From the NCBI RefSeq assembly GCF_014207705.1, contig NZ_JACHIU010000001.1, positions 1,488,001 through 1,552,000 on the forward strand: DNA of 64,000 bases, read 5' to 3'. The translations under genes and the position numbers were made by a program. Source of the DNA: Sphaerisporangium rubeum (GTDB lineage: Bacteria; Actinomycetota; Actinomycetes; Streptosporangiales; Streptosporangiaceae). This document shows positions 1 to 64,000 of the stretch, piece after piece. The first letter of the stretch is position 1. Each line of letters opens with the position of its first letter. The notes beneath the pieces are model-generated. The model worked only from the letters and a program-made list of their open reading frames with translations. It was not told the DNA's origin and did no database searches.

Positions 1-505
1 ACCACGACCCGCCTGTAGCCGACCACACCCGCCCCGTCGTTCCAGACCATGTCGGCTGGATTCATGCCATCCCTGTCGTATCGGCCGCCGAGCCGTGTTG
101 GCGTGACCATGCCATCCCAGGCCGGGCTTATCCGGCCGTGTCGTCCAGGTCGTGAGGGCCTGGTGGCAGCCCGGCTCATGTCGTCCCGGTTCGTGAGGGT
201 CTGGTGGTGAGACTCCGGTGGTGACGGTCGGCTGTGTTTTTTCTGGCGTGTCGGCTGGGGTCCTGCGGTGGCGCCGGCGCGGTGGGGTGTGGTGCGGTGA
301 ATTCGGCGCCTGGTACGGCGGTTGGCCGATGTGTCGGGTCAGTCCTTGGGGCGTCGTCCCTGGGTCGTGTCGTCCCGGGTCGTGTTGGTCCGGGTCGTGT
401 TGGTCCGGGACGTGTCTTCTTCGTCGCATCGGGCTGGGGTTTTTGCTGTGGCGCCGGCGCGGTGGGATCGGCGCCTGGTACGGCGGTTTGGTGGGTGAGG
501 TCGGG
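1..505. repeat. Repeat-rich non-coding stretch with a duplicated block
   Basis: I see no convincing gene here. The DNA is made of degenerate direct repeats. A 26-27 bp block (TCGTCC.GGT.CGTGAGGG) occurs near 141-166 and again near 181-207. A larger block with core GGCGCCGGCGCGGTGGG occurs at about 228-360 and 410-520, offset by about 180 bp, the second copy lacking a 17-bp piece. The second copy runs into the last codons and stop of the coiled-coil gene, and GTCAGTCCTTGGGG from that gene end is also present in the first copy. A related core recurs at about 56530-56590. Confidence 0.5.
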
Positions 506-2143
506 TCAGTCCTTGGGGGGGCGGGGGGGACGTAGGAGGGCTTCTGCGAGGGCGAGCATGGTTTCTTCGAGGCCGCTTAGGTGGCGGGTCAGGTCGGTGT
601 GGGTGGGGTGGAGGAGGTCTTGGATTGTTTTGGTCAGTTGGGGGTGGTCGGGGCGGGCTTGGATCAGGGGTTTCAGGGTGGGGATGGTTTCGGCTATGCG
701 GTCGGCGATGGTGGTGAGGTGTTCGGCTTGGGTGGCGGTTTGTGCGTCGATCAGCTCGCCGACGCGTTTGTGTACCTCGCCTACTTCGAGGAGTGCGGGG
801 AGTTGGCCTACGCGTTGGTTGACGGCTTCCAGGTGGTCGTCCAGGAGGTCCAGGCGTTCGTTGACGCCTTCGAAGTTGTCGCCGAAGGAGGTGAGGCGGG
901 TTTCCTGGTCGGCGAGTCTTGCCGTTACGGCATCGGATCTTGCGCCGAGGTCCTGGAGGGTGGAGCGGGTGGTATCCGCCGATGTGGTGAGGGTCTGGAG
1001 GTCCGAGGCGGTGGACTCCACCGTGGTCGTCAGGGCCGCGAGGTCGGAGCGGGTGGACTCTGTGGTCGCGGCCAAGGTTGCGAGGTTGGAGTGGGTGGAC
1101 TCCACGGTCGTGGTGAGGGTGGCGAGGGCGGATTGTGTGGTCGTGGTGAGGGCTTCCAGAGTGGTGCGGTCGGCCTCTGTTGTGGTGGTGAGGTGGTGGA
1201 CGGTGGCCTGGGTGGTTTCGGCTGTCGCTTGGGCTTGTTCGGCGGCGGAGCGGGTGGCTTCCAGGCAGGAGGTGAGGGATTTCAGGTGGGTGTGGGTGGT
1301 GTCGGTGTGGGTGGTCAGGCGGGAGTCGAGGGCTTCTAAGCGGGTGGTGATGGTGGTGAGGGTGGTGTCTATGGCGGTCAGGCGGGTGGTGAGCTGGGAT
1401 TCGGTGCCGGTGAGGCGGGTGGTGACCCCCTCCAGGCCGGTGGCGAGTTTTTCCATGGTGGCCGTGAGACGGTCCATGGTGGCGGCGAGGGTGTCCTCCA
1501 TGCCTTCGCTGAGGTCGAGGACGCAGCCTTCGACGCGTTCGGTGCGCTGGGTGAGGTCGAGCAGGGCCTTGTCGACGCGGGTGAAGCGGCCTCCCGCGGC
1601 TTCGATGCCGGACTGGAACTGGGCCAGGCGGCGGGTGAACTCGGCCATGCGGTCCGCCATGCCGTGGGTGCCGTCCAGGACCGCCTGGATGCGCTTCAGG
1701 GCCTCCGCGACGCCTTCGCGCACGGTGCTCAGGTCGGTCCACAGCGCGGGGAGCTCGGAGACGGGTTTGACGCGGTCGCCTACGGACTCGACGCGGTCGC
1801 CGAGGCCGGCGAGGCGGCTGCCGACGCCGTCCACCCGGTCGCGGACGATCTCGACGTGCTGCGCGAGGCCCTCGGCCCACACGGGGGGACGGGTGGCGAG
1901 CTCGCCGAGACGTCCCCCCATGTCCTCCAGCGCGCCGCTGAGGCCACCGAGCTCGCGTTCCCGCACCTCTCGCAGGACCCACTCCATGCCTTCCAGCCGC
2001 TGGCGGATCTCGTCGAGCACGGCGCCTTGGGTGCGCTGCTCGTAGACGTGGTCCTGTGCGGCGCGCGCGAGGAGCTCGCGCATGCGGTCGGAGATGGCGG
2101 TCTGGCTTCCCGCCTGGAGGAGGGTGTGGTTGGAGTGGTCCAC
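506..2143 (-). CDS. Long coiled-coil, Thr-rich hypothetical protein
   Basis: I do not recognise a family. The 545-residue product is almost entirely predicted coiled coil, rich in Leu, Thr, Arg and Glu, with no signal peptide or membrane segment. The middle and C-terminal half contains a 14-residue repeat of the type LxxLTTTVESTxSD, matching a 42-bp DNA period near 1011-1180. Such proteins resemble apolipoprotein-like or cytoskeletal filament proteins, but similarity could be compositional only. The GTG start at 2143 is chosen because AAGGAG lies 6 bases upstream; a longer reading to 2242 has no such site and a different composition. The C-terminus is RPPRPPKD. It is transcribed away from the methyltransferase gene's side, with a short AT-rich region upstream. 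A function is not assigned. Confidence 0.75.
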   Translation of the reverse strand: MDHSNHTLLQAGSQTAISDRMRELLARAAQDHVYEQRTQGAVLDEIRQRLEGMEWVLREVRERELGGLSGALEDMGGRLGELATRPPVWAEGLAQHVEIVRDRVDGVGSRLAGLGDRVESVGDRVKPVSELPALWTDLSTVREGVAEALKRIQAVLDGTHGMADRMAEFTRRLAQFQSGIEAAGGRFTRVDKALLDLTQRTERVEGCVLDLSEGMEDTLAATMDRLTATMEKLATGLEGVTTRLTGTESQLTTRLTAIDTTLTTITTRLEALDSRLTTHTDTTHTHLKSLTSCLEATRSAAEQAQATAETTQATVHHLTTTTEADRTTLEALTTTTQSALATLTTTVESTHSNLATLAATTESTRSDLAALTTTVESTASDLQTLTTSADTTRSTLQDLGARSDAVTARLADQETRLTSFGDNFEGVNERLDLLDDHLEAVNQRVGQLPALLEVGEVHKRVGELIDAQTATQAEHLTTIADRIAETIPTLKPLIQARPDHPQLTKTIQDLLHPTHTDLTRHLSGLEETMLALAEALLRPPRPPKD

Positions 2144-2329
2144 CGAGGGCTCCTTCGCTCGCCGGCGCACGCCTGGCGGTGAAGGGGTGCACGACGAACA
2201 AATCGGGTGAAACGACGGTCGATGAAATCCCGCGCGGGCCAACTGTAGTGCCTGAGCACGTCTCTTTCCGGGCCGAGTTTAAAACATCGTGATTATCGAT
2301 AAATTGCCCGTGTTTGCTATCGTCGCAGG

Positions 2330-3793
2330 TCAGGCCGGGTCGCAGATGAGCGCGTACGGATGATCGCCGATCCGGGTGAGTGCCACGACTCCGGAATTCT
2401 TTCCTGAAAGCCGCAAATCCTTGCGAAGGCGTTCAATGTCCAGCGCGGAGCCGCGTTTCTTGAGGGTCACGGTGCCGATGTCACGGGCCCGCAGCGCGGC
2501 CCGCAGCCTTTTCAGGGAAAACGGCAGCGTTTCCAGCACCTCGTACCGCGAGGCCCACGGCGTGACCGCCGGCCCGTCCCCGGTGATGTACGCGATGCGC
2601 GCGTCGAGCAGCCGCCCCTCCACCGAGGCGGCGACCTCGGCCACCAGGTGCGCGCGGATCGCCGCTCCGTCCGGTTCGTACAGATACCGCCCCACCGGCC
2701 CGACCGGCGGGTCCCCGAGCGCGGAGTCCGGTGTGAGACTCAGCGCGGACGGCGGCGCAGGCGGCGTGGACGACGTGGACGACGTGGACGGCGCAGGTGC
2801 CGCGGCCGGCGGTCCCGGCTGCTCGGATGACGGCTTCGGCGGCTCAGATGAGGGTCCCGGCCGCTCGGACGAGGGTCCCGGCCGCTCGGACGAGGGTCCC
2901 GGCCGCTCGGACGAGGGTCCCGGCCGCTCGGACGAGGGTCCCGGCCGCTCGGACGAGAGTCCCGGCCGCTCGGACGAGAGTCCCGGCCGCTCGGACGAGA
3001 GTCCTGGAGGCCGGGACGACAGCATGGTGGCCCGCCGGTGCACCCCCGGTGTGGCGAGGACGCCGGTCCAGACGGCGGCCTCCTTGACCTCGCCGCGCCA
3101 GGAGACCCACTCGGTCTCGGCGTCGGCAGGCAAAACGTCGTACGGCACGCCTGGTGCGACCTTCAGGCACGCGCCGCGTGCGCGCGCCGCCAGAGCCAGG
3201 ACATCCGGCCATGGCGGCGAGTAGGACATGGGGTCGAAGACCCGCCTGCCGGTGGTGCGCCGCGCGGGGTCGGCGAACAGCGCGTCGTGCCGTTCCGGCT
3301 CCACGGCTTCGGCGTCCCCCACGGTGACGGTCACCAGCGCCGACAGGCCGAGCGCGGCGGCGTTGGCGCGAGCGACCTCCACGGTCAGCGGGTCGCGATC
3401 CACCGCGTCGACACGGCACCCGGCGCGGGCCAGGGCCAGCAGGTCGCCGCCGATGCCGCAGCAGGCGTCCGCGACCCGGTCGCCTGGCCCGAACCGGCCG
3501 GCGCGGTGGGCCGCGACCTCGGCGCGGGTGGCCTGCTCCAGGCCGTCAGGCGTGAAATACATCACGCCGGCGTCGGCGCCGAACTTCGCCGTCGCACGCG
3601 AACGCAGCCGCGCCTGGGTGAGTGCGGCGCCGGTGAGCCCTGCGGGGTAGGTCCTGCGCAACGTCACCGCCGCCGCGACGGCGTCCGCGCCTTCGGCGAC
3701 GGCGCGCTCGGCGTCCGCCAGCGCGCGCAGGCCGCGCGGGGTCAGCAGTTCGCGGAAGGCGTCGAGATCCACGCCTGCTGACGCTACCGGCAC
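2330..3793 (-). CDS. Class I SAM-dependent methyltransferase with THUMP-like C-terminal domain
   Basis: The product (up to 487 residues) has an N-terminal helical part, then a Rossmann methyltransferase core with motif I VADACCGIGGDLLALA and a FADPARR motif in place of motif IV, then a C-terminal THUMP-like domain (GTVTLKKRGSALD, VALTRIGDHPYALIC). THUMP domains bind RNA, so a role in RNA methylation is likely but the substrate is unknown. Between the two domains, about residues 257-330, sits an insert of roughly ten heptapeptides of type GPSSERP, followed by a Pro/Ala/Ser stretch; the insert is unusual for the family and looks like an expanded linker. The start is uncertain: GTG at 3793 lacks a clear ribosome site, and GTG at about 3772 (VDLDAFRELL) is an alternative. 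Confidence 0.85.
   Translation of the reverse strand: MPVASAGVDLDAFRELLTPRGLRALADAERAVAEGADAVAAAVTLRRTYPAGLTGAALTQARLRSRATAKFGADAGVMYFTPDGLEQATRAEVAAHRAGRFGPGDRVADACCGIGGDLLALARAGCRVDAVDRDPLTVEVARANAAALGLSALVTVTVGDAEAVEPERHDALFADPARRTTGRRVFDPMSYSPPWPDVLALAARARGACLKVAPGVPYDVLPADAETEWVSWRGEVKEAAVWTGVLATPGVHRRATMLSSRPPGLSSERPGLSSERPGLSSERPGPSSERPGPSSERPGPSSERPGPSSERPGPSSEPPKPSSEQPGPPAAAPAPSTSSTSSTPPAPPSALSLTPDSALGDPPVGPVGRYLYEPDGAAIRAHLVAEVAASVEGRLLDARIAYITGDGPAVTPWASRYEVLETLPFSLKRLRAALRARDIGTVTLKKRGSALDIERLRKDLRLSGKNSGVVALTRIGDHPYALICDPA
2811..3020 (-). repeat. Coding 21-bp tandem repeat, about 10 units
   Basis: Unit GGTCCCGGCCGCTCGGACGAG (plus strand) is repeated in frame. Five consecutive perfect copies start at 2853, two copies carry AGT for GGT (2958, 2979), and degenerate units flank both sides. 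On the coding strand it encodes the heptapeptide linker of the methyltransferase. The near-perfect central copies suggest recent expansion. Confidence 0.9.
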
Positions 3794-4180
3794 CTACGGG
3801 TGGCGCGGGCGAGGCCTTAGATGGACATGTCGGCACGTGTGGGTGGGGTGAGTGGACCAAGGAGGGACATGTCGGCACGCGCGGGTGGAGGGAGCGGGCC
3901 ACGGATGGACCTGTTGAGTCCATGTCTGCTGATGGAGACGACACGCGGGGATGGGGTGAGTGGATCAGGGATGAACATCTCGGCACGTGCGGGTGGGGTG
4001 AGTGGGTAAGGGGTGGACATGTCGGCATGCGGGGGTGGGGTGAGTGGGTCAGGGATGAACATCTCGGCACGCGGGGATCGCGTGAGCGGGTCAAGGAAGG
4101 GACATGGTGTGTTTGTGTCTGGCGGTGGCGGTGGCGGTGGCGGTGGCGGTGGCGGTGGCGGTGGCGGTGGCGGGGGTCGC
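3794..4180. repeat. 42-bp minisatellite followed by a GGTGGC hexamer tract
   Basis: No gene is accepted in this stretch upstream of groES. It holds about six degenerate copies of a 42-bp unit beginning ATGGACATGTCGGCACG and ending GTGGGGTGAGTGG, at about 3821, 3863, 3971, 4013 and 4055, with one disrupted copy between 3905 and 3970. From 4121 to 4173 it turns into a GGTGGC hexanucleotide tract. Because 42 and 6 are multiples of three, long open frames appear on both strands, but none has a credible start or composition. Confidence 0.75.
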
Positions 4181-4279
4181 GGGTAGCGTGAGTAGGTTGG
4201 GAAAAGGGACATGTCGGCCGAGGAAGGTTCTGTTCGCTAGGGGCTGTTCGGCGGACTGACCTGGGACGGCCTGTCCGTG

Positions 4280-4308
4280 TTGACTGTGTCGGCGGCCTTG
4301 CATACTGT
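4280..4308 (+). promoter_or_regulatory. groES-groEL promoter
   Basis: TTGACT at 4280-4285 and TACTGT at 4303-4308 are separated by 17 bases, a good housekeeping-sigma promoter. The expected start near 4315 falls at the edge of the CIRCE operator, as is usual for HrcA control. Confidence 0.75.
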
Positions 4309-4314
4309 TCAGTG

Positions 4315-4341
4315 TTGGCACTCTCCGATGGAGAGTGCCAA
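4315..4341. promoter_or_regulatory. CIRCE operator (HrcA site)
   Basis: A perfect 9-bp inverted repeat with 9-bp spacer, TTGGCACTC-N9-GAGTGCCAA, differs from the canonical CIRCE arms (TTAGCACTC/GAGTGCTAA) by one symmetric base. It lies just after the promoter and about 95 bp before groES, so HrcA heat-shock repression of groES-groEL1 is expected. Confidence 0.95.
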
Positions 4342-4436
4342 GACAAAATGCGACGAGGCAGGTCTGACACCCGCGACGGCAGGCCGCTGGTCGCCTCTTC
4401 AGCTCGTCATCACAAATCTGAAGGGGAGGTCCGATC

Positions 4437-4748
4437 GTGACGACCGCCACCAAGGTTCCCGTTAAGCCGCTCGGCGACCGCATCGTGGTCCAGCCGCTTG
4501 AGGCAGAGCAGACGACCGCTTCCGGTCTGGTGATCCCGGACACCGCCAAGGAGAAGCCCCAGGAGGGGCGCGTCCTCGCGGTGGGCCCGGGTAACTGGGA
4601 CGAGGACGGCGACAAGCGCATCCCGCTCGACGTCAAGGAGGGCGACGTCGTCCTCTACAGCAAGTACGGCGGCACCGAGGTCAAGTACGGCGGCGAGGAG
4701 TACCTGGTGCTCTCCGCCCGCGACGTTCTCGCGATCATCGAGAAGTAA
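4437..4748 (+). CDS. groES: Co-chaperonin GroES (Hsp10)
   Basis: The 103-residue product has the full GroES fold: [26 protein letters not shown] with the mobile-loop segment TASGLVIPD, and the C-terminal [18 protein letters not shown]. It caps GroEL in cytosolic, ATP-driven protein folding. GTG at 4437 is preceded by GGGGAGG at 4423-4429. It is the first gene of a groES-groEL1 operon under the CIRCE operator. Length and motifs are normal. Confidence 0.98.
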
Positions 4749-4835
4749 AGCCCCGGGCGCGTAAGCGGCCATCTCCACGGAGCCTTACAGAAAACGCGTA
4801 TCAAGCCCCGGGTGCTTCACCGAAGGCCCGGGGCT
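4749..4835 (+). terminator. Intercistronic hairpin between groES and groEL1
   Basis: AGCCCCGGG at 4804-4812 pairs with CCCGGGGCT at 4827-4835 over a 14-base loop. A second identical left arm, AGCCCCGGG at 4749-4757 directly after the groES stop, could pair with the same right arm. This may set the groES:groEL ratio by attenuation or mRNA processing; it has no U-run. Confidence 0.55.
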
Positions 4836-4856
4836 CTGATGCTGAGAGGACCTTAA

Positions 4857-6479
<1,623 letters not shown>

Positions 6480-6522
6480 CGCGGTCCCGCACAGGGCCAT
6501 CGGCCCGCTTCACGGTTCGACA

Positions 6523-6559
6523 CCACGGCCCGTGCCTCGCGACGAGGCACGGGCCGTGG
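6523..6559 (+). terminator. groEL1 terminator
   Basis: A 17-bp perfect stem (CCACGGCCCGTGCCTCG with loop CGA and its complement) lies about 45 bp after the groEL1 stop. It is followed by a weak T-containing stretch. It should end the groES-groEL1 transcript. Confidence 0.85.
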
Positions 6560-6815
6560 CTATTTCGCGGAAAAGATTTTTCCGGCCGTGATTTGGCGGC
6601 ACGGTAAACCGATCGGCGTGCCGGCGCGTCGGGCGGACGTCAACCTCATCCTTCCCCTCTGGGGGCGACATCTAACAAATACCCGCGAATTCGGGTACGC
6701 CTGCGAAATGGGGAAACGTACCTGTGTTCGCTTGATTACCCTCGGTTATCGAAGCGTCAATGTGACCAATCCGTATCCATTCACTATGACGACATGCGCG
6801 ATCGTGGCGGGCATC
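6560..6815. other. Upstream region of the sigma factor gene
   Basis: This less GC-rich stretch has no accepted gene. It must hold the promoter of the sigma factor gene, but I see no convincing -35/-10 pair. An open frame extends from 6588 into the sigma gene, but the translated segment before 6816 has no family features. Confidence 0.4.
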
Positions 6816-7442
6816 ATGCGTAACGTGACCGAGGGATGCGTCGCCGACGCCAAGGCCGGGGTAAGGCTTGCGACGAGATCGGATGAGTCCGACCTCAGGG
6901 ATCTGACGAGCCTTGCCGTGCAGGGGGATCGCAGCGCGATCGAATCATTGCTGGGCCGCTTGCGGCCCATGGTGGTGCGCTATTGCCGCGCCAGGCTCGG
7001 CCGGGTCTCCGGTCATTACCACATAGCCGACGACGTGGCCCAGGAGGTGTGCATCGCGGTCCTGGCCGCGCTGCCGCGTTACCGGGACATGGGCCGGCCG
7101 TTCGCGTCGTTCGTCTTCGGCATCGCCTCGCACAAGGTGGCGGACGCGCTGCGCAGCTCGGTGCGGTCCGCCGTGCCGACCCAGGACCTGCCGGACGGTC
7201 CCGACCAGGGGCCGGGGCCGGAGGAGACCGTGGTGCGGTACATCGAGGCCGAGCACGCGCGAGCGCTGCTGTCCCGCCTTCCCGACAACCAGCGTGAGCT
7301 GATCATCTTGCGCGTGGTGTCAGGACTGTCGGCGGAGGAGACGGGTAACGTACTCGGTATGTCACCAGGTGCGGTTCGCGTCGCTCAGCATCGGGCCCTG
7401 GCCAGGTTGCGTGCGATGGCCGAGCTGGAGTCGATAGCTTGA
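6816..7442 (+). CDS. ECF-like RNA polymerase sigma factor, SigD/ShbA type
   Basis: The product (208 residues from ATG 6816) has region 2 ([36 protein letters not shown]) and region 4 with its helix-turn-helix ([39 protein letters not shown]). It is an ECF sigma factor that redirects RNA polymerase. The closest relatives I recall are Streptomyces ShbA, which drives hrdB, and mycobacterial SigD. The position between groEL1 and guaB is the same as for those genes. The start is not certain: ATG 6816, ATG 6786 or GTG 6825 are all possible with weak ribosome sites. A small downstream ORF overlaps its stop (TTGA) and probably encodes its anti-sigma partner. Confidence 0.9.
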
Positions 7443-7645
7443 CCTCTCTGCGGCCGGCACGCCGGGTGCGCAGGCACGGGCCGGAGGCCGACCCGGCGGT
7501 GCTCCGGACGGATGATGTGCTCGACGCGCTGGCGCGCCGGGAGCCGGCGCCGGACGGCGGTGACGCCGCCGTGCGCCTGCTGCGCGCGCTCACCGAGGAC
7601 GTCGATCAGCGGCTCTCCTCGGTGTCGATCACGCCGTCGACGTAG
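7439..7645 (+). CDS. Small RsdA-like putative anti-sigma peptide
   Basis: A 68-residue frame begins at a TTG that overlaps the sigma factor stop by 4 bases, implying translational coupling. Its third codon positions are strongly GC-rich, as in real genes here. The segment [28 protein letters not shown] resembles the N-terminal sigma-binding part of mycobacterial RsdA (an LLDALAEREE-like segment), but the usual transmembrane and extracellular parts are missing. The end overlaps the convergent DUF5319 gene by 40 bp. It may be a minimal anti-sigma factor or the remnant of a longer one; alternatively non-functional. Confidence 0.55.
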
Positions 7646-7983
7646 CCTCGCGCGTATTCCCAGCTCACGTAGTGGGCCGGGTCGGGCTCGAAGGCCGGCT
7701 CGTGGACCTGGGGCCGTCCGTGGTTGATCATCTGGCGCAGGTTCCCCCGCAGGAGATCCCACCCGAAGTAGTGTTGTTCACCGCATTCAGGGCAGTCCAG
7801 GCACAGGCCGAGGATGCCCCGCGGTTCGAGCAGCGAGCGAAAGACCTCGACGTCGGCGAGGTCGGTGAGGGCCTCCTCGCGCTCCGCCAAGGTCAGCGGC
7901 TCGCAGGGGGCGGACTCGCCGAGCACCGCCGTGGGGTCGTTCGGGTCGTCCGCGAACGGATCGCGGGGGACATCTTCCAGCAC
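7606..7983 (-). CDS. DUF5319 domain protein
   Basis: The 125-residue protein starts LEDVPRDPFADDPNDP and contains a CxxC pair in LCLDCPECGEQHYFGW, plausibly metal-binding. This family sits next to sigD/shbA and guaB throughout actinobacteria, but its function is unknown. GTG at 7983 is preceded by AAGGTGG; GTG at 7992 is an alternative. It is convergent with the sigma operon and overlaps the small RsdA-like frame at its 3' end. Cytosolic, no signal peptide. Confidence 0.85.
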   Translation of the reverse strand: MLEDVPRDPFADDPNDPTAVLGESAPCEPLTLAEREEALTDLADVEVFRSLLEPRGILGLCLDCPECGEQHYFGWDLLRGNLRQMINHGRPQVHEPAFEPDPAHYVSWEYARGYVDGVIDTEESR

Positions 7984-8169
7984 GCATTCCACCTTATGAC
8001 CCTTGGTTGTCCTGGTGAGAGAAAGTGCCGGTAAGCGGACATCCCATCGCGTGTCGCCGTCCCGCCGTCCACCGGCGGGACGGGCTCCTGACCTGGGGGC
8101 CACTAAACTGGTGGCCCGGGGCCGGCGCCTTTCCCGGTTTTGAGAGCGCCATGGGCAAAAGTGGGGTGA

Positions 8170-9651
<1,482 letters not shown>

Positions 9652-9735
9652 ACCCGCGTCCGGGATGTACCGGGTCGTGGCGGGGTAGGACGTTGTGGGC
9701 TTCCGGCGTCGACGAGGAACGGAACGAGCGAGAGC

Positions 9736-10854
9736 ATGAGTCAGGTTGAGATCGGCCGGGGCAAGAGCGGCCGCCGCGGGTTCGAGCTGGACGAGATCGG
9801 CATCGTGCCGTCGCGGCGCACCCGCGACCCCGAGGAGGTGTCGATCGCGTGGCAGATCGACGCCTACCGCTTCGAGCTCCCCGTCGTGGTGAGCCCGATG
9901 GACAGCGTGGTCTCGCCGACCACCGCGATCCAGATCGGCCGCCTCGGCGGCCTGGCCGTGCTGGACCTCGAAGGGCTGTGGACCCGCTACGAGGACCCGG
10001 CGTCGCTGCTGTCGGAGGTCGCCGAGCTCCAGGGTGAGGCGGCCACCCGCCGCCTGCAGGAGATCTACTCGGCGCCGATCAGCGACGAGCTCATCGGCCG
10101 CCGCATCGAGGAGGTCCGCTCCGCCGGGGTGACCACCGCGGCCCGGCTGTCGCCGCAGCGCACCGCGCAGCACTACAAGGCTGTGGTCGACGCCGGCGCC
10201 GACATCTTCGTGATCCGCGGCACGACCGTCTCGGCCGAGCACGTCTCCGGCCGCGCCGAGCCGCTCAACCTCAAGCAGTTCATCTACGAGCTCGACGTCC
10301 CGGTGGTCGTGGGGGGCTGCGCCACCTACACCGCGGCGCTCCACCTGATGCGCACCGGGGCCGCCGGTGTGCTCGTCGGCTTCGGCGGCGGCTCCGGCCA
10401 CACCACCCGCACCGTGCTCGGCGTGGCCGTCCCCATGGCCACCGCCATCGGCGACGTCGCCGCGGCCCGCCGCGACTACCTCGACGAGTCCGGCGGCCGG
10501 TACGTCCACGTCATCGCCGACGGCGGCATGACGAGCTCCGGCGACATCGCCAAGGCCATCGCCTGCGGCTCCGACGCCGTGATGGTCGGCTCACCACTGG
10601 CCAGAGCGTCGGAGGCCCCGGGCCGCGGCCACCACTGGGGCTCGGAGTCCCACCACCCCGACCTGCCGAGAGGCGCACGCGTCGAGGTCGGCACCATCGG
10701 CAGTCTCCAGGAGATCCTGCACGGCCCCTCCACGGTCGCCGACGGCTCCATGAACCTCATGGGTGCCCTGCGCCGCACCATGGCCACCGCCGGCTACTCC
10801 GACATCAAGGAGTTCCAGCGTGTCGAGGTCGTGGTGGCCCCCCAGCAGCACTGA
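9736..10854 (+). CDS. guaB3: GuaB3-family IMP dehydrogenase-related protein
   Basis: The 372-residue protein is an IMPDH/GMP reductase barrel without CBS domains. It keeps the nucleotide-binding parts ([28 protein letters not shown]). In the loop where guaB has GPGSICTT, this protein has GGGSGHTT (residues 217-224), so the position of the catalytic Cys is His222. The same family exists in most actinobacteria next to guaB. Its activity is debated, with a GMP reductase-like or regulatory role proposed. ATG 9736 follows GAACGAGCGAGAGC, a modest ribosome site. Confidence 0.9.
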
Positions 10855-10870
10855 GCCCGTCCAGCCACAG

Positions 10871-10950
10871 ACGACCACAGACGACCACAGACGACCACAG
10901 ACGACCACAGACGACCACAGACGACCACAGACGACCACAGACGACCACAG
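10871..10950. repeat. 10-bp tandem repeat ACGACCACAG, 8 perfect copies
   Basis: Eight perfect head-to-tail copies of ACGACCACAG lie 17 bp after the guaB3 stop, immediately before the terminator palindrome. The period equals about one DNA turn. A second short 10-bp array, CACGCGGTGT x3 with partial flanks, lies at 11051-11080 on the far side of the palindrome. Confidence 0.95.
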
Positions 10951-10951
10951 A

Positions 10952-10993
10952 CGACACCGCCGCGCCGGACCGAGGTCCGGCGCGGCGGTGTCG
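10952..10993. terminator. Bidirectional terminator between guaB3 and nagA
   Basis: A perfect palindrome with 20-base arms (CGACACCGCCGCGCCGGACC, loop GA, and its complement) lies between the convergent guaB3 and nagA genes. It can act on both transcripts. Confidence 0.85.
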
Positions 10994-11104
10994 CGTCATG
11001 GGGGTGTCGGGGCCTCGGCCGGGGGCCGGTCCGGCCGGGTGCGGCGGTGTCACGCGGTGTCACGCGGTGTCACGCGGTGTCCGGCCTCGCTCCCGAATGG
11101 AAGA

Positions 11105-12238
11105 TCAGGCCGCCGGCAGCCAGGCGCCGCGGCGCATGACGCGGTGGACGGTCAGATCGTCGTTGAGGACGACCAGGTCGGCTTGGTGGCCGACGGTGAT
11201 GGAGCCGGTGAAGGAATCGATGCCGAGGATCCGCGCGGGGGTGTGGGAGGCCATCTCGGTGGCCTGCTCCAGGGTCAGGCCCACGTCCTGTACGGCGCGG
11301 CGGAAGGCGGTGTCCATGGTCAGGGTGCTGCCGGCGATGGCGCCGCCGTCCACGAGGGTGGCGGTGCCGCCGGTGACGTCGACGTCCATGGAGCCGAGGC
11401 GGTAGGTGCCGTCCCCCATGCCGGCGGCGGCCATGGCGTCGGTGACCAGCACCGCGCGGGACGCGCCGGCGGCCGAGACGGCGAGGCGGAGCATCGCGGG
11501 GTGCGCGTGCACACCGTCGTTGATCAGCTCGACGGTGACGCGGGGGTCCTCCAGCAGCGCGGCGACCGGGCCCGGGTCGCGGTGGTGCAGCGGCGGCAGC
11601 GCGTTGTACAGGTGGGTGGCGACGGTGCAGCCGGCCTCGATGCCTTCCCGCGCCTGGTCGTACGTCGCGTCGCTGTGGCCGAGTGCGGCGATCACGCCTT
11701 CGGACACCGCGGCGCGCACCGTTTCGAGGCCGCCGGGAAGCTCAGGTGCGACGGTCACCATGCGGACATGGCCCCGTCCGGCCCTCAGAAGGCCGGACAG
11801 CTCACCGGGGGACGGATGGCGCAGCAGACCGGGGTCGTGGGCTCCACGGCGGGACGGCGCGATGTAGGGGCCCTCCAGGTGCACTCCGGCGAGCAGGCCG
11901 TCGTCGCACAGCTCCGCCAGAGCCGCCGTGGCGCGGGACAGGTCGGCGATCGAGGCGGTGACGAGACTCGCCATAATCGTCGTGGTGCCGTGCCGCGCTT
12001 GGAAGTCCGCCGCGCGCCGCGCCTGCTCCTGGTCTCCTGAGGGGAACGAGGCCCCGGCTCCGCCGTGGGTGTGGATGTCGACGAAACCGGGGACGACGTG
12101 CCGGCCGCCGAGGCTCTCCCCGGCCCCCGGCGCGCGTCCCCGTCCGATGTGCGTGAGGCGGCCGTCCTCGACGGTGAGCCAGCCCTCGTGGACGCCGCCG
12201 GGGGTGACGACGCGCGCGTCGGTGAGTGTGGTGCTCAT
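11105..12238 (-). CDS. nagA: N-acetylglucosamine-6-phosphate deacetylase
   Basis: It removes acetate from GlcNAc-6-phosphate in amino-sugar catabolism and cell-wall recycling. The 377-residue amidohydrolase shows the metal-site segments GFVDIHTHGG, HLEGPYIAP and GHSDATYDQ. Substrate segment THLYNAL stands where THLFNAM is usual, and VTDAMAAAGMGDG holds the catalytic Asp. ATG 12238 overlaps the stop of the upstream SIS gene by 4 bases (ATGA), so the two are coupled. Regulation is probably by a DasR-like site upstream of the SIS gene. Confidence 0.96.
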   Translation of the reverse strand: MSTTLTDARVVTPGGVHEGWLTVEDGRLTHIGRGRAPGAGESLGGRHVVPGFVDIHTHGGAGASFPSGDQEQARRAADFQARHGTTTIMASLVTASIADLSRATAALAELCDDGLLAGVHLEGPYIAPSRRGAHDPGLLRHPSPGELSGLLRAGRGHVRMVTVAPELPGGLETVRAAVSEGVIAALGHSDATYDQAREGIEAGCTVATHLYNALPPLHHRDPGPVAALLEDPRVTVELINDGVHAHPAMLRLAVSAAGASRAVLVTDAMAAAGMGDGTYRLGSMDVDVTGGTATLVDGGAIAGSTLTMDTAFRRAVQDVGLTLEQATEMASHTPARILGIDSFTGSITVGHQADLVVLNDDLTVHRVMRRGAWLPAA

Positions 12239-13110
12239 CGGCCGAGGATCACCGATCGGGTGAGGTGGAGCGGACGGTCGGGGTCGAGGCCCAGCGCGAG
12301 GGCCCTGGCCTCGGCGAGGCGCTGCACCCTGACCAGCTCGGCCATGGCGTCGGCCTCCCTGCTCACGAAGGCGGCCCCGGTGCGTGCGACGTCGGCGGCG
12401 AGCCCCGCCGGCGGGGTGCCGAGCATCCAGGTGACCCGGCCGGGCCCGGCCACGCTGACGGGTCCGTGGCGGTACTCCATGGCCGGGTACGCCTCGGTCC
12501 AGGCCCGCGCGGCCTCGCGCAGTTTCAGCGCGGCCTCCTGCGCGAGCCCGCAGGTCCAGCCGCGGCCGAGGAAGGTGAACTGCTCGGCCTCCACCAGCTC
12601 GGCGGGGACCTGCTCGGTGACGGCGTGCTCGGCGGCCACGACGGCCCCGTCGAGATCCTCGCCGAGGTGAGCACGCAGCAGCGCGAGCTGCGTGGTCGCG
12701 AACCGCGTCTGCACCACCGACCGCTCGTCGGCGAAGTCCAGCACGATCACGTCCCCGGCCGCGCGGACCACGGGGGACGACGGGTCGGCCGTGATCACGG
12801 TGGTACGTGTGCTGCGCAGCTCGCCGAGCAGATCGAGGACCTCGGTGGTGGTGCCGGACCGGGTGAGGGCCACCACCCGGTCGTACCGCCGGCCGAGCGG
12901 GAACTCCGAGGCGGCGAACGCGTCGGTCTCGCCGTGGCCGGCGCGCTCACGCAGCGCGGCGTAGGACTGCGCGGCGAACCACGAGGTGCCGCACCCGGTG
13001 ACCGCCACCCGCTCTCCGCGCGCCGGCAACGGGGCGGCGCCGGCCAGCTCCACGGCGCGGCGCCAGCACTCGGGCTGGGACGCGATCTCGGTCGCGAGGT
13101 GCGTGGTCAC
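12235..13110 (-). CDS. SIS-domain sugar-phosphate isomerase/deaminase (NagB-II or AgaS type)
   Basis: The 291-residue protein has two SIS domains as in the isomerase half of glucosamine-6-phosphate synthase but no glutaminase domain. Sugar-phosphate segments are VTGCGTSWFAAQS, LTRSGTTTEVLDL and FLGRGWTCGLAQEAALKLREA, with a conserved EYRHGP. Its coupling to nagA suggests that it acts as the glucosamine-6-phosphate deaminase of the pathway, in place of classic NagB; a tagatose-6-phosphate isomerase role is the alternative. GTG 13110 follows GGAG. It is divergent from glpD. Confidence 0.85.
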   Translation of the reverse strand: MTTHLATEIASQPECWRRAVELAGAAPLPARGERVAVTGCGTSWFAAQSYAALRERAGHGETDAFAASEFPLGRRYDRVVALTRSGTTTEVLDLLGELRSTRTTVITADPSSPVVRAAGDVIVLDFADERSVVQTRFATTQLALLRAHLGEDLDGAVVAAEHAVTEQVPAELVEAEQFTFLGRGWTCGLAQEAALKLREAARAWTEAYPAMEYRHGPVSVAGPGRVTWMLGTPPAGLAADVARTGAAFVSREADAMAELVRVQRLAEARALALGLDPDRPLHLTRSVILGR

Positions 13111-13132
13111 GAGCCGCTCCGGGATGGTCGAT

Positions 13133-13152
13133 CCTGGTCAGGGCCATTTATA
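13133..13152 (-). promoter_or_regulatory. DasR-like operator over a -10 element
   Basis: CCTGGTCAGGGCCATT at 13133-13148 matches 11 of 16 positions of the GlcNAc-responsive DasR consensus ACTGGTCTAGACCACT. It overlaps a minus-strand TATAAA (13147-13152) and lies about 25 bp before the SIS-nagA operon. The -35 is not clear. Confidence 0.5.
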
Positions 13153-13203
13153 GCAGGATGGTCCTGATGCCGCGCGCGGCGGGACCGGCCGGCGGCATGT
13201 GCT

Positions 13204-13223
13204 TATCTACCCACGGGTAGATA
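13204..13223. promoter_or_regulatory. Palindromic operator candidate upstream of glpD
   Basis: TATCTACCC-AC-GGGTAGATA is a perfect 9-bp-arm palindrome 38 bp before the glpD start. Its form suits a dimeric repressor of the TetR, DeoR or GntR type. It is the only strong operator-like element in the divergent SIS/glpD intergenic region apart from the DasR-like site. Confidence 0.65.
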
Positions 13224-13260
13224 TGTCGGGACGTGACACGCCATTTCCCAGGGGGATGCG

Positions 13261-15078
13261 ATGACAGGCCAGGAAGGCGGCGCACGGCGGGACGCGGCAC
13301 GGCGAGGGAGGACGGACGGCGTCGGCACCCACATCGGCGGCACCCATTCGGCCCGGCTCGGGCCCGCGGAACGCGTGGCGGCGCTCGGCCGGATGGCCGA
13401 CCCGGCGCAGGAGCTGGACGTCGTCGTCGTCGGAGGCGGGGTCGTCGGCGCGGGGGTCGCGCTGGACGCGGTCACCCGCGGCCTGTCGGTGGGGCTGGTG
13501 GAGGCGCGCGACTTCGCCTCGGGGACGTCGTCACGTTCGTCCAAGCTGATCCACGGCGGCCTGCGCTACCTGGAGCAGATGAACTTCGACCTGGTGCGTG
13601 AGGCGCTGCGTGAGCGGTCGCTGCTGCTCCAGCGGATCGCACCCCACCTCGTGCGGCCGGTGCCGTTCCTCTTCCCGCTGACGCACCACGTCTGGGAGCG
13701 GCCCTACGTCGGCGCCGGGCTGGCGCTGTACGACTCGCTCGGCTACTCGGCGGGCCTGACCCGCGGCGTGCCGGGACACCGGCACCTGTCCAGGCGCCGG
13801 GCCCTGCGGCTGGCCCCGGCGCTGCGCAAGTCGGCGTTCACCGGGGCCGTGCAGTACTGGGACGCGCAGGTCGACGACGCCAGGTACGTCTCCACCATGC
13901 TGCGCACCGCCGCCGCGTACGGCGCGCAGGTGGCCTCGCGCACCAAGGTGGTCGGTTTCCTGCGTGAGGGGGAGCGGGTCACGGGGGTGCGGATCAGGGA
14001 CCTGGAGACCGGCGGCGAGTACGACGTGCGGGCCAGGCAGGTCGTGAACGCCACCGGGGTGTGGACCGACGACATCCAGGAGCTGGTCGGCGGCCGGGGC
14101 CAGATTCACGTGCGCTCGTCCAAAGGCGTGCACCTGGTGGTGCCGAGGGACCGCATCCACTCGCTCACCGGAATCATCCTGCGCACCGAGAAGTCCGTGC
14201 TGTTCGTGATCCCGTGGGGCCGCCACTGGATCGTCGGCACCACCGACACGCAGTGGTCCCTGGACAAGGCGCATCCCGCGGCCTCACGCCAGGACATCGA
14301 CTACGTGCTCGACCACGTCAACGCCGTGTTGTCGGTGCCGCTCACCCGTGACGACGTCGAAGGCGTGTACGCGGGCCTTCGGCCGCTGCTCGCCGGGGAG
14401 TCGGAGGAGACGTCCAAGCTGTCGCGCGAGCACGTCGTCACCCACCCCGTGCCGGGCCTGGTGATGATCGCCGGCGGCAAGTACACGACGTACCGCGTGA
14501 TGGCCGAGGACGCCGTGAGCGCCGTCGCGCACGGCCTGGACCGGCGGGTCCCGCCGTCCTGCACCGACCGGGTGCCGCTGGTGGGGGCCGAGGGCTACCA
14601 GGCGCTGTGGAACTCGCGGCACCGCATCGCGCGCGAGTCCGGCCTGCACGTGGCCCGCATCGAGCACCTGCTCCAGCGGTACGGCTCGCTCATCGACGAG
14701 GTGCTCGCGCTGATCGACGAGAATCCGTCGCTCGGCCGTCCCCTGTCCGGCGCGGACGACTACCTGCGGGCCGAGGTGGTCTACGCGGCCACCCACGAAG
14801 GCGCGCGTCACCTCAACGACGTGCTGACCCGCCGCACCCGCATCTCGATCGAGACGTTCCACCGCGGCACGGCCGTCGCGCAGGAGGCCGCCGAGCTGCT
14901 CGCCGGGCCGCTCGGCTGGGACGCCGACCAGGTCAAGCGTGAGGTCGAGTACTACTCCAAGCGCATCGAGGCCGAACGGCTCTCCCAGGAGCAGGACACC
15001 GACCAGGAGGCCGACGCGATCCGTCTCGGCGCTCCTGAGATCGTCCCGGTGGCCGAGCCGGAGCCCAGGCGGGTGTGA
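13261..15078 (+). CDS. glpD: Glycerol-3-phosphate dehydrogenase (FAD)
   Basis: It oxidises sn-glycerol-3-phosphate to dihydroxyacetone phosphate and passes electrons to the respiratory chain at the membrane. The 605-residue protein has the FAD Rossmann motif VVVVGGGVVGAGVALDA, the signature SSRSSKLIHGGLRYLE, a middle substrate domain (IPWGRHWIVGTTDT) and the C-terminal DAO_C domain. An N-terminal extension of about 50 residues and an acidic C-terminal tail are longer than in E. coli GlpD. ATG 13261 follows AGGGGG. Control is probably through the palindrome at 13204. Confidence 0.95.
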   Translation: MTGQEGGARRDAARRGRTDGVGTHIGGTHSARLGPAERVAALGRMADPAQELDVVVVGGGVVGAGVALDAVTRGLSVGLVEARDFASGTSSRSSKLIHGGLRYLEQMNFDLVREALRERSLLLQRIAPHLVRPVPFLFPLTHHVWERPYVGAGLALYDSLGYSAGLTRGVPGHRHLSRRRALRLAPALRKSAFTGAVQYWDAQVDDARYVSTMLRTAAAYGAQVASRTKVVGFLREGERVTGVRIRDLETGGEYDVRARQVVNATGVWTDDIQELVGGRGQIHVRSSKGVHLVVPRDRIHSLTGIILRTEKSVLFVIPWGRHWIVGTTDTQWSLDKAHPAASRQDIDYVLDHVNAVLSVPLTRDDVEGVYAGLRPLLAGESEETSKLSREHVVTHPVPGLVMIAGGKYTTYRVMAEDAVSAVAHGLDRRVPPSCTDRVPLVGAEGYQALWNSRHRIARESGLHVARIEHLLQRYGSLIDEVLALIDENPSLGRPLSGADDYLRAEVVYAATHEGARHLNDVLTRRTRISIETFHRGTAVAQEAAELLAGPLGWDADQVKREVEYYSKRIEAERLSQEQDTDQEADAIRLGAPEIVPVAEPEPRRV

Positions 15079-15184
15079 GACCCCTCCGGGTCGCAGGTGG
15101 CCGAGCCGGAGCCCAGGAGCACGGGAGACCCGGCGCCGCCGGGCCGGGGCAGTGTGGGTGCGTGGCCCGGCGGCGGGTCCCCTT

Positions 15185-15249
15185 GGTGCCGTGGGCCGTA
15201 CGGTCCCCGTCTCGGCTCGCCGCGGACGGGTTCCGTACGGCCTGGCACC
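15185..15249. terminator. Terminator between convergent glpD and beta-propeller gene
   Basis: GGTGCC-gtg-GGCCGTACGG (15185-15203) pairs with CCGTACGGCC-t-GGCACC (15233-15249), and the loop holds an inner CCCGTC/GACGGG pairing. The result is a long, nearly continuous hairpin. The preceding bases also contain a short duplication of the glpD 3' end, GGTGGCCGAGCCGGAGCC at about 15049 and 15097. Confidence 0.7.
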
Positions 15250-15290
15250 TCCGGGCCGCACTGCGCGGTACGGCCCGGAAGCCGTCGTCG

Positions 15291-17471
15291 TCAGGTGAAG
15301 GACACCCATCCCTGCTCGTCGAGCGTGGCGGGGTCGCTGGCCTTCAGGCCGTTGTCCGACACCGTCCACAGCGTGTCGCCGACGATCAGCGTGCGGCGCA
15401 CCCGCGGGTCCATGGGGTTGCGGTCGTCCGGCTTCGGCGCCGGATGCGTGATCACTCCCTGTTCGGTGAGGGAGCCGGCGCCGACCTTGAGCACCACCGC
15501 GGAGTTCTGGTTGTCGTCGTTCCACGAGTTCAGCGGGACGACGGCCTGCCGCGTGCCGGGCCAGTAGAAGAACGCGTGCGGCTCGCTCTCGGCCTCCGAC
15601 GACGAGTCCTTCCGGTGGTACTGCGCGAGCCGTTTCGGCGCGGCGGGGTCGGTCACGTCGAACAGCGAGATCTGCGTCCCCTGCACCTGGCCCTTGTCGT
15701 TCGCCTCCTGGCCGATGCCGAGCAGCCGTCCGTCGCCTGCCGGGTGCAGGTAGGACGAGAACCCGGTGATCTTCAGTTCACCGCCGACCTTCGGGTGCGC
15801 GGGGTCGCTCAGGTCCAGCGTGTACAGCGGGTCGGTCTGGCGGAACGTGACGACGTACCCGGCGGTGCCGATGAACCGCACCGAGTAGATCCGCTCACCC
15901 TTGCCGAGCCCGGTCACCTCGCCGGTCCGCTCCAGCGTGTCGGCCTTCAGCACGTACACCCCGCTCGAGCTGTCGTTCGGCGCGCCGGTGGAGGGATCGG
16001 CCGACGTGCCGGACGATGTGGTGGCGACCCGCAGGTGACCGTCGTGCTCGGAGAGCGAGTACTGGTTGAGCAACTGTCCAGGCACCTCGCCTGAGCCGGT
16101 GTACCGGGGGGTGCCGGGGGCCGAGATGTCGAACCGGTGCACCTCGGTGCGCTCAGGCGGCGTCTGCGCCTTCGAGGGGCCGGGGGTGACCGTCGGTTCC
16201 GGTGACCCGGTCGGACGCTCGGTGGCCGGGGGGACGCCGGACGGCGAGGAAGAAGGAGCGATGGTCTCGGGGAGCAGCGACGGCATGGACGGGTCGTTGC
16301 TCGGCTCCACCTTCTCCGCGGGAGGGGAGGTCTCGGCCTTGGGGGCGATCGGCGCGGACGGCGTCGCGGCCCGCTCGGCGCTTCCGGGGGTCACCGGGCC
16401 GGTGGTCTCGGCGGGGGCCACGTCGACGAGGGGCCTCTCCAGCATGGTCACCGGCATTCCGGCCCACAGGTTGGGGTTGCTGGTCACGTACAGGCTGGTC
16501 GGCGTGGAGTACACGGTGTCGCCGTCGGCCGCCACGCTGATCGGCTCGCCGCCGTCGATCGAGGCGGCCAGGTCGATGGAATGCACCGTGATCATGGATG
16601 CGCCGGTGTACTCCTTCGGGTGGCTGACCCGCTCGCACGGCACCCGCTCGGTCCGGGTCTTCCCGTCGGCCCCCGTGACCTCGTACGACGGCAGCCACGC
16701 CTCGATCGGCGCCTGCTCGACGATCTTCTTGTTGCGGCTGAGGCGCTCGGGCTCGGGGTCGTCGGGACGTCCCTCGGGGAACTCGAACACCGGCTGGGAC
16801 CGGACGACGACGCGCGCGGTGGAGCCGGTCATGCGGACGTCCACCTGCTGACCGGCGGGGCTGAGCGAGCCGAGTTCCTTCATCTGCGCCAGGTCGACCA
16901 GCACGAGGCGTGAGGCCGGACCGGCGGGCCGCTTGGCCATCGCGCCGAGCGGGACCGCCGAGCCCTCGCCGAGCATCACGAGCGCGCGGTCGCCGCTCAG
17001 CAGCAGGCTCGACGTCACCCACCCCTGGTCCGGCGGCAGCAGCCGCAGGGTGCCGGTGACCTTCCTGGTGGCCGCGTCCACGACCCGCAGCACGCCTCGG
17101 GTGATCGTGACGATCCGCTCGCCGTCGGTCTTCACCAGGTCGGGCTCGTCGGCGCCTGCCTCGTTCACGTTCGTCGTGGAGTGCGCCGGTACGGCGGCCT
17201 TGGCGTCCGCCTGGCCCGCGGCAATGCTCTCGCGGCCGAGCATGATCGGCCCGCCGAGTCCCCACGGCCCGACGATCTTGGCGGTGGCCGCGCGCAGGCC
17301 CTCCAGCATCTCCTCGCAGGAGTCGTAGGAGACCAGCTTGACGGCGCCGAGCGTCACCGGCGTGCCCTCGGGGGCCGTCGCGGACGGCGTGCCGGGGGTC
17401 GTGCCACCGGTGCACGCCGTCGCGAGCAGGGTGAGCGCGACGGCGGCGGCGGTGCCGATCGAAGTCCTCAT
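15291..17471 (-). CDS. Secreted beta-propeller domain lipoprotein
   Basis: The 726-residue product has a signal peptide ending in a lipobox (LLATAC), so it is probably an extracytoplasmic lipoprotein. It matches the beta-propeller domain family (DUF2324-type, C-terminal WD-like): repeated strands such as [42 protein letters not shown] and [20 protein letters not shown] Pro/Ser/Thr-rich insert of about 100 residues (around 340-440) separates two propeller halves and probably forms an exposed linker. The function of the family is unknown; ligand-binding or wall-associated. ATG 17471 is chosen as the start of the signal peptide. It is divergent from guaA. Confidence 0.85.
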
Positions 17472-17606
17472 GCCCCTACGACGAATCCGGCGCCGAGGCG
17501 GTTCACGGCACGCGCGGTCACATCGGCGGATCTTGGATTTCGTCCGGCCATCGGGGGGCCGCCGATAGAATGCGGGTATCGCGGCAGCTCTTTGGGGGTC
17601 TTTTCT

Positions 17607-19157
17607 GTGTCTGAGTTCGACACGGTCCTGGTCGTCGACTTCGGCGCTCAGTACGCGCAGTTGATCGCTCGGCGGGTGCGTGAGTGCCACGTGTACTCCG
17701 AGATCGTCCCGTCCACCATGCCGGTGGCCGAGATGCTCGCGAAGCGGCCCAAGGCCATCATCCTGTCCGGCGGCCCCGCGTCGGTGTACGCCGAAGGCGC
17801 GCCGGCCGCGCCTGAGGGCCTGTTCGAGACCGGCGTGCCGACGTTCGGCATCTGCTACGGCTTCCAGGAGATGGCCCGGGTCCTCGGCGGCCAGGTCGCG
17901 CACACCGGCATCTCCGAGTACGGCCGCACCCAGCTCACCGTGGGCCGCGAAGGCGTGCTGCTGTCCGGCCTGCCGGCGACCCAGTCGGTGTGGATGTCCC
18001 ACGGCGACAGCGTGGTCGCCGCGCCGCAGGGCTTCCAGGTGACCGGCTGGACCCCCGACACCCCCGTGGCCGTCATGGAGGCTCCCGACCGCGGGCTGTA
18101 CGGCGTGCAGTTCCACCCCGAGGTCCTGCACTCCGACCACGGCCAGGCCGTGCTCAAGCACTTCCTCGACGCCGCCGGCTGCCGTCCGTCCTGGACGATG
18201 CTCAACATCGTCGAGGACGCCGTCGACGCCGTGCGCGCTCAGGTGGGCCCGCGGGGCCGCGCCATCTGCGGCCTGTCGGGTGGCGTCGACTCCGCCGTGG
18301 CCGCCGCCATCGTGCAGCGCGCCATCGGTGACCGGCTGACCTGCGTGTTCGTCGACCACGGCCTGCTGCGCAAAGGCGAGGCCGAGCAGGTGGAGCGCGA
18401 CTTCGTGGCCGCCACCGGGGTCAGGCTGCGCGTCGTGGACGCCGCCGAGCGTTTCCTCAAGGCGCTGTCCGGGGTGACCGACCCCGAGGAGAAGCGCAAG
18501 ATCATCGGCCGTGAGTTCATCCGCGTCTTCGAGGACGAGCAGCGGGCCATCATGGCCGACGGCCCCGTCGACTTCCTCGTGCAGGGCACCCTCTACCCCG
18601 ACGTGGTGGAGTCCGGCGGCGGCACCGGCGCCGCCAACATCAAGTCCCACCACAACGTCGGCGGCCTTCCGGACGATCTGAGGTTCTCCCTGGTGGAGCC
18701 GCTGCGCACCCTCTTCAAGGACGAGGTGCGCCGCGCCGGCGAGGAGCTCGGCCTCCCTCCCGCCATGGTCTGGCGCCAGCCGTTCCCCGGCCCCGGTCTC
18801 GGCATCCGCATCGTCGGCGAGGTCACCGCCGACCGCCTGTCCATCCTGCGCGAGGCCGACGCCATCGCGCGCGAGGAGCTGTCCCGCGCCGGCCTGGACC
18901 GCGAGATCTGGCAGTGCCCCGTGGTCCTGCTGGCCGACGTCCGCTCCGTCGGCGTCCAGGGGGACGGCCGCACGTACGGCCACCCCGTGGTCCTGCGTCC
19001 CGTCAGCAGCGAGGACGCCATGACCGCCGACTGGTCCCGCGTCCCCTACGACGTGCTCGCCAGGATCTCCACCCGCATCACCAACGAGGTCCGCGAGATC
19101 AACCGCGTCGTCCTCGACGTCACCAGCAAGCCGCCCGGCACCATCGAGTGGGAGTGA
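17607..19157 (+). CDS. guaA: GMP synthase (glutamine-hydrolysing)
   Basis: It aminates XMP to GMP using glutamine and ATP. The 516-residue protein has the N-terminal class I amidotransferase with nucleophile in FGICYGFQ and QFHPEV, the ATP pyrophosphatase P-loop [13 protein letters not shown], and the C-terminal dimerisation domain ending [12 protein letters not shown] 17607 follows GGGGG at 17594-17598 and yields the normal N-terminus [15 protein letters not shown]. It completes the guanine branch begun by guaB at 8.2 kb. The stop codon lies within a 38-bp repeat. Confidence 0.98.
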
Positions 19158-19266
19158 TCCGGTTTCACCGGCCTCCTGGCGTCACGGGGAAGTGACCCTG
19201 ATCCATGGGCCGCCTGGCGCTGTGGGGGAGTGATCCCGATTTCACGGGCCATCCGGTGTCGTTGAT
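19153..19266 (+). repeat. 38-bp tandem repeat at the guaA stop
   Basis: Three imperfect copies of a 38-bp unit beginning AGTGA.CC start at 19153, 19191 and 19229. The first copy includes the guaA stop codon. Each copy has a CCGGCC/GGGCC-like middle. A truncated fourth copy (GATCCCGTCCCATCCGG) follows. Confidence 0.7.
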
Positions 19267-19376
19267 CCCGTCCCATCCGGGCTGACCTGGAGCGTCCGGC
19301 CCTGCGCGGTCGCCGGTGCGTGCCCGGTTGCCTGATTCCGGTTGCTCCGCGGCGCGGGGTGGGTCAGCCTGGTCTG

Positions 19377-20618
19377 ATGTCATCCCCCCGGCCGGTTCCT
19401 CCGGATAGCGCCGCGCACGCAGGTCGACGTCTGGCGTGGCTGGACGCGCTGCGCGGGGTCGGAGCGGTGGCGGTGCTGCTGGAGCACATGCTCTACCGGT
19501 TCCTGCCGGGGTTGCGGCCGTACTGGATGAACCTCGGCATCTACGGGGTCATGGTCTTCTTCCTGGTCAGCGGGTACGTCATCCCGGCCTCGCTGGAGAA
19601 CAAGGGGGACGTGCGCAGGTTCTGGCTGGGGAGACTGTTCCGGCTCTACCCCCTCTACCTGCTGGTGATCGTGATCGTGCTGCTTTCCACGCCGCTGGTG
19701 CCGGTGCGGCAGGGGGTGGGGGCCGATCCCGAGACCGTCGCGGCGCACGTCACCATGCTGCTCGACCTGGTGTGGACCCCGGGGATCGGCGAGACCATGT
19801 GGACGCTCTCCTACGAGATGGCGTTCTACCTGCTGATCACGGCCCTGTTCGTCGGCGGGTCGCACCGGCGCAGCGGTCTGTTCGCGGTGCTGTCCGCGGT
19901 GGCGGCGCTCGGGGTGGGCCTGCTGCTGGCGCGGCCGCTCACGGCGTACGTGGCGGCGGAGCTCTGGACGTTCGGGGTGATGGCCGCGGGGCTCGCGCTG
20001 GTGCTCGTGGGGAGAGGGTGGGTCCGCGCGGTGGGGGCCGTGGTCGTCGGCGCGCTGGCCGTCGTGCTGGTGCTGGTCGGGGGACGCATTCCCTGGCTCG
20101 GCCCGGCGATCCTGTCGGTGATGTTCACCGGCACGGTGCTGTACCGCTGGGAACGCGGGGAGATCTCGCATCTGTGGGCCGTCGCGGGGGTGGCGGTGCC
20201 GCTGGCCGCCACGCCGTTCTTCGCGGCGCGGGCCGGGTGGTGGGCCGATCCGCCGGTGTGGCTGGCCACCATGGCGCTGGTCGCGGCGACCTTCGCGCTC
20301 GGCATGGCGTTCCGGCGCCGGCGGGTGCCGCGCGCGCTGGTCTGGCTGGGGCTGGTCAGCTACTCGGTCTACCTGCTGCACCACCCTTTGATGAAGCTCT
20401 TCCTCGCCGTGTACGGCGACCCGCGCCGCGAGCCGCTCCTGCTGCAGGCGGCGCTCGCCGTGGCGTACATCACGGTGGTCCTCGGCCTGAGCTGGGTGAC
20501 CTACCGCCTGGTGGAGCGGCCCATGCAGACCCTCGGCCGCCGGCTCTCCCGCGCGCTGCCGGAGCCTCCTGTGCCGACGCGGGGCCGCGAGACGGTCTCG
20601 GCCAGTAACCTTGGCTGA
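19377..20618 (+). CDS. Acyltransferase 3 family membrane protein
   Basis: The 413-residue protein belongs to the OafA/YrhL-like acyltransferase 3 family. Near the start is LAWLDALRGVGAVAVLLEH, where the family has R/K-x10-H. FFLVSGYVI, YLLHHPLMKLF and RPMQTLGR are typical, with about ten membrane helices between. Such enzymes O-acylate exported polysaccharides, peptidoglycan or antibiotics; the substrate here is unknown. ATG 19377 is used because the preceding segment has no hydrophobic or conserved sequence. Confidence 0.9.
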   Translation: MSSPRPVPPDSAAHAGRRLAWLDALRGVGAVAVLLEHMLYRFLPGLRPYWMNLGIYGVMVFFLVSGYVIPASLENKGDVRRFWLGRLFRLYPLYLLVIVIVLLSTPLVPVRQGVGADPETVAAHVTMLLDLVWTPGIGETMWTLSYEMAFYLLITALFVGGSHRRSGLFAVLSAVAALGVGLLLARPLTAYVAAELWTFGVMAAGLALVLVGRGWVRAVGAVVVGALAVVLVLVGGRIPWLGPAILSVMFTGTVLYRWERGEISHLWAVAGVAVPLAATPFFAARAGWWADPPVWLATMALVAATFALGMAFRRRRVPRALVWLGLVSYSVYLLHHPLMKLFLAVYGDPRREPLLLQAALAVAYITVVLGLSWVTYRLVERPMQTLGRRLSRALPEPPVPTRGRETVSASNLG

Positions 20619-20656
20619 CCGGGCCGCGGGGCCCTTCCGGGTGGGAGAAGTGAACG

Positions 20657-21829
20657 ATGAACGCGACGACCCGGGTGCCGGTGCGGCGCCTGGCGTGGAT
20701 GCACGGTGAGCTGGCCCGCTGGCAGGCCGACGGCCTGATCGACGCCGCCACCGCCTCCCGGATCGCCGATCGGTACGTCCCCGGCCGCCGGCTGAGCCTG
20801 GAGCGGCTCATCCTCGTCCTCGGCGGCGGGTTCCTCGGCGTCGGCCTCATCTGGCTGGTCTCGGCCAACCTCTACCGCATCTCGCCGACGGTCAGGTTCG
20901 CCGGCATCCTGATCGTCTGGCTGGGTGCCGTGGCGCTCGGCGAGATCCTCGCGCGGACCGTCCGGCCCGGCGGCGGCGTGGAGGCGGCGCGTCTGGTGGC
21001 CGTGCTCGCCGGCGGCGGCGTGGTGTTCCAGGCCGCGCAGAGCCTCCAGGTCCCGGCGTACGATTCCGGTCTGCTCGGCGTGTGGGCCGCGGGTTCCCTG
21101 GCCTACGCCTACGCCACCGGGTCCCGAGGGCCGCTGTCGGCCGCGCTGACCCTCGGCGCGGGCTGGTACGGCTGGTTCGCCGGGGAGCGGGTCTCCAGTG
21201 CCGGCGGCGTCGCGGTGGCCCTGGTCGTGGCGGGTGCGGTGTCCGTGGCGGTGGCCGTGCTGCACGAGTCGAGGTGGCGGCCGGAGTTCGCGCCGCTGTG
21301 GCGCCTGGCCGGGGTGGTTCTCGTGCTCGTCGGGCTGTTCGTCGCCGCCTTCCCGGGTTCGCCGCAGAGCGGCGGCCTGTACGGGTCGGTGGCGATCTGG
21401 CCGGGGCTGGTGGCCGTGGTGATCGCCGGGGCCGCCGCCTTTCTGCTGGGGGACACCGAGCGGCGCCGGGAGGTCGTGGCGGTGGTGCTCATGCTCGTCG
21501 CCGCGATGCTGCTGGCGGCGTGGGGTGCCGAGCCGCCGCGGTACCCGGAGGGCCCCGGTGCGGCGCAGACCGCGCGGGCCGTCGCCGGCACCTTGGTGTA
21601 CGTCCTGTCCGCGGTGTGGTTCGCGGTGGTCGCCGCGCGGCGTGACCTGGCGCCGCTGGTGTACGTCGTCACCGCCGCGCTGGTGCTGTTCGTGACGGTG
21701 CAGAGCTTCGCGGTGTTCCAGCCGCTGCTGTCGGGTGCGGCGCTGTTCCTCGTGCTCGGCGTGGTGTTCCTCGTCACCGGCGTGCTGGTCGACTACGGCC
21801 GGCGCAGGCTCATGAGGGTGGTGCGATGA
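20657..21829 (+). CDS. DUF2157 membrane protein
   Basis: The 390-residue protein has an N-terminal cytosolic head (LAWMHGELARWQADGLIDAATASRI), typical of DUF2157, followed by about ten to twelve transmembrane helices rich in Val, Ala and Leu. The function is unknown. The start ATG 20657 follows GGGAGAAGTGAACG. It overlaps the next gene by 4 bases (ATGA). Pairing of DUF2157 and GDYXXLXY genes is a common arrangement, and the two probably form a membrane complex. Confidence 0.85.
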   Translation: MNATTRVPVRRLAWMHGELARWQADGLIDAATASRIADRYVPGRRLSLERLILVLGGGFLGVGLIWLVSANLYRISPTVRFAGILIVWLGAVALGEILARTVRPGGGVEAARLVAVLAGGGVVFQAAQSLQVPAYDSGLLGVWAAGSLAYAYATGSRGPLSAALTLGAGWYGWFAGERVSSAGGVAVALVVAGAVSVAVAVLHESRWRPEFAPLWRLAGVVLVLVGLFVAAFPGSPQSGGLYGSVAIWPGLVAVVIAGAAAFLLGDTERRREVVAVVLMLVAAMLLAAWGAEPPRYPEGPGAAQTARAVAGTLVYVLSAVWFAVVAARRDLAPLVYVVTAALVLFVTVQSFAVFQPLLSGAALFLVLGVVFLVTGVLVDYGRRRLMRVVR

Positions 21830-22302
21830 GTCGCCTGACGTCCCGTCCCGTGCTGGTCGCCGCCGCGGTCGTGCTCCAGCTCGCGCTGCTCACGGTCGCG
21901 GTGTGGCCGCAGCTGTCGGCCAGGCTCACCGGCACGCGGTACCGTCTCGCCGTGGGCCCGGTGGACCCCGTCGACCCGTTCCGCGGCGCGTACGCCGCGC
22001 TCCAGTACCCCGGCCTGCCGGTGGCGCGCGGTCTGCGTCCCGGCCGGGTGTTCGTGCCGCTGACCCGTGACGGCGCGGTGTGGAAGGGGACCGGCGTCGT
22101 CGTGGCCCGGCCGGCCGCGCCGCCGTACCTCACCTGCGAGACCCGCGGTGAGGGCCCGCTGAGCTGCGGCATCGACAGCCTGTTCCTGCCTGAGGACGCC
22201 GCGCGCCGCGTGCAGGAGGAGCTGCGCGACGACCGCGCCGCCGCCGTGGTGCGGGTGGACGACCAGGGCAACGCGGCCGTGCTGGACATCGAGCCCCGCT
22301 GA
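21826..22302 (+). CDS. GDYXXLXY domain membrane-anchored protein
   Basis: The 158-residue product has one N-terminal membrane helix (VLVAAAVVLQLALLTVAVW). It then has the family signature, here DPFRGAYAALQYP in place of the canonical GDYxxLxY. The rest is a beta-rich extracytoplasmic domain with two cysteines (LTCETRGEGPLSCG). Function unknown. It is translationally coupled to the DUF2157 gene. Confidence 0.85.
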   Translation: MSRLTSRPVLVAAAVVLQLALLTVAVWPQLSARLTGTRYRLAVGPVDPVDPFRGAYAALQYPGLPVARGLRPGRVFVPLTRDGAVWKGTGVVVARPAAPPYLTCETRGEGPLSCGIDSLFLPEDAARRVQEELRDDRAAAVVRVDDQGNAAVLDIEPR

Positions 22303-22360
22303 CCGCCGCGGCGGACCAGGAGCGGCGTGGGTGGTCGTCCCGCCGTGGTGGCGGCGCGGG

Positions 22361-22591
22361 TCAGTCGTCGAACTCGCCGTCGCGGACGCCGAGGACGAAG
22401 GCGCGCCACTCGCCGGCCGTGTACCGCAGCACGGTGCCGTTGGGGTCGGCGGGGTTGCGCAGCGCGACGGCGCCACCGGGGAGGTAGGCGATCTCGATGC
22501 GGTCGTCGGACGTGCTGCCTGGTGCGCTCAGCCAGGTGACATCGGAGATGTCCATGGCGTACAGCTCGCTCTTCTCACCTGTGTCGCTCAT
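22361..22591 (-). CDS. DUF397 protein
   Basis: The 76-residue protein carries the DUF397 core: ELYAMDISDVTWLSAPGST, IEIAYLPGGAVALRNPADPNG and YTAGEWRAFVLGVRDGEFD. DUF397 proteins usually sit beside XRE-type regulators and act as their small partners. No XRE gene is adjacent; the only one in the window is at 48334. ATG 22591 is used. Confidence 0.92.
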   Translation of the reverse strand: MSDTGEKSELYAMDISDVTWLSAPGSTSDDRIEIAYLPGGAVALRNPADPNGTVLRYTAGEWRAFVLGVRDGEFDD

Positions 22592-22744
22592 CGTCGACCA
22601 GATCTCCTTCGGCTACAGCCCGGGGGACGTCGGATCACACGCGGCCGGAAGAACAGTGGCACGGCACAACAGTTCGAGAGAATACACGCCGGCTCGACCC
22701 GCCGCGCCTATCCGTGACGGATCGGTTTCGCAGGGGTACCGGGG

Positions 22745-23545
22745 TCAGCGCCAGCCGCTCACCGGGTACGTCTCGCCTGCACCGAGTTCGCGGCCCCGCA
22801 GCAGCGTGCTCACCGTGACGACGTGGTAGCCCTTCTTCTTGAGCGACCGCAGGATGCCGGGCATCGCGGCGACCGTCTCCGGCCAGATGTCGTGCATCAG
22901 CACGACCTTGTCGCGCGCCGCGTCGCCGAGCACCCGCTTGGTGATGGCCTTGGTGTTCCGCAGCTCCCAGTCGCGGGCCGTGCGGTTCCACAGGATCTGC
23001 GCGAGGCCGAGCTCGGCGGCGATGCCGGACACCCGTTCGTCGGTGTCGCCGTACGGGGGCCGCATCAGGGTGGGACGCCGTCCGGTGGCCCGCTCGATGG
23101 AGTCCTGCGCGCGTACCAGCTCGTCGCGGATCAGGCCGTCGTACAGGGACGTCAGGTGCGGGTGGTCGTAGGTGTGGTTGCCGATCTCGTGGCCCGCGCG
23201 TGCGATGGCGCGCGCCGTGCCGGGGTACCGATCGGCCTGCCGGCCCATCAGGAAGAACGTGACCTTGGTCTTGTTCTTGCTCAGCGTCTTGAGGAGCTTG
23301 CCGGTGTGGCGTCCGGGGCCGTCGTCGAAGGTCAGCGCGATGCACTTCACCTTGGCGCAGTCGACCGTCCGGGCCTTGGCCGCCGTCGTGACCGTGCCGG
23401 TTCTCGCCGCGGTGCCGGTCTTCGCGGCCGCGCCGGTCGTCCCGGCCTCGCCGCTCCTCCCTGCCGGGTCGGCCGCGGCGAGCGGCGACGCCGCCACCAC
23501 CGCCGTCAGCGTCACCGTCAGGATCGGGAGCCACCGCCGCATCAT
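22745..23545 (-). CDS. Secreted polysaccharide deacetylase (NodB family, CE4)
   Basis: The 266-residue protein has an N-terminal signal peptide (MMRRWLPILTVTLTAVVAAS) and a short Ala/Thr/Gly linker, then a NodB domain. Its motifs are complete: TFDDGP with the catalytic and metal Asp, HTYDH metal site, RPPYG, and LMHD. CE4 enzymes remove N-acetyl groups from peptidoglycan, chitin or xylan; peptidoglycan or a surface glycan is likely here. ATG 23545 follows GGAAGGAG. It is divergent from the glycopolymer block, separated by 245 bp with no other gene. Confidence 0.93.
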   Translation of the reverse strand: MMRRWLPILTVTLTAVVAASPLAAADPAGRSGEAGTTGAAAKTGTAARTGTVTTAAKARTVDCAKVKCIALTFDDGPGRHTGKLLKTLSKNKTKVTFFLMGRQADRYPGTARAIARAGHEIGNHTYDHPHLTSLYDGLIRDELVRAQDSIERATGRRPTLMRPPYGDTDERVSGIAAELGLAQILWNRTARDWELRNTKAITKRVLGDAARDKVVLMHDIWPETVAAMPGILRSLKKKGYHVVTVSTLLRGRELGAGETYPVSGWR

Positions 23546-23790
23546 CCATACTCCTTCCGCGCCGCGCCACCCTATCCCAGACGGGACTCGAGCCGAGTAA
23601 CCATGCGATACCGGTAGATCCGTGCCGCTCCGTACGACGCCGGTCACCTCCCCACCGCGCCGGCGACCCCTACCCTGCGCGCGGGTCAAGAGGGCCGTCG
23701 GCAGGCGCCACCGCCGGTCAAGAATCCTTCTGGAGATCTCATGCGAGTTACAGAAGGTAAGATTCCGGCGACTTGTGGTAGTCATGCTGA

Positions 23791-24735
23791 GTGGCCATGG
23801 GGTCCTACTCGCTCGATGACGTCCGTGCGGCCCGCGCACGCGGAGCCTCGTGGTGGACGGCGCACCTCGTCGACCCGGTCGCCGGCCGGCTCGCGCTGCT
23901 CGCGGGGAACCACACCCGCGTCGCGCCGGCCGGTCTGACCCGCGCGTCACCGCTCCTCGGCCTCGGCGCGGCGGCGTGCTTCGCGACGGGCCGGTTCGCG
24001 GCCGGCGCGCTGCTGTTCCACCTGAGCGTCGCGGCCGTCCGCGCGGCCGGCGTGCTGGCCGGGCTGCGGGGCACGGTGCCGCCGGCCGGCCGGTGGCAGG
24101 ACCACATGCGCGACCGCGTCCGGGTGGTCTGCTGCGCGTGCGGTCTGGCGTACGGCCTGTACGCGGCCACGGGACGGCCGGTGTACGTGCTGCTCGGCGT
24201 CGTCGTCGCCGTACTGGACCTGGTCCGGCACGTCGACACGCCACGGCTGAGACCGCCGCGCCGGCCGGCCGAGCCGGGGCTCGCGGACGCGCCGGACGAC
24301 CGGCCGCCGTCGAGGCCCACGGCGCGGCCCGAGTTCGTGTCGCCGTTCGGCCCGATGATCCAGATGACCGAGCCGCGGGCCGCCGCCGGTCCGGCCCGTG
24401 CCGCGCCGGGGTTGTCCCACGCTCCGCCGGAGCACCCCGCGGCCCCGCCTCCGGTGCTCGCGTGGCGGTCGCACGGCCCTCTCGGCCCGCGCGTGGGTGA
24501 CGGAGAGTTCCACGCGGCCGTGTTCGTGCTGGCCCCGCTCGCCGGGCCCGGCGCGTCGCTCGTGGTCGCGGCGGTGGCGTGCGCGTCGCTCGTGCTCGGC
24601 GAGATCGTCCTGATCCACCGTACGCGGCGGGTCTCGCGCGCGGTGGCGGCCCGGGCCGGTGGCCCGGCGCCTGCTTCCGCCGCGGGCCCGCGGCTGCGGA
24701 CCGACCCGTTCCGTACAGAGGTGGAGTTCCGATGA
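23791..24735 (+). CDS. CDP-alcohol phosphotransferase-like membrane protein with degenerate active site
   Basis: The 314-residue product has an N-terminal domain like CDP-alcohol phosphatidyltransferases, with several membrane helices, a Pro-rich middle and two more C-terminal helices. The active-site motif D-x2-D-G-x2-A-R-x8-G-x3-D-x3-D maps exactly onto residues 83-108, but D83, D86 and R91 are V, A and G, while G87, A90, G100, D104 and D108 remain. It is therefore probably inactive as a phosphotransferase. The stop overlaps the sulfotransferase start (ATGA). GTG 23791 or ATG 23797 may be the start. Confidence 0.7.
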   Translation: MAMGSYSLDDVRAARARGASWWTAHLVDPVAGRLALLAGNHTRVAPAGLTRASPLLGLGAAACFATGRFAAGALLFHLSVAAVRAAGVLAGLRGTVPPAGRWQDHMRDRVRVVCCACGLAYGLYAATGRPVYVLLGVVVAVLDLVRHVDTPRLRPPRRPAEPGLADAPDDRPPSRPTARPEFVSPFGPMIQMTEPRAAAGPARAAPGLSHAPPEHPAAPPPVLAWRSHGPLGPRVGDGEFHAAVFVLAPLAGPGASLVVAAVACASLVLGEIVLIHRTRRVSRAVAARAGGPAPASAAGPRLRTDPFRTEVEFR

Positions 24736-25775
24736 GTACCGACCGGCCGATCTTCGTCGTCGGCTGTCCGCGTTCCGGCACCACGATGCTGCAACTCATG
24801 CTGCACGCGCACCGGCGTGTCGCGGTCCCGCCTGAGACGCGGTTCGTGCTGTCCGTCTACTACCACCGCCGCCTCCACGGCGACATGCGTGACGTGGAGC
24901 GGCGCCGCGCGCTCGCCGAGTGGATCGCCGGTGCCCGCGCCACCAGGTTCCGCGAGCTCGGGCTGGACCGGTCCGAATACGTGCGCCGGGCCACCGAGGG
25001 GCCCGGCTCGCTCGGCTCGGTGGTCGGGCAGGCGTTCCGCATGTACGCCGAGCGGTTCGGCAAGGCGCGGTGGGGTGACAAACGGCCGTGCTACGTCAAG
25101 TACGTGGACGTGCTGCTGCGGATGTTCCCCGACGCGCAGTTCGTGCACCTGGTGCGGGACGGCCGTGACTGCGTCGCGTCCCTCAAGGAGATGCCGTGGT
25201 ACAGCTTGGACATCAACCACGCCATCGCCAACTGGGCCGAGTCCGTCGACCAGGGCCGCCGGCTCGCGAGGTCGCTGCCTGCGGGGAGTTACCACGAGCT
25301 GCGCTACGAGGACCTCACCGCCGACCCCGAGGGGGAGCTGACCAGGCTGTGCGCGTTCCTCGGCGAGGAGTTCGACCCGTCGATGTGCGAGCCGCAGCTG
25401 GTGGCCCCGGTCGCCGTGCCGAGGCGCAAGGTGTGGCACCGCAACACCCGCAACGAGGTGTCGCAGGCCCGCGTGGGGAGCTGGGCCGACCGGCTGGAGC
25501 CCTGGGAGGCGTCGTTGTGCGAGCACGTTCTCGCGCGGCGGCTGCGCGACCACGGCTACGAGCTCAGCGGCGCGCCGTCGCCGTCGGCGAGGCAACTGCT
25601 CACCTACCGCAGGACGGCGACCCACCGTGCGCTGTCCCGCTGGGAACGCCAGGCCCGCGACCAGGTCAACCGCCGCCGTGAGCCGGGTCCGCTCGCCGCC
25701 ATGCTGACCTCGGGCCAGCTCGCTCTGGCGAGCGTGCCGCGTCAGCGCACCGCGCAGGACCTCATCAGGGGGTGA
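24732..25775 (+). CDS. Sulfotransferase (PAPS-dependent)
   Basis: The 347-residue protein has the 5'-phosphosulfate loop VGCPRSGTTMLQL near the N-terminus and the 3'-phosphate motif FVHLVRDGRDCVASLKEMP, typical of the sulfotransferase_3/GlcNAc-sulfotransferase-like family. It should transfer sulfate from PAPS to a carbohydrate or lipid. ATG 24732 overlaps the preceding stop. Convergent, with 2 bp between stops, to the GT4 gene, so this block is two opposed operons. The neighbours suggest that a surface glycan is the acceptor. Confidence 0.9.
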   Translation: MSTDRPIFVVGCPRSGTTMLQLMLHAHRRVAVPPETRFVLSVYYHRRLHGDMRDVERRRALAEWIAGARATRFRELGLDRSEYVRRATEGPGSLGSVVGQAFRMYAERFGKARWGDKRPCYVKYVDVLLRMFPDAQFVHLVRDGRDCVASLKEMPWYSLDINHAIANWAESVDQGRRLARSLPAGSYHELRYEDLTADPEGELTRLCAFLGEEFDPSMCEPQLVAPVAVPRRKVWHRNTRNEVSQARVGSWADRLEPWEASLCEHVLARRLRDHGYELSGAPSPSARQLLTYRRTATHRALSRWERQARDQVNRRREPGPLAAMLTSGQLALASVPRQRTAQDLIRG

Positions 25776-25777
25776 GC

Positions 25778-26842
25778 TCAGCGGCGGACGGCGGCGAACA
25801 GGTCCTCCCAGCGGTCCAGCACCGGGTCGAGACGGAAGGCCGCGGCGTGCGCGCGGGCCGCGGCGCCGAGCCTGCGGCGGCGGGCCGGGTCGGCCATCAG
25901 CGCGGCGAGCGCGCCGGTGAAGGCGTCGAGGTCGGCGTGCGGCACCAGCACACCTGTCGTGCCGTCCAGCACGAGGGAACGCACCCCGCCTGACACGTCG
26001 AACGCGACGGCCGGCATGCCGTGCGCCGCCGCCTCCGCCACCACCGGCGGCATACCCTCGTGCTCGCTGGTCAGGCCGAGCACGGCGGCGTTGCGGAACT
26101 CCCCGCCGAGTTCCGCCGCGCCGACCCGGCCGCGGAACACCACGCGGCCGGCGACACCCGCCGCCGCGGCGCAGGCACGCAGGCGCGGCAGCTCCGGCCC
26201 GTCGCCGACCAGGTGGAGCTCCCACCCGGCGCGGGCCCGCACCGCGCGTGCGAACGCCGTGATGAGCCGGTCGAACCGCTTGCCGGGGACGAGCCTGCCG
26301 ACCCCGAGCACCCGGCGCGTGTCCAGGTACGACGCCGAGTCGGGCCAGGCGCGCAGCGGCGCCGGCAGGTCCACGGCGTTCGGCAGCAGCGCCTCCTCGG
26401 CGAACCGCCACGCGTCGTCCGCGCTCGGGAACACGGCCCGGTCGAGACCGCCGTAGTGCCGCCGCACGTCCGCGAGGTCCCCGCCGTCCCTGGCCTGCGC
26501 GAACGACCCGTGGTACTGGCCGACGACCCGCGTGCCGTCCGGCGCCTTCCCCGCCAGCAGGCCGGCGACGCGGGGACACGTCAGCACCACGACCCCGCCG
26601 GCGGCCGCGCGCAGTGCTTGTTCCCCCCACCGGCGCGCCACGCCGCGCCACGGGACGCGCCATCGCGGCACCCGCCGTCCGTACAGCGGACGCTCCACGT
26701 ACCGGAACGGCGTCGCGGTGCGCCGCAGCCCCGCGATCCCCACGGTGTGACCCCGGACCGCGAGCCCCTGCGCGAGTGTGTGCGTCACCTGCTGGATCCC
26801 GCCGAGCGCGTCGGCGTCCAGGCAGACGAACACGACCGTCAT
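25778..26842 (-). CDS. Glycosyltransferase family 4
   Basis: The 354-residue protein is a GT-B glycosyltransferase. It has a Gly-rich acceptor-side loop LGGIQQVTHTLAQGLAVRGH, a donor-side segment VLGVGRLVPGKRFDRLI, and the EX7E-type motif SEHEGMPPVVAEAAAHGMP. It should add a sugar from a nucleotide donor to a growing glycan on the cytosolic side. ATG 26842 overlaps the upstream gene's stop by 4 bases. Confidence 0.93.
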   Translation of the reverse strand: MTVVFVCLDADALGGIQQVTHTLAQGLAVRGHTVGIAGLRRTATPFRYVERPLYGRRVPRWRVPWRGVARRWGEQALRAAAGGVVVLTCPRVAGLLAGKAPDGTRVVGQYHGSFAQARDGGDLADVRRHYGGLDRAVFPSADDAWRFAEEALLPNAVDLPAPLRAWPDSASYLDTRRVLGVGRLVPGKRFDRLITAFARAVRARAGWELHLVGDGPELPRLRACAAAAGVAGRVVFRGRVGAAELGGEFRNAAVLGLTSEHEGMPPVVAEAAAHGMPAVAFDVSGGVRSLVLDGTTGVLVPHADLDAFTGALAALMADPARRRRLGAAARAHAAAFRLDPVLDRWEDLFAAVRR

Positions 26843-29340
26843 CGGCGGGGGTGGAAGAACGCGGCGACAACGCGGCGCGCGGCGTCACCTGTCTCGTCGG
26901 CGCAGTACAGCGCACGGAAGTCGGCGTACCTGGCGGCGTGCCGTTCCGTCACCTCGTCGAGGTCGGCCAGTGCCGTGACGAGTTCCTTCGGCGTCGTCAG
27001 CACGGGCCCCGGCAGGGGGTCGCACCGGTCGCCGGCCGGTCCGCCGGGGGAGTAGATCAGGATGGGCCGGCCGGTGCAGGCGTAGTCGCGCACCAGCGGC
27101 ATGTGGTCTCCCGCCAGCGCGTCCGAGGCGAGGATCAGGTCGTTGACCTCGGGTCCCGCGGTGCGCACGAGGGGCCGCACGCGGCGGGGGATCCGGTACC
27201 GGCCCTCGGCGTGGACCACGATCACCCACTGACCGGCGAGCGTCTCGGCGACGACCTCCAGGCCGTCGCCTGCCGTCGTCCCCGGATGTGGCGCGTACAG
27301 CAGGACGCGCCGGTCAGGGGGGATCTCCAGGGCCGCACGCACCCGGTGCGCCGCGCCGGGGTCGCCGGTGACGAGCACGTCGCACTTGGGGGAGCCGAAC
27401 GGCAGCACCGTGCCGGTGAACTCGGTGGCCGGCACGAAGACCCGCGTGAACTCCGGCCCGGGGGACACCAGCGCGTCCCACCGAGCCACCGCGGCCCTGC
27501 GCTCGGCCGCGTCACCCCCGGGTCCGGCCTCGGGGAACCCGTCCCAGGTCTGCAGGTACCGTGTGCGCGCCGGCTTGGGGAACCCGGCAGGCAGGCCCCG
27601 GTCGTCCACCCAGTACCCGGCCCTGGCGAGCAGCCACACGTACCGCCAGCTCATGCGCCGCACCAGCGGCACGTCGGCGGGGAAGCCGGACGGGTCGCCG
27701 CGCACCGACCAGCACACCCGCAACGGCAGGCCGCGCCGGCGGATCTCCTCGTGGACGTACCTCGGGTTGCCGGTGTACGCGGCGCCACCGGCCGACTCGA
27801 ACAGCGCGAGACCGGGCCTGGGCCGCACCACGCGGATCAGCCGCCGGTACACCCACTCCTTGACGCGCGCGCCGGTCAGCACCCGCCGCGGCCTGGTACG
27901 CGGCCGGGCCACCCCCGCGCCGCGCCACCGCACCCGCAGGAAGGCGCTGTCCCCGACGGGCCCCACGGTCACCTGGTGGCCCCCCGTGGTGAGCACGAGC
28001 GGGGGAGTGGCGGGGTCGACGAGCAGCCGGTCGCTGGTGTGGTGACCGTCGGCCCGGGTGAACCGGATGAGCGCGTCGGTGCGTCCGCCGCGTCCCGGCG
28101 GCGTCCCCGCGAGGTCGATCTCGGCCCGCACCAGGTACCCGCCGTCCGGCTGCCTGCGGGGTGCCAGCCGGACCCGTGTCCCCCGCACCACCAGGTCGGC
28201 CACGGTCCGGCCGCGCCGCAGCACCGCGAACGGGTCGTACGTCCTGATCGTCAGGGACACGACCGTCCCCGACGCGGTGATCTCGGTGACCTCGTGCCGG
28301 ATCCGGGACGCCGAGAACGGCAGCTCGGCCAGCCCGAGCCCCGTGATGTCCAGCCCCGGATGGGCCCGGGTCCCCCAGTAGGTGCGGCCGTCCACCCGCA
28401 GCGCGTGCCGCGGGGCCGCGCGCGGCGTGGTCAGCGACCGCGCCGCGACCACCAGGTCCGCCACGCGGCCGGCCCGCGCGAGGTGGCAGCACACCGCGAC
28501 CATGGGGTCCACCGTGGCCTCGACGCCGGGCTCCAGCTCCGAAAGGTACGGCCGCAGCGCCGCCGCGAACTCCTTGACCCACACGGCGTCGCGCCGTGGC
28601 AGCCCGTCCAGGTGGCCCCGCAGGTCGTGCACGAGGAACCGCCGCTGCCGCGCCGCCACCAGGTCCGGTGCACCGCCGTCGCGCAGCCGCGCGTCCGCCG
28701 TCCGCGCCGCGCGCACCCGCCGTCGTACGTCGTCGAGGTCGCCGTCCCCGGTCCGCGGCGGCGCCAGGTGCACCGGCCACGGCACCACCGCGAACCGCCG
28801 CGCGTCCCGGAACACCTGCGCGGTGAACACGACGTCCTCCTCGTGGACGTCCTCGGGGAACCGCACCCCGTGTTCGCGCAGGAACCCGGTCCGGTACAGC
28901 TTGTTGGTCACCGCCGCGTCCAGGAACATCCGCGGCTCGTCCCTGACCCCGGCGACGACCCGTCGCGGCGCGTAGAACCCGGCACGCGGCCCCGCCGCCG
29001 TCCCCCGCGGCCACGTGACCGCTCCGGTCGCGAAGTCACCGCCGGTGCGCTCCACCTCGGCGAGCAGGCTGCCGCAGGCGTGCCGTGTCAGCACCACCCC
29101 GTCGTCCAGCACCATCACGAACGGCGCACGGACCGCGTCCAGCCCCTCGTTGCGCGCCGCTCCGCGTCCCCCCGCCTCCTGTCCCGCCACGTACCGCATC
29201 CGCTGGTCGCCGCCGGCGGCCCCACCGGCGGACCCGACGACGACCAGCTCGACGTTCCCCAGCGACTGGCCGAGCACCGACGCCACAACCCGGGGATCGG
29301 GGTCGCCACAGGCGAGCACAACGCTGACATCCGGCCGCAT
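26839..29340 (-). CDS. Bifunctional GT2 / CDP-glycerol glycerophosphotransferase-like protein
   Basis: The 833-residue protein has an N-terminal GT2-like domain (about 1-230), a beta-rich middle (about 330-480) and a C-terminal TagF-like CDP-glycerol:poly(glycerophosphate) glycerophosphotransferase domain (about 490-830; LFESAGGAAYTGNPRYVHEEI, LLYAPHPGTT, GRPILIYSPGG). TagF-like enzymes polymerise glycerol-phosphate chains of teichoic acids. The GT2 nucleotide site is odd: residues 33-40 are VVVGSAGG where DDGS is expected, and the DXD position reads LDDG (78-81). In the TagF part, AGDHMPLVRDYA replaces the usual DYSS segment. ATG 29340 has GGGGGGCGG before it. Confidence 0.82.
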   Translation of the reverse strand: MRPDVSVVLACGDPDPRVVASVLGQSLGNVELVVVGSAGGAAGGDQRMRYVAGQEAGGRGAARNEGLDAVRAPFVMVLDDGVVLTRHACGSLLAEVERTGGDFATGAVTWPRGTAAGPRAGFYAPRRVVAGVRDEPRMFLDAAVTNKLYRTGFLREHGVRFPEDVHEEDVVFTAQVFRDARRFAVVPWPVHLAPPRTGDGDLDDVRRRVRAARTADARLRDGGAPDLVAARQRRFLVHDLRGHLDGLPRRDAVWVKEFAAALRPYLSELEPGVEATVDPMVAVCCHLARAGRVADLVVAARSLTTPRAAPRHALRVDGRTYWGTRAHPGLDITGLGLAELPFSASRIRHEVTEITASGTVVSLTIRTYDPFAVLRRGRTVADLVVRGTRVRLAPRRQPDGGYLVRAEIDLAGTPPGRGGRTDALIRFTRADGHHTSDRLLVDPATPPLVLTTGGHQVTVGPVGDSAFLRVRWRGAGVARPRTRPRRVLTGARVKEWVYRRLIRVVRPRPGLALFESAGGAAYTGNPRYVHEEIRRRGLPLRVCWSVRGDPSGFPADVPLVRRMSWRYVWLLARAGYWVDDRGLPAGFPKPARTRYLQTWDGFPEAGPGGDAAERRAAVARWDALVSPGPEFTRVFVPATEFTGTVLPFGSPKCDVLVTGDPGAAHRVRAALEIPPDRRVLLYAPHPGTTAGDGLEVVAETLAGQWVIVVHAEGRYRIPRRVRPLVRTAGPEVNDLILASDALAGDHMPLVRDYACTGRPILIYSPGGPAGDRCDPLPGPVLTTPKELVTALADLDEVTERHAARYADFRALYCADETGDAARRVVAAFFHPRR

Positions 29341-29457
29341 ACCGCCCCCCGAGTCGCCGTCCAGGCTGACTCGGGTATTCCCGTGCCGCTCGCCGTGTCG
29401 CCGCAACCAGGGGAGTGCTGACCCCCCCTTGCCGGACTTTTGCGTATATCGCCGGAT

Positions 29458-30402
29458 CTACCGCCGGGTCAACAGGCGGCGCAGGAACCAGATCAGCAGG
29501 ACCGCCGCGGTCACGGCCCCGACGGCCGGCGCGAGACGCTTGAGCAGCGGCACACCGGCGATCCGCAGCAGGTCGAGGGCCTCCTCCTCTGCGGACAGGC
29601 TGGTGCGCGCCGTGCCGGCCGGGTGCGCGTCGCGAGCGCTGATCTCCTCACGCTGCGCCGGGTCGGGGACGGCGGACAGATGACGCACGGCGGAGCCGTT
29701 CCCGGCGGGGACCGGCGGCAACGACTGCGCGGGCTCACTCAAGGGGGTCGCGAGAGGCTCCGCGGGCTCGCTCACCGGTGCCGGGACGGGCCGCGCCGGT
29801 GCCGCCTCGGGCTCGCTCAGCGGAGTCGTGACGGACTCCGCCGAGGCCACGGACTCGGCGAGCTCGCCGAGCGGGGCCGGCTCGTTGAAGGGGGTCGTGC
29901 CGGGCCCGGCGCTCGCGCCTTCGGCGATCTCGGCGTCGGTCGGGGGCTGGTGCGCCTCACGCAGCAGGGCCGCGAGGTTGGCGGCGAAGCGGTCGATGAG
30001 CTTGGCGCCGACCTCGGCCATCACGCCGCGGCCGAACTGCGCGGGCCGGCCGGTGACGTTGAAGGACGTGCGGACGCTCACCTTGGTCCAGCCGCCTTCA
30101 CCGGACAGGGCCGCCTCGACGTCCGCCGCGGCCGTGCCGGTGCCGCGCGCCTCCTTGCCCGAGGCGCTGATGCCGATCGTGTGGCCGTCCTTGTCGACGG
30201 ACGTGAACGACGCCTGGCCCCGGTAGGTCACCGTGATCGGCCCGACCTTGACCTTGAGCCGGCCGGTGAACGCCTCCCCCTCCACGGTGTCGAGCGTCGC
30301 TCCTGGCAGGCACGGCGCCACCCGCTCCACGTCAAGGAGCACGGCCCACGCCTGCTCGACGGGTACGGGGACCGTGAAGTCATGCTCGAACCGCATCGCC
30401 AT
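29458..30402 (-). CDS. coxG: CoxG-like SRPBCC protein with C-terminal membrane anchor
   Basis: The 314-residue product begins with a CoxG/SRPBCC domain (FEHDFTVPVPVEQAWAVLLDVERVAPCLPGA; about residues 1-150). A Pro/Glu-rich linker of about 120 residues follows, then a C-terminal helix (AVGAVTAAVLLIWFLRRLL). In carboxydotrophs CoxG recruits CO dehydrogenase to the membrane; a similar anchoring role is likely here. It lies 235 bp downstream of the coxSLM-like operon and may be co-transcribed or use its own promoter; the gap holds an inverted repeat CCAATA/TATTGG at 30518-30550. Confidence 0.88.
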   Translation of the reverse strand: MAMRFEHDFTVPVPVEQAWAVLLDVERVAPCLPGATLDTVEGEAFTGRLKVKVGPITVTYRGQASFTSVDKDGHTIGISASGKEARGTGTAAADVEAALSGEGGWTKVSVRTSFNVTGRPAQFGRGVMAEVGAKLIDRFAANLAALLREAHQPPTDAEIAEGASAGPGTTPFNEPAPLGELAESVASAESVTTPLSEPEAAPARPVPAPVSEPAEPLATPLSEPAQSLPPVPAGNGSAVRHLSAVPDPAQREEISARDAHPAGTARTSLSAEEEALDLLRIAGVPLLKRLAPAVGAVTAAVLLIWFLRRLLTRR

Positions 30403-30637
30403 CAGATTCTCGGCAGGCGCGCCACCCTGGGGGGAGGCGGAGAGTGCCTACCTTCCTCCTTTCACCAGTTCGTCCGCACGACCAGCCGTATGCCGCGATA
30501 CTCCGATACCGCACTACCCAATAACCGAAATCGCTATTGCGAAGTATTGGCCGACCTGCGGATCCTCACCACACCCTACGGCGCGTCACCGCTCCCGCGC
30601 GGGCCGGTGGCGCAGGTCCACCGGCCCGTCACGGACA

Positions 30638-31516
30638 TCACCCCTGGACGGCCAGCGCCGCCGCCGACAGCGCGCGGCGGGTCAGCACCCTGGCGAGGTG
30701 GCTTCGGTAGCCGGGGGAGGCGTGCAGGTCGGACGGCGGTGAGGTGCCGTCGGCCGCGAGACCGGCCGCGTCGCGCAGGCCGGAGCCGTCCGGCCCGGCC
30801 CCGGGTACGGCCGCCTCGACGGCGGTGGCGCGGACCGGGACGGAGCCCATGTTGGTCAGGCCCACGCGGGCCTGCTCGACGCGCCGTTCGCCGCCGGAAC
30901 CCGAGACGCGGACCGCGGCGGCGACGCCGACGATGGCCCAGGCCTGCGCCGTACGGTGGAACTTCTCGTAGTGGTACCCCCAGCCGGGGCCGAGCTTCGG
31001 CACGCGCACCGCGGTCAGGATCTCGCCGGGTTCCATGGCGGTCTCCAGGTAGTCGGCGAAGAAGTCGCCTGCCGCGACCACCCGCTCGCCGGACGCCGAG
31101 CGCAGCACCAGCTCCATGTCCAGGGCCACCGCCACGGCCGGCAGGTCACCGGCCGGGTCGGCGTGCGCCAGGGAGCCGCCGAACGTGCCGCGGTGCCGCA
31201 CCGCCGGGTCGGCGACGGTCGCCGTGGCGAGCGCGACCAGCGGACACTCGGCGTTGACGATCGCCGAGCGCACCACCTCGTCGTGCGTGGTCCCGGCGCC
31301 GATGAGCACGTGGCCGTCCTCGTCCCTGATGCCGCGCAGCTCGCCGAGGCGGCCGACGTCCACCAGGACCGAGGGGTACGACAGCCGCAGCCGCAGCAGC
31401 GGAAGCAGCGACTGGCCGCCGGACAGGACCTTGGCCTCGTCCCCGGCCCCGGCGAGCACGCCGAGCGCATCCTCCAGGGTCGCGGGCCGTACGTAGTCGA
31501 ACGTCGCCGGGATCAC
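30638..31516 (-). CDS. coxM: FAD-binding subunit of molybdenum hydroxylase (CoxM-like)
   Basis: The 292-residue medium subunit has the FAD motifs AGAGDEAKVLSGGQSLLPLLRLR (two stretches with the conserved GGQS) and a TVADPAVRHRGTFGGSLAHADPAGDLPA-type segment, and CO_deh_flav_C domain. It passes electrons from the iron-sulfur subunit to FAD and on to an acceptor. GTG 31516 overlaps the coxL stop (GTGA). Part of a coxS-coxL-coxM operon. Confidence 0.95.
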   Translation of the reverse strand: MIPATFDYVRPATLEDALGVLAGAGDEAKVLSGGQSLLPLLRLRLSYPSVLVDVGRLGELRGIRDEDGHVLIGAGTTHDEVVRSAIVNAECPLVALATATVADPAVRHRGTFGGSLAHADPAGDLPAVAVALDMELVLRSASGERVVAAGDFFADYLETAMEPGEILTAVRVPKLGPGWGYHYEKFHRTAQAWAIVGVAAAVRVSGSGGERRVEQARVGLTNMGSVPVRATAVEAAVPGAGPDGSGLRDAAGLAADGTSPPSDLHASPGYRSHLARVLTRRALSAAALAVQG

Positions 31517-33918
31517 GCGGCACCTCCGTCGATCGCGCGCCACACCCGTTCGGGGGTGCAGGGCATCGGCACGTCGTGCACCCCGTACGGCCGCAGCGCG
31601 TCCACGATGGCGTTGACCACCGCGGGGGTCGAGGCGATCGTGCCGGCCTCGCCGACGCCTTTGACGCCGAGCGGGTTGGTCGTGGCCGGCGTCTCGGTGC
31701 GGTCGGTGACGAAGGACGGCAGGTCGGCGGCCGACGGCAGCAGGTAGTCGGCCATGGTCGTGGTGAGCAGGTTGCCTTCGGAGTCGTACACGGCCTCCTC
31801 GAACAGCGCCTGCGCGATGCCCTGCGCCAGCCCGCCGTGCACCTGGCCCTCCACGATCATCGGGTTGACGACCTTGCCGACGTCGTCCACCGCGACGTAC
31901 GACCGGATCGTGACGGCCCCGGTCTCGGTGTCCACCTCGGTGGCGCACAGGTGTGTGCCGTGCGGGAACGAGAAGTTGTCCGGGTCGAACGTCACCGAGG
32001 AGTCCAGACTCGGCTCCACGCCGTCCGGCAGGTCGTGCGCCGCGAACGTCGCCAGCGCGACCTCCTGGATCGTCTTGCCGGCGTCGGTGCCGCGCACCCG
32101 GAACGTGCCGCCGTCGAACTCGACGTCTTCGGGTGACGCCTCCAGCATGTGCGCCGCGATCCGCCTGGCCTTGTCCTTCACCTTGTCGCAGGCCCGCAGC
32201 ACCGCCACACCGCCGACCACCAGCGAGCGCGAGCCGTAGGTGTCCATGCCCTTGTGGGACACCGACGTGTCGCCGTGCACCACCGAGACGTCCTCGAACG
32301 GCACGCCGAGCGCGTCGGCGACGATCTGGCTCCACGCCGTCTCATGGCCCTGGCCGTGCGGGCTGGACCCGGTGACCACCTCGACCTTGCCGGTCGGCAA
32401 CATGCGCACGTCCGCGTGCTCCCAGCCGCCGGCGCCGTAGCTCAGCGAGCCGAGCACCCGGCTCGGCGCGAGGCCGCACATCTCGGTGAACGTCGACACC
32501 CCGATGCCGAGCCGCACGGGGTCGCCGCGTTCGGCGCGCTCGGCCTGCTCGGCGCGCAGCTTGTCGTACCCGAACAGCGCGAGCGCCTTGTCGGTGGCCG
32601 CCTCGTAGTTCCCCGAGTCGTACGTCAGGCCCGCGATGGTGGCGTAGGGGAACTCCTCGTGCCTGATCCAGTTGCGCCGCCGCACCTCGATCGGGTCGAG
32701 GCCGACCTCGTGCGCCAACTCGTCCATCACGCGCTCGATGGCGTACGTCGCCTCGGGCCGTCCCGCGCCACGGTAGGCGTCGGTCGGCATCTTGGTGGTG
32801 AACACGCCGGTGCACGTGAAGTCGTAGGCGTCCATCTTGTAGATGCCGTTGTACATGAACGCGCCGAGCAGCGGCACACCCGGCGTGACCAGCATCAGGT
32901 ACGCACCCATGTCGGCCAGCAGGTCGACCTTCAGGCCCCGGATGCGTCCGTCCTGGTCGGCGGCGAGCGAGATGCGCTGGAGCTGGTCGCGGCCGTGGTG
33001 TACGGTCAGGTTGCCTTCCGAGCGCGACTCGGTCCACTTGACCGGCTTGCCGAGCCGGCGCGTGAGCAGCAGCGCGATCACCTCCTCGGCGGTCACCTGG
33101 AGCTTGGACCCGAAGCCGCCGCCGACGTCCGGCGCGATCACCCGCAGCTTGTGCTCGGGGATGCCGGTGACCTGCGCCAGCATGATCCGCAGGATGTGCG
33201 GGATCTGCGTCGCCGAGTACAGCGTGAACGAGTCGCCGTCGGTCTGCGCGACCACCGCGCGCGGCTCCATCGCCGAGGGGATGAGCCGCTGCTGCACGTA
33301 CGTGCGCTCGACCACCACCGGCGCGTCCCGGAACGCCGCGTCGGCGTCCCCGGCGGCGAACTTCCACACGAACGACCGGTTGCCGTGCTCGTGCACCTTC
33401 GGCGATCCCTCGGTGAGCGCCTCGGTCATGTCCAGCACCGGCGGCAGCGGGTCGTAGTCGACCTCGATCGCCTCCAGCGCGTCCGCCGCGCGGTAGCGGT
33501 CGGTCGCGACGACGCACGCGACCGCCTCACCGGCGTACCTGACCTCGTCCACGGCCATCGGCGGGTGGTCGGGGATCACGATGTCCTCGGTGACCGGCCA
33601 CGCGCACGGCAGGCTGCCCTGCTCCTCGGCGAGGTCCTTGCCGCTGAACGCCGCCACCACCCCCGGCAGGCCGCGCGCACCCGACACGTCCACCCGGGTC
33701 ACCCTGGCGTGCGCCATCGGGCTGCGCAGGAACGCCACGTACAGCATGCCGGGGAGCTGGATGTTGTCGGTCCAGCGGCTGCGGCCGGTGACCAGGCGCG
33801 CGTCCTCCTTGCGCCGCCGCGCCGCGCCGACCTCCGTACGGCCCGGTGCGGGCTCGCTCAGCATGTCGTTCTCGGCGATGGTGCGCGCCACCATGCCGGC
33901 GTCGAGTTCCTCGGTCAT
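31513..33918 (-). CDS. coxL: Molybdopterin-binding large subunit, form II CoxL-like
   Basis: The 801-residue subunit carries the molybdopterin cytosine dinucleotide domains (PDVGGGFGSKL, HGQGHETAWSQI, GVKGVGEAGTIAS). The active-site loop reads AYRGAGR, the form II signature, not the AYxCSFR of proven aerobic CO dehydrogenase. The operon order S-L-M is also that of form II. The substrate is therefore open: CO oxidation is possible but another aldehyde or heterocycle is at least as likely. Start ATG 33918 overlaps the coxS stop. Confidence 0.95.
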   Translation of the reverse strand: MTEELDAGMVARTIAENDMLSEPAPGRTEVGAARRRKEDARLVTGRSRWTDNIQLPGMLYVAFLRSPMAHARVTRVDVSGARGLPGVVAAFSGKDLAEEQGSLPCAWPVTEDIVIPDHPPMAVDEVRYAGEAVACVVATDRYRAADALEAIEVDYDPLPPVLDMTEALTEGSPKVHEHGNRSFVWKFAAGDADAAFRDAPVVVERTYVQQRLIPSAMEPRAVVAQTDGDSFTLYSATQIPHILRIMLAQVTGIPEHKLRVIAPDVGGGFGSKLQVTAEEVIALLLTRRLGKPVKWTESRSEGNLTVHHGRDQLQRISLAADQDGRIRGLKVDLLADMGAYLMLVTPGVPLLGAFMYNGIYKMDAYDFTCTGVFTTKMPTDAYRGAGRPEATYAIERVMDELAHEVGLDPIEVRRRNWIRHEEFPYATIAGLTYDSGNYEAATDKALALFGYDKLRAEQAERAERGDPVRLGIGVSTFTEMCGLAPSRVLGSLSYGAGGWEHADVRMLPTGKVEVVTGSSPHGQGHETAWSQIVADALGVPFEDVSVVHGDTSVSHKGMDTYGSRSLVVGGVAVLRACDKVKDKARRIAAHMLEASPEDVEFDGGTFRVRGTDAGKTIQEVALATFAAHDLPDGVEPSLDSSVTFDPDNFSFPHGTHLCATEVDTETGAVTIRSYVAVDDVGKVVNPMIVEGQVHGGLAQGIAQALFEEAVYDSEGNLLTTTMADYLLPSAADLPSFVTDRTETPATTNPLGVKGVGEAGTIASTPAVVNAIVDALRPYGVHDVPMPCTPERVWRAIDGGAA

Positions 33919-34415
33919 CGGGCCCCCTCGGCGGAGGCCTGCTCCTGGCCGTTCATCTCACGCGCGCCGCGCCGGACGGCCCGGACGATGTTGGTGTAGC
34001 CGGTGCACCGGCACAGGTTGCCTTCGAGGCCGTGGCGGACGGACTCCTCGGACGGGTCGGGGTCGTCCTTCAGCAGGTCGATCGCGGCCATGATCATGCC
34101 GGGGGTGCAGTAGCCGCACTGCAGCGCGTGCTCCTCGTGGAAGGCGCGCTGCATGGGGTGCCAGCCGCCGCCGTCCCCCGACAGGCCTTCCACGGTGAGG
34201 ATGTCCGACTCGTCGGCCTGCACCGCGAGCACCGAGCAGCTCTTGGCGCTGCGGCCGTCCAGCATGACCGTGCAGGCGCCGCAGTTGCCGGTGTCACAGC
34301 CGATCGGTGTGCCGGTCAGTCCGAGGCGATCTCGCAGCAGGTGGACGAGCAGCAGCCGGGGTTCGACCTCCTCCTCGTACGCGATTCCGTCGACGGTGAC
34401 GGTGATACGGGTCAT
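33915..34415 (-). CDS. coxS: 2Fe-2S small subunit of molybdenum hydroxylase (CoxS-like)
   Basis: The 166-residue protein holds two [2Fe-2S] centres: the plant-ferredoxin type ([16 protein letters not shown] and a further Cys) and the C-terminal CxxC...CxC type ([22 protein letters not shown]). It relays electrons from the molybdenum site to FAD. It is the first gene of the operon. The 217 bp upstream (34416-34632) contain less GC-rich DNA that should hold the promoter, but no clear operator is seen. Confidence 0.96.
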
Positions 34416-34632
34416 TCGTCCTCCATGCGCGCGCTGTACAGGCGTCTTCGTTGACGTACGTCCCGTGCGCGGCCAGTGCGGACCTCGCTATCGGAGCTTC
34501 CGGCAGGCGCCGTGCCTGGCGAGCGCACTAACGGGGATTGGAGTGAGTGGAGTGAGAACCGACAAAAGCGAAATTACGCCTATCGGCTCCCCGGTCAACC
34601 CCCCGTAGCGGTAAAAGTACGCCTCACGCGTC

Positions 34633-34857
34633 TCAGCGCTTGCGGAACGCGCGGGAGACGACCGCGAAGAAACCCGCGAAACCCAGGCCGAAGACCAAGG
34701 TCAGGACCATCACGCCGGTGTTCGGCGGCGGTTCCACGAGATAACGGACGCCGATGCCGATGAACAGCAGGCCGGAGAACAACGACAGCCAGTCGGTGCG
34801 GTGCCAGTACCTGCGCTGCTTCTTCGCAGGCGCGGTCTCCTGCGGGTCAGGCCGCAC
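34633..34857 (-). CDS. Small two-helix membrane protein
   Basis: The 74-residue product has a charged N-terminus (QETAPAKKQRRYWHRTDW), two membrane helices (LSLFSGLLFIGIGVRYLV; GVMVLTLVFGLGFAGFFAVV) and a basic tail RAFRKR. I do not recognise a named family. It overlaps the PspC gene end by 11 bp and is likely co-translated with it. Confidence 0.7.
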   Translation of the reverse strand: MRPDPQETAPAKKQRRYWHRTDWLSLFSGLLFIGIGVRYLVEPPPNTGVMVLTLVFGLGFAGFFAVVSRAFRKR

Positions 34858-36460
34858 GGCTCACCTCCACGTCACCGATGCCGGCCTTGACGTGCAGCTC
34901 GATCACCGGCACCGGGCCGCTCACCGGGACGTCCGGTTCCAGCACCCGGTTGAAGGTGACGTCCGCGCCACCCTTCACCCTGTGCTCGATCTTGACGTCG
35001 CCGAGCCGGGTGTGGCCGGACACCTCGACCCGCGCGCCGCGCGGCACGATGACCTTGATCTCGCCGACCGACACCGAGGCATCGAACCGGGAGCGTGAAC
35101 CCGGCGTCAGCCGCGTGTCGCTCAGGTCCAGCGTGCCGTCCCCGATGCCGACCGAGTACACGCGCACCGGTTGCGCGGTGTCCACCGGCGACCACGTGTA
35201 GCTGCCGATGTTCCTCGGGATGTCCCCGAGACCGGCCCCCGCGATCAGGACCACCGACAGCACGGCGCCGACGGCGACCAGGCCGGCGCCTCGGTCGAAC
35301 CACGTCGTGATCAGCAGTCCCGCGCCGACGATGATGAGGGTGACCCCGCCGATCAGCGGGATCTGCGACGAACTGGGTGGCGCCTGCGTGGCGACCATGA
35401 TGCCTCCGACCAGGAACGCGATGAAGAAGGTGAGCACCCCGACGTAGGCTCTCGGCCGCCTCTCCCGCTTGCGCGGAGGGTGGACGGTGCCGGTGCGGGT
35501 CCACTGCTCGTAGGGGTCGTACGGCCGGCGCGCATACGGGCCGTGCGGGGCGAAAGGCTCGCCTGAGGAGTCGTAGGCGCTGCGCCGTCCCTGCCAGGCC
35601 GGTTGCGCCGGACCGCCGGTGGCCTGTGCGGCTCGCGCGGCCTCGGTGGCCTGGCGGGCCTCCATGGCGGCCTCGCGCGCCAGCTCCGCCAGCGAGCGGT
35701 ACGGAGGCGGCGTACCCGGGGCCCGCGGCGCCTCCGGAGCGCGCGGTGCCCCCGGAGCCGGCGGCGCCTGCTCGTGGCCGGCGGCAGGAGGCGCCGGGGG
35801 AGCGTCCTGCGGGTAGGCGGCGGTGGCGTGCATCCCCGGCATCCCCGGCGTCCCTGTTCCCGGCATCCCGGTCGCGGCCGGTCCGGCGCCGGCCGGTCCC
35901 ATGGGAGGCGCGAACGCCGGCGGGCCGTACGGGTGGGGCTGCGGCGCGGGACGTCTCGCGGCGGTGCGCAGGCGCTCGGGGAGCGACCTCGCCAGCGCCA
36001 GCAGGTCCACGCCGCGCGCGTGCGCGGTGAGCAAGGTGATCGCCAGCAGGGTGCCGACCACGACGGTCGCCGTACCGATGCCGTCCGAGGCGAGGTTGAT
36101 GACCAGGCCCAGCGTGAAGATCGCGCCGAGCAGCCCCATCACCGTCTCGGGGTCGAACACCCGCCGGCTCCACTGCTCGGCGTAACCCGGGCCGCCGTCC
36201 GGCGTGCGCATCAGCAGGAACGCCGCGACGTACAACATGATGCCGATGCCGGAGCCGATGACCAGGGCCGCGAACCCCACCCGGAAGATCACGGGGTCCA
36301 TCCCCATGTACTTCCCGAGGCCCGCGCACACCCCCGTGATCATGCGCCCGTCGTTCTCTCTGCCGAGCACGCGCTCCTGGTCGTCCACCGCCGCGAAAGT
36401 ACCCGCTGCGGACTGCGCGCCGGGATCGCCTGCCTCTGTCATGGCTCCATCGTTGGCCAT
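34847..36460 (-). CDS. PspC domain membrane protein with LiaF-like C-terminus
   Basis: The 537-residue protein has an N-terminal PspC domain (GRMITGVCAGLGKYMGMDPV, then one to two helices) and further helices. A long Pro/Ala/Gly-rich cytosolic linker (about residues 165-320) precedes more helices and a C-terminal beta-helical domain (LGDVKIEHRVKGGADV, GIGDVEVS) like LiaF/DUF2154 domains of envelope-stress sensors. It faces the divergent PspC-histidine kinase and response regulator and is probably part of the same cell-envelope sensing module. ATG 36460 or a downstream ATG (36442) may be the start. Confidence 0.85.
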   Translation of the reverse strand: MANDGAMTEAGDPGAQSAAGTFAAVDDQERVLGRENDGRMITGVCAGLGKYMGMDPVIFRVGFAALVIGSGIGIMLYVAAFLLMRTPDGGPGYAEQWSRRVFDPETVMGLLGAIFTLGLVINLASDGIGTATVVVGTLLAITLLTAHARGVDLLALARSLPERLRTAARRPAPQPHPYGPPAFAPPMGPAGAGPAATGMPGTGTPGMPGMHATAAYPQDAPPAPPAAGHEQAPPAPGAPRAPEAPRAPGTPPPYRSLAELAREAAMEARQATEAARAAQATGGPAQPAWQGRRSAYDSSGEPFAPHGPYARRPYDPYEQWTRTGTVHPPRKRERRPRAYVGVLTFFIAFLVGGIMVATQAPPSSSQIPLIGGVTLIIVGAGLLITTWFDRGAGLVAVGAVLSVVLIAGAGLGDIPRNIGSYTWSPVDTAQPVRVYSVGIGDGTLDLSDTRLTPGSRSRFDASVSVGEIKVIVPRGARVEVSGHTRLGDVKIEHRVKGGADVTFNRVLEPDVPVSGPVPVIELHVKAGIGDVEVSRAA

Positions 36461-36575
36461 GTCCCCCTCCGGTCACCATCGGGGACACCCCTGACTCGTC
36501 CCCGACCCCTCAGGGACCGGATCAGGGAGCGCCCTGATGCGCGCGACACCTCTCACATGTGACGATGCGGGGGAG

Positions 36576-37763
36576 ATGAGCGAGACCTCCATGATTCCCG
36601 AGACCGCCCCACGGCTGGTCAGGCCGCTACGCGGCCGGCTGGTCGCGGGTGTGGCCCAAGGCGCCGCCGGTCAGCTGAGGCTGGACCCCGTCGTGCTGCG
36701 CCTGGCCTTCGTGCTGCTCAGCGTCCTCGACGGCGTCGGCATCATCGCCTACGCGGCGTTGTGGATGTTCACCCCGCGTGAACAGCACGAAGGCGAGGCG
36801 CCGCCGCGCGACTGGGGCCAGTTCGCCGCGTACGCCGTGCTCGGCCTCGCGCTCACCGCGTTCGGCTGGCTCACCGGCGCCTCCACCGGCGGCGTCGGCA
36901 CCTGGTCGATCGCCATCGGCGGCATCGGCACCCTGATCCTGTGGCAGCAGGCCGAGCCCGGCCGGCGGCAACGCTGGATGACCGACGCCGTACGCCAGGT
37001 GCGTCGCTCCTGGGTCCGCACCGGCATCGGCCTGATGCTCGTGGTGATCGGCGCCATCGGCTTCCTCGCCGCGCAGGGCAAACTCGCCGAGGCCCGGCCG
37101 GGTCTGGTGTTCACCGCCGTCGTGGTCGGCGGCATCGCGCTCATCGCCGCGCCGTGGCTCACCGGCCTGTGGAAGGAACTGCAGAAGGAACGCCGCGAGC
37201 GCATCAGGCAGGAGGAGCGTGCCGAGATGGCCGCGCACGTCCACGACTCGGTCCTGCACACCCTCACGCTGATCCAGCGCAACGCCAGTGACCCGTTCGA
37301 GGTCACCCGGCTCGCGCGGTCCCAGGAACGCGAGCTGCGCAACTGGCTGTACCAGCCCAAAGCCGACGCCGACGCGTCGATGGCCGCCGCGGTGCGCCGC
37401 GTCGCCGCCGAGATCGAGGACGAGCACGGCATTCCCATCGAGATCGTCTGCGTCGGCGACTGCGACCTCGACGACCGCCTGCGCGCCATGCTCCAGGCGA
37501 CCCGGCAGGCCATGGTCAACGCCGCCAAGTACGCCGAGGCCTCTGTGATCTCGGTCTACGCCGAGGTGGAGGCCGACGAGGTCACCGTGTTCGTCCGCGA
37601 CCGCGGCAAAGGGTTCAATATGGACGACGTACCCGACGACCGCATGGGCATCCGCCAGTCGATCATCGGCAGGATGGAACGGCACGGCGGCGGCGCGAGG
37701 GTCAAGACGGCCCCCGGTGAGGGTACAGAGGTAATGCTGACGATGAAGCGGGAACGGGTGTGA
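36576..37763 (+). CDS. PspC-domain histidine kinase (NarL/DesK type)
   Basis: The kinase (395 residues from ATG 36576) joins an N-terminal PspC domain (RLVAGVAQGAAGQLRLDPVVLRL) and about four more membrane helices to a HisKA_3 domain with phosphorylation site AAHVHDSVLHTL and a HATPase_c domain (QAMVNAAKYA, VRDRGKGFN). It senses an envelope signal and phosphorylates the following regulator, with which it overlaps by 4 bases (GTGA). The start is uncertain: GGGGGAG directly abuts ATG 36576; ATG 36537 and 36591 are alternatives. Confidence 0.92.
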   Translation: MSETSMIPETAPRLVRPLRGRLVAGVAQGAAGQLRLDPVVLRLAFVLLSVLDGVGIIAYAALWMFTPREQHEGEAPPRDWGQFAAYAVLGLALTAFGWLTGASTGGVGTWSIAIGGIGTLILWQQAEPGRRQRWMTDAVRQVRRSWVRTGIGLMLVVIGAIGFLAAQGKLAEARPGLVFTAVVVGGIALIAAPWLTGLWKELQKERRERIRQEERAEMAAHVHDSVLHTLTLIQRNASDPFEVTRLARSQERELRNWLYQPKADADASMAAAVRRVAAEIEDEHGIPIEIVCVGDCDLDDRLRAMLQATRQAMVNAAKYAEASVISVYAEVEADEVTVFVRDRGKGFNMDDVPDDRMGIRQSIIGRMERHGGGARVKTAPGEGTEVMLTMKRERV

Positions 37764-38407
37764 GCACGGTGAGCGTGGTCAAAGTACTGATCGTCGACGA
37801 CCACCGGCTGTTCCGGTCCGGCGTGCGAGCCGAACTGGACGCCAGGATCGAAGTGATCGGCGAAGCCGAAGACGTCGACTCGGCCGTGACCGCCATCACG
37901 CAACTCAACCCCGACGTGGTCCTCCTGGACGTCCACATGCCAGGCGGCGGCGGCCAAGAGGTCCTCCGCCGGGTCCTCGGCACCGGAGCCCAGGTCCGCT
38001 TCCTGGCCCTGTCGGTCTCCGACGCCGCGGAAGACGTCATAGGCGTCATCCGCGGCGGCGCCAGAGGCTATGTGACGAAAACCATCAGCGGCCGCGAACT
38101 CACCGACGCCATAGTCCGGGTCTCAGAAGGCGACGCCGTCTTCTCCCCCCGCCTGGCCGGCTTCGTCCTCGACGCCTTCGCCTCGACCGAAGCCCCCAGC
38201 ATCGACCCCGAGCTGGACTCCCTGACCACCAGAGAACGCGAAGTCCTCCGCCTGATAGCCAGAGGCTACGCCTACAAGGAAATAGCGAAGGAACTCTTCA
38301 TCTCCGTGAAAACGGTAGAAACCCACGTCTCCTCGGTCCTCCGCAAACTCCAACTGAGCAACCGCCACGAACTCTCCCGCTGGGCCACAGCCCGCCGCCT
38401 CGTCTGA
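37760..38407 (+). CDS. LuxR/NarL-family response regulator
   Basis: The 215-residue regulator has a receiver domain with the acidic pair in VLIVDDH, the phosphoacceptor in VVLLDVHMPG and the switch Lys in GYVTKT, then a LuxR helix-turn-helix (LTTREREVLRLIARGY, ISVKTVETHVSSVLRKL). It is the partner of the preceding PspC-kinase and should bind DNA when phosphorylated. Start GTG 37760 overlaps the kinase stop. Codon use toward the 3' end is slightly less GC3-biased than the neighbours. Confidence 0.96.
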   Translation: MSTVSVVKVLIVDDHRLFRSGVRAELDARIEVIGEAEDVDSAVTAITQLNPDVVLLDVHMPGGGGQEVLRRVLGTGAQVRFLALSVSDAAEDVIGVIRGGARGYVTKTISGRELTDAIVRVSEGDAVFSPRLAGFVLDAFASTEAPSIDPELDSLTTREREVLRLIARGYAYKEIAKELFISVKTVETHVSSVLRKLQLSNRHELSRWATARRLV

Positions 38408-38425
38408 CCCGACCACCCGTCGTCG

Positions 38426-38509
38426 GCTGCCACCCGTCATCGGTCGGCTGCCACCCGTCATCGGTCGGCTGCCACCCGTCGGCGGTCGGCTGCCACCCGT
38501 CGTCGGTGG
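38426..38509. repeat. 21-bp tandem repeat, 4 copies
   Basis: GCTGCCACCCGTCATCGGTC-type units of 21 bp start at 38426, 38447, 38468 and 38489, with a partial unit before. The array lies directly after the response regulator stop. No gene is seen in the rest of 38408-38670. Confidence 0.9.
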
Positions 38510-38670
38510 GGTGGCTTGTCCCGGCGCCGACGCGGCGGGCCGCCGTACGGCGAATCCGGCGCCGTCGTACGGCGCTCAGGGTGGCCCCTCTCGACCTGGC
38601 ACCGTTCCGTTAGGTCTCACTTTGGTGGAACGGTTGCGCGAGGGAACGTCAGGTCGGACAGGATTGGAAC

Positions 38671-39387
38671 GTGACCCCTCGCACAGTGCTTTCGCTCGTT
38701 CTGGTGGCCGTGCTCGCGACCGGCTGCGCGGGCCTGACCGTTCCCGATCGTGAGGATTCGCCGGACTCGTCGGTTTCGGAGCCGAAGCGGTCCGCCAAGC
38801 CGTCGAAGCAGGACGAGCAGCCGGCGGGGCAGACTTTCGAGGAGGACGTCGCGCTGGCGCGTGATCTCACGGAGAAGTTCTGGGAACAGCGCTTCCAGGC
38901 GGCGGGACGGTCCTACCGGCCGCTGACGCGCTTCGAGGCGTACTCGGGGAACGACGGGCCGGACTGCGGGGGTCAGCCTTCTGTGCCGGAGAACGCGTTC
39001 TACTGTCCGGTGGGGCACTTCGTGGCTTACGACGCGGACTGGATGCGTGGGCTGTACGACCAGCTCGGGGACGGGTCGGTGTATGTGATCGTGCCGCACG
39101 AGATCGGTCACGCGGTGCAGGCCCAGCTCATGAGCGACTTCAGCTTCAGCGTCGAGCGGGAGCTCCAGGCCGACTGCTACGCGGGTGGCGCGCTCGGCGG
39201 TCTCGTACAGGGTGGCCAGCTCCAGGCGGAGGACGGCGACGAGGACGAGCTGATGACCAACCTCGCGGCGGCCGGCGACCCCACGGACGCCTGGTGGCGC
39301 GAGGACGCGCACGGCACCGCGGCGCAACGTCAGCAGTCCTTCGCCGGCGGGTACAACAACGGCGTCGACTCCTGCGGATCGGCCTAG
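38671..39387 (+). CDS. Neutral zinc metallopeptidase, lipoprotein
   Basis: The 238-residue protein has a lipoprotein signal (VLVAVLATGC) and a polar linker, then a putative neutral zinc metallopeptidase (YpfJ-like) domain. It has the HExxH motif in VPHEIGHAVQ, with a downstream ELQADCYAGG that supplies the third ligand. It probably works on the outer face of the membrane; its substrate is unknown. The lipid anchor is inferred from the Cys after LATG. GTG 38671 is the start, following an AGGATTGG ribosome site. Confidence 0.9.
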   Translation: MTPRTVLSLVLVAVLATGCAGLTVPDREDSPDSSVSEPKRSAKPSKQDEQPAGQTFEEDVALARDLTEKFWEQRFQAAGRSYRPLTRFEAYSGNDGPDCGGQPSVPENAFYCPVGHFVAYDADWMRGLYDQLGDGSVYVIVPHEIGHAVQAQLMSDFSFSVERELQADCYAGGALGGLVQGGQLQAEDGDEDELMTNLAAAGDPTDAWWREDAHGTAAQRQQSFAGGYNNGVDSCGSA

Positions 39388-39415
39388 GCTGGTCGGTGAC
39401 GCAGGGGGGAAGTCA

Positions 39416-40213
39416 GTGGAAGAGCACGGTGGCACACGGCACCTGCTGCCGTCCACGCTCGCCGTACTCCTGACCGCCAACGTCCTCAACAACCGCGTGG
39501 CACCCCGCCTCGCGCCGGTGACCTCGGCCGCGGCGACCGGTCTGCTGCTGTTCATGGCGAGACGCGCGGGCCTCGGCTGGCAGGAGATGGGCTTCACCAG
39601 CGGACGTAAGGGGACCCGCGTCGGCGGCACCCTCGCCGCGGCCGTCACCGCCGCGTACGCGGGAGGCGTCCTTCTCCCCGCCACCAGGAAGCTCTTCCAC
39701 GACGAACGGGCCCTGAGCCTGTCCCCGGCCCGCCTCCTGGAGGAGACCCTGATCCAGGTCCCCATAGGCACCGTCCTGCTGGAGGAGGTCGCCTTCCGCG
39801 GCGTACTCCCCGCCGTGCTGCGCCGCTCGCACGGCCCCACCACGTCCGTCGCCGCGTCATCGGCCCTGTTCGGCCTCTGGCACGTCCTCCCCGCCGTCGA
39901 CATGGCCGCCGCCAACCCCGCACTCGGCGGCCTCGCCTCGACGACCGTACCGGCACCCGTCAACGAAGCGCCGGACACGCCGGCCAGTCCGAGCCGCCGC
40001 GTCCCACCCGTGGCCGCCGTCGTCGCGGGCACCGTGGCCTCGACCACCGCCGCCGGCGTCTTCTTCCACGAGCTGCGCCGCCGCGGCGGCCTGCTCGCAC
40101 CGTCCCTCACCCACCTCGCGACGAACGCACTCGGCTTCCTCGCCGCACGCGCCGCCGCACGGCTCCCGCGCAGGGATCAGGCCGTCGGCACCACCAGGAA
40201 CGACTCGGCGTAG
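39416..40213 (+). CDS. CPBP family intramembrane metalloprotease
   Basis: The 265-residue membrane protein shows the CAAX/Abi (CPBP) motifs: LLEEVAFRGVLP, the FGLWH segment and SLTHLATNALGF. It probably cleaves membrane substrates with a zinc-type site in the bilayer. GTG 39416 follows GGGGGGAAG. Its 3' end overlaps the convergent LmbE gene by 37 bp. It is about 30 bp after the metallopeptidase lipoprotein and may be co-expressed with it. Confidence 0.92.
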   Translation: MEEHGGTRHLLPSTLAVLLTANVLNNRVAPRLAPVTSAAATGLLLFMARRAGLGWQEMGFTSGRKGTRVGGTLAAAVTAAYAGGVLLPATRKLFHDERALSLSPARLLEETLIQVPIGTVLLEEVAFRGVLPAVLRRSHGPTTSVAASSALFGLWHVLPAVDMAAANPALGGLASTTVPAPVNEAPDTPASPSRRVPPVAAVVAGTVASTTAAGVFFHELRRRGGLLAPSLTHLATNALGFLAARAAARLPRRDQAVGTTRNDSA

Positions 40214-40905
40214 GTCCCCTCAGGCAACCCGCCGGCCTCGGCGTTGCGGCCGAGGAAACCCTTCACGAAGGTCTCCAGCCCGTCATCCAGATGACCGGTC
40301 TGGCTGACGTGCGCACGCAACGCGGCCAGTTTGCGGTCCAAGGTCGCCGTGACGTCCACATAGTGGTTGGCCGTCGGCCCCCCGGTCAGCCACACCTCAC
40401 GCACCACCCACGGCTCGAGCCCTTCCTCGGCGAGCAGCTCGGGGAACGTGTACGGGTTGCGCGCGTCGGGGTACACCGCGTCCAAGGTGGCCCCGCCGAC
40501 AGCCCGGTGATCAGGATGGCTGGGGCTGATCCGCACATAGTTCCGCTCAGGCGAGGACGTGATCACCCGGTCCGGCCGCACCTGGCGGATCACCCGCGTG
40601 ATGTCCTTGCGGAGCCCCAGCGTGGCCTCCACGATCCCGTCGCGGTACCCGAGGTGGCGCACGTCCACCACCCCGACGCACTTGGCGGCCTCGGCCTGCT
40701 CGGCACGCCGCAGCTCGGCCATGCCGTCGCCGTCGGTCTCACGGTCGAACCCTCCGGCGTCCCCGTCGGTCACCAGGCAGTACACGACCTCGATGCCTTT
40801 GTCGGTGAACGCGGCGATGCTCCCGGCGGCTCCGAAGTCCACATCGTCCGGATGCGCGACAACCACCAGAACCTTGGTGATGTCGGCGTCGTCTAGCGCG
40901 GTCAC
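40177..40905 (-). CDS. PIG-L/LmbE family deacetylase
   Basis: The 242-residue protein belongs to the GlcNAc-PI de-N-acetylase family, with the zinc motif VVVAHPDDVDFG, the segment SPSHPDHRAVGG and a C-terminal His region (GHLDD). Relatives include MshB and Mca of the mycothiol pathway; this shorter form cannot be assigned to either. The start GTG 40905 has GGAGGAGG upstream, and a longer reading to 41046 is rejected. It overlaps the CPBP gene at their 3' ends. Confidence 0.92.
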   Translation of the reverse strand: MTALDDADITKVLVVVAHPDDVDFGAAGSIAAFTDKGIEVVYCLVTDGDAGGFDRETDGDGMAELRRAEQAEAAKCVGVVDVRHLGYRDGIVEATLGLRKDITRVIRQVRPDRVITSSPERNYVRISPSHPDHRAVGGATLDAVYPDARNPYTFPELLAEEGLEPWVVREVWLTGGPTANHYVDVTATLDRKLAALRAHVSQTGHLDDGLETFVKGFLGRNAEAGGLPEGTYAESFLVVPTA

Positions 40906-41058
40906 GGTCCTCCTCCTCGTCCGCGGCGTCCACCCAGGCCGCGTCCTACGCATTGTCCCGGTATTCCGGCCCGCCGTCACATCGCGGCGGCCGGATTCAG
41001 GGGTGGGGAGGGGCCGAAGAGTCGGCCATTGTCGGTGACGCGCCATACGCTAGGGGAC

Positions 41059-43317
41059 GTGCCGAGCCCTGCCGTGAACCCCGCCGTTGATCACCCCCTG
41101 CTCGACGGGCTGAACCCCGAGCAGCGTGCCGCCGTCCTCCACGAAGGCGGGCCTTTGCTGATCGTCGCGGGTGCCGGCTCGGGTAAGACGCGGGTGCTGA
41201 CCCACCGCATCGCCTACCTGCTGTCCGAGCGCCACGTGCAGCCGCAGGAGATCCTCGCGATCACCTTCACCAACAAGGCCGCGCGCGAGATGAAGGACCG
41301 CGTGGAGCGGCTGATCGGCCCGAGGTCCAAGGCCATGTGGGTCATGACGTTCCACAGCGCGTGCGTGCGCATCCTGCGCCGCGAGGCCAAGCGGCTCGGC
41401 TTCACCTCCAATTTCTCGATCTACGACCAGGCCGACGCGCAGCGCCTCATGGCCATGGTGTGCCGCGAGCTCGACCTCGACCCCAAGCGCTACCCGCCGC
41501 GGTCGTTCTCCGCGCAGGTCAGCAACCTCAAGAACGAGCTGGTCGACTACGAGACCGCCGCCTCGCAGGCCAAGACCCACCTGGAGCGCACGCTCGCCGA
41601 GGCGTACCGCACCTACCAGCAGCGGCTCACCGAGGCCGGCGCGATGGACTTCGACGACCTGATCATGCTGACGGTCACGTTGTTCCAGATCTTCCCCGAC
41701 GTCGCCGAGCACTACCGCCGCCGCTTCCGCCACGTGCTCGTCGACGAGTACCAGGACACCAACCACGCGCAGTACATCCTGGTCAGGGAGCTCGTCGGCG
41801 TCCCCGAGGTGCGCACGGCGGACGGCGACGTCGTGCGCGAAGGCACGGTGGCCCCGGCCGAGCTGTGCGTGGTGGGTGACGCCGACCAGTCGATCTACGC
41901 GTTCCGCGGCGCGACGATCCGCAACATCCTGGAGTTCGAGCGCGACTACCCGTCGGCCCGCACGATCCTGCTGGAGCAGAACTACCGCTCCACGCAGACC
42001 ATTCTGTCCGCCGCCAACGCCGTGATCTCGCGCAACGAAGGCCGCAAACCCAAGAACCTTTGGTCCGACCAGGGAGCCGGCCCCCGCATCATCGGGTATG
42101 TCGCCGACAACGAGCACGACGAGGCCATGTTCGTCGCGCAGGAGGTCGACCGGCTCGCCGACGACGAGGGGGTCACACCGGGTCAGGTCGCGGTGTTCTA
42201 CCGCACCAACGCCGCCTCCCGTGTCTTCGAGGAGATCTTCATCCGCACCGGCCTGCCGTACAAGGTGGTCGGCGGCGTCCGGTTCTACGAGCGCCGCGAG
42301 GTGCGCGACCTGCTGGCGTACCTGAGGGTGCTCGCCAACCCCGGCGACACCGTGTCGCTGCGCCGCGTGCTCAACGTCCCCAAACGCGGCATCGGCGAGC
42401 GCGCCGAGGCGATGGTCGAGGCGTTCGCCTCGCGGGAGCGCATCCCGTTCTGGGAAGGTCTGCGGCGCGTCGACGAGGCCCCCGGCCTCGCGACCCGCTC
42501 GGTCAACGCCATCCGTGACTTCGTCGCGCTTCTGGAGGATCTGCGCGGCAAGGAGCTGCCGATCTCCGAGCTGGCCGAGGAGGTCCTGTCCGTCACCGGG
42601 TACCGCACCGAGCTGGAGACGTCCGGCGACCCGCAGGACGAGAGCCGGCTGGAGAACCTCAACGAGCTGGTGTCGGTGGCCCAGGAGTTCGAGGAGGCCA
42701 ACCCCGACGGCACGCTCGTCGACTTCCTCGAGCAGGTGTCGCTGGTGGCCGACGCCGACCAGATCCCCGAGGGGGACGACCACCAGGGGGTGGTCACGCT
42801 GATGACCCTCCACACCGCCAAGGGCCTGGAGTTCCCGGTGGTGTTCCTCACCGGCCTCGAGGACGGCGTGTTCCCCCACATGCGCTCGCTCGGCGAGCCA
42901 CGCGAACTGGAGGAGGAGCGCCGCCTGGCGTACGTCGGCATCACCCGCGCGCAGCAGCGGCTGTACGTGTCGCGGGCCGCCGTGCGCAGCTCCTGGGGCG
43001 CACCCGCGTTCAACCCAGCGTCCCGGTTCCTCGCCGAGGTCCCGGCCGACCTGGTCGACTGGCGCGGCGACCCGGCCAAGTCGGCCTGGAGCGCCGCCAC
43101 CTCGCGTGAGAGCCGCACCGCCGCTACGCCTCGTAAGACCGGTGGCCGGGTCATGCCGAGCCTCGGCCCCGGTGACCGCGTCAGCCACGACTCGTTCGGC
43201 CTCGGCACCGTCGTGGCCGTCGAAGGCGCCGCCGAGAAGACCAAGGTCAAGGTCGACTTCGGCTCAGGCGGCGAGAAGACCCTGCTGCTGGCGTACGCGC
43301 CGCTGGAGAAGCTGTGA
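41059..43317 (+). CDS. pcrA: UvrD/PcrA ATP-dependent DNA helicase
   Basis: This 3'-5' SF1 helicase acts in nucleotide excision repair and removal of proteins or R-loops from DNA. The 752-residue protein has Walker A AGAGSGKT, motif II VLVDEYQDTNHAQY, QNYRSTQ, TLHTAKGLEFPVVF and AYVGITRAQQRLYVSRA. The C-terminal Tudor-like domain (PGDRVSHDSFGLGTVV) contacts RNA polymerase in PcrA proteins. Length is normal. GTG 41059 after AGGGG is the probable start; a TTG at 41029 would add ten residues. The start has modest support. Confidence 0.95.
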   Translation: MPSPAVNPAVDHPLLDGLNPEQRAAVLHEGGPLLIVAGAGSGKTRVLTHRIAYLLSERHVQPQEILAITFTNKAAREMKDRVERLIGPRSKAMWVMTFHSACVRILRREAKRLGFTSNFSIYDQADAQRLMAMVCRELDLDPKRYPPRSFSAQVSNLKNELVDYETAASQAKTHLERTLAEAYRTYQQRLTEAGAMDFDDLIMLTVTLFQIFPDVAEHYRRRFRHVLVDEYQDTNHAQYILVRELVGVPEVRTADGDVVREGTVAPAELCVVGDADQSIYAFRGATIRNILEFERDYPSARTILLEQNYRSTQTILSAANAVISRNEGRKPKNLWSDQGAGPRIIGYVADNEHDEAMFVAQEVDRLADDEGVTPGQVAVFYRTNAASRVFEEIFIRTGLPYKVVGGVRFYERREVRDLLAYLRVLANPGDTVSLRRVLNVPKRGIGERAEAMVEAFASRERIPFWEGLRRVDEAPGLATRSVNAIRDFVALLEDLRGKELPISELAEEVLSVTGYRTELETSGDPQDESRLENLNELVSVAQEFEEANPDGTLVDFLEQVSLVADADQIPEGDDHQGVVTLMTLHTAKGLEFPVVFLTGLEDGVFPHMRSLGEPRELEEERRLAYVGITRAQQRLYVSRAAVRSSWGAPAFNPASRFLAEVPADLVDWRGDPAKSAWSAATSRESRTAATPRKTGGRVMPSLGPGDRVSHDSFGLGTVVAVEGAAEKTKVKVDFGSGGEKTLLLAYAPLEKL

Positions 43318-43336
43318 CCACCTGATCGGCACCAAA

Positions 43337-43399
43337 GTCTTTTGCGAATTTTGTGGATATTCACTGGTGTGCGTTTACGGTGCCGCGCCGGCAAAAGAC
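43337..43399. promoter_or_regulatory. Inverted repeat in the sucC upstream region
   Basis: GTCTTTTGC at 43337-43345 is the reverse complement of GCAAAAGAC at 43391-43399, with a 45-bp AT-richer core. It sits between pcrA and sucC in 217 bp of non-coding DNA. It may form a large hairpin at the end of pcrA or an operator pair at the sucCD promoter. Confidence 0.4.
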
Positions 43400-43534
43400 C
43401 CCCCGCCGGGCCGTCCACGTGCTGACGGGGGCTAGGCTTCTCAGGCCAGGCCTTACGGCGGATCGCGGACACCCGGGGTCTGGTCACTCAACGTAGAGAT
43501 GGCAGTCAGCCGGCACAAGCAAGGACGGACCCTC

Positions 43535-44716
43535 GTGGACCTGTTCGAACATCAGGCGAAGGAGCTCTTCGCGGAGTACGGCATCCCGGTGCCGCGCGGC
43601 CGTGTCGCGCACACCGTGGAGGAGGCGCGCGCGGCGGCCCAGGAGCTGACCGGACGCACCGTGGTGAAGGCTCAGGTCAAGACCGGTGGTCGCGGCAAGG
43701 CGGGTGGCGTGAAGCTCGCCGACGACGCCGCCGACGCCGAGCGCAAGGCCACCGAGATCCTCGGCATGGACATCAAGGGCCACACGGTCCACAAGGTGCT
43801 CGTCGAGGAGGCCAGCGCCATCGCGGAGGAGTACTACTTCTCCTTCCTGCTCGACCGGGCCAACCGCACCTTCCTCGCGATCTGTTCCGCGTCGGGCGGC
43901 ATGGACATCGAAGAGGTCGCGCACACGGCCCCCGACAAGGTCGCCAAGATCCCGGTCTCCCCGCTGACCGGCGTGGACCGCGACCGCGCGCGCGACATCG
44001 CGAAGGCCGGCCACCTGCCGGAGGCCGCGCTCGACGGCGCCGCCGAGCTCATCGAGAAGCTCTGGGCCGTCTTCGTCGACGAGGACGCCACCCTGGTCGA
44101 GGTCAACCCCATGATCCTCACCAAGGACGGCCAGGTGAAGGCCCTCGACGGCAAGGTCACCCTCGACGACAACGCCGCCTTCCGCCAGACCGAGCACGAG
44201 GCGTACGCCGACAAGGCCGCCGAGGACCCCCTTGAGGCCCGAGCCAAGGAGAAGGACCTCAACTACGTCAAGCTCGACGGCTCCGTCGGCATCATCGGCA
44301 ACGGCGCGGGCCTCGTCATGTCCACGCTGGACGTCGTCGCGTACGCCGGCGAGTCCTACGGCGGCCAGAAGCCCGCCAACTTCCTCGACATCGGCGGCGG
44401 CGCCTCGGCCGAGGTCATGGCCAACGGCCTCGAGATCGTGCTGTCCGACCCGAGCGTGAAGTCCGTCTTCGTGAACGTCTTCGGCGGCATCACCGCCTGC
44501 GACGCCGTCGCCAACGGCATCGTCTCGGCGTTCAAGCTCCTGTCGGACCGCGGCGAGGCCGTGACCCACCCTCTGGTCGTCCGCCTGGACGGCAACAACG
44601 CCACCCTCGGGCGGCAGATCCTCTCCGACGCCGGCCTCCCCCGCGTCGAACTGGTCGACACCATGGACGACGCGGCCAAGCGCGCCGCCGAGCTCGCCGC
44701 GGTAGGTGGGAAGTAA
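43535..44716 (+). CDS. sucC: Succinyl-CoA synthetase, ADP-forming beta subunit
   Basis: It makes ATP or GTP and succinate from succinyl-CoA in the TCA cycle, as a complex with SucD. The 393-residue protein starts [21 protein letters not shown] and has the ATP-grasp domain ([29 protein letters not shown]). The C-terminal ligase domain [32 protein letters not shown] is complete. GTG 43535 follows AAGGACGG. The stop overlaps the sucD start by one base (TAATG). Confidence 0.97.
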
Positions 44717-45597
44717 TGGCTATCTGGCTGACCGAGAACAGCAAAATCATCGTCCAGGGCATGACCGGGTCCGAGGGCTCCAAGCACACCCGCCGCATGC
44801 TCAAGGCCGGCGCCAAGGTCGTCGGCGGAACCAACCCCCGCAAGGCCGGCACCACCGTCGACTTCGACGGCGTCGAGCTCCCCGTCTTCGCCACCGTGGC
44901 CGAGTCCATGGCCGCCACCGGCGCCGACGTCACCGTCATCTTCGTCCCGCCGGCCTTCACCAAGGCCGCCGTCATCGAAGCCATCGACGCCGAGATCCCC
45001 CTGGCCGTCGTCATCACCGAAGGCGTCCCGGTGCACGACACCACCGAGTGGTGGGCCTACAACATCTCCAAGGGCAACAAGACCCGCATCATCGGCCCCA
45101 ACTGCCCCGGCATCGCCAGCCCCGGCGCCTCCAACGCCGGCATCATCCCCGCCGACATCACCACCGCCGGCCGCATCGGCCTGGTCAGCAAGTCCGGCAC
45201 CCTGACCTACCAGCTGATGTACGAACTCCGCGACATCGGCTTCTCCACCGCGGTAGGCATCGGCGGCGACCCGGTCATCGGCACCACCCACATCGACGCT
45301 CTCGAAGCCTTCCAGGCCGACCCCGAGACCGCCGCCATCGTCATGATCGGCGAAATCGGCGGCGACGCCGAAGAACGCGCCGCCGCGTACATCGAAGAAC
45401 ACGTCACCAAGCCCGTGGTGGCCTACGTGGCCGGCTTCACGGCCCCCGAAGGCAAGACCATGGGCCACGCCGGCGCCATCGTCAGCGGCTCCGCCGGCAC
45501 AGCCCAGGCGAAGAAGGAAGCCCTCGAAAAGGTAGGCGTAAGGGTAGGCAAGACCCCTAGCGAAACCGCCCGCCTGATGCGCGACCTGATGCGCTGA
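44716..45597 (+). CDS. sucD: Succinyl-CoA synthetase alpha subunit
   Basis: The 293-residue subunit binds CoA ([17 protein letters not shown]) and carries the phosphorylated active-site His in [27 protein letters not shown] and [21 protein letters not shown] are typical. The gene overlaps sucC by one base (TAATG), which fits tight 1:1 expression. A terminator follows. The enzyme complex is cytosolic. Confidence 0.97.
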
Positions 45598-45612
45598 CCC
45601 CATAGCCCACCC

Positions 45613-45649
45613 CGTACGGCGCTCCTCCCCACCAGAGGAGCGCCGTACG
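45613..45649 (+). terminator. sucCD terminator
   Basis: CGTACGGCGCTCCTC and its exact complement GAGGAGCGCCGTACG form a 15-bp stem around a 7-base loop, 16 bp after the sucD stop. Confidence 0.88.
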
Positions 45650-45736
45650 TATGTGAAGGCGTCGGCCCCCGCCTCGCATGGCCCTCGCTCCGCTCGGACT
45701 GTGCTTTTTGGGGCTCTCGCCCCAAACCCCGAGGCA

Positions 45737-45749
45737 GGGGCTCCGCCCC
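45737..45749. repeat. Left 13-bp direct repeat flanking the IS4 element
   Basis: GGGGCTCCGCCCC abuts the left inverted end of the insertion sequence, and an identical copy abuts the right end (47256-47268). It is the presumed target duplication, though the near-palindromic motif makes its exact edge ambiguous. Confidence 0.75.
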
Positions 45750-47255
45750 AATGCCGGGAAGTTAGGCGGCGAGGGTGAGTGTCAAGGGGCTGCGGATGGT
45801 GATGGTGTAGCTGGCGGTTTTGGGTTTGGGGTCGGGGTGTGTTTGTCGGAAGGGGTAGCGGACTTTGGGACGGTTTTTGACGCGTGGGCTGGTCCTTGGG
45901 CGTCGGGTTGCGGGCATGGGCCGGTTGGTGAGCATGGTGAGGGTGTAGGCCCAGTCCTGGGGGGCGTGGCGGGGCTGGGTGCCGTGTGCGGTGATGATGG
46001 TGTCGCGGGTGGTGTGCAGGGTGGTGGTGAAGCTGATCTGGTCGGGGTCCAGGCCGGTGTCCAGGGCGGCGTGGCAGGCCAGGCGGCGTAGCAGGTGGTG
46101 GGTGAGCAGCAGGGCGTAGAACTCCTGGACGATGCCGGGGACGGTGCGTGATCGCAGGGGTCGCAGTGATCCTTTGTGGATGGCTTTGAGGCCGTATAAC
46201 GCGGTTTCGATCTCCCAGCGCTGGTGGTAGCAGGCCACAAGGTCGGCGGCGGGGTGGGTGCGGTGGTCCAGCAGGGTGGTCATGAGCTTGTAGGTCTGGT
46301 GGCGTGTGGTGCCGTCGGCGAGGGTCACGGTGATGGTGGCCTCGATGATGCGCACCATCTCGCGCAGGTGCCGTTCGTGCTTGTGGCCGCGGCGCATGGC
46401 CAGGTAGGACCCATCGGGGAGGTGTGCGATCACGGTGGGGGCCAAGGTAGCGGTGGCGCGCCACAAAAGGTGGGCCCCGGTCTGGCGGGCCGACCGCCAC
46501 AGCCCAAGACCGATGAACCGGCGATCGGCAAGCAGCAGCATCCCCGGCGCAAGAGCGCCCAGCATCCGTTCCACCAATGCCGACTCACTCGTGCGGCAAT
46601 GCCCGAACACCGCGTCCATGACGGCCCGGGTCCCGCACTCGATGGTGAGCGCGAACGCCATCTGCGGCGCACCCTCGCGCCCGCTGCCGTGCACCGGAGC
46701 CCCGAACTCCTTACGCACCGCCGCCTCATCGGCCAGATCCAGCGTGGAACCGTCCCAGGCCACCAGCCGCAACCCCCGCCACCACACCCCCGGCGTCGCA
46801 ACCGGGGCAACCGGACCGCGCAGCCGATCGAACAACATCCGTACCGGCGCCTCACCCAGCCGTGCTCTGGCCTGACGCAACGCCGCCGCCGACGGCACCC
46901 CCACCCCCCGCACCGAACAACACAACGCCCGCCACACCCCTGCATACCCCCGCTCCGGGAACAAGGTCATCGCCAAGACGAAAAACACCACCACCCGTGC
47001 AGGCAACACCCGCACCCGCCGCTCACCTCGCCGGCACTCCACAAGCACCTCATCCACCAACTCCACCGGCACCCCGTCACTCAGCACCCCAAGATGCGCC
47101 GGAGCCCACACACACCCACCCACCGGCATGACACACTCACACACACGGAGCTCCTGCCTACGAACGAGATCTTGGTCGATCAACGTTCTAGCAGGAGCTC
47201 CATCCTCATCTCAGCGCTATTGACAACCAACCCCCCGCCTTAACTTCCCGGCATT
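45750..47255 (-). mobile_element. IS4-family insertion sequence, complete
   Basis: The element is 1506 bp with identical 15-base terminal inverted repeats, AATGCCGGGAAGTTA at the left (45750-45764) and its complement at the right (47241-47255), followed on both sides by GGCGG-like bases. One transposase gene fills it. The left repeat contains the transposase stop. The flanks are 13-bp direct repeats. It is inserted in the intergenic region after sucD. Confidence 0.93.
45762..47183 (-). CDS. IS4-family transposase
   Basis: The 473-residue transposase has an N-terminal IS4-type domain, then the DDE catalytic residues. These are Asp in LVAWDGSTLDLAD, Asp in LLLADRRFIGLG and Glu in the signature YHQRWEIETALYGLK. 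That signature fits exactly the IS4 Y-x2-R-x3-E-x6-K pattern. The reading frame is open along the whole length, so the element looks able to move. Start ATG 47183, or the ATG 18 codons later (MPVGGCVW), is uncertain. Confidence 0.95.
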   Translation of the reverse strand: MIDQDLVRRQELRVCECVMPVGGCVWAPAHLGVLSDGVPVELVDEVLVECRRGERRVRVLPARVVVFFVLAMTLFPERGYAGVWRALCCSVRGVGVPSAAALRQARARLGEAPVRMLFDRLRGPVAPVATPGVWWRGLRLVAWDGSTLDLADEAAVRKEFGAPVHGSGREGAPQMAFALTIECGTRAVMDAVFGHCRTSESALVERMLGALAPGMLLLADRRFIGLGLWRSARQTGAHLLWRATATLAPTVIAHLPDGSYLAMRRGHKHERHLREMVRIIEATITVTLADGTTRHQTYKLMTTLLDHRTHPAADLVACYHQRWEIETALYGLKAIHKGSLRPLRSRTVPGIVQEFYALLLTHHLLRRLACHAALDTGLDPDQISFTTTLHTTRDTIITAHGTQPRHAPQDWAYTLTMLTNRPMPATRRPRTSPRVKNRPKVRYPFRQTHPDPKPKTASYTITIRSPLTLTLAA

Positions 47256-47268
47256 GGGGCTCCGCCCC
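47256..47268. repeat. Right 13-bp direct repeat flanking the IS4 element
   Basis: GGGGCTCCGCCCC directly follows the right inverted end and equals the left flank at 45737-45749. The following 47269-47485 stretch holds no gene I can support. Confidence 0.75.
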
Positions 47269-47485
47269 CCCCGCACCCCCGAAACCCTGCAGAACCTCCG
47301 ACCGCACTCACGGGTAGTCGTACGAACAGCCCATTGATCGGCTACCAGCACGTAGTGAACCACGCGGTCTTGCCGCGGCAGTCGGCCGGATGGCAGACGC
47401 CGTGCTGCTCTGCGGAAACAGCCGACATCCACCTCATGCGCGACCGAACGAGCCGTAAACCTTCGTCCTGAGAGGTGAAAGCCAC

Positions 47486-48091
47486 TCAGTCTTTATCTGG
47501 CGGATAAATTTTGTCGAAGACGATCTTTGCTGAAGCATAGGCCGCAACGGCGATCATCCATGGGTCTATCCCGGTGGCCAGGCTTATGAACTGAGCCGCA
47601 TCGCTGAAGCTCAGCGCGGCATCCGTGCAGACGGCTAGCACCGTAGCGAAAGCGGCCCCTGCCATTACTCTGCGTCGCAGTGCTCGTGAAGCCGCAGAAG
47701 GGGCTGATTGCGTAGTCGTGAGTCTGTCGGCTGCACCCAAGGGCGGCGATTGCTCTCGCAGTCGAGCGAGTAGTGTCGGATCTGGCCAGGTCGGAGAGTT
47801 AGGCCTGAAGAACAGCGGTTCCCATGTGAGAGGTCGGTAATCGATTTTTACAATAGACAGGACGATGTCTTCAAGCGCGAAATGAAGGCTTATTTCTCTC
47901 AAGAGCTTAGTTATGTGTCGGCCGTCCAAGGCGTACGAAATGAAGAAGTACGGCCCACGGCCGCCTCCTTCGTTTGTCGCTGGAGGCGCCGGCGGGAGCC
48001 TCGGGGGCTTGCCATGTCCAGAATGGACGAGTAGCCGGGGGAGAGGGTTGGCGATGTGCAGAGGAGACCGGGGAAGGATCGCTGCTGTCAC
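47486..48091 (-). CDS. Hypothetical protein with FISYA motif and C-terminal membrane helices
   Basis: I do not recognise the family. The 201-residue product has a Pro-rich N-terminus and then GPYFFISYALDGRHITKLL. That resembles the start of TIR-like proteins such as FxsC, but the region after it does not make a full TIR fold. A C-terminal part (residues about 138-190) holds two hydrophobic stretches and ends KIYPPDKD. The base composition is lower in GC than the core genes nearby. GTG 48091 has AGGGAGG upstream. It is divergent from the XRE regulator. Confidence 0.5.
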   Translation of the reverse strand: MTAAILPRSPLHIANPLPRLLVHSGHGKPPRLPPAPPATNEGGGRGPYFFISYALDGRHITKLLREISLHFALEDIVLSIVKIDYRPLTWEPLFFRPNSPTWPDPTLLARLREQSPPLGAADRLTTTQSAPSAASRALRRRVMAGAAFATVLAVCTDAALSFSDAAQFISLATGIDPWMIAVAAYASAKIVFDKIYPPDKD

Positions 48092-48333
48092 CGCTCGACC
48101 CTACCTCCCTGGTCTTGGATTCAGCGTTCTCGTGCTCGTTGGCCGCTGTAACCAGTGGAGACTTGGTCGAATATGTCCGACTCTGAAAGCTGGCTGGTGC
48201 GGCACCCATGATCTGTTCTTACTTGGCGATGAGGTGGTGCCGGGGTTGGCTGGCTCTACTGCCGAATCGCTGTAAGCGAGCAGATGGCCACTTAGCGCTG
48301 TCGGAGAGGTACGGTGCGGCCTACCATGAGGCC

Positions 48334-49506
48334 ATGGCCACCATAGGTGAGCGAATCGTCAATCTTCGTAAGCGCCGTGGGATGAGTCAGGCAGAGCTTG
48401 CTGCCGTCTCGGGGGTGTCTGTTTCCCTGGTTCGCAAGTTGGAGCAAGGAGCGCGGTCGGATGTACGGCTGGAGACCGCGCGAAAACTGGCTGCCGCTCT
48501 ACGTGTACCGACGACTGTGCTCATCGTGGATCGCGGGGCCGATGAGGCGGACGTTCAGGCGGCCGGCCGTTGGGAGCCTGTGAGGCAAGCGCTGTACGGG
48601 CTCCGGAATCGGGGTGAGGAGTCGCCGACGGCCGATGGAGTATTGGCGGCGATGGACGCGTCGATGCCGCTCTGGCAAGGCGACAGCTACGGGGAACTGG
48701 CGGCGATGCTGCCGAAACTGCTGGCTGACGCGGATGTTCTCGTCGGGGAGGACCGTTCGCAGCGCGTTGTCCGATCTCGGTTGCTCCACCTCACGGGGTG
48801 GCTTCTCACGCAGAACCGGCAGTTCGAGGCGGCGGATCTTGCTCTGCGGCGAGGGCTCGATGACGCTGATGACCGACTCGACGCGGCGATGATCGTGAGC
48901 ACTCGATGCTGGCTCCTGTTACGTCGAGGACAGCTTGATGAGGCGCGGCGGTTGGCGGTCAGATGGGCCGACGATGTGGAGCCCCGCATGTCGCGTGCCA
49001 CTCCTCGGGAGTTGTCGGCGTGGGGGTGGTTGCTTCTGCGCGCGTCGGCGGCGGCTGTGCGTGACAACCGGCCGGAGGAGGCGCAGGACGCGATCCGGCT
49101 CGCTCGCACGGCTGCGGTCGCGGCCAGTCGTGACCATTCCCCGGACGGCGACTTCCTTCGTACGTTCGGGCCGGTCACTGTGGCGATGAAGCGGGCCGAG
49201 AACGCCATGGTGGAGGATCGTCCTGACGTGGTTCTGCGTATGTCTCGCAGCATTCCGACCAGCGATCTCGCTCCTACTTCGAACAACCGCAACCGGCATC
49301 TTCTGGATGTGGCGGAGGCTCACCGCCGGTCGCGTCAGTACGGCGAGGCGTTCGAGGTCCTGCGCCGTATCAGACATGACTCTCCGGAGTGGATCGTCAA
49401 TCAGCGCTACGCGAAAGCTATTCTTAATGGGATTTTTGCCGGCAAGCGCACTCCAGACCGGGATATGCGGGAGCTTGCCGATTTTGTCCGAATGGATGGT
49501 GAATAG
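48334..49506 (+). CDS. XRE-family transcriptional regulator with TPR-like region
   Basis: The 390-residue protein has an N-terminal helix-turn-helix (IVNLRKRRGMSQAELAAVSGVSVSLVRKLEQGA) and a C-terminal helical repeat region (LLHLTGWLLTQNRQFEAADLALRRGLDD, and so on) like TPR-bearing actinomycete regulators. In actinomycetes such proteins are often paired with HATPase or DUF397 partners; a HATPase gene follows 93 bp later. Base composition and codon use (CTT, CGT, GCT codons) are less GC-biased than the chromosome core. ATG 48334 is preferred because it begins the conserved domain. Confidence 0.88.
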   Translation: MATIGERIVNLRKRRGMSQAELAAVSGVSVSLVRKLEQGARSDVRLETARKLAAALRVPTTVLIVDRGADEADVQAAGRWEPVRQALYGLRNRGEESPTADGVLAAMDASMPLWQGDSYGELAAMLPKLLADADVLVGEDRSQRVVRSRLLHLTGWLLTQNRQFEAADLALRRGLDDADDRLDAAMIVSTRCWLLLRRGQLDEARRLAVRWADDVEPRMSRATPRELSAWGWLLLRASAAAVRDNRPEEAQDAIRLARTAAVAASRDHSPDGDFLRTFGPVTVAMKRAENAMVEDRPDVVLRMSRSIPTSDLAPTSNNRNRHLLDVAEAHRRSRQYGEAFEVLRRIRHDSPEWIVNQRYAKAILNGIFAGKRTPDRDMRELADFVRMDGE

Positions 49507-49599
49507 CGAGACACGGATGTGGCACTTCATCGCTCGTGACCCGTCGAGTGATACGAAGTCGATCTAGGCGTACGTGTCCGGTCCTCATAGCGTTTCCCC

Positions 49600-50121
49600 A
49601 TGGGAACGCAGACGGCGCCAGAGTATGAAGGCGACGAACGTGGGGAGCGATATTGGGGCCGTGGTCTCAGGGGAAAGCTTCTGGGGGTCATTCCTCTGGT
49701 GGGTTCGCCTCGATCGGTGGCGCGAGCGCGTGAGTATGTCAGAGGGAAACTCGGGGACGATCATCCCGCACTGGGGGACGTGATCCTGCTCGTGTCGGAG
49801 CTGGTGACCAATTCAGTGGTTCACTCGAAATCACGCGATGGCGGCCGGGTCACCCTGGCGCTGGCCGACTGCCACGACCGGATACATGTCGACGTCGTGG
49901 ACGAGGGTGGTGACTTCGTGCCGCACGTGGACCTGGACGGATTCGCGGAAGGTGGCCGAGGTCTCTTTCTGGTGGAGGCGATTTCCGATCGCTGGGGTGT
50001 TCACACGGATGACAAGGGCCGGACCGTCTGGTTCCAGGTGCTGTACCGGCGCCGTGACGCGACTGGCTGTGATGACCGGCAGGCGTCCGAGGAACATTCG
50101 GTACGGCATCGACGCACATGA
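49600..50121 (+). CDS. ATP-binding protein, anti-sigma-like HATPase
   Basis: The 173-residue protein is an RsbW/SpoIIAB-like HATPase_c_2 protein. It has the N-box LLVSELVTNSVVHS, a G1 segment VVDEGGDFVPHV and GGRGLFLVEAISDRWGV. These proteins, common in actinomycetes, act as anti-sigma factors or partner kinases. ATG 49600 is used. The preceding XRE gene suggests a regulator/partner module. Its composition is also lower in GC than the core. Confidence 0.9.
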   Translation: MGTQTAPEYEGDERGERYWGRGLRGKLLGVIPLVGSPRSVARAREYVRGKLGDDHPALGDVILLVSELVTNSVVHSKSRDGGRVTLALADCHDRIHVDVVDEGGDFVPHVDLDGFAEGGRGLFLVEAISDRWGVHTDDKGRTVWFQVLYRRRDATGCDDRQASEEHSVRHRRT

Positions 50122-50281
50122 CACCGTCGGCGGGGTCGGGAACCGCTCAAAGCGCGAAGCCCGGCCGACTCACCGTCCGGAGAGCTGCCGGGCTCACTTC
50201 TGCGGACTACTGTCCGCAGCGGTCTCATCATGCACTGTGAACGCGGGAAGGGTCAATCGGTGATCGACCCTTACAGACGCG

Positions 50282-50318
50282 GGTGCCTCCGGAGCGGCTG
50301 GGCCGCGCCGGAGGCACC
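50282..50318. terminator. Terminator between HATPase gene and GH62 gene
   Basis: GGTGCCTCCGGAGCGGC (50282-50298) pairs with GCCGCGCCGGAGGCACC (50302-50318) with one mismatch and a 3-base loop. It lies 16 bp from the GH62 stop on the minus strand and can serve both convergent genes. The rest of 50122-50333 holds no gene. Confidence 0.8.
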
Positions 50319-50333
50319 TTGGTCAACGAGGGG

Positions 50334-51833
50334 TCAGCGCTGCTGGGTCAGCAGGCCGGGGCGGTACGGCAGGAGGCCGTATTCGACGCCGTTGGAGCTC
50401 GGGCTGCGGCCCTGGTAGAGGAGCTGCAGCTGGCAGGGGTTGACGGTGAAGGTCTGGTCGGCGCTGGTGCGGATCAGTTCACCGTGGCTGATGTCGTCGG
50501 TCCAGGTGGCGCCGCTGTTGGCCTTGCCGGCGAACGGGTTGCTCTCGGTGGCGGCGTTCGCGGTCCAGGTGCCGCCGAGGCTGGTGGCGGTGAAGGAGCG
50601 GAAGTAGCGGCCTCGGGAGCCGATGGCCTCGACCAGCATGAGGTAGCGCTGCTGGCCCTGGAGCTTGTAGACCTGGACGGCCTCGAACAGGTTGTTCGTG
50701 GAGTCGCTCATGATGGTGGTGTAGTTGGAGCCGAAGTTGCCGGGGAAGTTGCCGATCGGCATGCTGGCCCGGTAGATCTTGCCGTTGTCACCGGCGAAGA
50801 ACAGGTACATGTTCTGGTCGTCGGCGATGAGGGTCTGGTCGATGGGGCCGGTGCCGGAGCCGGAGATGCTGCCGGTGAACAGGGGCTGTGCCGACGACCA
50901 GCCGTTGGGGTTGGTGGGGTTGGTGGAGGTCTTGTAGGAGAAGGCGGTGCCTCCCCACTGGTAGGCCAGCACCCAGATGTTCTTCGGCGCGAAGTAGAAC
51001 AGCGTCGGCGCGACGGTGCCCTGGTTCATGCCGGTCTGGGTGGCCGAGGCCATCTCCGACCAGTTGGTGAAGGTGCTGAAGTTCATCGAGCCCCAGCTGG
51101 AGCCGAAGTCGTGCGTGGTCGCGTACACCAGGTGCTTGCCCTGGTACGGCGCCACGGTGAAGTCCTTCAGCGACACCCAGCCCGACTTCGGCTGCGCGAG
51201 CGCACCGGTCGAGGTCCACCGGTACGACGACGGCAGCTGGCAGGTGCCGGTCGGCGTCGGGGTCGGCGTGGGGGTGGGGGTCGGCGTCGGCGTGGGAGTC
51301 GGCGTCGGGGTGGGGTTCGGGGTCGGGGTGATCGTCGGCGTGGGGCTCGGGGTGCCGGGGGTGCCGGTGCAGGCGACGCCGTTCAGGGAGAAGGACGTCG
51401 GCACGGAGGCGCTGCCGCTGGACGAGCCGTTGAAGCCGAAGTTGGTGCTGCCGCCGGAGGGGATGCTCCCGTTGTAGGAGACGTTGGTGGCGGTGACCGA
51501 CGAACCGGACTGGGTGTGGGTGGCGCTCCAGATGTTGGTGATCTGCTCACCGGAGCCGAAGGACCAGGTCAGCCGCCAGCCGTTGACCGCGTCACCGAGG
51601 TTGTTGATGGTGACGCTGGCGTTGAAGCCGCCGGGCCAGCTCGAACTGATGGTGTAGTCGACGCGGCAGGCGACGGCCGCCTGGGCCGGCTGGGTGGCCA
51701 GCAGGCCGCTTCCGGCGATCAGGAGCGGGATCGCGCCGATCGCGAGGCCGCGGCGGGAGACCGGGGGCCGTGCCGCGGGTGCGACGGCGGCGGCGGAGGG
51801 ACGCGGTGCGCGCGCTCTCCAGGGAAGACGCAT
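50334..51833 (-). CDS. Secreted CBM2-GH62 alpha-L-arabinofuranosidase
   Basis: The 499-residue protein has a Tat-type N-terminus ([18 protein letters not shown]), a family 2 carbohydrate-binding module (about residues 58-155; [27 protein letters not shown]), a Thr-Pro repeat linker (about 160-200) and a GH62 domain ([40 protein letters not shown]-like). GH62 enzymes remove arabinose side chains from arabinoxylan. ATG 51833 is preceded by AGGAGA; ATG 51848 is less likely. It is the second gene of the GH10-GH62 pair, 31 bp after the xylanase stop, and may be co-transcribed. The CBM2 binds cellulose or xylan. Confidence 0.93.
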
Positions 51834-51864
51834 CTGAATTCTCCTCATCGTGGGTCAGCCGCCG

Positions 51865-53316
<1,452 letters not shown>

Positions 53317-53455
53317 TCACGGAATGCGTGGACACGTGAGGAGGGTCACCCCACGCGATCGACGCCGCGTCCCGTGATCGGGGAACGCACACCACAAGGG
53401 CGTCGCGAGCGGCGAGCTCCGCCGTGCGCCACCACACGGCAAGAGAAATCGGCTC

Positions 53456-53509
53456 GTTGACACAGTTTGGAAACGGTTGTGAAATGTGTCAACCCACGGA
53501 GAAAGTTTC
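53456..53509 (-). promoter_or_regulatory. Xylanase promoter with inverted repeats
   Basis: On the minus strand, TTGACA (53487-53492) and CAAACT (53464-53469) are spaced by 17 bases. A 9-bp inverted repeat GTTGACACA/TGTGTCAAC (53456-53464, 53485-53493) encloses the spacer. The spacer holds the LacI-operator-like GGAAACGGTT. Just upstream, GAAAGTTTC (53501-53509) matches the GAAA-N-TTTC element seen near Streptomyces xylanase genes, as I recall it. The expected 5' UTR is about 160 nt. Confidence 0.65.
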
Positions 53510-53689
53510 AGACCACCAGCTCGCCGGCCGCACGGAATCAGTCTGATAACACCTGATGAACCGCGCGCGTCCCGCCGGCCCCCCGCGAGCGCCGTGCGCC
53601 GCCCTTGACGGCGCTGCCGCGTCTCGTATTGGCTCCGGCGTGCCACCACCGCCATTCGGCGGAGCACGAAACGCCACAGTAAGCCAGTA

Positions 53690-53703
53690 TGTGAGCGCTA
53701 ACA
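53690..53703. promoter_or_regulatory. LacI-type operator candidate
   Basis: TGTGAGCGCTAACA is a 14-bp near-perfect palindrome of the AGCGCT-centred class recognised by many LacI-family sugar repressors. It lies about 390 bp upstream of the xylanase gene in non-coding DNA. Confidence 0.6.
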
Positions 53704-53850
53704 GCCAGCCGGGTTCCACTGCCCGGCGGCCATGGTGGGGGGCGGCCCGGGGCAGACACCACGCCTTGGGGCCGTCCTCGCCGTTCGGCGCTGTCACGAC
53801 AGGAGGTGACCGTTCAGGCCGGCGGTACGCCGCCACATCCGAGCTGCATC

Positions 53851-53864
53851 GTGTTAACGCTCAC
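53851..53864. promoter_or_regulatory. Second LacI-type operator candidate
   Basis: GTGTTAACGCTCAC has the same TGTTA...GCTCAC arms as the site at 53690-53703, with a less perfect centre. It lies between the xylanase region and the hydrolase remnant. No intact gene starts nearby. The remaining part of 53296-53945 holds nothing else I can support. Confidence 0.45.
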
Positions 53865-53945
53865 TCCGCCTCCTACGAGGGGTGCGGATACGTCACGAGA
53901 CCTCTACCTCAGGCGCGGCCAGAAGGCGTACGGTCACGGTGTGCC

Positions 53946-54215
53946 TCATGTGTGCGAGAACTTCAGCAACAACTCGTTCCACTGCTCGTGATGGGTGAGC
54001 GGAGCGCCGTGCGGGGCCTCGGGAATGGTCGCCACCGTGAGCGCGGGAACGACAGCGGTGAGCCGGGCCGTGGACTCGTCCGGTGGTATGAAGGCGTCCG
54101 CCTCGGCCTGCACGAGCAACGCCGGCACGGTGAGGCGGGTGAGATGCTCGCCGGGGGCCGCGCCGGCCCACGCCGTCAAGGAGTCGGCGGTCGCCTTCGG
54201 GGAGGCGGCGGACGC
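53946..54215 (-). pseudogene. Remnant of an alpha/beta hydrolase (C-terminal part)
   Basis: The frame translates to SLTAWAGAAPGEHLTRLTVP and continues with PALLVQAEADAFIPPDEST and IPEAPHGAPLTHHEQW. These are the late part of an alpha/beta hydrolase, with the acid residue region (EADAFIP) and the catalytic His (PHGAPLTH). The nucleophile Ser domain and N-terminus are absent; an in-frame TAG at 54216 ends the previous fragment. No start with a ribosome site is seen. Confidence 0.7.
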
Positions 54216-54312
54216 CTAGTGCAGATGGTAGAGCCGGGTGCGCTCGTCCAGCACGCAGAGGCCGTCGACCGAGAAGTACCGCAGCAGCAGGTCGTCCAGC
54301 TCGGTCAGATGA
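54216..54312 (-). pseudogene. C-terminal fragment of an unknown protein
   Basis: The same frame as the hydrolase remnant, upstream of the TAG at 54216, reads HLTELDDLLLRYFSVDGLCV and then LDERTRLYHLH. It looks like the C-terminal 30 residues of a real protein, with high GC3, but I do not recognise it. It breaks off at the junction with the LuxR remnant near 54310. Confidence 0.45.
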
Positions 54313-54319
54313 CTGCACC

Positions 54320-55438
54320 TTGAGGAAACGTGGCGGCAGCGGTCTCGCCGTCAAGGCCATGCGCCGCGCGGCGGCCCTCACCCCGGACCCGGCGGACCGG
54401 GCCAGGCGCCTGTCCTACGCGGCGGAGCTCGCGGGGGAGTCCGGCCAGCTCGACCTGGCGCAGCAACTGCTCGACGAGGCGCGGCGCGACCTCGACGACC
54501 CCGTGCGGGCCGTGGCCACCAGGGCCCAGATCCTCATGCTGCGTGACGGCGACCTCGACGCCGCGCGCCGCCTGCTGCGCGGCGCCGGTGGCGCGGGCCT
54601 CATGGCCAGGGTGATCGCCGCCTCGTACGCGCAGGATCCCGAGGAGTGGGCCGAGGTGACCGCGGTGGTGGCCGGCTGCGACGACGAGCACGTGCGCCTG
54701 CTGCACGACGTGTACCTCGGCGCCGGCCCGGCGGCCCGCGTGCGCGCGGCGTTCGACGCGCTGCCGGGTGACGCGCCGCCTGGCCAGGTGGCCGCGCTGT
54801 GCCGCGCCGCCACCTGGCTCGCCGCGCACGACCACTTCCTCGCCGGTCAGTGGGACGACGCCGAGACCGCCGCCGGCGCCGGGCTCGACCTGTGTGTGCG
54901 GCACGACCTGGAACTGCTCGCGCACGACCTGCGGTGCGGCCTCGGCTGGATCGCGGCGGCCCGCGGCGACGCCGACAGCGCCAGGGAGTACAGCCGCACC
55001 GTCGAGCAGTGGGCCGCGCCGCGTGGCAGCGCGCCGCACCTGTCGCTGTCGGCGCGCAACCTGGAGGCCGCCGCGATGGCGCACGGCGACTACGAGACCG
55101 CGTACGGACACTGGACCTCGATCAGCGCTCCCGGGGTCATCGAACCCCACGAGTCGTACGCGCCGTGGGCCGTGCTCGACCTGGTGGAGTCGGCGGTGCG
55201 CACCGGCAGGACGGCCGAGGCCAGGCCCGGAGCCGCAGCCGGCCTGACCGCGCAGCAACTGGAGGTGGCACGCCTCGCGGTCTCCGGCCTGAGCAACAAG
55301 GAGATCGGCGAGAAACTGTTCCTGTCGTCCCGCACGGTCAGCGCGCACGTGTACGGGATCTTCCCCAAACTCGGCATCACCTCCCGTGCCGCACTGCGGG
55401 ACGCGCTCGACGGCGCGCCGCCGGATGTAGTCATCTGA
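54320..55438 (+). pseudogene. Truncated LuxR-family regulator (LAL type)
   Basis: The frame of 372 codons has TPR-like helical repeats (AMRRAAALTPDPADRARRLS, FLAGQWDDAETAAG) and a C-terminal LuxR helix-turn-helix (LTAQQLEVARLAVSGLSNKEIGEKLFLSSRTVSAHVYG). The usual LAL regulator is about 900 residues with an N-terminal AAA ATPase; that half is missing. RTAEARPGAAAGLTAQQ also joins two segments that are normally separated by about 80 residues. The gene therefore has both an N-terminal loss and an internal deletion. A weak chance remains that the HTH fragment is still expressed. Confidence 0.7.
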
Positions 55439-55512
55439 CAGATTCGGGATCTCGGTCCCCGGCCGATGCTCGTGTCGTGACGCCGACCCCGGCACCGACA
55501 CGAGGAGAGATC

Positions 55513-56322
55513 ATGACCGTCCACCCCCGGCACCGGGCACTGAGCCTGCTGATCGCCGCATTGACCCTGGTGCTCGGCCTGACCGCCGCCGTGGCCCCCG
55601 CCTCCGCCACCCGAACACCCCCGGCCAAACCGACGATCGTGCTCGTCCACGGGGTCTTCGCCGACGCCTCCGGGTGGAACGCCACGATCACCGCGTTGCA
55701 GGCGGCCGGCTTCCCCGTGATCGCCCCCGCCAACCCGCTGCGCGACCTCACCAGCGACGCCGAGTACATCTCCAGCGTCGTCGACACCATCACCGGGCCG
55801 GTCATCCTGGTCGGCCACTCCTACGGCGGCGCCGTCATCACCAACGCCGCACGCGGCCACGCCAACGTCAAGGCCCTGGTGTACGTCGCCGCGTTCGCAC
55901 CGGACGAAGGGGAGAACATCCTGCAGATCGCCGATTCGTACCCCGGCGGCAAACTGTCCTCGTCCCTGCTCACCCGGCCGTTCCCCGGCGGCGTCGACGG
56001 CTACATCGACCCGGCCAAGTTCCGCGAGGTGTTCGCCGCCGACCTCCCCGCCTCCGTCACCCGCCTGATGGCCGCCACCCAGCGGCCCGGCAGCCTCGGC
56101 GGTCTGAGCATGGCGAGCGGCGTCCCCGCCTGGAAGACCGTCCCGTCCTGGTTCGTCATCCCGACCGCCGACTACGCGATCCCGCCGGCCGCGCAGCGCT
56201 TCATGGCCCAGCGCGCCGGCGGCAAGGTCACCGAGGTCAAGGGTGCCTCCCACGTGGTCATGCAGTCCCGTCCCGACACGGTCGTGAAGCAGATCCTCGC
56301 CGCCTGCACCGCCACCCGCTGA
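55513..56322 (+). CDS. Secreted alpha/beta hydrolase
   Basis: The 269-residue enzyme has a signal peptide (LSLLIAALTLVLGLTAAVAPASA) and an alpha/beta hydrolase fold. It has an oxyanion HG at IVLVHGVFADASGW, nucleophile elbow VGHSYGGAVI, acid in PTADYAIPP and catalytic His in KGASHVVM. It resembles esterases of the salicylate-esterase/EstC group, but the substrate is not determined. ATG 55513 follows GAGGAGA. The GHSYGG and signal are complete, so it is an intact gene next to the decayed ones. Confidence 0.93.
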   Translation: MTVHPRHRALSLLIAALTLVLGLTAAVAPASATRTPPAKPTIVLVHGVFADASGWNATITALQAAGFPVIAPANPLRDLTSDAEYISSVVDTITGPVILVGHSYGGAVITNAARGHANVKALVYVAAFAPDEGENILQIADSYPGGKLSSSLLTRPFPGGVDGYIDPAKFREVFAADLPASVTRLMAATQRPGSLGGLSMASGVPAWKTVPSWFVIPTADYAIPPAAQRFMAQRAGGKVTEVKGASHVVMQSRPDTVVKQILAACTATR

Positions 56323-56336
56323 TCCCCTGAGACGAC

Positions 56337-56364
56337 GGCCCGGTCCCCGATGCGGGGCCGGGCC
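56337..56364 (+). terminator. Terminator after the alpha/beta hydrolase
   Basis: GGCCCGGTCCCC pairs with GGGGCCGGGCC (one bulged T) around a GATGC loop, 14 bp after the stop. Confidence 0.8.
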
Positions 56365-56489
56365 CTCACGCGTCCCCGCTCCGCCGGCCGCTCGGCGTAC
56401 GGCACGCGACAAACCCGGCGACACCGGCGGTCACCCCCGAGATGCCGTGCTCCGGCCGTGAACCCCGGCGTTCACACACGGCGACCTAA

Positions 56490-56600
56490 GGCGGCGCGAG
56501 CCGGTGTCTCGCCGGAGGCGGGTCTTTTCGGCGCCGGCGCGGTGGGACGTGGTGCGGTGAATTCGGCGCCTTGTGCGGCGGCCGGCCGGGGTCGTGGTGC
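56490..56600. repeat. Dispersed repeat copy, shared with the window's left end
   Basis: GGCGCCGGCGCGGTGGGACG, then GTGGTGCGGTGAATTCGGCG, at about 56530-56570 matches the core at 270-310, including the ATTCGGCGCCT.GT.CGGCGG end, with few changes. It lies in the gap (56323-56656) before the DUF6350 gene. Apart from this and the terminator, the gap shows no gene. Confidence 0.7.
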
Positions 56601-56656
56601 GACACGCGGGGTGATGTGCGGGTGCCTGATGGAGCGGGCTGCGAAAATCGGGTACC

Positions 56657-58246
56657 GTGACGGCCCTTTTCGATCAACTGCGAGCGGGACCGCGAGGTGT
56701 GCTCGGACGGAGTTCCGCCGGGGACGACGACGAGACGCGTCGTCCGTTGCCGGTGTCCGGCATGCTGGCGGCGGCGTGGACGCTCGGGGTCGGGGTGGCG
56801 GTGCTCACCACGGTCACGCTGGTCGGGTGGATCGCGGCGCCACGAGGGGCCTTCGGCCAGGGGGTCGCGGAGGTGTTCCGTGCGGCCTGTCAGGTGTGGC
56901 TGGCCGCGCACCACGCGGGGTTCGCGATCCCAGGCGGAGGTGTGGGACTGCTGCCGCTCGGGCTGACGGTGCTTCCCGCGGCGCTGCTGTACCGCGCGGG
57001 GCTGTGGATGGCGAGGGACGCCGATCTGCGGCTGCGACTGCCGGCCCGCCTTCCCAAAGGCAGCACCAAGGACCTGGCGAACGCTCGTCGTCGCGCTCAG
57101 CTCGTGGTCATCGCCAGAGCGGGGGTCTCGCTGGCCGCGCCGTACGCGATGCTCGCCGGCGTCGTCGCGCTCATCGCGAAGAACGACCTGACGCAGCCGT
57201 ACGTCGGGGAGGTGCTGCTGAGCCACCTCGTGCTGGCGTTCGCCGCCGGTTCGCTGGCCACGGCGCGGACGATCGGGCCGTGGCGGTCCATGGTGCGGCT
57301 CCTGCCGGAACGGCCGAGAGCGCTGGTGGCGGGTACGGCGGTGGCGCTGCTGATCATGCTCGGAGCGGGGCTCGTGCTCGTGCTCGTGGCGCTGGCCGCC
57401 GGGTTCGGCCAGGTGCGGGAGCTGTCGGAGTTCCTGGCGCCTGGGGTCGTCGGTGGCGTGCTGTTGCTGCTCATGCAGGCGCTGTACCTGCCGAACCTGG
57501 TGATCTGGGGGATGGCGTACCTCAGCGGGCCCGGGTTCCAGATCGGGACGGGGACGTTGATCGCGCCGACCGGGGTGCAGCTCGGGTCGGTGCCGGCGCT
57601 GCCGGTGCTCGGTGCGCTGCCTGAGCCGGGGACGACGTCACCGCTGCTCATGACGGTGCTGGCGCTGCCGTTCGTCGCGGGGATCGCGGCGGGGGTCGTG
57701 GTCGCGCGCATGGCCCCCACCCCGCAGTTCGAGTCGGCGCCGCTGTGGGGGTTCGGCTGCGGGCTCGCCACCGGCGTGTCGGCCGGGTTGCTGGCCGCTC
57801 TGGCCGGCGGCCCGCTCGGCGGGGCCCGTCTGTCGGCGGTCGGCCCCTCGGCCTGGGAGGTCTCCCTGTCGGTCACCCTTGAGGTGGGGGTGGCCGCGGG
57901 GATCTCGGCCGGCCTGGTCAACTGGTGGTCGATGTTCCGTGGAGCTCGTACGGCCCCCGCTCCTGTCCGGATGGCCGACGAGGTCCTCTCCAAGGTCACC
58001 GCAAAGATCAAGCCGTCCCCCGACCTCCCCGGCCACTGGATGGACGCCACCGAGGCCGCCACCCAGCCCCTTCCCGCCATCCGCGCCGACTGGAGCGACG
58101 AACACACCCCCTTCGGCCCCGACATCCCGCGTCCCGCACGACCCCTGTCCACCGCCCCGCCCCGGGACGACATCGTGGACGAGACCGACGACCGCGGCGG
58201 CCACGTCATCTACGTCGACCCCTACGCCTGGGACCGCGATCCCTGA
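56657..58246 (+). CDS. DUF6350 polytopic membrane protein
   Basis: The 529-residue protein has about ten to eleven hydrophobic helices (such as LAAAWTLGVGVAVLTTVTLV and AVALLIMLGAGLVLVLVALA) and a polar, Pro-rich C-terminal tail of about 90 residues. Members of this family sit next to purN in actinobacteria, but their function is unknown. GTG 56657 gives the N-terminus TALFDQLRAGPRG. The C-terminus ends YVDPYAWDRDP. It is separated from purN by two small minus-strand genes. Confidence 0.85.
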   Translation: MTALFDQLRAGPRGVLGRSSAGDDDETRRPLPVSGMLAAAWTLGVGVAVLTTVTLVGWIAAPRGAFGQGVAEVFRAACQVWLAAHHAGFAIPGGGVGLLPLGLTVLPAALLYRAGLWMARDADLRLRLPARLPKGSTKDLANARRRAQLVVIARAGVSLAAPYAMLAGVVALIAKNDLTQPYVGEVLLSHLVLAFAAGSLATARTIGPWRSMVRLLPERPRALVAGTAVALLIMLGAGLVLVLVALAAGFGQVRELSEFLAPGVVGGVLLLLMQALYLPNLVIWGMAYLSGPGFQIGTGTLIAPTGVQLGSVPALPVLGALPEPGTTSPLLMTVLALPFVAGIAAGVVVARMAPTPQFESAPLWGFGCGLATGVSAGLLAALAGGPLGGARLSAVGPSAWEVSLSVTLEVGVAAGISAGLVNWWSMFRGARTAPAPVRMADEVLSKVTAKIKPSPDLPGHWMDATEAATQPLPAIRADWSDEHTPFGPDIPRPARPLSTAPPRDDIVDETDDRGGHVIYVDPYAWDRDP

Positions 58247-58275
58247 CCGTACGGCCGCCGTGCGACGGCGCGTGG

Positions 58276-58569
58276 TCAGGTGTGCGCTCGCAGGCCCTTG
58301 CCGCTGGGGGAGGGCTCCAGGAGGAGTTGGTCGGGGTAGCACCAGGCCCAGTCCTCGCCGGGCTCGAAGCTCTCGGCCAGGGGGTGGGTGGTGGCGTGGA
58401 AGTGTGCGGTGGCGTGGCGGTTGGGGGAGGAGTCGCAGCAGCCTACGTGGCCGCAGGTGAGGCAGGTGCGGAGGTGGACCCAGCGGGAACCGGTGGCCAG
58501 GCAGTCCTCGCAGCCGGCGGGGGTGCTGGGTTCCACGCTCTGGACGAGGTCGGTGTGAGAACAGGTCAT
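58276..58569 (-). CDS. UBP-type zinc finger protein
   Basis: The 97-residue protein is almost entirely a UBP-type (ubiquitin carboxyl-terminal hydrolase-like) zinc finger. Cysteines and histidines are in CSHTD, GCEDCLATGS, LRTCLTCGHVGCCDS and NRHATAHFHATTHPL. Single-domain bacterial forms are common in actinobacteria, with unknown role. ATG 58569 is used. Minus-strand, between DUF6350 and purN. Confidence 0.93.
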   Translation of the reverse strand: MTCSHTDLVQSVEPSTPAGCEDCLATGSRWVHLRTCLTCGHVGCCDSSPNRHATAHFHATTHPLAESFEPGEDWAWCYPDQLLLEPSPSGKGLRAHT

Positions 58570-58687
58570 AGTGGTGCTCCTAGGGCCGGTGTGGGCTCTC
58601 AGGGCCTCATTGCTACGAGAGCCCCGACTGGTACAAGGAACGGCGACAGACCGGATATTTCCGCGACGGAGTATCGGGAGTGCGAGG

Positions 58688-59095
58688 TCATGGGGGGAAG
58701 GGGAGGCGGAAGGTGCCGGGGGCCACGAAGGGGAGTTTGGCCTCTATGGACTTTTCCAGCTGGGTCACGCAGATCTGTTGGGCCGTGGTGGTGCCGGCGC
58801 CTTTCATGCAGTCGTTGTAGGCGGTCAGTTCGCCGCTGAAGTACGTCTGGAACCAGGTGACCGATGCGGCCAGGGCGATGGAGACGGCGGAGAGCAGGGA
58901 GCCGAGAACCGGCATGAGGACCGACGATCGGGTGCGGGAGAGGGTGCGCCAGGCGCGGAAGCCGACGATCAGGGCGAAGACGCCGAGGGCCAGGCCCAGG
59001 ACTGGGACGATCATGGTCAGCGCCAGCGCGCCGATCGCGAGCAGCAGCGCGCGGCGGCCGACCTCGGCTCCCGTGGGCTCGGCGGGTGGTAGCAC
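58688..59095 (-). CDS. Small membrane protein of unknown function
   Basis: The 135-residue product has two to three membrane helices (RALLLAIGALALTMIVPVLG; ALGVFALIVGF; VLGSLLSAVSIALAAS). A C-terminal extracytoplasmic part with two Cys (NDCMKGAGTTTAQQICV) follows. It resembles DUF4190-like proteins but no family is certain. GTG 59095 is the start. It is divergent from purN. Confidence 0.65.
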   Translation of the reverse strand: MLPPAEPTGAEVGRRALLLAIGALALTMIVPVLGLALGVFALIVGFRAWRTLSRTRSSVLMPVLGSLLSAVSIALAASVTWFQTYFSGELTAYNDCMKGAGTTTAQQICVTQLEKSIEAKLPFVAPGTFRLPFPP

Positions 59096-59166
59096 CCCGA
59101 CCTCCTCTGCGTCGTGGAGAGCGAGGGGCCGATACGCTGACTGCGGTACGTCAACGTCGCTCTGAG

Positions 59167-59182
59167 AAGGAGTGCAGCCCTG
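59167..59182 (+). promoter_or_regulatory. purN ribosome site and CTG start
   Basis: AAGGAG at 59167-59172, a strong ribosome-binding site, lies 7 bases before CTG at 59180. In this frame no ATG, GTG or TTG lies between the upstream TGA (59138) and 59180. The phosphate loop SGSGTNLQ begins nine residues after the CTG. Confidence 0.8.
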
Positions 59183-59797
59183 TCGGCTCGGCTCGTCGTC
59201 CTCGTCTCCGGTTCGGGGACCAACCTACAGGCCCTCATCGACGCCTCCGCCGATGACGCATTCGGCGCCAAGGTCGTCGCGGTCGGCGCGGACCGTGACG
59301 GCATCGAAGGGCTGGCCAGGGCCGGCCGGGCCGGGCTGCCGTCGTTCGTGGCCAAGGTCTCCGACCATCCGAACAGAGCGGCCTGGGATGTGGCGCTGCG
59401 CGACGCCATCGCGGCGCACAAGCCCGATCTCGTGGTGTCCGCCGGGTTCATGAAGATCCTCGGCCCCGAGGTGCTCGCGGCCTTCCCCGTCGTCAACACC
59501 CATCCGGCGCTGCTGCCGTCCTTCCCCGGCGCGCACGCGGTCCCCGAGGCCCTCGCGTACGGCGTCCGGGTGACGGGATGCACGGTCCATCTGGTGGACG
59601 CGGGGGTGGACACCGGGCCGGTCATCGCTCAGGAGGCGGTGAGCGTGGAGGATGGTGACGACGAGTCCTCGCTGCACGAGCGCATCAAGAGCGTGGAGCG
59701 CCGCCTGCTGGTCGACGTGGTCGGCCGCATGGCGCGGGACGGCTGGTCCGTGACCGGCCGCCGGGTCCGCCTCGGCGGCGAGCCCTCGGCACAGTGA
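59180..59797 (+). CDS. purN: Phosphoribosylglycinamide formyltransferase
   Basis: It transfers a formyl group from 10-formyl-THF to GAR in purine synthesis. The 205-residue enzyme has the phosphate loop [15 protein letters not shown], the catalytic region [18 protein letters not shown] and the Asp in [13 protein letters not shown]. The start is CTG 59180, because it gives the full N-terminus and has AAGGAG at the right distance. The next possible standard start is GTG 59348, which would delete the first 56 residues, including the substrate loop. It precedes purH by 38 bp. Confidence 0.92.
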
Positions 59798-59835
59798 CTA
59801 TGTCCGGGCGGTCCGGACACAGGGAGGAGCACCAA

Positions 59836-61383
59836 GTGACCCGCATCGCCATCCGGCGCGCGCTGATCACGGTTTACGACAAGTCAGGGCTGGAGGAGCT
59901 GGTCCGGGCCCTGGACGCCGCCGGCGTCGAGATCGTCTCCACCGGCGGCACGGCCTCCAAGATCGCCTCGTTCGGGGTGCCGGTGACGCCGGTGGAGTCG
60001 CTGACCGGTTTCCCCGAGTGCCTCGGCGGCCGGGTCAAGACCCTGCATCCCCGTGTGCACGCCGGCCTGCTCGCCGACGGCGCCAACCCCTCCCACGTCA
60101 AGCAACTCGAAGAGCTGGAGATCGAGCCGTTCCAGCTCGTCGTGGTCAACCTGTACCCGTTCCAGGAGACCGTGGCGTCCGGCGCGTCCCCGGAGGAGTG
60201 CGTCGAGCAGATCGACATCGGCGGCCCCGCCATGATCAGGGCCGCGGCCAAGAACCACGGCACCGTGGCGGTCGTCACCGACCCCGGCCGGTACGGCGAC
60301 GTCCTCGCCGCACTGGAGGCCGGCGGTTTCACCGAGACCGACCGGCGCCGCCTCGCCGCCGCCGCGTACGCGCACACCGCCTCGTACGACACCGTGGTGG
60401 CCTCGTGGTTCGCGAACGTCTACACGCCGGAGGAGGACACCTCCTGGCCGGGCTTCATGGGAGCCACCTGGCGGCGGCGCGCGGTGCTGCGGTACGGCGA
60501 GAACCCCCACCAGGGGGCCGCGCTGTACTCGGGTGGCACCGACGGGCTCGCCAACGCCGAGCAGTTGCACGGCAAGGAGATGTCCTACAACAACTACGTG
60601 GACGCCGACGCCGCCTGGCGCGCGGCCTGGGACTTCACCGAGCCGGCCGTGGCGATCATCAAGCACGCCAACCCGTGCGGCCTCGCGGTCGGGGCCGACG
60701 TCGCCGACGCGCACCGCAAGGCGCACGCCTGCGACCCGGTGTCGGCGTACGGCGGGGTGATCGCGGTGAACGGCGAGGTGACCGCCGAGCTGGCCGAGCA
60801 GATCGCCCCGATCTTCACCGAGGTCGTCGTGGCGCCGTCGTTCGCGCCGCAGGCCCTGGACGTGCTGACCAAGAAGAAGAACATCCGGCTGCTGCGCTGC
60901 CCCGCGGGCCCGGCGAACCCCGCCGAGTTCCGGCGCGTCGACGGCGGCCTGCTGGTGCAGACCGTCGACCGTGTGGACGCCTCCGGCGACGACCCCGCGA
61001 CGTGGGAGCTGAAGGCGGGGGAGCCGGCGTCGCCTGAGGTGCTGGCCGACCTGGCGTTCGCCTGGCGGGCCTGCCGTTCGGTCAAGTCCAACGCGATCTT
61101 GCTGGCCGCGGACGGCGCCACCGTCGGCGTCGGCATGGGGCAGGTCAACCGGGTCGACTCGGCGCGCCTCGCGGTGGCGCGGGCCGGGGACCGCGCCGCG
61201 GGGTCGGTGGCGGCCTCGGACGCGTTCTTCCCGTTCCCCGACGGTCTTGAGGTGCTCGTCGAGGCCGGTGTCAGGGCCGTCGTCGAGCCCGGCGGCTCCG
61301 TCAGGGACGACGAGGTGATCGCCGCCGCGGCCGCGGCGGGCATCACCCTGTACTTCACCGGGACCCGCCACTTCTTCCACTGA
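59836..61383 (+). CDS. purH: Bifunctional AICAR transformylase / IMP cyclohydrolase
   Basis: It makes the last two steps of IMP synthesis. The 515-residue protein has an N-terminal cyclohydrolase (MGS-like) domain ([42 protein letters not shown]) and a C-terminal AICAR transformylase ([34 protein letters not shown]). GTG 59836 follows AGGGAGGAG at 6-base spacing and is preferred over the GTG at 59794 that overlaps purN. The order purN-purH-folD joins the formyl-donor and formyl-transfer enzymes. Confidence 0.97.
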
Positions 61384-61391
61384 CGCGCGCG

Positions 61392-61417
61392 GCCGCCGCG
61401 CCTCGCGGCGCGGCGGC
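61392..61417 (+). terminator. Hairpin between purH and folD
   Basis: GCCGCCGCGCC pairs exactly with GGCGCGGCGGC around a TCGC loop, between the purH stop and the folD start 19 bp later. It may be an attenuator or a processing site, since folD follows immediately. Confidence 0.65.
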
Positions 61418-61435
61418 ATGGGATGATGGCGAGCT

Positions 61436-62287
61436 GTGAGCGCGCAGATTCTCGACGGCAAGGCGACCGCCGCCAAGATCAAGGCAGACCTGGCGCAGCG
61501 GGTGGCACGGCTCGCCACCCAAGGTGTCACGCCGGGCCTCGGCACGATCCTGGTCGGCGACGACCCCGGCAGCCAGATCTACGTGGCCGGCAAGCACCGC
61601 GACTGCGCCGAGGTCGGCATCGCGTCCATCCGCAGGGACCTGCCGGAGACCGCGACCCAGGCCGACGTCGAGGCCGCCATCGACGAGCTCAACGCCGACC
61701 CCGCCTGCACCGGCTACATCGTGCAGCTCCCGCTGCCGCGCCACCTCGACACCCAGGCCCTGATCGAGCGCATGGACCCGGCCAAGGACGCCGACGGCCT
61801 GCACCCGGTCAACCTCGGCCGCCTCGTCCACATGGTCGACGCTCCGCTGCCGTGCACCCCTCGCGGCATCGTGGTCCTGCTCCAGGAGTACGGCGTCCCC
61901 CTCAAGGGTGCGGACGTCACCGTCGTCGGCCGCGGCATCACGGTCGGCCGTCCCCTCGGCCTGCTGCTCACCCGCCGCACCGAGAACGCCACGGTCACCC
62001 TCTGCCACACCGGCACCCACGACCTGCCGTCCCGCATCCGCCAGGCCGACATCGTGATCGCCGCCGCCGGAGTCCCCGGTCTGGTCACGCGCGACATGGT
62101 GAAGCCCGGCGCCGCCGTCCTCGACGTCGGCGTCTCGCGCGTGGACGGCAGGCTGGCCGGCGACGTGTCCCCCGAGGTCCGCGAGGTGGCGGGCTTCGTG
62201 GCCCCGAACCCCGGCGGTGTCGGGCCCATGACCCGCGCCATGCTGCTCACCAACGTCGTGGAGGCCGCCGAGCGGCGCAGCCGCTGA
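61436..62287 (+). CDS. folD: Methylenetetrahydrofolate dehydrogenase/cyclohydrolase
   Basis: It interconverts methylene-, methenyl- and 10-formyl-tetrahydrofolate, supplying the formyl donor for PurN and PurH. The 283-residue protein has the catalytic Tyr/Lys segment [26 protein letters not shown] and the NADP segment [16 protein letters not shown], and ends [20 protein letters not shown] 61436 is the start, 52 bp after purH. Confidence 0.97.
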
Positions 62288-62874
62288 GCACGCCGCTTCC
62301 CTGAGTCACGCCTTCCGGAATCAGGGGTTTCCCGCGTCGCGTTTCATGCGGCGTTTCCGTGGCACGCGTTCACGCACCGCGTTTCCGTGGGTTTGCGGTG
62401 GCATGAGCGACCCTGTACCGCGCTTACGGCGAGGCGGCCGACCGTACCATGTTTCCCGTTCTCACCGTTTCATTCATAGTTCTGGCATCCGGATTGACCT
62501 GCTATGCCTCCCCAGTCCAGTGGCACTTTTCCGTACTTATACGGATGTCACTACGGATGTTCAACAAAGAAACCGGGGCCTAGCGTCGCGGCAGGGCGGT
62601 GATGACCCGCCCTCGCTCAGGAGGAGTGCCGCGACGTGACATTTCCCCGCATCCCGCCGTAGCAGCCGCTGAAGTTCCATGGCCGTCGATCCCGCCATGG
62701 GAGAACGCTCCGCCGGGCCGACCGGCACCGGCGCGCATCGCTCGATTTCTCTCATCATCCCCCAAACTCCCGTACGACCGGACCGCCGATCCCCTTCCGG
62801 CGGTGCGGTGAGTCGCGCGCGCCTACCCCCGGCGCGTCGCGACCCAGGGAGGCAGAGAAAGGAAAGAACCGCCC
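62288..62874. other. Leader and upstream region of the M4 peptidase
   Basis: No accepted gene. A 12-bp direct repeat GCGTTTCCGTGG occurs near 62350 and 62380. The less GC-rich part near 62460-62570 may hold the promoter (TTGACC near 62494) and has two ACGGATGT copies. From 62585 to 62635 lies a nested hairpin, described separately. The rest looks like an untranslated leader. Confidence 0.4.
62585..62662 (+). promoter_or_regulatory. Nested hairpin with possible 8-residue leader peptide
   Basis: GTCGCGGCA (62585-62593) pairs with TGCCGCGAC (62627-62635), and inside it GGGCGG (62594-62599) pairs with CCGCCC (62607-62612). The sequence AGGAGGAG (62619-62626) lies within the outer loop. A GTG at 62636, 9 bases after it, opens a frame of 8 codons (MTFPRIPP) ending in TAG at 62660-62662. 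It could be a leader or riboregulator acting on the M4 peptidase 210 bp downstream. Confidence 0.35.
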
Positions 62875-64000
62875 ATGAGGCGCAGAGCTCTGCTCTCGGT
62901 GACCGCCACCGTGGCGATGATCGCCGTGGTGGTCCCGGCCACTCCGGCCGCGGCCAAGCCCCCGCCAGGCAGCCAGGACAAGGTACAGGCCGCCGCCGCC
63001 GACCCCGCGCAGCGCGCCACCTCCGCCGCCGACCTGGCGGTCGCGAGCGGCGTCGACAACCTGAGGGTCGGCCTCAGCGAGACCTACAAGCGCACCGGTG
63101 TCACGGCCGGTGCGGGTGGCCTCTACTACGTCACCTACGACCGCACGTACAAGGGCCTGCCGATGGTCGGCGGCGACGCGGTCGTGGTCGCCGACGGCAG
63201 CGGAAAGGTGCGCTCCACCACGGCGGCCTCACCGGCGACCCGTGCCGCGCTGTCCACCACGCCGGCGATCACGGCGGAGGCGGCCACCGAGACCGCCAAG
63301 TCGGTGCTCGAGCGTGTGGACGACACCGCCGCGGCCCGCCTGGTCGTGCTGGCCTGGGGTGCCAAGCCGCTGCTGGCCTGGGAGGCCAAGGTCGCGGGTG
63401 TCGCGAACGGCAAGCCGAGCATCCAGCACGTGTTCGTCGACGCCAGGACCGGTGAGATCGCCGACTCCTACGACGATGTGCGCGCCGGCACCGGCACCGG
63501 CTACTACAACGGCACCGTCACCATCAGCACCTCCGGCTCCGGCTCCTCGTGGTCCATGGCCGACTCGACACGCAGCGGCATCCGGTGCGGCGGCCAGAAC
63601 GGCTCGACCTACACCGGCACCGACGACGCCTGGGGCACCGGCGGCGGCACCAACCTGGAGACGGCCTGCGTCGACGCGCTGTACGCCGTGCAGAAGGAAT
63701 GGGACATGCTCAGCGCATGGCTCGGCCGCAACGGCATCAACGGCAGCGGCGGCGGCTTCCCCGCGCGCGTCGGCCTGAACGACGTCAACGCGTACTGGAA
63801 CGGCAGCTACACCAACTTCGGCCACTCGCAGGACAACCAGCGCCAGGCCACCCCGATCGACGTCGTCGCGCACGAGTTCGGTCACGCCATCTTCCAGACC
63901 ACCCCCGGTGGCGCCGGCTCCGGCAACGAGAACGGCGGCATCAACGAGGCGACCGGTGACATTTTCGGCGCGCTGACCGAGGCGTACACCAACAACCCGA
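62875..64000 (+). CDS. M4-family (thermolysin-like) secreted metallopeptidase, 3' truncated by window
   Basis: The first 375 residues are visible. A signal peptide (LLSVTATVAMIAVVVPATPAAA) is followed by an FTP-type propeptide (TYDRTYKGLPMVGGDAVVV) and an M4 catalytic domain. Zinc ligands H333 and H337 are in VVAHEFGHAIFQ, and the third, E358, in GGINEATGDIFGAL. It is an extracellular zinc endopeptidase made as a zymogen. ATG 62875 follows AGAAAGGAAAG. The 3' end and any C-terminal domain lie outside the window. Confidence 0.95.
   Translation, partial: MRRRALLSVTATVAMIAVVVPATPAAAKPPPGSQDKVQAAAADPAQRATSAADLAVASGVDNLRVGLSETYKRTGVTAGAGGLYYVTYDRTYKGLPMVGGDAVVVADGSGKVRSTTAASPATRAALSTTPAITAEAATETAKSVLERVDDTAAARLVVLAWGAKPLLAWEAKVAGVANGKPSIQHVFVDARTGEIADSYDDVRAGTGTGYYNGTVTISTSGSGSSWSMADSTRSGIRCGGQNGSTYTGTDDAWGTGGGTNLETACVDALYAVQKEWDMLSAWLGRNGINGSGGGFPARVGLNDVNAYWNGSYTNFGHSQDNQRQATPIDVVAHEFGHAIFQTTPGGAGSGNENGGINEATGDIFGALTEAYTNNP

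Follow-up and report, generated by a model that had tools for sequence, protein, structure and literature searches.

A conserved sulfotransferase–TagF gene block of Streptosporangiaceae, with two probably disarmed members in Sphaerisporangium rubeum

Four open reading frames (ORFs) were found between positions 23,791 and 29,340 of the window, i.e., the whole 64,000-nucleotide (64-kb) stretch of the S. rubeum genome that was analysed. They are paired two and two by overlap, and the pairs converge with 2 bp between their stop codons. The ORF calls thus confirmed the layout of two coupled pairs described in the first-pass annotation. An ATGA overlap joins the CDP-alcohol transferase-like ORF to the sulfotransferase ORF, and another joins the fusion ORF to the GT4 ORF. 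The genes and the codons discussed below are as follows.

23791..24735, + strand: CDP-alcohol phosphotransferase homologue, membrane protein of 314 aa, identified by orthologues and predicted fold; catalytic signature broken
24037..24063, + strand: codons V83, A86 and G91, replacing residues D1, D2 and R in the signature DxxDGxxAR that relatives carry
24732..25775, + strand: PAPS-type sulfotransferase (Sulfotransfer_3); 0/109 conserved positions lost
25778..26842, − strand: GT4 glycosyltransferase (Glycos_transf_1); 8/93 conserved positions changed
26839..29340, − strand: fusion of GT2, beta linker and TagF (Glyphos_transf); both catalytic domains degraded, linker kept
27541..27543, − strand: codon D600, replacing the WHG-motif histidine (TagF H444)
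27097..27102, − strand: codons M747 and P748, replacing both serines of the DYSS motif

In Pfam searches, the sulfotransferase matched Sulfotransfer_3 (PF13469; 152 bits) and the GT4 gene matched Glycos_transf_1 (100 bits). The fusion combined a Glyphos_transf match (PF04464; 138 bits, cut-off 22.1) with a weak Glycos_transf_2 match near the N-terminus (29 bits); the latter family scores 110 bits in the fusion of one relative in the genus. The genes at 22745 and 19377 matched Polysacc_deac_1 (138 bits) and Acyl_transf_3 (94 bits), respectively. This deacetylase and acyltransferase had been proposed as partners in polymer synthesis; they appear instead to be general flanking synteny, forming part of a conserved stretch with guaA, and were rejected as members of the block. 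An Rfam search at gathering thresholds returned no match within the window.

The GT2-TagF fusion was present in 121 of the 341 family genomes searched (E ≤ 1e-120; two candidates scored per genome). At 115 of these 121 loci, a CDP-alcohol transferase gene and one or more sulfotransferase genes were convergent with the GT4-TagF pair. Because the arrangement recurs at so many related loci, it is beyond chance, and the four genes do co-occur in relatives. Approximately one-third of the family thus conserves the association between a sulfotransferase and a TagF-like polymerase. Gene calls in the relatives came from a simple ORF caller, and some starts are wrong. Sulfotransferases without TagF-like partners, which the first-pass annotation had regarded as counter-evidence, occurred outside the block lineage. 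In a scan of named genomes (80 of 93 loci kept; flanks of up to 7 kb), 66 of the 80 loci had a sulfotransferase homologue without block partners within the compared flanks, and the 61 of these homologues placed in a tree fell in their own clade. The sole block locus with a CDP-alcohol transferase gene and no sulfotransferase gene is that of G035, a genome of a second genus, in which the TagF and GT4 genes are also degraded; loss of the block therefore recurs. Gene replacement from a different family was rejected for S. rubeum, as a tree of the sulfotransferase, GT4 and fusion placed the window within its genus beside G001 (support 82) and the flanks were syntenic.

The 23791 gene had no match to any Pfam family at E ≤ 1, PF01066 (which its relatives match) included, and it gave one weak NCBIfam match (19.1 bits vs. 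a cut-off of 180). It was assigned to the CDP-alcohol transferases because of its orthologues and predicted fold. The AF2 model had a mean pLDDT of 68.5, with residues 21–90 and 111–140 at 85–97 and the signature region at 73–90, and a Foldseek search with this model retrieved AF2299 (4o6m; E = 8.6e-4, probability 1.00, TM 0.38 over the query). The model, for which the alignment included 14 relatives, favouring the family fold, suggests that the protein keeps the fold of its family. Of the eight-residue signature D1xxD2GxxAR...GxxxD3xxxD4, the residue roles of which are described in PMC4634129, D1, D2 and R are lost in the S. rubeum protein, and D3 and D4 are still present. The signature was found in 25/25 relatives first compared and was intact in 117 of 120 segments, the exceptions being the window and two segments truncated at the limits of the sequence compared. 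Compared with RsPIPS, AF2299 and AfDIPPS (PMC4634129), the relatives have the signature in common and the window protein shares the fold as predicted, whereas the latter lacks D1, D2, R and the PF01066 match. The presence of a second CDP-alcohol gene of the same type was rejected, since none was found in the genome at E ≤ 1e-5.

Intact orthologues of the fusion carry a GT2 domain and a full-length Glyphos_transf domain with the motifs WHG, APTYR, RTHP and DYSS. In the genome search, Glyphos_transf matched the window fusion in two pieces (93.8 + 46.2 bits), compared with one piece of 260–276 bits in 10/10 genus relatives. The motif QTWHG occurs at 119 of the 121 loci; it is lost in the window, which reads QTWDG, and in G035. 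WHG is a motif of TagF and TagF-like glycerol-phosphate polymerases, for which the role of TagF H444 and the conserved active-site serines have been listed (PMC11666461). The window fusion aligned with Staphylococcus epidermidis TagF (PDB 3L7I and relatives) at E = 3e-27, with D at the position of H444, where entry 3l7j has N. Loss of this residue alone does not prove inactivity, because the glycerol-phosphate transferase Cps7A has a tyrosine there (PMC11666461). The DYSS serines are also lost, and RTHP of the relatives (the region of H584, the second histidine essential in TagF) reads HAEG with the arginine deleted; a histidine equivalent to H584 may remain. Variation in the DxD region of the GT2 domain is already present in several relatives within the genus. 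AF2 gave a poor model for the fusion (mean pLDDT 62). As relatives retain the motifs, the possibility that these proteins are pseudoenzymes family-wide was rejected. The proposed synthesis of a teichoic-acid-like polymer is thus supported for relatives by synteny and by WHG in intact orthologues, but not for S. rubeum, in which the loss of catalytic residues kept elsewhere makes it unlikely that the four genes produce the polymer. The genome of S. rubeum contains another TagF gene, which is intact and common to the genus (298 bits; genus counterparts 283–302).

At positions conserved in at least 97% of relatives, the window had lost 27/64 in the CDP-alcohol transferase (28/70 without L218 and L234, which are truncated at the limits of the sequence compared), 52/236 in the fusion, 8/93 in GT4 and 0/109 in the sulfotransferase. 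Conserved positions were defined without the window and G035, the distant L275–L277 and sequences below 60% of the expected length were omitted, and the copy nearest that of the window was used at loci with several sulfotransferases. Median losses in other species were 0–1, and the next highest full-length fusions besides G035 were those of G004 (19) and G001 (15). Positions invariant among all other genus members compared showed 54/142 changed in the CDP-alcohol transferase, 67/375 in the fusion, 16/172 in GT4, 9/149 in the sulfotransferase and 9/442 in GuaA; in other species, the changes were 0–4% for the CDP-alcohol transferase and 1–8% for the fusion. Among the flanking genes, 21/171 and 7/99 such positions were changed in the acyltransferase and NodB, respectively. 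In codon models, of which the second run covered 10 taxa and four genes, dN/dS of the CDP-alcohol transferase was 0.23–0.27 on the window branch vs. a background of 0.075–0.084 (2ΔlnL 15.5–16.5), with no significant change for the sulfotransferase, GT4, NodB and CoxG. The fusion showed no increase (0.076 vs. 0.107, 2ΔlnL 2.7), a weak test given the length of the branch and the probable saturation of synonymous sites. A generally fast lineage was rejected, given the low proportion of changed genus-invariant positions in GuaA (2%) and CoxG (3%) and the unraised dN/dS of NodB and CoxG. The S. rubeum lineage was represented by one genome. The sulfotransferase sequence is under ordinary strong constraint and contains a PRSGTT loop, which has a PAPS-related role.

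These findings suggest that an envelope-polymer module has been catalytically disarmed in S. rubeum and that its sulfotransferase has been kept for something else (probability approximately 0.72). The block would represent a conserved Streptosporangiaceae module of two facing gene pairs, one comprising a bifunctional GT2-TagF polymerase and GT4 and the other consisting of the genes for the CDP-alcohol transferase and PAPS sulfotransferase. In relatives, the probable product of this module is a sulfated, phosphodiester-linked surface glycan that resembles teichoic acid. In S. rubeum, the CDP-alcohol transferase and GT2-TagF proteins retain open frames but lack some catalytic-centre residues, and the polymer would no longer be made by these enzymes. 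Given the strong constraint on it, the sulfotransferase probably acts on another acceptor, perhaps a lipid, a sugar or something made by the remaining TagF locus. S. rubeum resembles a natural knock-out of the polymer enzymes in which the sulfotransferase is intact, and this would separate the two functions. With the sulfotransferase beside a TagF-like polymerase at 115 of 121 loci, the question of sulfated polymers in actinomycetes becomes testable in many strains.

An active sulfated glycerophosphate wall polymer made by the four S. rubeum genes, as the first-pass annotation had it, would agree with gene content and synteny, and PAPS is plausible because APS kinase occurs in 11/11 genus genomes. 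However, two of the four enzymes lack catalytic residues, and TIGR01518, the model for the CDP-glycerol maker, was above cut-off in 0/11 genus genomes (weaker matches in 10); glycerol phosphate is a putative constituent, and this model seems highly improbable. It is also unlikely, to a much lesser degree, that even in relatives the sulfotransferase has nothing to do with the polymer, having a small-molecule or lipid target and its true link with the CDP-alcohol transferase, e.g., by sulfating a product that contains inositol phosphate or polyol phosphate. The two genes occur together at 14 of the 80 named loci, and 13 of these lack the GT4-TagF pair. An intact CDP-alcohol protein has archaetidylinositol phosphate synthase as its best NCBIfam model (below cut-off), and an OtsA-like ORF (named by eye) lies near homologues of other genera at 40 of the 80 loci. 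Nevertheless, all 14 loci have a Stealth gene and 13 have another GT2/TagF-type gene, and at the G035 locus absence of the sulfotransferase coincides with degraded TagF and GT4.

Plain decay in progress has somewhat below even odds. The module would then have become dispensable in this lineage, and each pair would begin with a relic, its frame kept because the ribosome-binding site and overlapping start of the following gene lie within it. The approximately three-fold rise in dN/dS of the CDP-alcohol transferase, the ATGA overlap at both junctions, the presence of deletions without insertions in the fusion, the degraded G035 block and the genome size (7.5 Mb, the smallest of 11 in the genus) are consistent with such decay. 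In contrast, neither degraded gene contains a frameshift or stop, the sulfotransferase has no losses, and the fusion lost 0/28 conserved positions from its linker and 52/208 from its catalytic domains (Fisher p = 0.001), whereas in the independently degraded G035 the linker lost 13/28 vs. 64/208. The linker contrast also favours a tentative reading, put at rather less than an even chance, in which the dead proteins are retained pseudoenzymes selected as scaffolds or regulators, e.g., by keeping GT4 or the sulfotransferase membrane-bound. The frames are open despite the loss, by comparison with the genus, of 11 internal segments from the fusion and six from the CDP-alcohol transferase (GT4 and sulfotransferase: one each), ω = 1 on the window branch was rejected for both genes (2ΔlnL 35–43 for the CDP-alcohol transferase and 276 for the fusion), and losses in the catalytic domains of the fusion were biased to polar positions (37/107 vs. 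15/101 non-polar, p = 0.0013). Moreover, neutral drift simulated to equal change was stop-free in 1.5%–12.5% of runs for the CDP-alcohol transferase and 1.5%–18% for the fusion (200 runs per setting). Conversely, ω < 1 over a long branch averages in the time before the loss, and the frames could be open solely so that the following gene is translated. Of the six CDP-alcohol transferase deletions, five fall in a variable stretch, the control CoxG has four internal deletions, losses in the CDP-alcohol transferase showed no polar bias (15/32 vs. 13/38, p = 0.33), and no scaffold role is known. Retention of this kind addresses the persistence of the dead genes and is compatible with the disarmed module preferred here. 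The fuller combination of a dedicated sulfated teichoic-acid-like polymer pathway via GT2-TagF in many Streptosporangiaceae with selected pseudoenzymes serving a repurposed, active sulfotransferase in S. rubeum is improbable.

No direct precedent was found in the literature searched, nor was the phrase 'sulfated teichoic acid'. PMC13390465 describes sulfated polysaccharides in bacteria as known only from cyanobacteria and proposes a sulfated polysaccharide, as yet unverified, for the wps-1 cluster of Actinoplanes missouriensis. This case is similar in that a sporangium-forming actinomycete carries a polysaccharide cluster including sulfotransferases, but it involves a Wzx/Wzy pathway, and TagF and CDP are absent from the main text of that paper. 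CslB shares the domain order of the fusion, with a GT-A fold preceding a TagF domain of GT-B-like type, and its product is poly(oligosaccharide phosphate) (PMC5974469). The glycosyl-polyol-phosphate makers in the same paper are TagF-like/GT-B, whereas the orthologues here combine the GT-A order with a WHG of the polyol-phosphate type. Unlike the TagF-like bifunctional capsule polymerases covered there, the polymerase here is actinobacterial and has a sulfotransferase and a CDP-alcohol transferase linked to it, and the motifs are lost in the window. A pseudaminic-acid gene adjoins the block in many species.

In the window, ORFs and their translations confirmed the following four genes at the place where the first-pass annotation had proposed synthesis of a sulfated glycerophosphate glycopolymer:

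23791-24735, + strand: ORF, CDP-alcohol transferase-like gene
24732-25775, + strand: ORF, sulfotransferase (Pfam Sulfotransfer_3)
26842-25778, - strand: ORF, GT4 (Pfam Glycos_transf_1)
29340-26839, - strand: ORF, GT2-TagF fusion (Pfam Glyphos_transf and Glycos_transf_2)

An ATGA overlap joins the genes within each of the two pairs, and 2 bp separate the convergent stops of the sulfotransferase and GT4. The CDP-alcohol transferase-like protein matched no family in a Pfam search, even at E = 1. Fusion orthologues occurred in all 10 other genomes of the genus, and a search of 341 Streptosporangiaceae genomes with the protein of a genus relative (E ≤ 1e-120) found the fusion in 121 genomes (the window's included) from 22 of 68 genera. 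Stretches around all 121 loci were compared, and at 115 a CDP-alcohol transferase and at least one sulfotransferase were convergent with GT4-TagF (median convergent spacing among block loci, 27 bp), establishing the block as real. The sulfotransferase was absent from the other six: L188 and L224 lie at contig ends, L275-L277 are three distant homologues, and the locus of genome G035 (L083) still carries the CDP, GT4 and TagF genes. The stretches also contained an additional GT2/TagF-type gene (93/121) or a Stealth gene (20/121).

The CDP-alcohol signature DxxDGxxAR...GxxxDxxxD was kept in all 25 relatives first compared and in 117 of 120 segments of a larger set, the exceptions being two segments ending at the edge of the stretch taken and the window, which reads VRAAGVLAG...GRWQDHMRD. 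Passages of a study on PIP synthase assign metal binding to the first three aspartates and describe the fourth as the likely base (PMC4634129); two of the three metal ligands are gone from the window protein. In the window fusion, QTWHG is replaced by QTWDG, RTHP by HAEG and DYSS by DHMP, and TYRD of APTYRD is missing; QTWHG was present at 119 of 121 loci, only the window and G035 deviating. Sections of PMC11666461 describe the WHG histidine of TagF as the likely base and report that both active-site histidines are crucial for TagF and related enzymes. The module is thus predicted to be disarmed in the window, and the four-gene polymer synthesis originally proposed is unlikely in this genome, given the catalytic residues lost from the CDP protein and the fusion. 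The surprising part is an intact sulfotransferase adjoining two partners that are, by their sequences, catalytically broken.

The losses were unevenly distributed. Positions at least 97% conserved were lost in the window at 27/64 sites in the CDP protein, 52/236 in the fusion, 8/93 in GT4 and 0/109 in the sulfotransferase, and of the positions that never vary among the other members of the genus in the comparison, 54/142, 67/375, 16/172 and 9/149, respectively, were changed (9/442 in the flanking comparison gene GuaA). The sulfotransferase change (6%) was smaller than that in another species, G004 (8%). In profile searches, the second TagF gene of the window genome scored 298 bits, within the 283-302 range of its counterparts in the genus, and the block TagF, scoring 260-276 bits in relatives, was reduced to two fragments. 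Codon models gave a dN/dS (w) for the CDP gene of 0.23-0.27 on the window branch versus 0.075-0.084 elsewhere; no difference was found for the sulfotransferase, GT4 and the flanking genes NodB and CoxG. The fusion likewise showed no difference (0.076 versus 0.107), which speaks against its free decay, although synonymous change on the window branch is probably saturated. An independent loss was seen at L083, where the sulfotransferase is missing, TagF WHG is changed to GYG, and conserved positions are altered in GT4 (28/93) and the CDP protein (5/64).

Several observations favour the window CDP protein and fusion being kept pseudoenzymes. Both reading frames are open despite internal deletions relative to the genus (11 in the fusion and 6 in the CDP gene, compared with 1 each in the sulfotransferase and GT4 and 4 in CoxG). 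In the beta linker of the fusion all 28 conserved positions are kept, whereas 52 of 208 are lost from the catalytic domains. The linker diverges roughly as fast as in the rest of the genus (its identity to congeners is 0.67, versus 0.71 among congeners), but GT2 (0.56 versus 0.71) and TagF (0.63 versus 0.81) are faster; the G035 fusion, in contrast, shows losses throughout (linker 13/28). Structure prediction still assigns the window CDP protein the fold of the CDP-alcohol transferase family. However, both genes may instead be relics whose frames survive only as carriers of the next gene's start, and changes in the CDP gene showed no polar bias, a point against pseudoenzymes; we therefore hold the two readings near even.

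Where the module is intact, its fusion is similar to bifunctional capsule polymerases of the TagF-like kind, sharing with CslB the order GT-A then TagF, as described in sections of PMC5974469, which give the CslB product as an oligosaccharide-phosphate polymer. Despite this CslB-like order, its WHG motif is one listed for glycerol-phosphate enzymes in a portion of PMC11666461, and on this basis we would guess at a glycosylated polyol-phosphate polymer. Gene linkage suggests its sulfation. All 11 genus genomes encode an APS kinase, and none passed the cut-off of TIGR01518, a CDP-glycerol synthesis model. Passages of an Actinoplanes paper describe bacterial sulfated polysaccharides as so far exclusive to cyanobacteria and propose one, without chemical proof, in the actinomycete sporangium (PMC13390465); the phrase 'sulfated teichoic acid' had no match in the literature searched. 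The original idea about the block is plausible.

A named-genome scan for the sulfotransferase retained 80 of 93 loci. At 14 of these (Microbispora, Planotetraspora, Sphaerimonospora and one Streptosporangiaceae record), a CDP gene and a Stealth gene lay beside it, with GT4-TagF at only one; the examined flanks of the other 66, mostly Actinomadura, contained no CDP, Stealth or GT4-TagF partners. In a tree of 234 sequences, 61 from partnerless loci formed one clade and the 173 block-type sequences another, the latter with low support (0.32). An ORF named OtsA-like by eye occurred near the sulfotransferase at 40 of 80 loci. At L113, L130 and similar Actinomadura loci, homologues 51-60% identical are convergent with this ORF in a stable neighbourhood; if the name is right, a trehalose-type substrate might be guessed for them.

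PseI (pseudaminic acid synthase) genes were found at 50 of the 121 fusion loci, never more than 2.3 kb from the CDP gene; L079 and L082, which also carry other Pse genes, and 48 more family loci have it about 2 kb away. PseI was absent from all 11 genus loci, and the 11 genomes gave weaker matches below its cut-off. In the window, CoxG and a CO-dehydrogenase-like CoxM/L/S operon (the latter named by eye) adjoin the block at 29458-34415, a neighbourhood kept in many relatives. Labelled by eye, an IS4 transposase-like ORF (45762-47183) borders a GC dip of 0.63-0.64 at 46-50 kb, and a secreted protein resembling CBM2 plus a GH62-type domain lies at 50334-51848.
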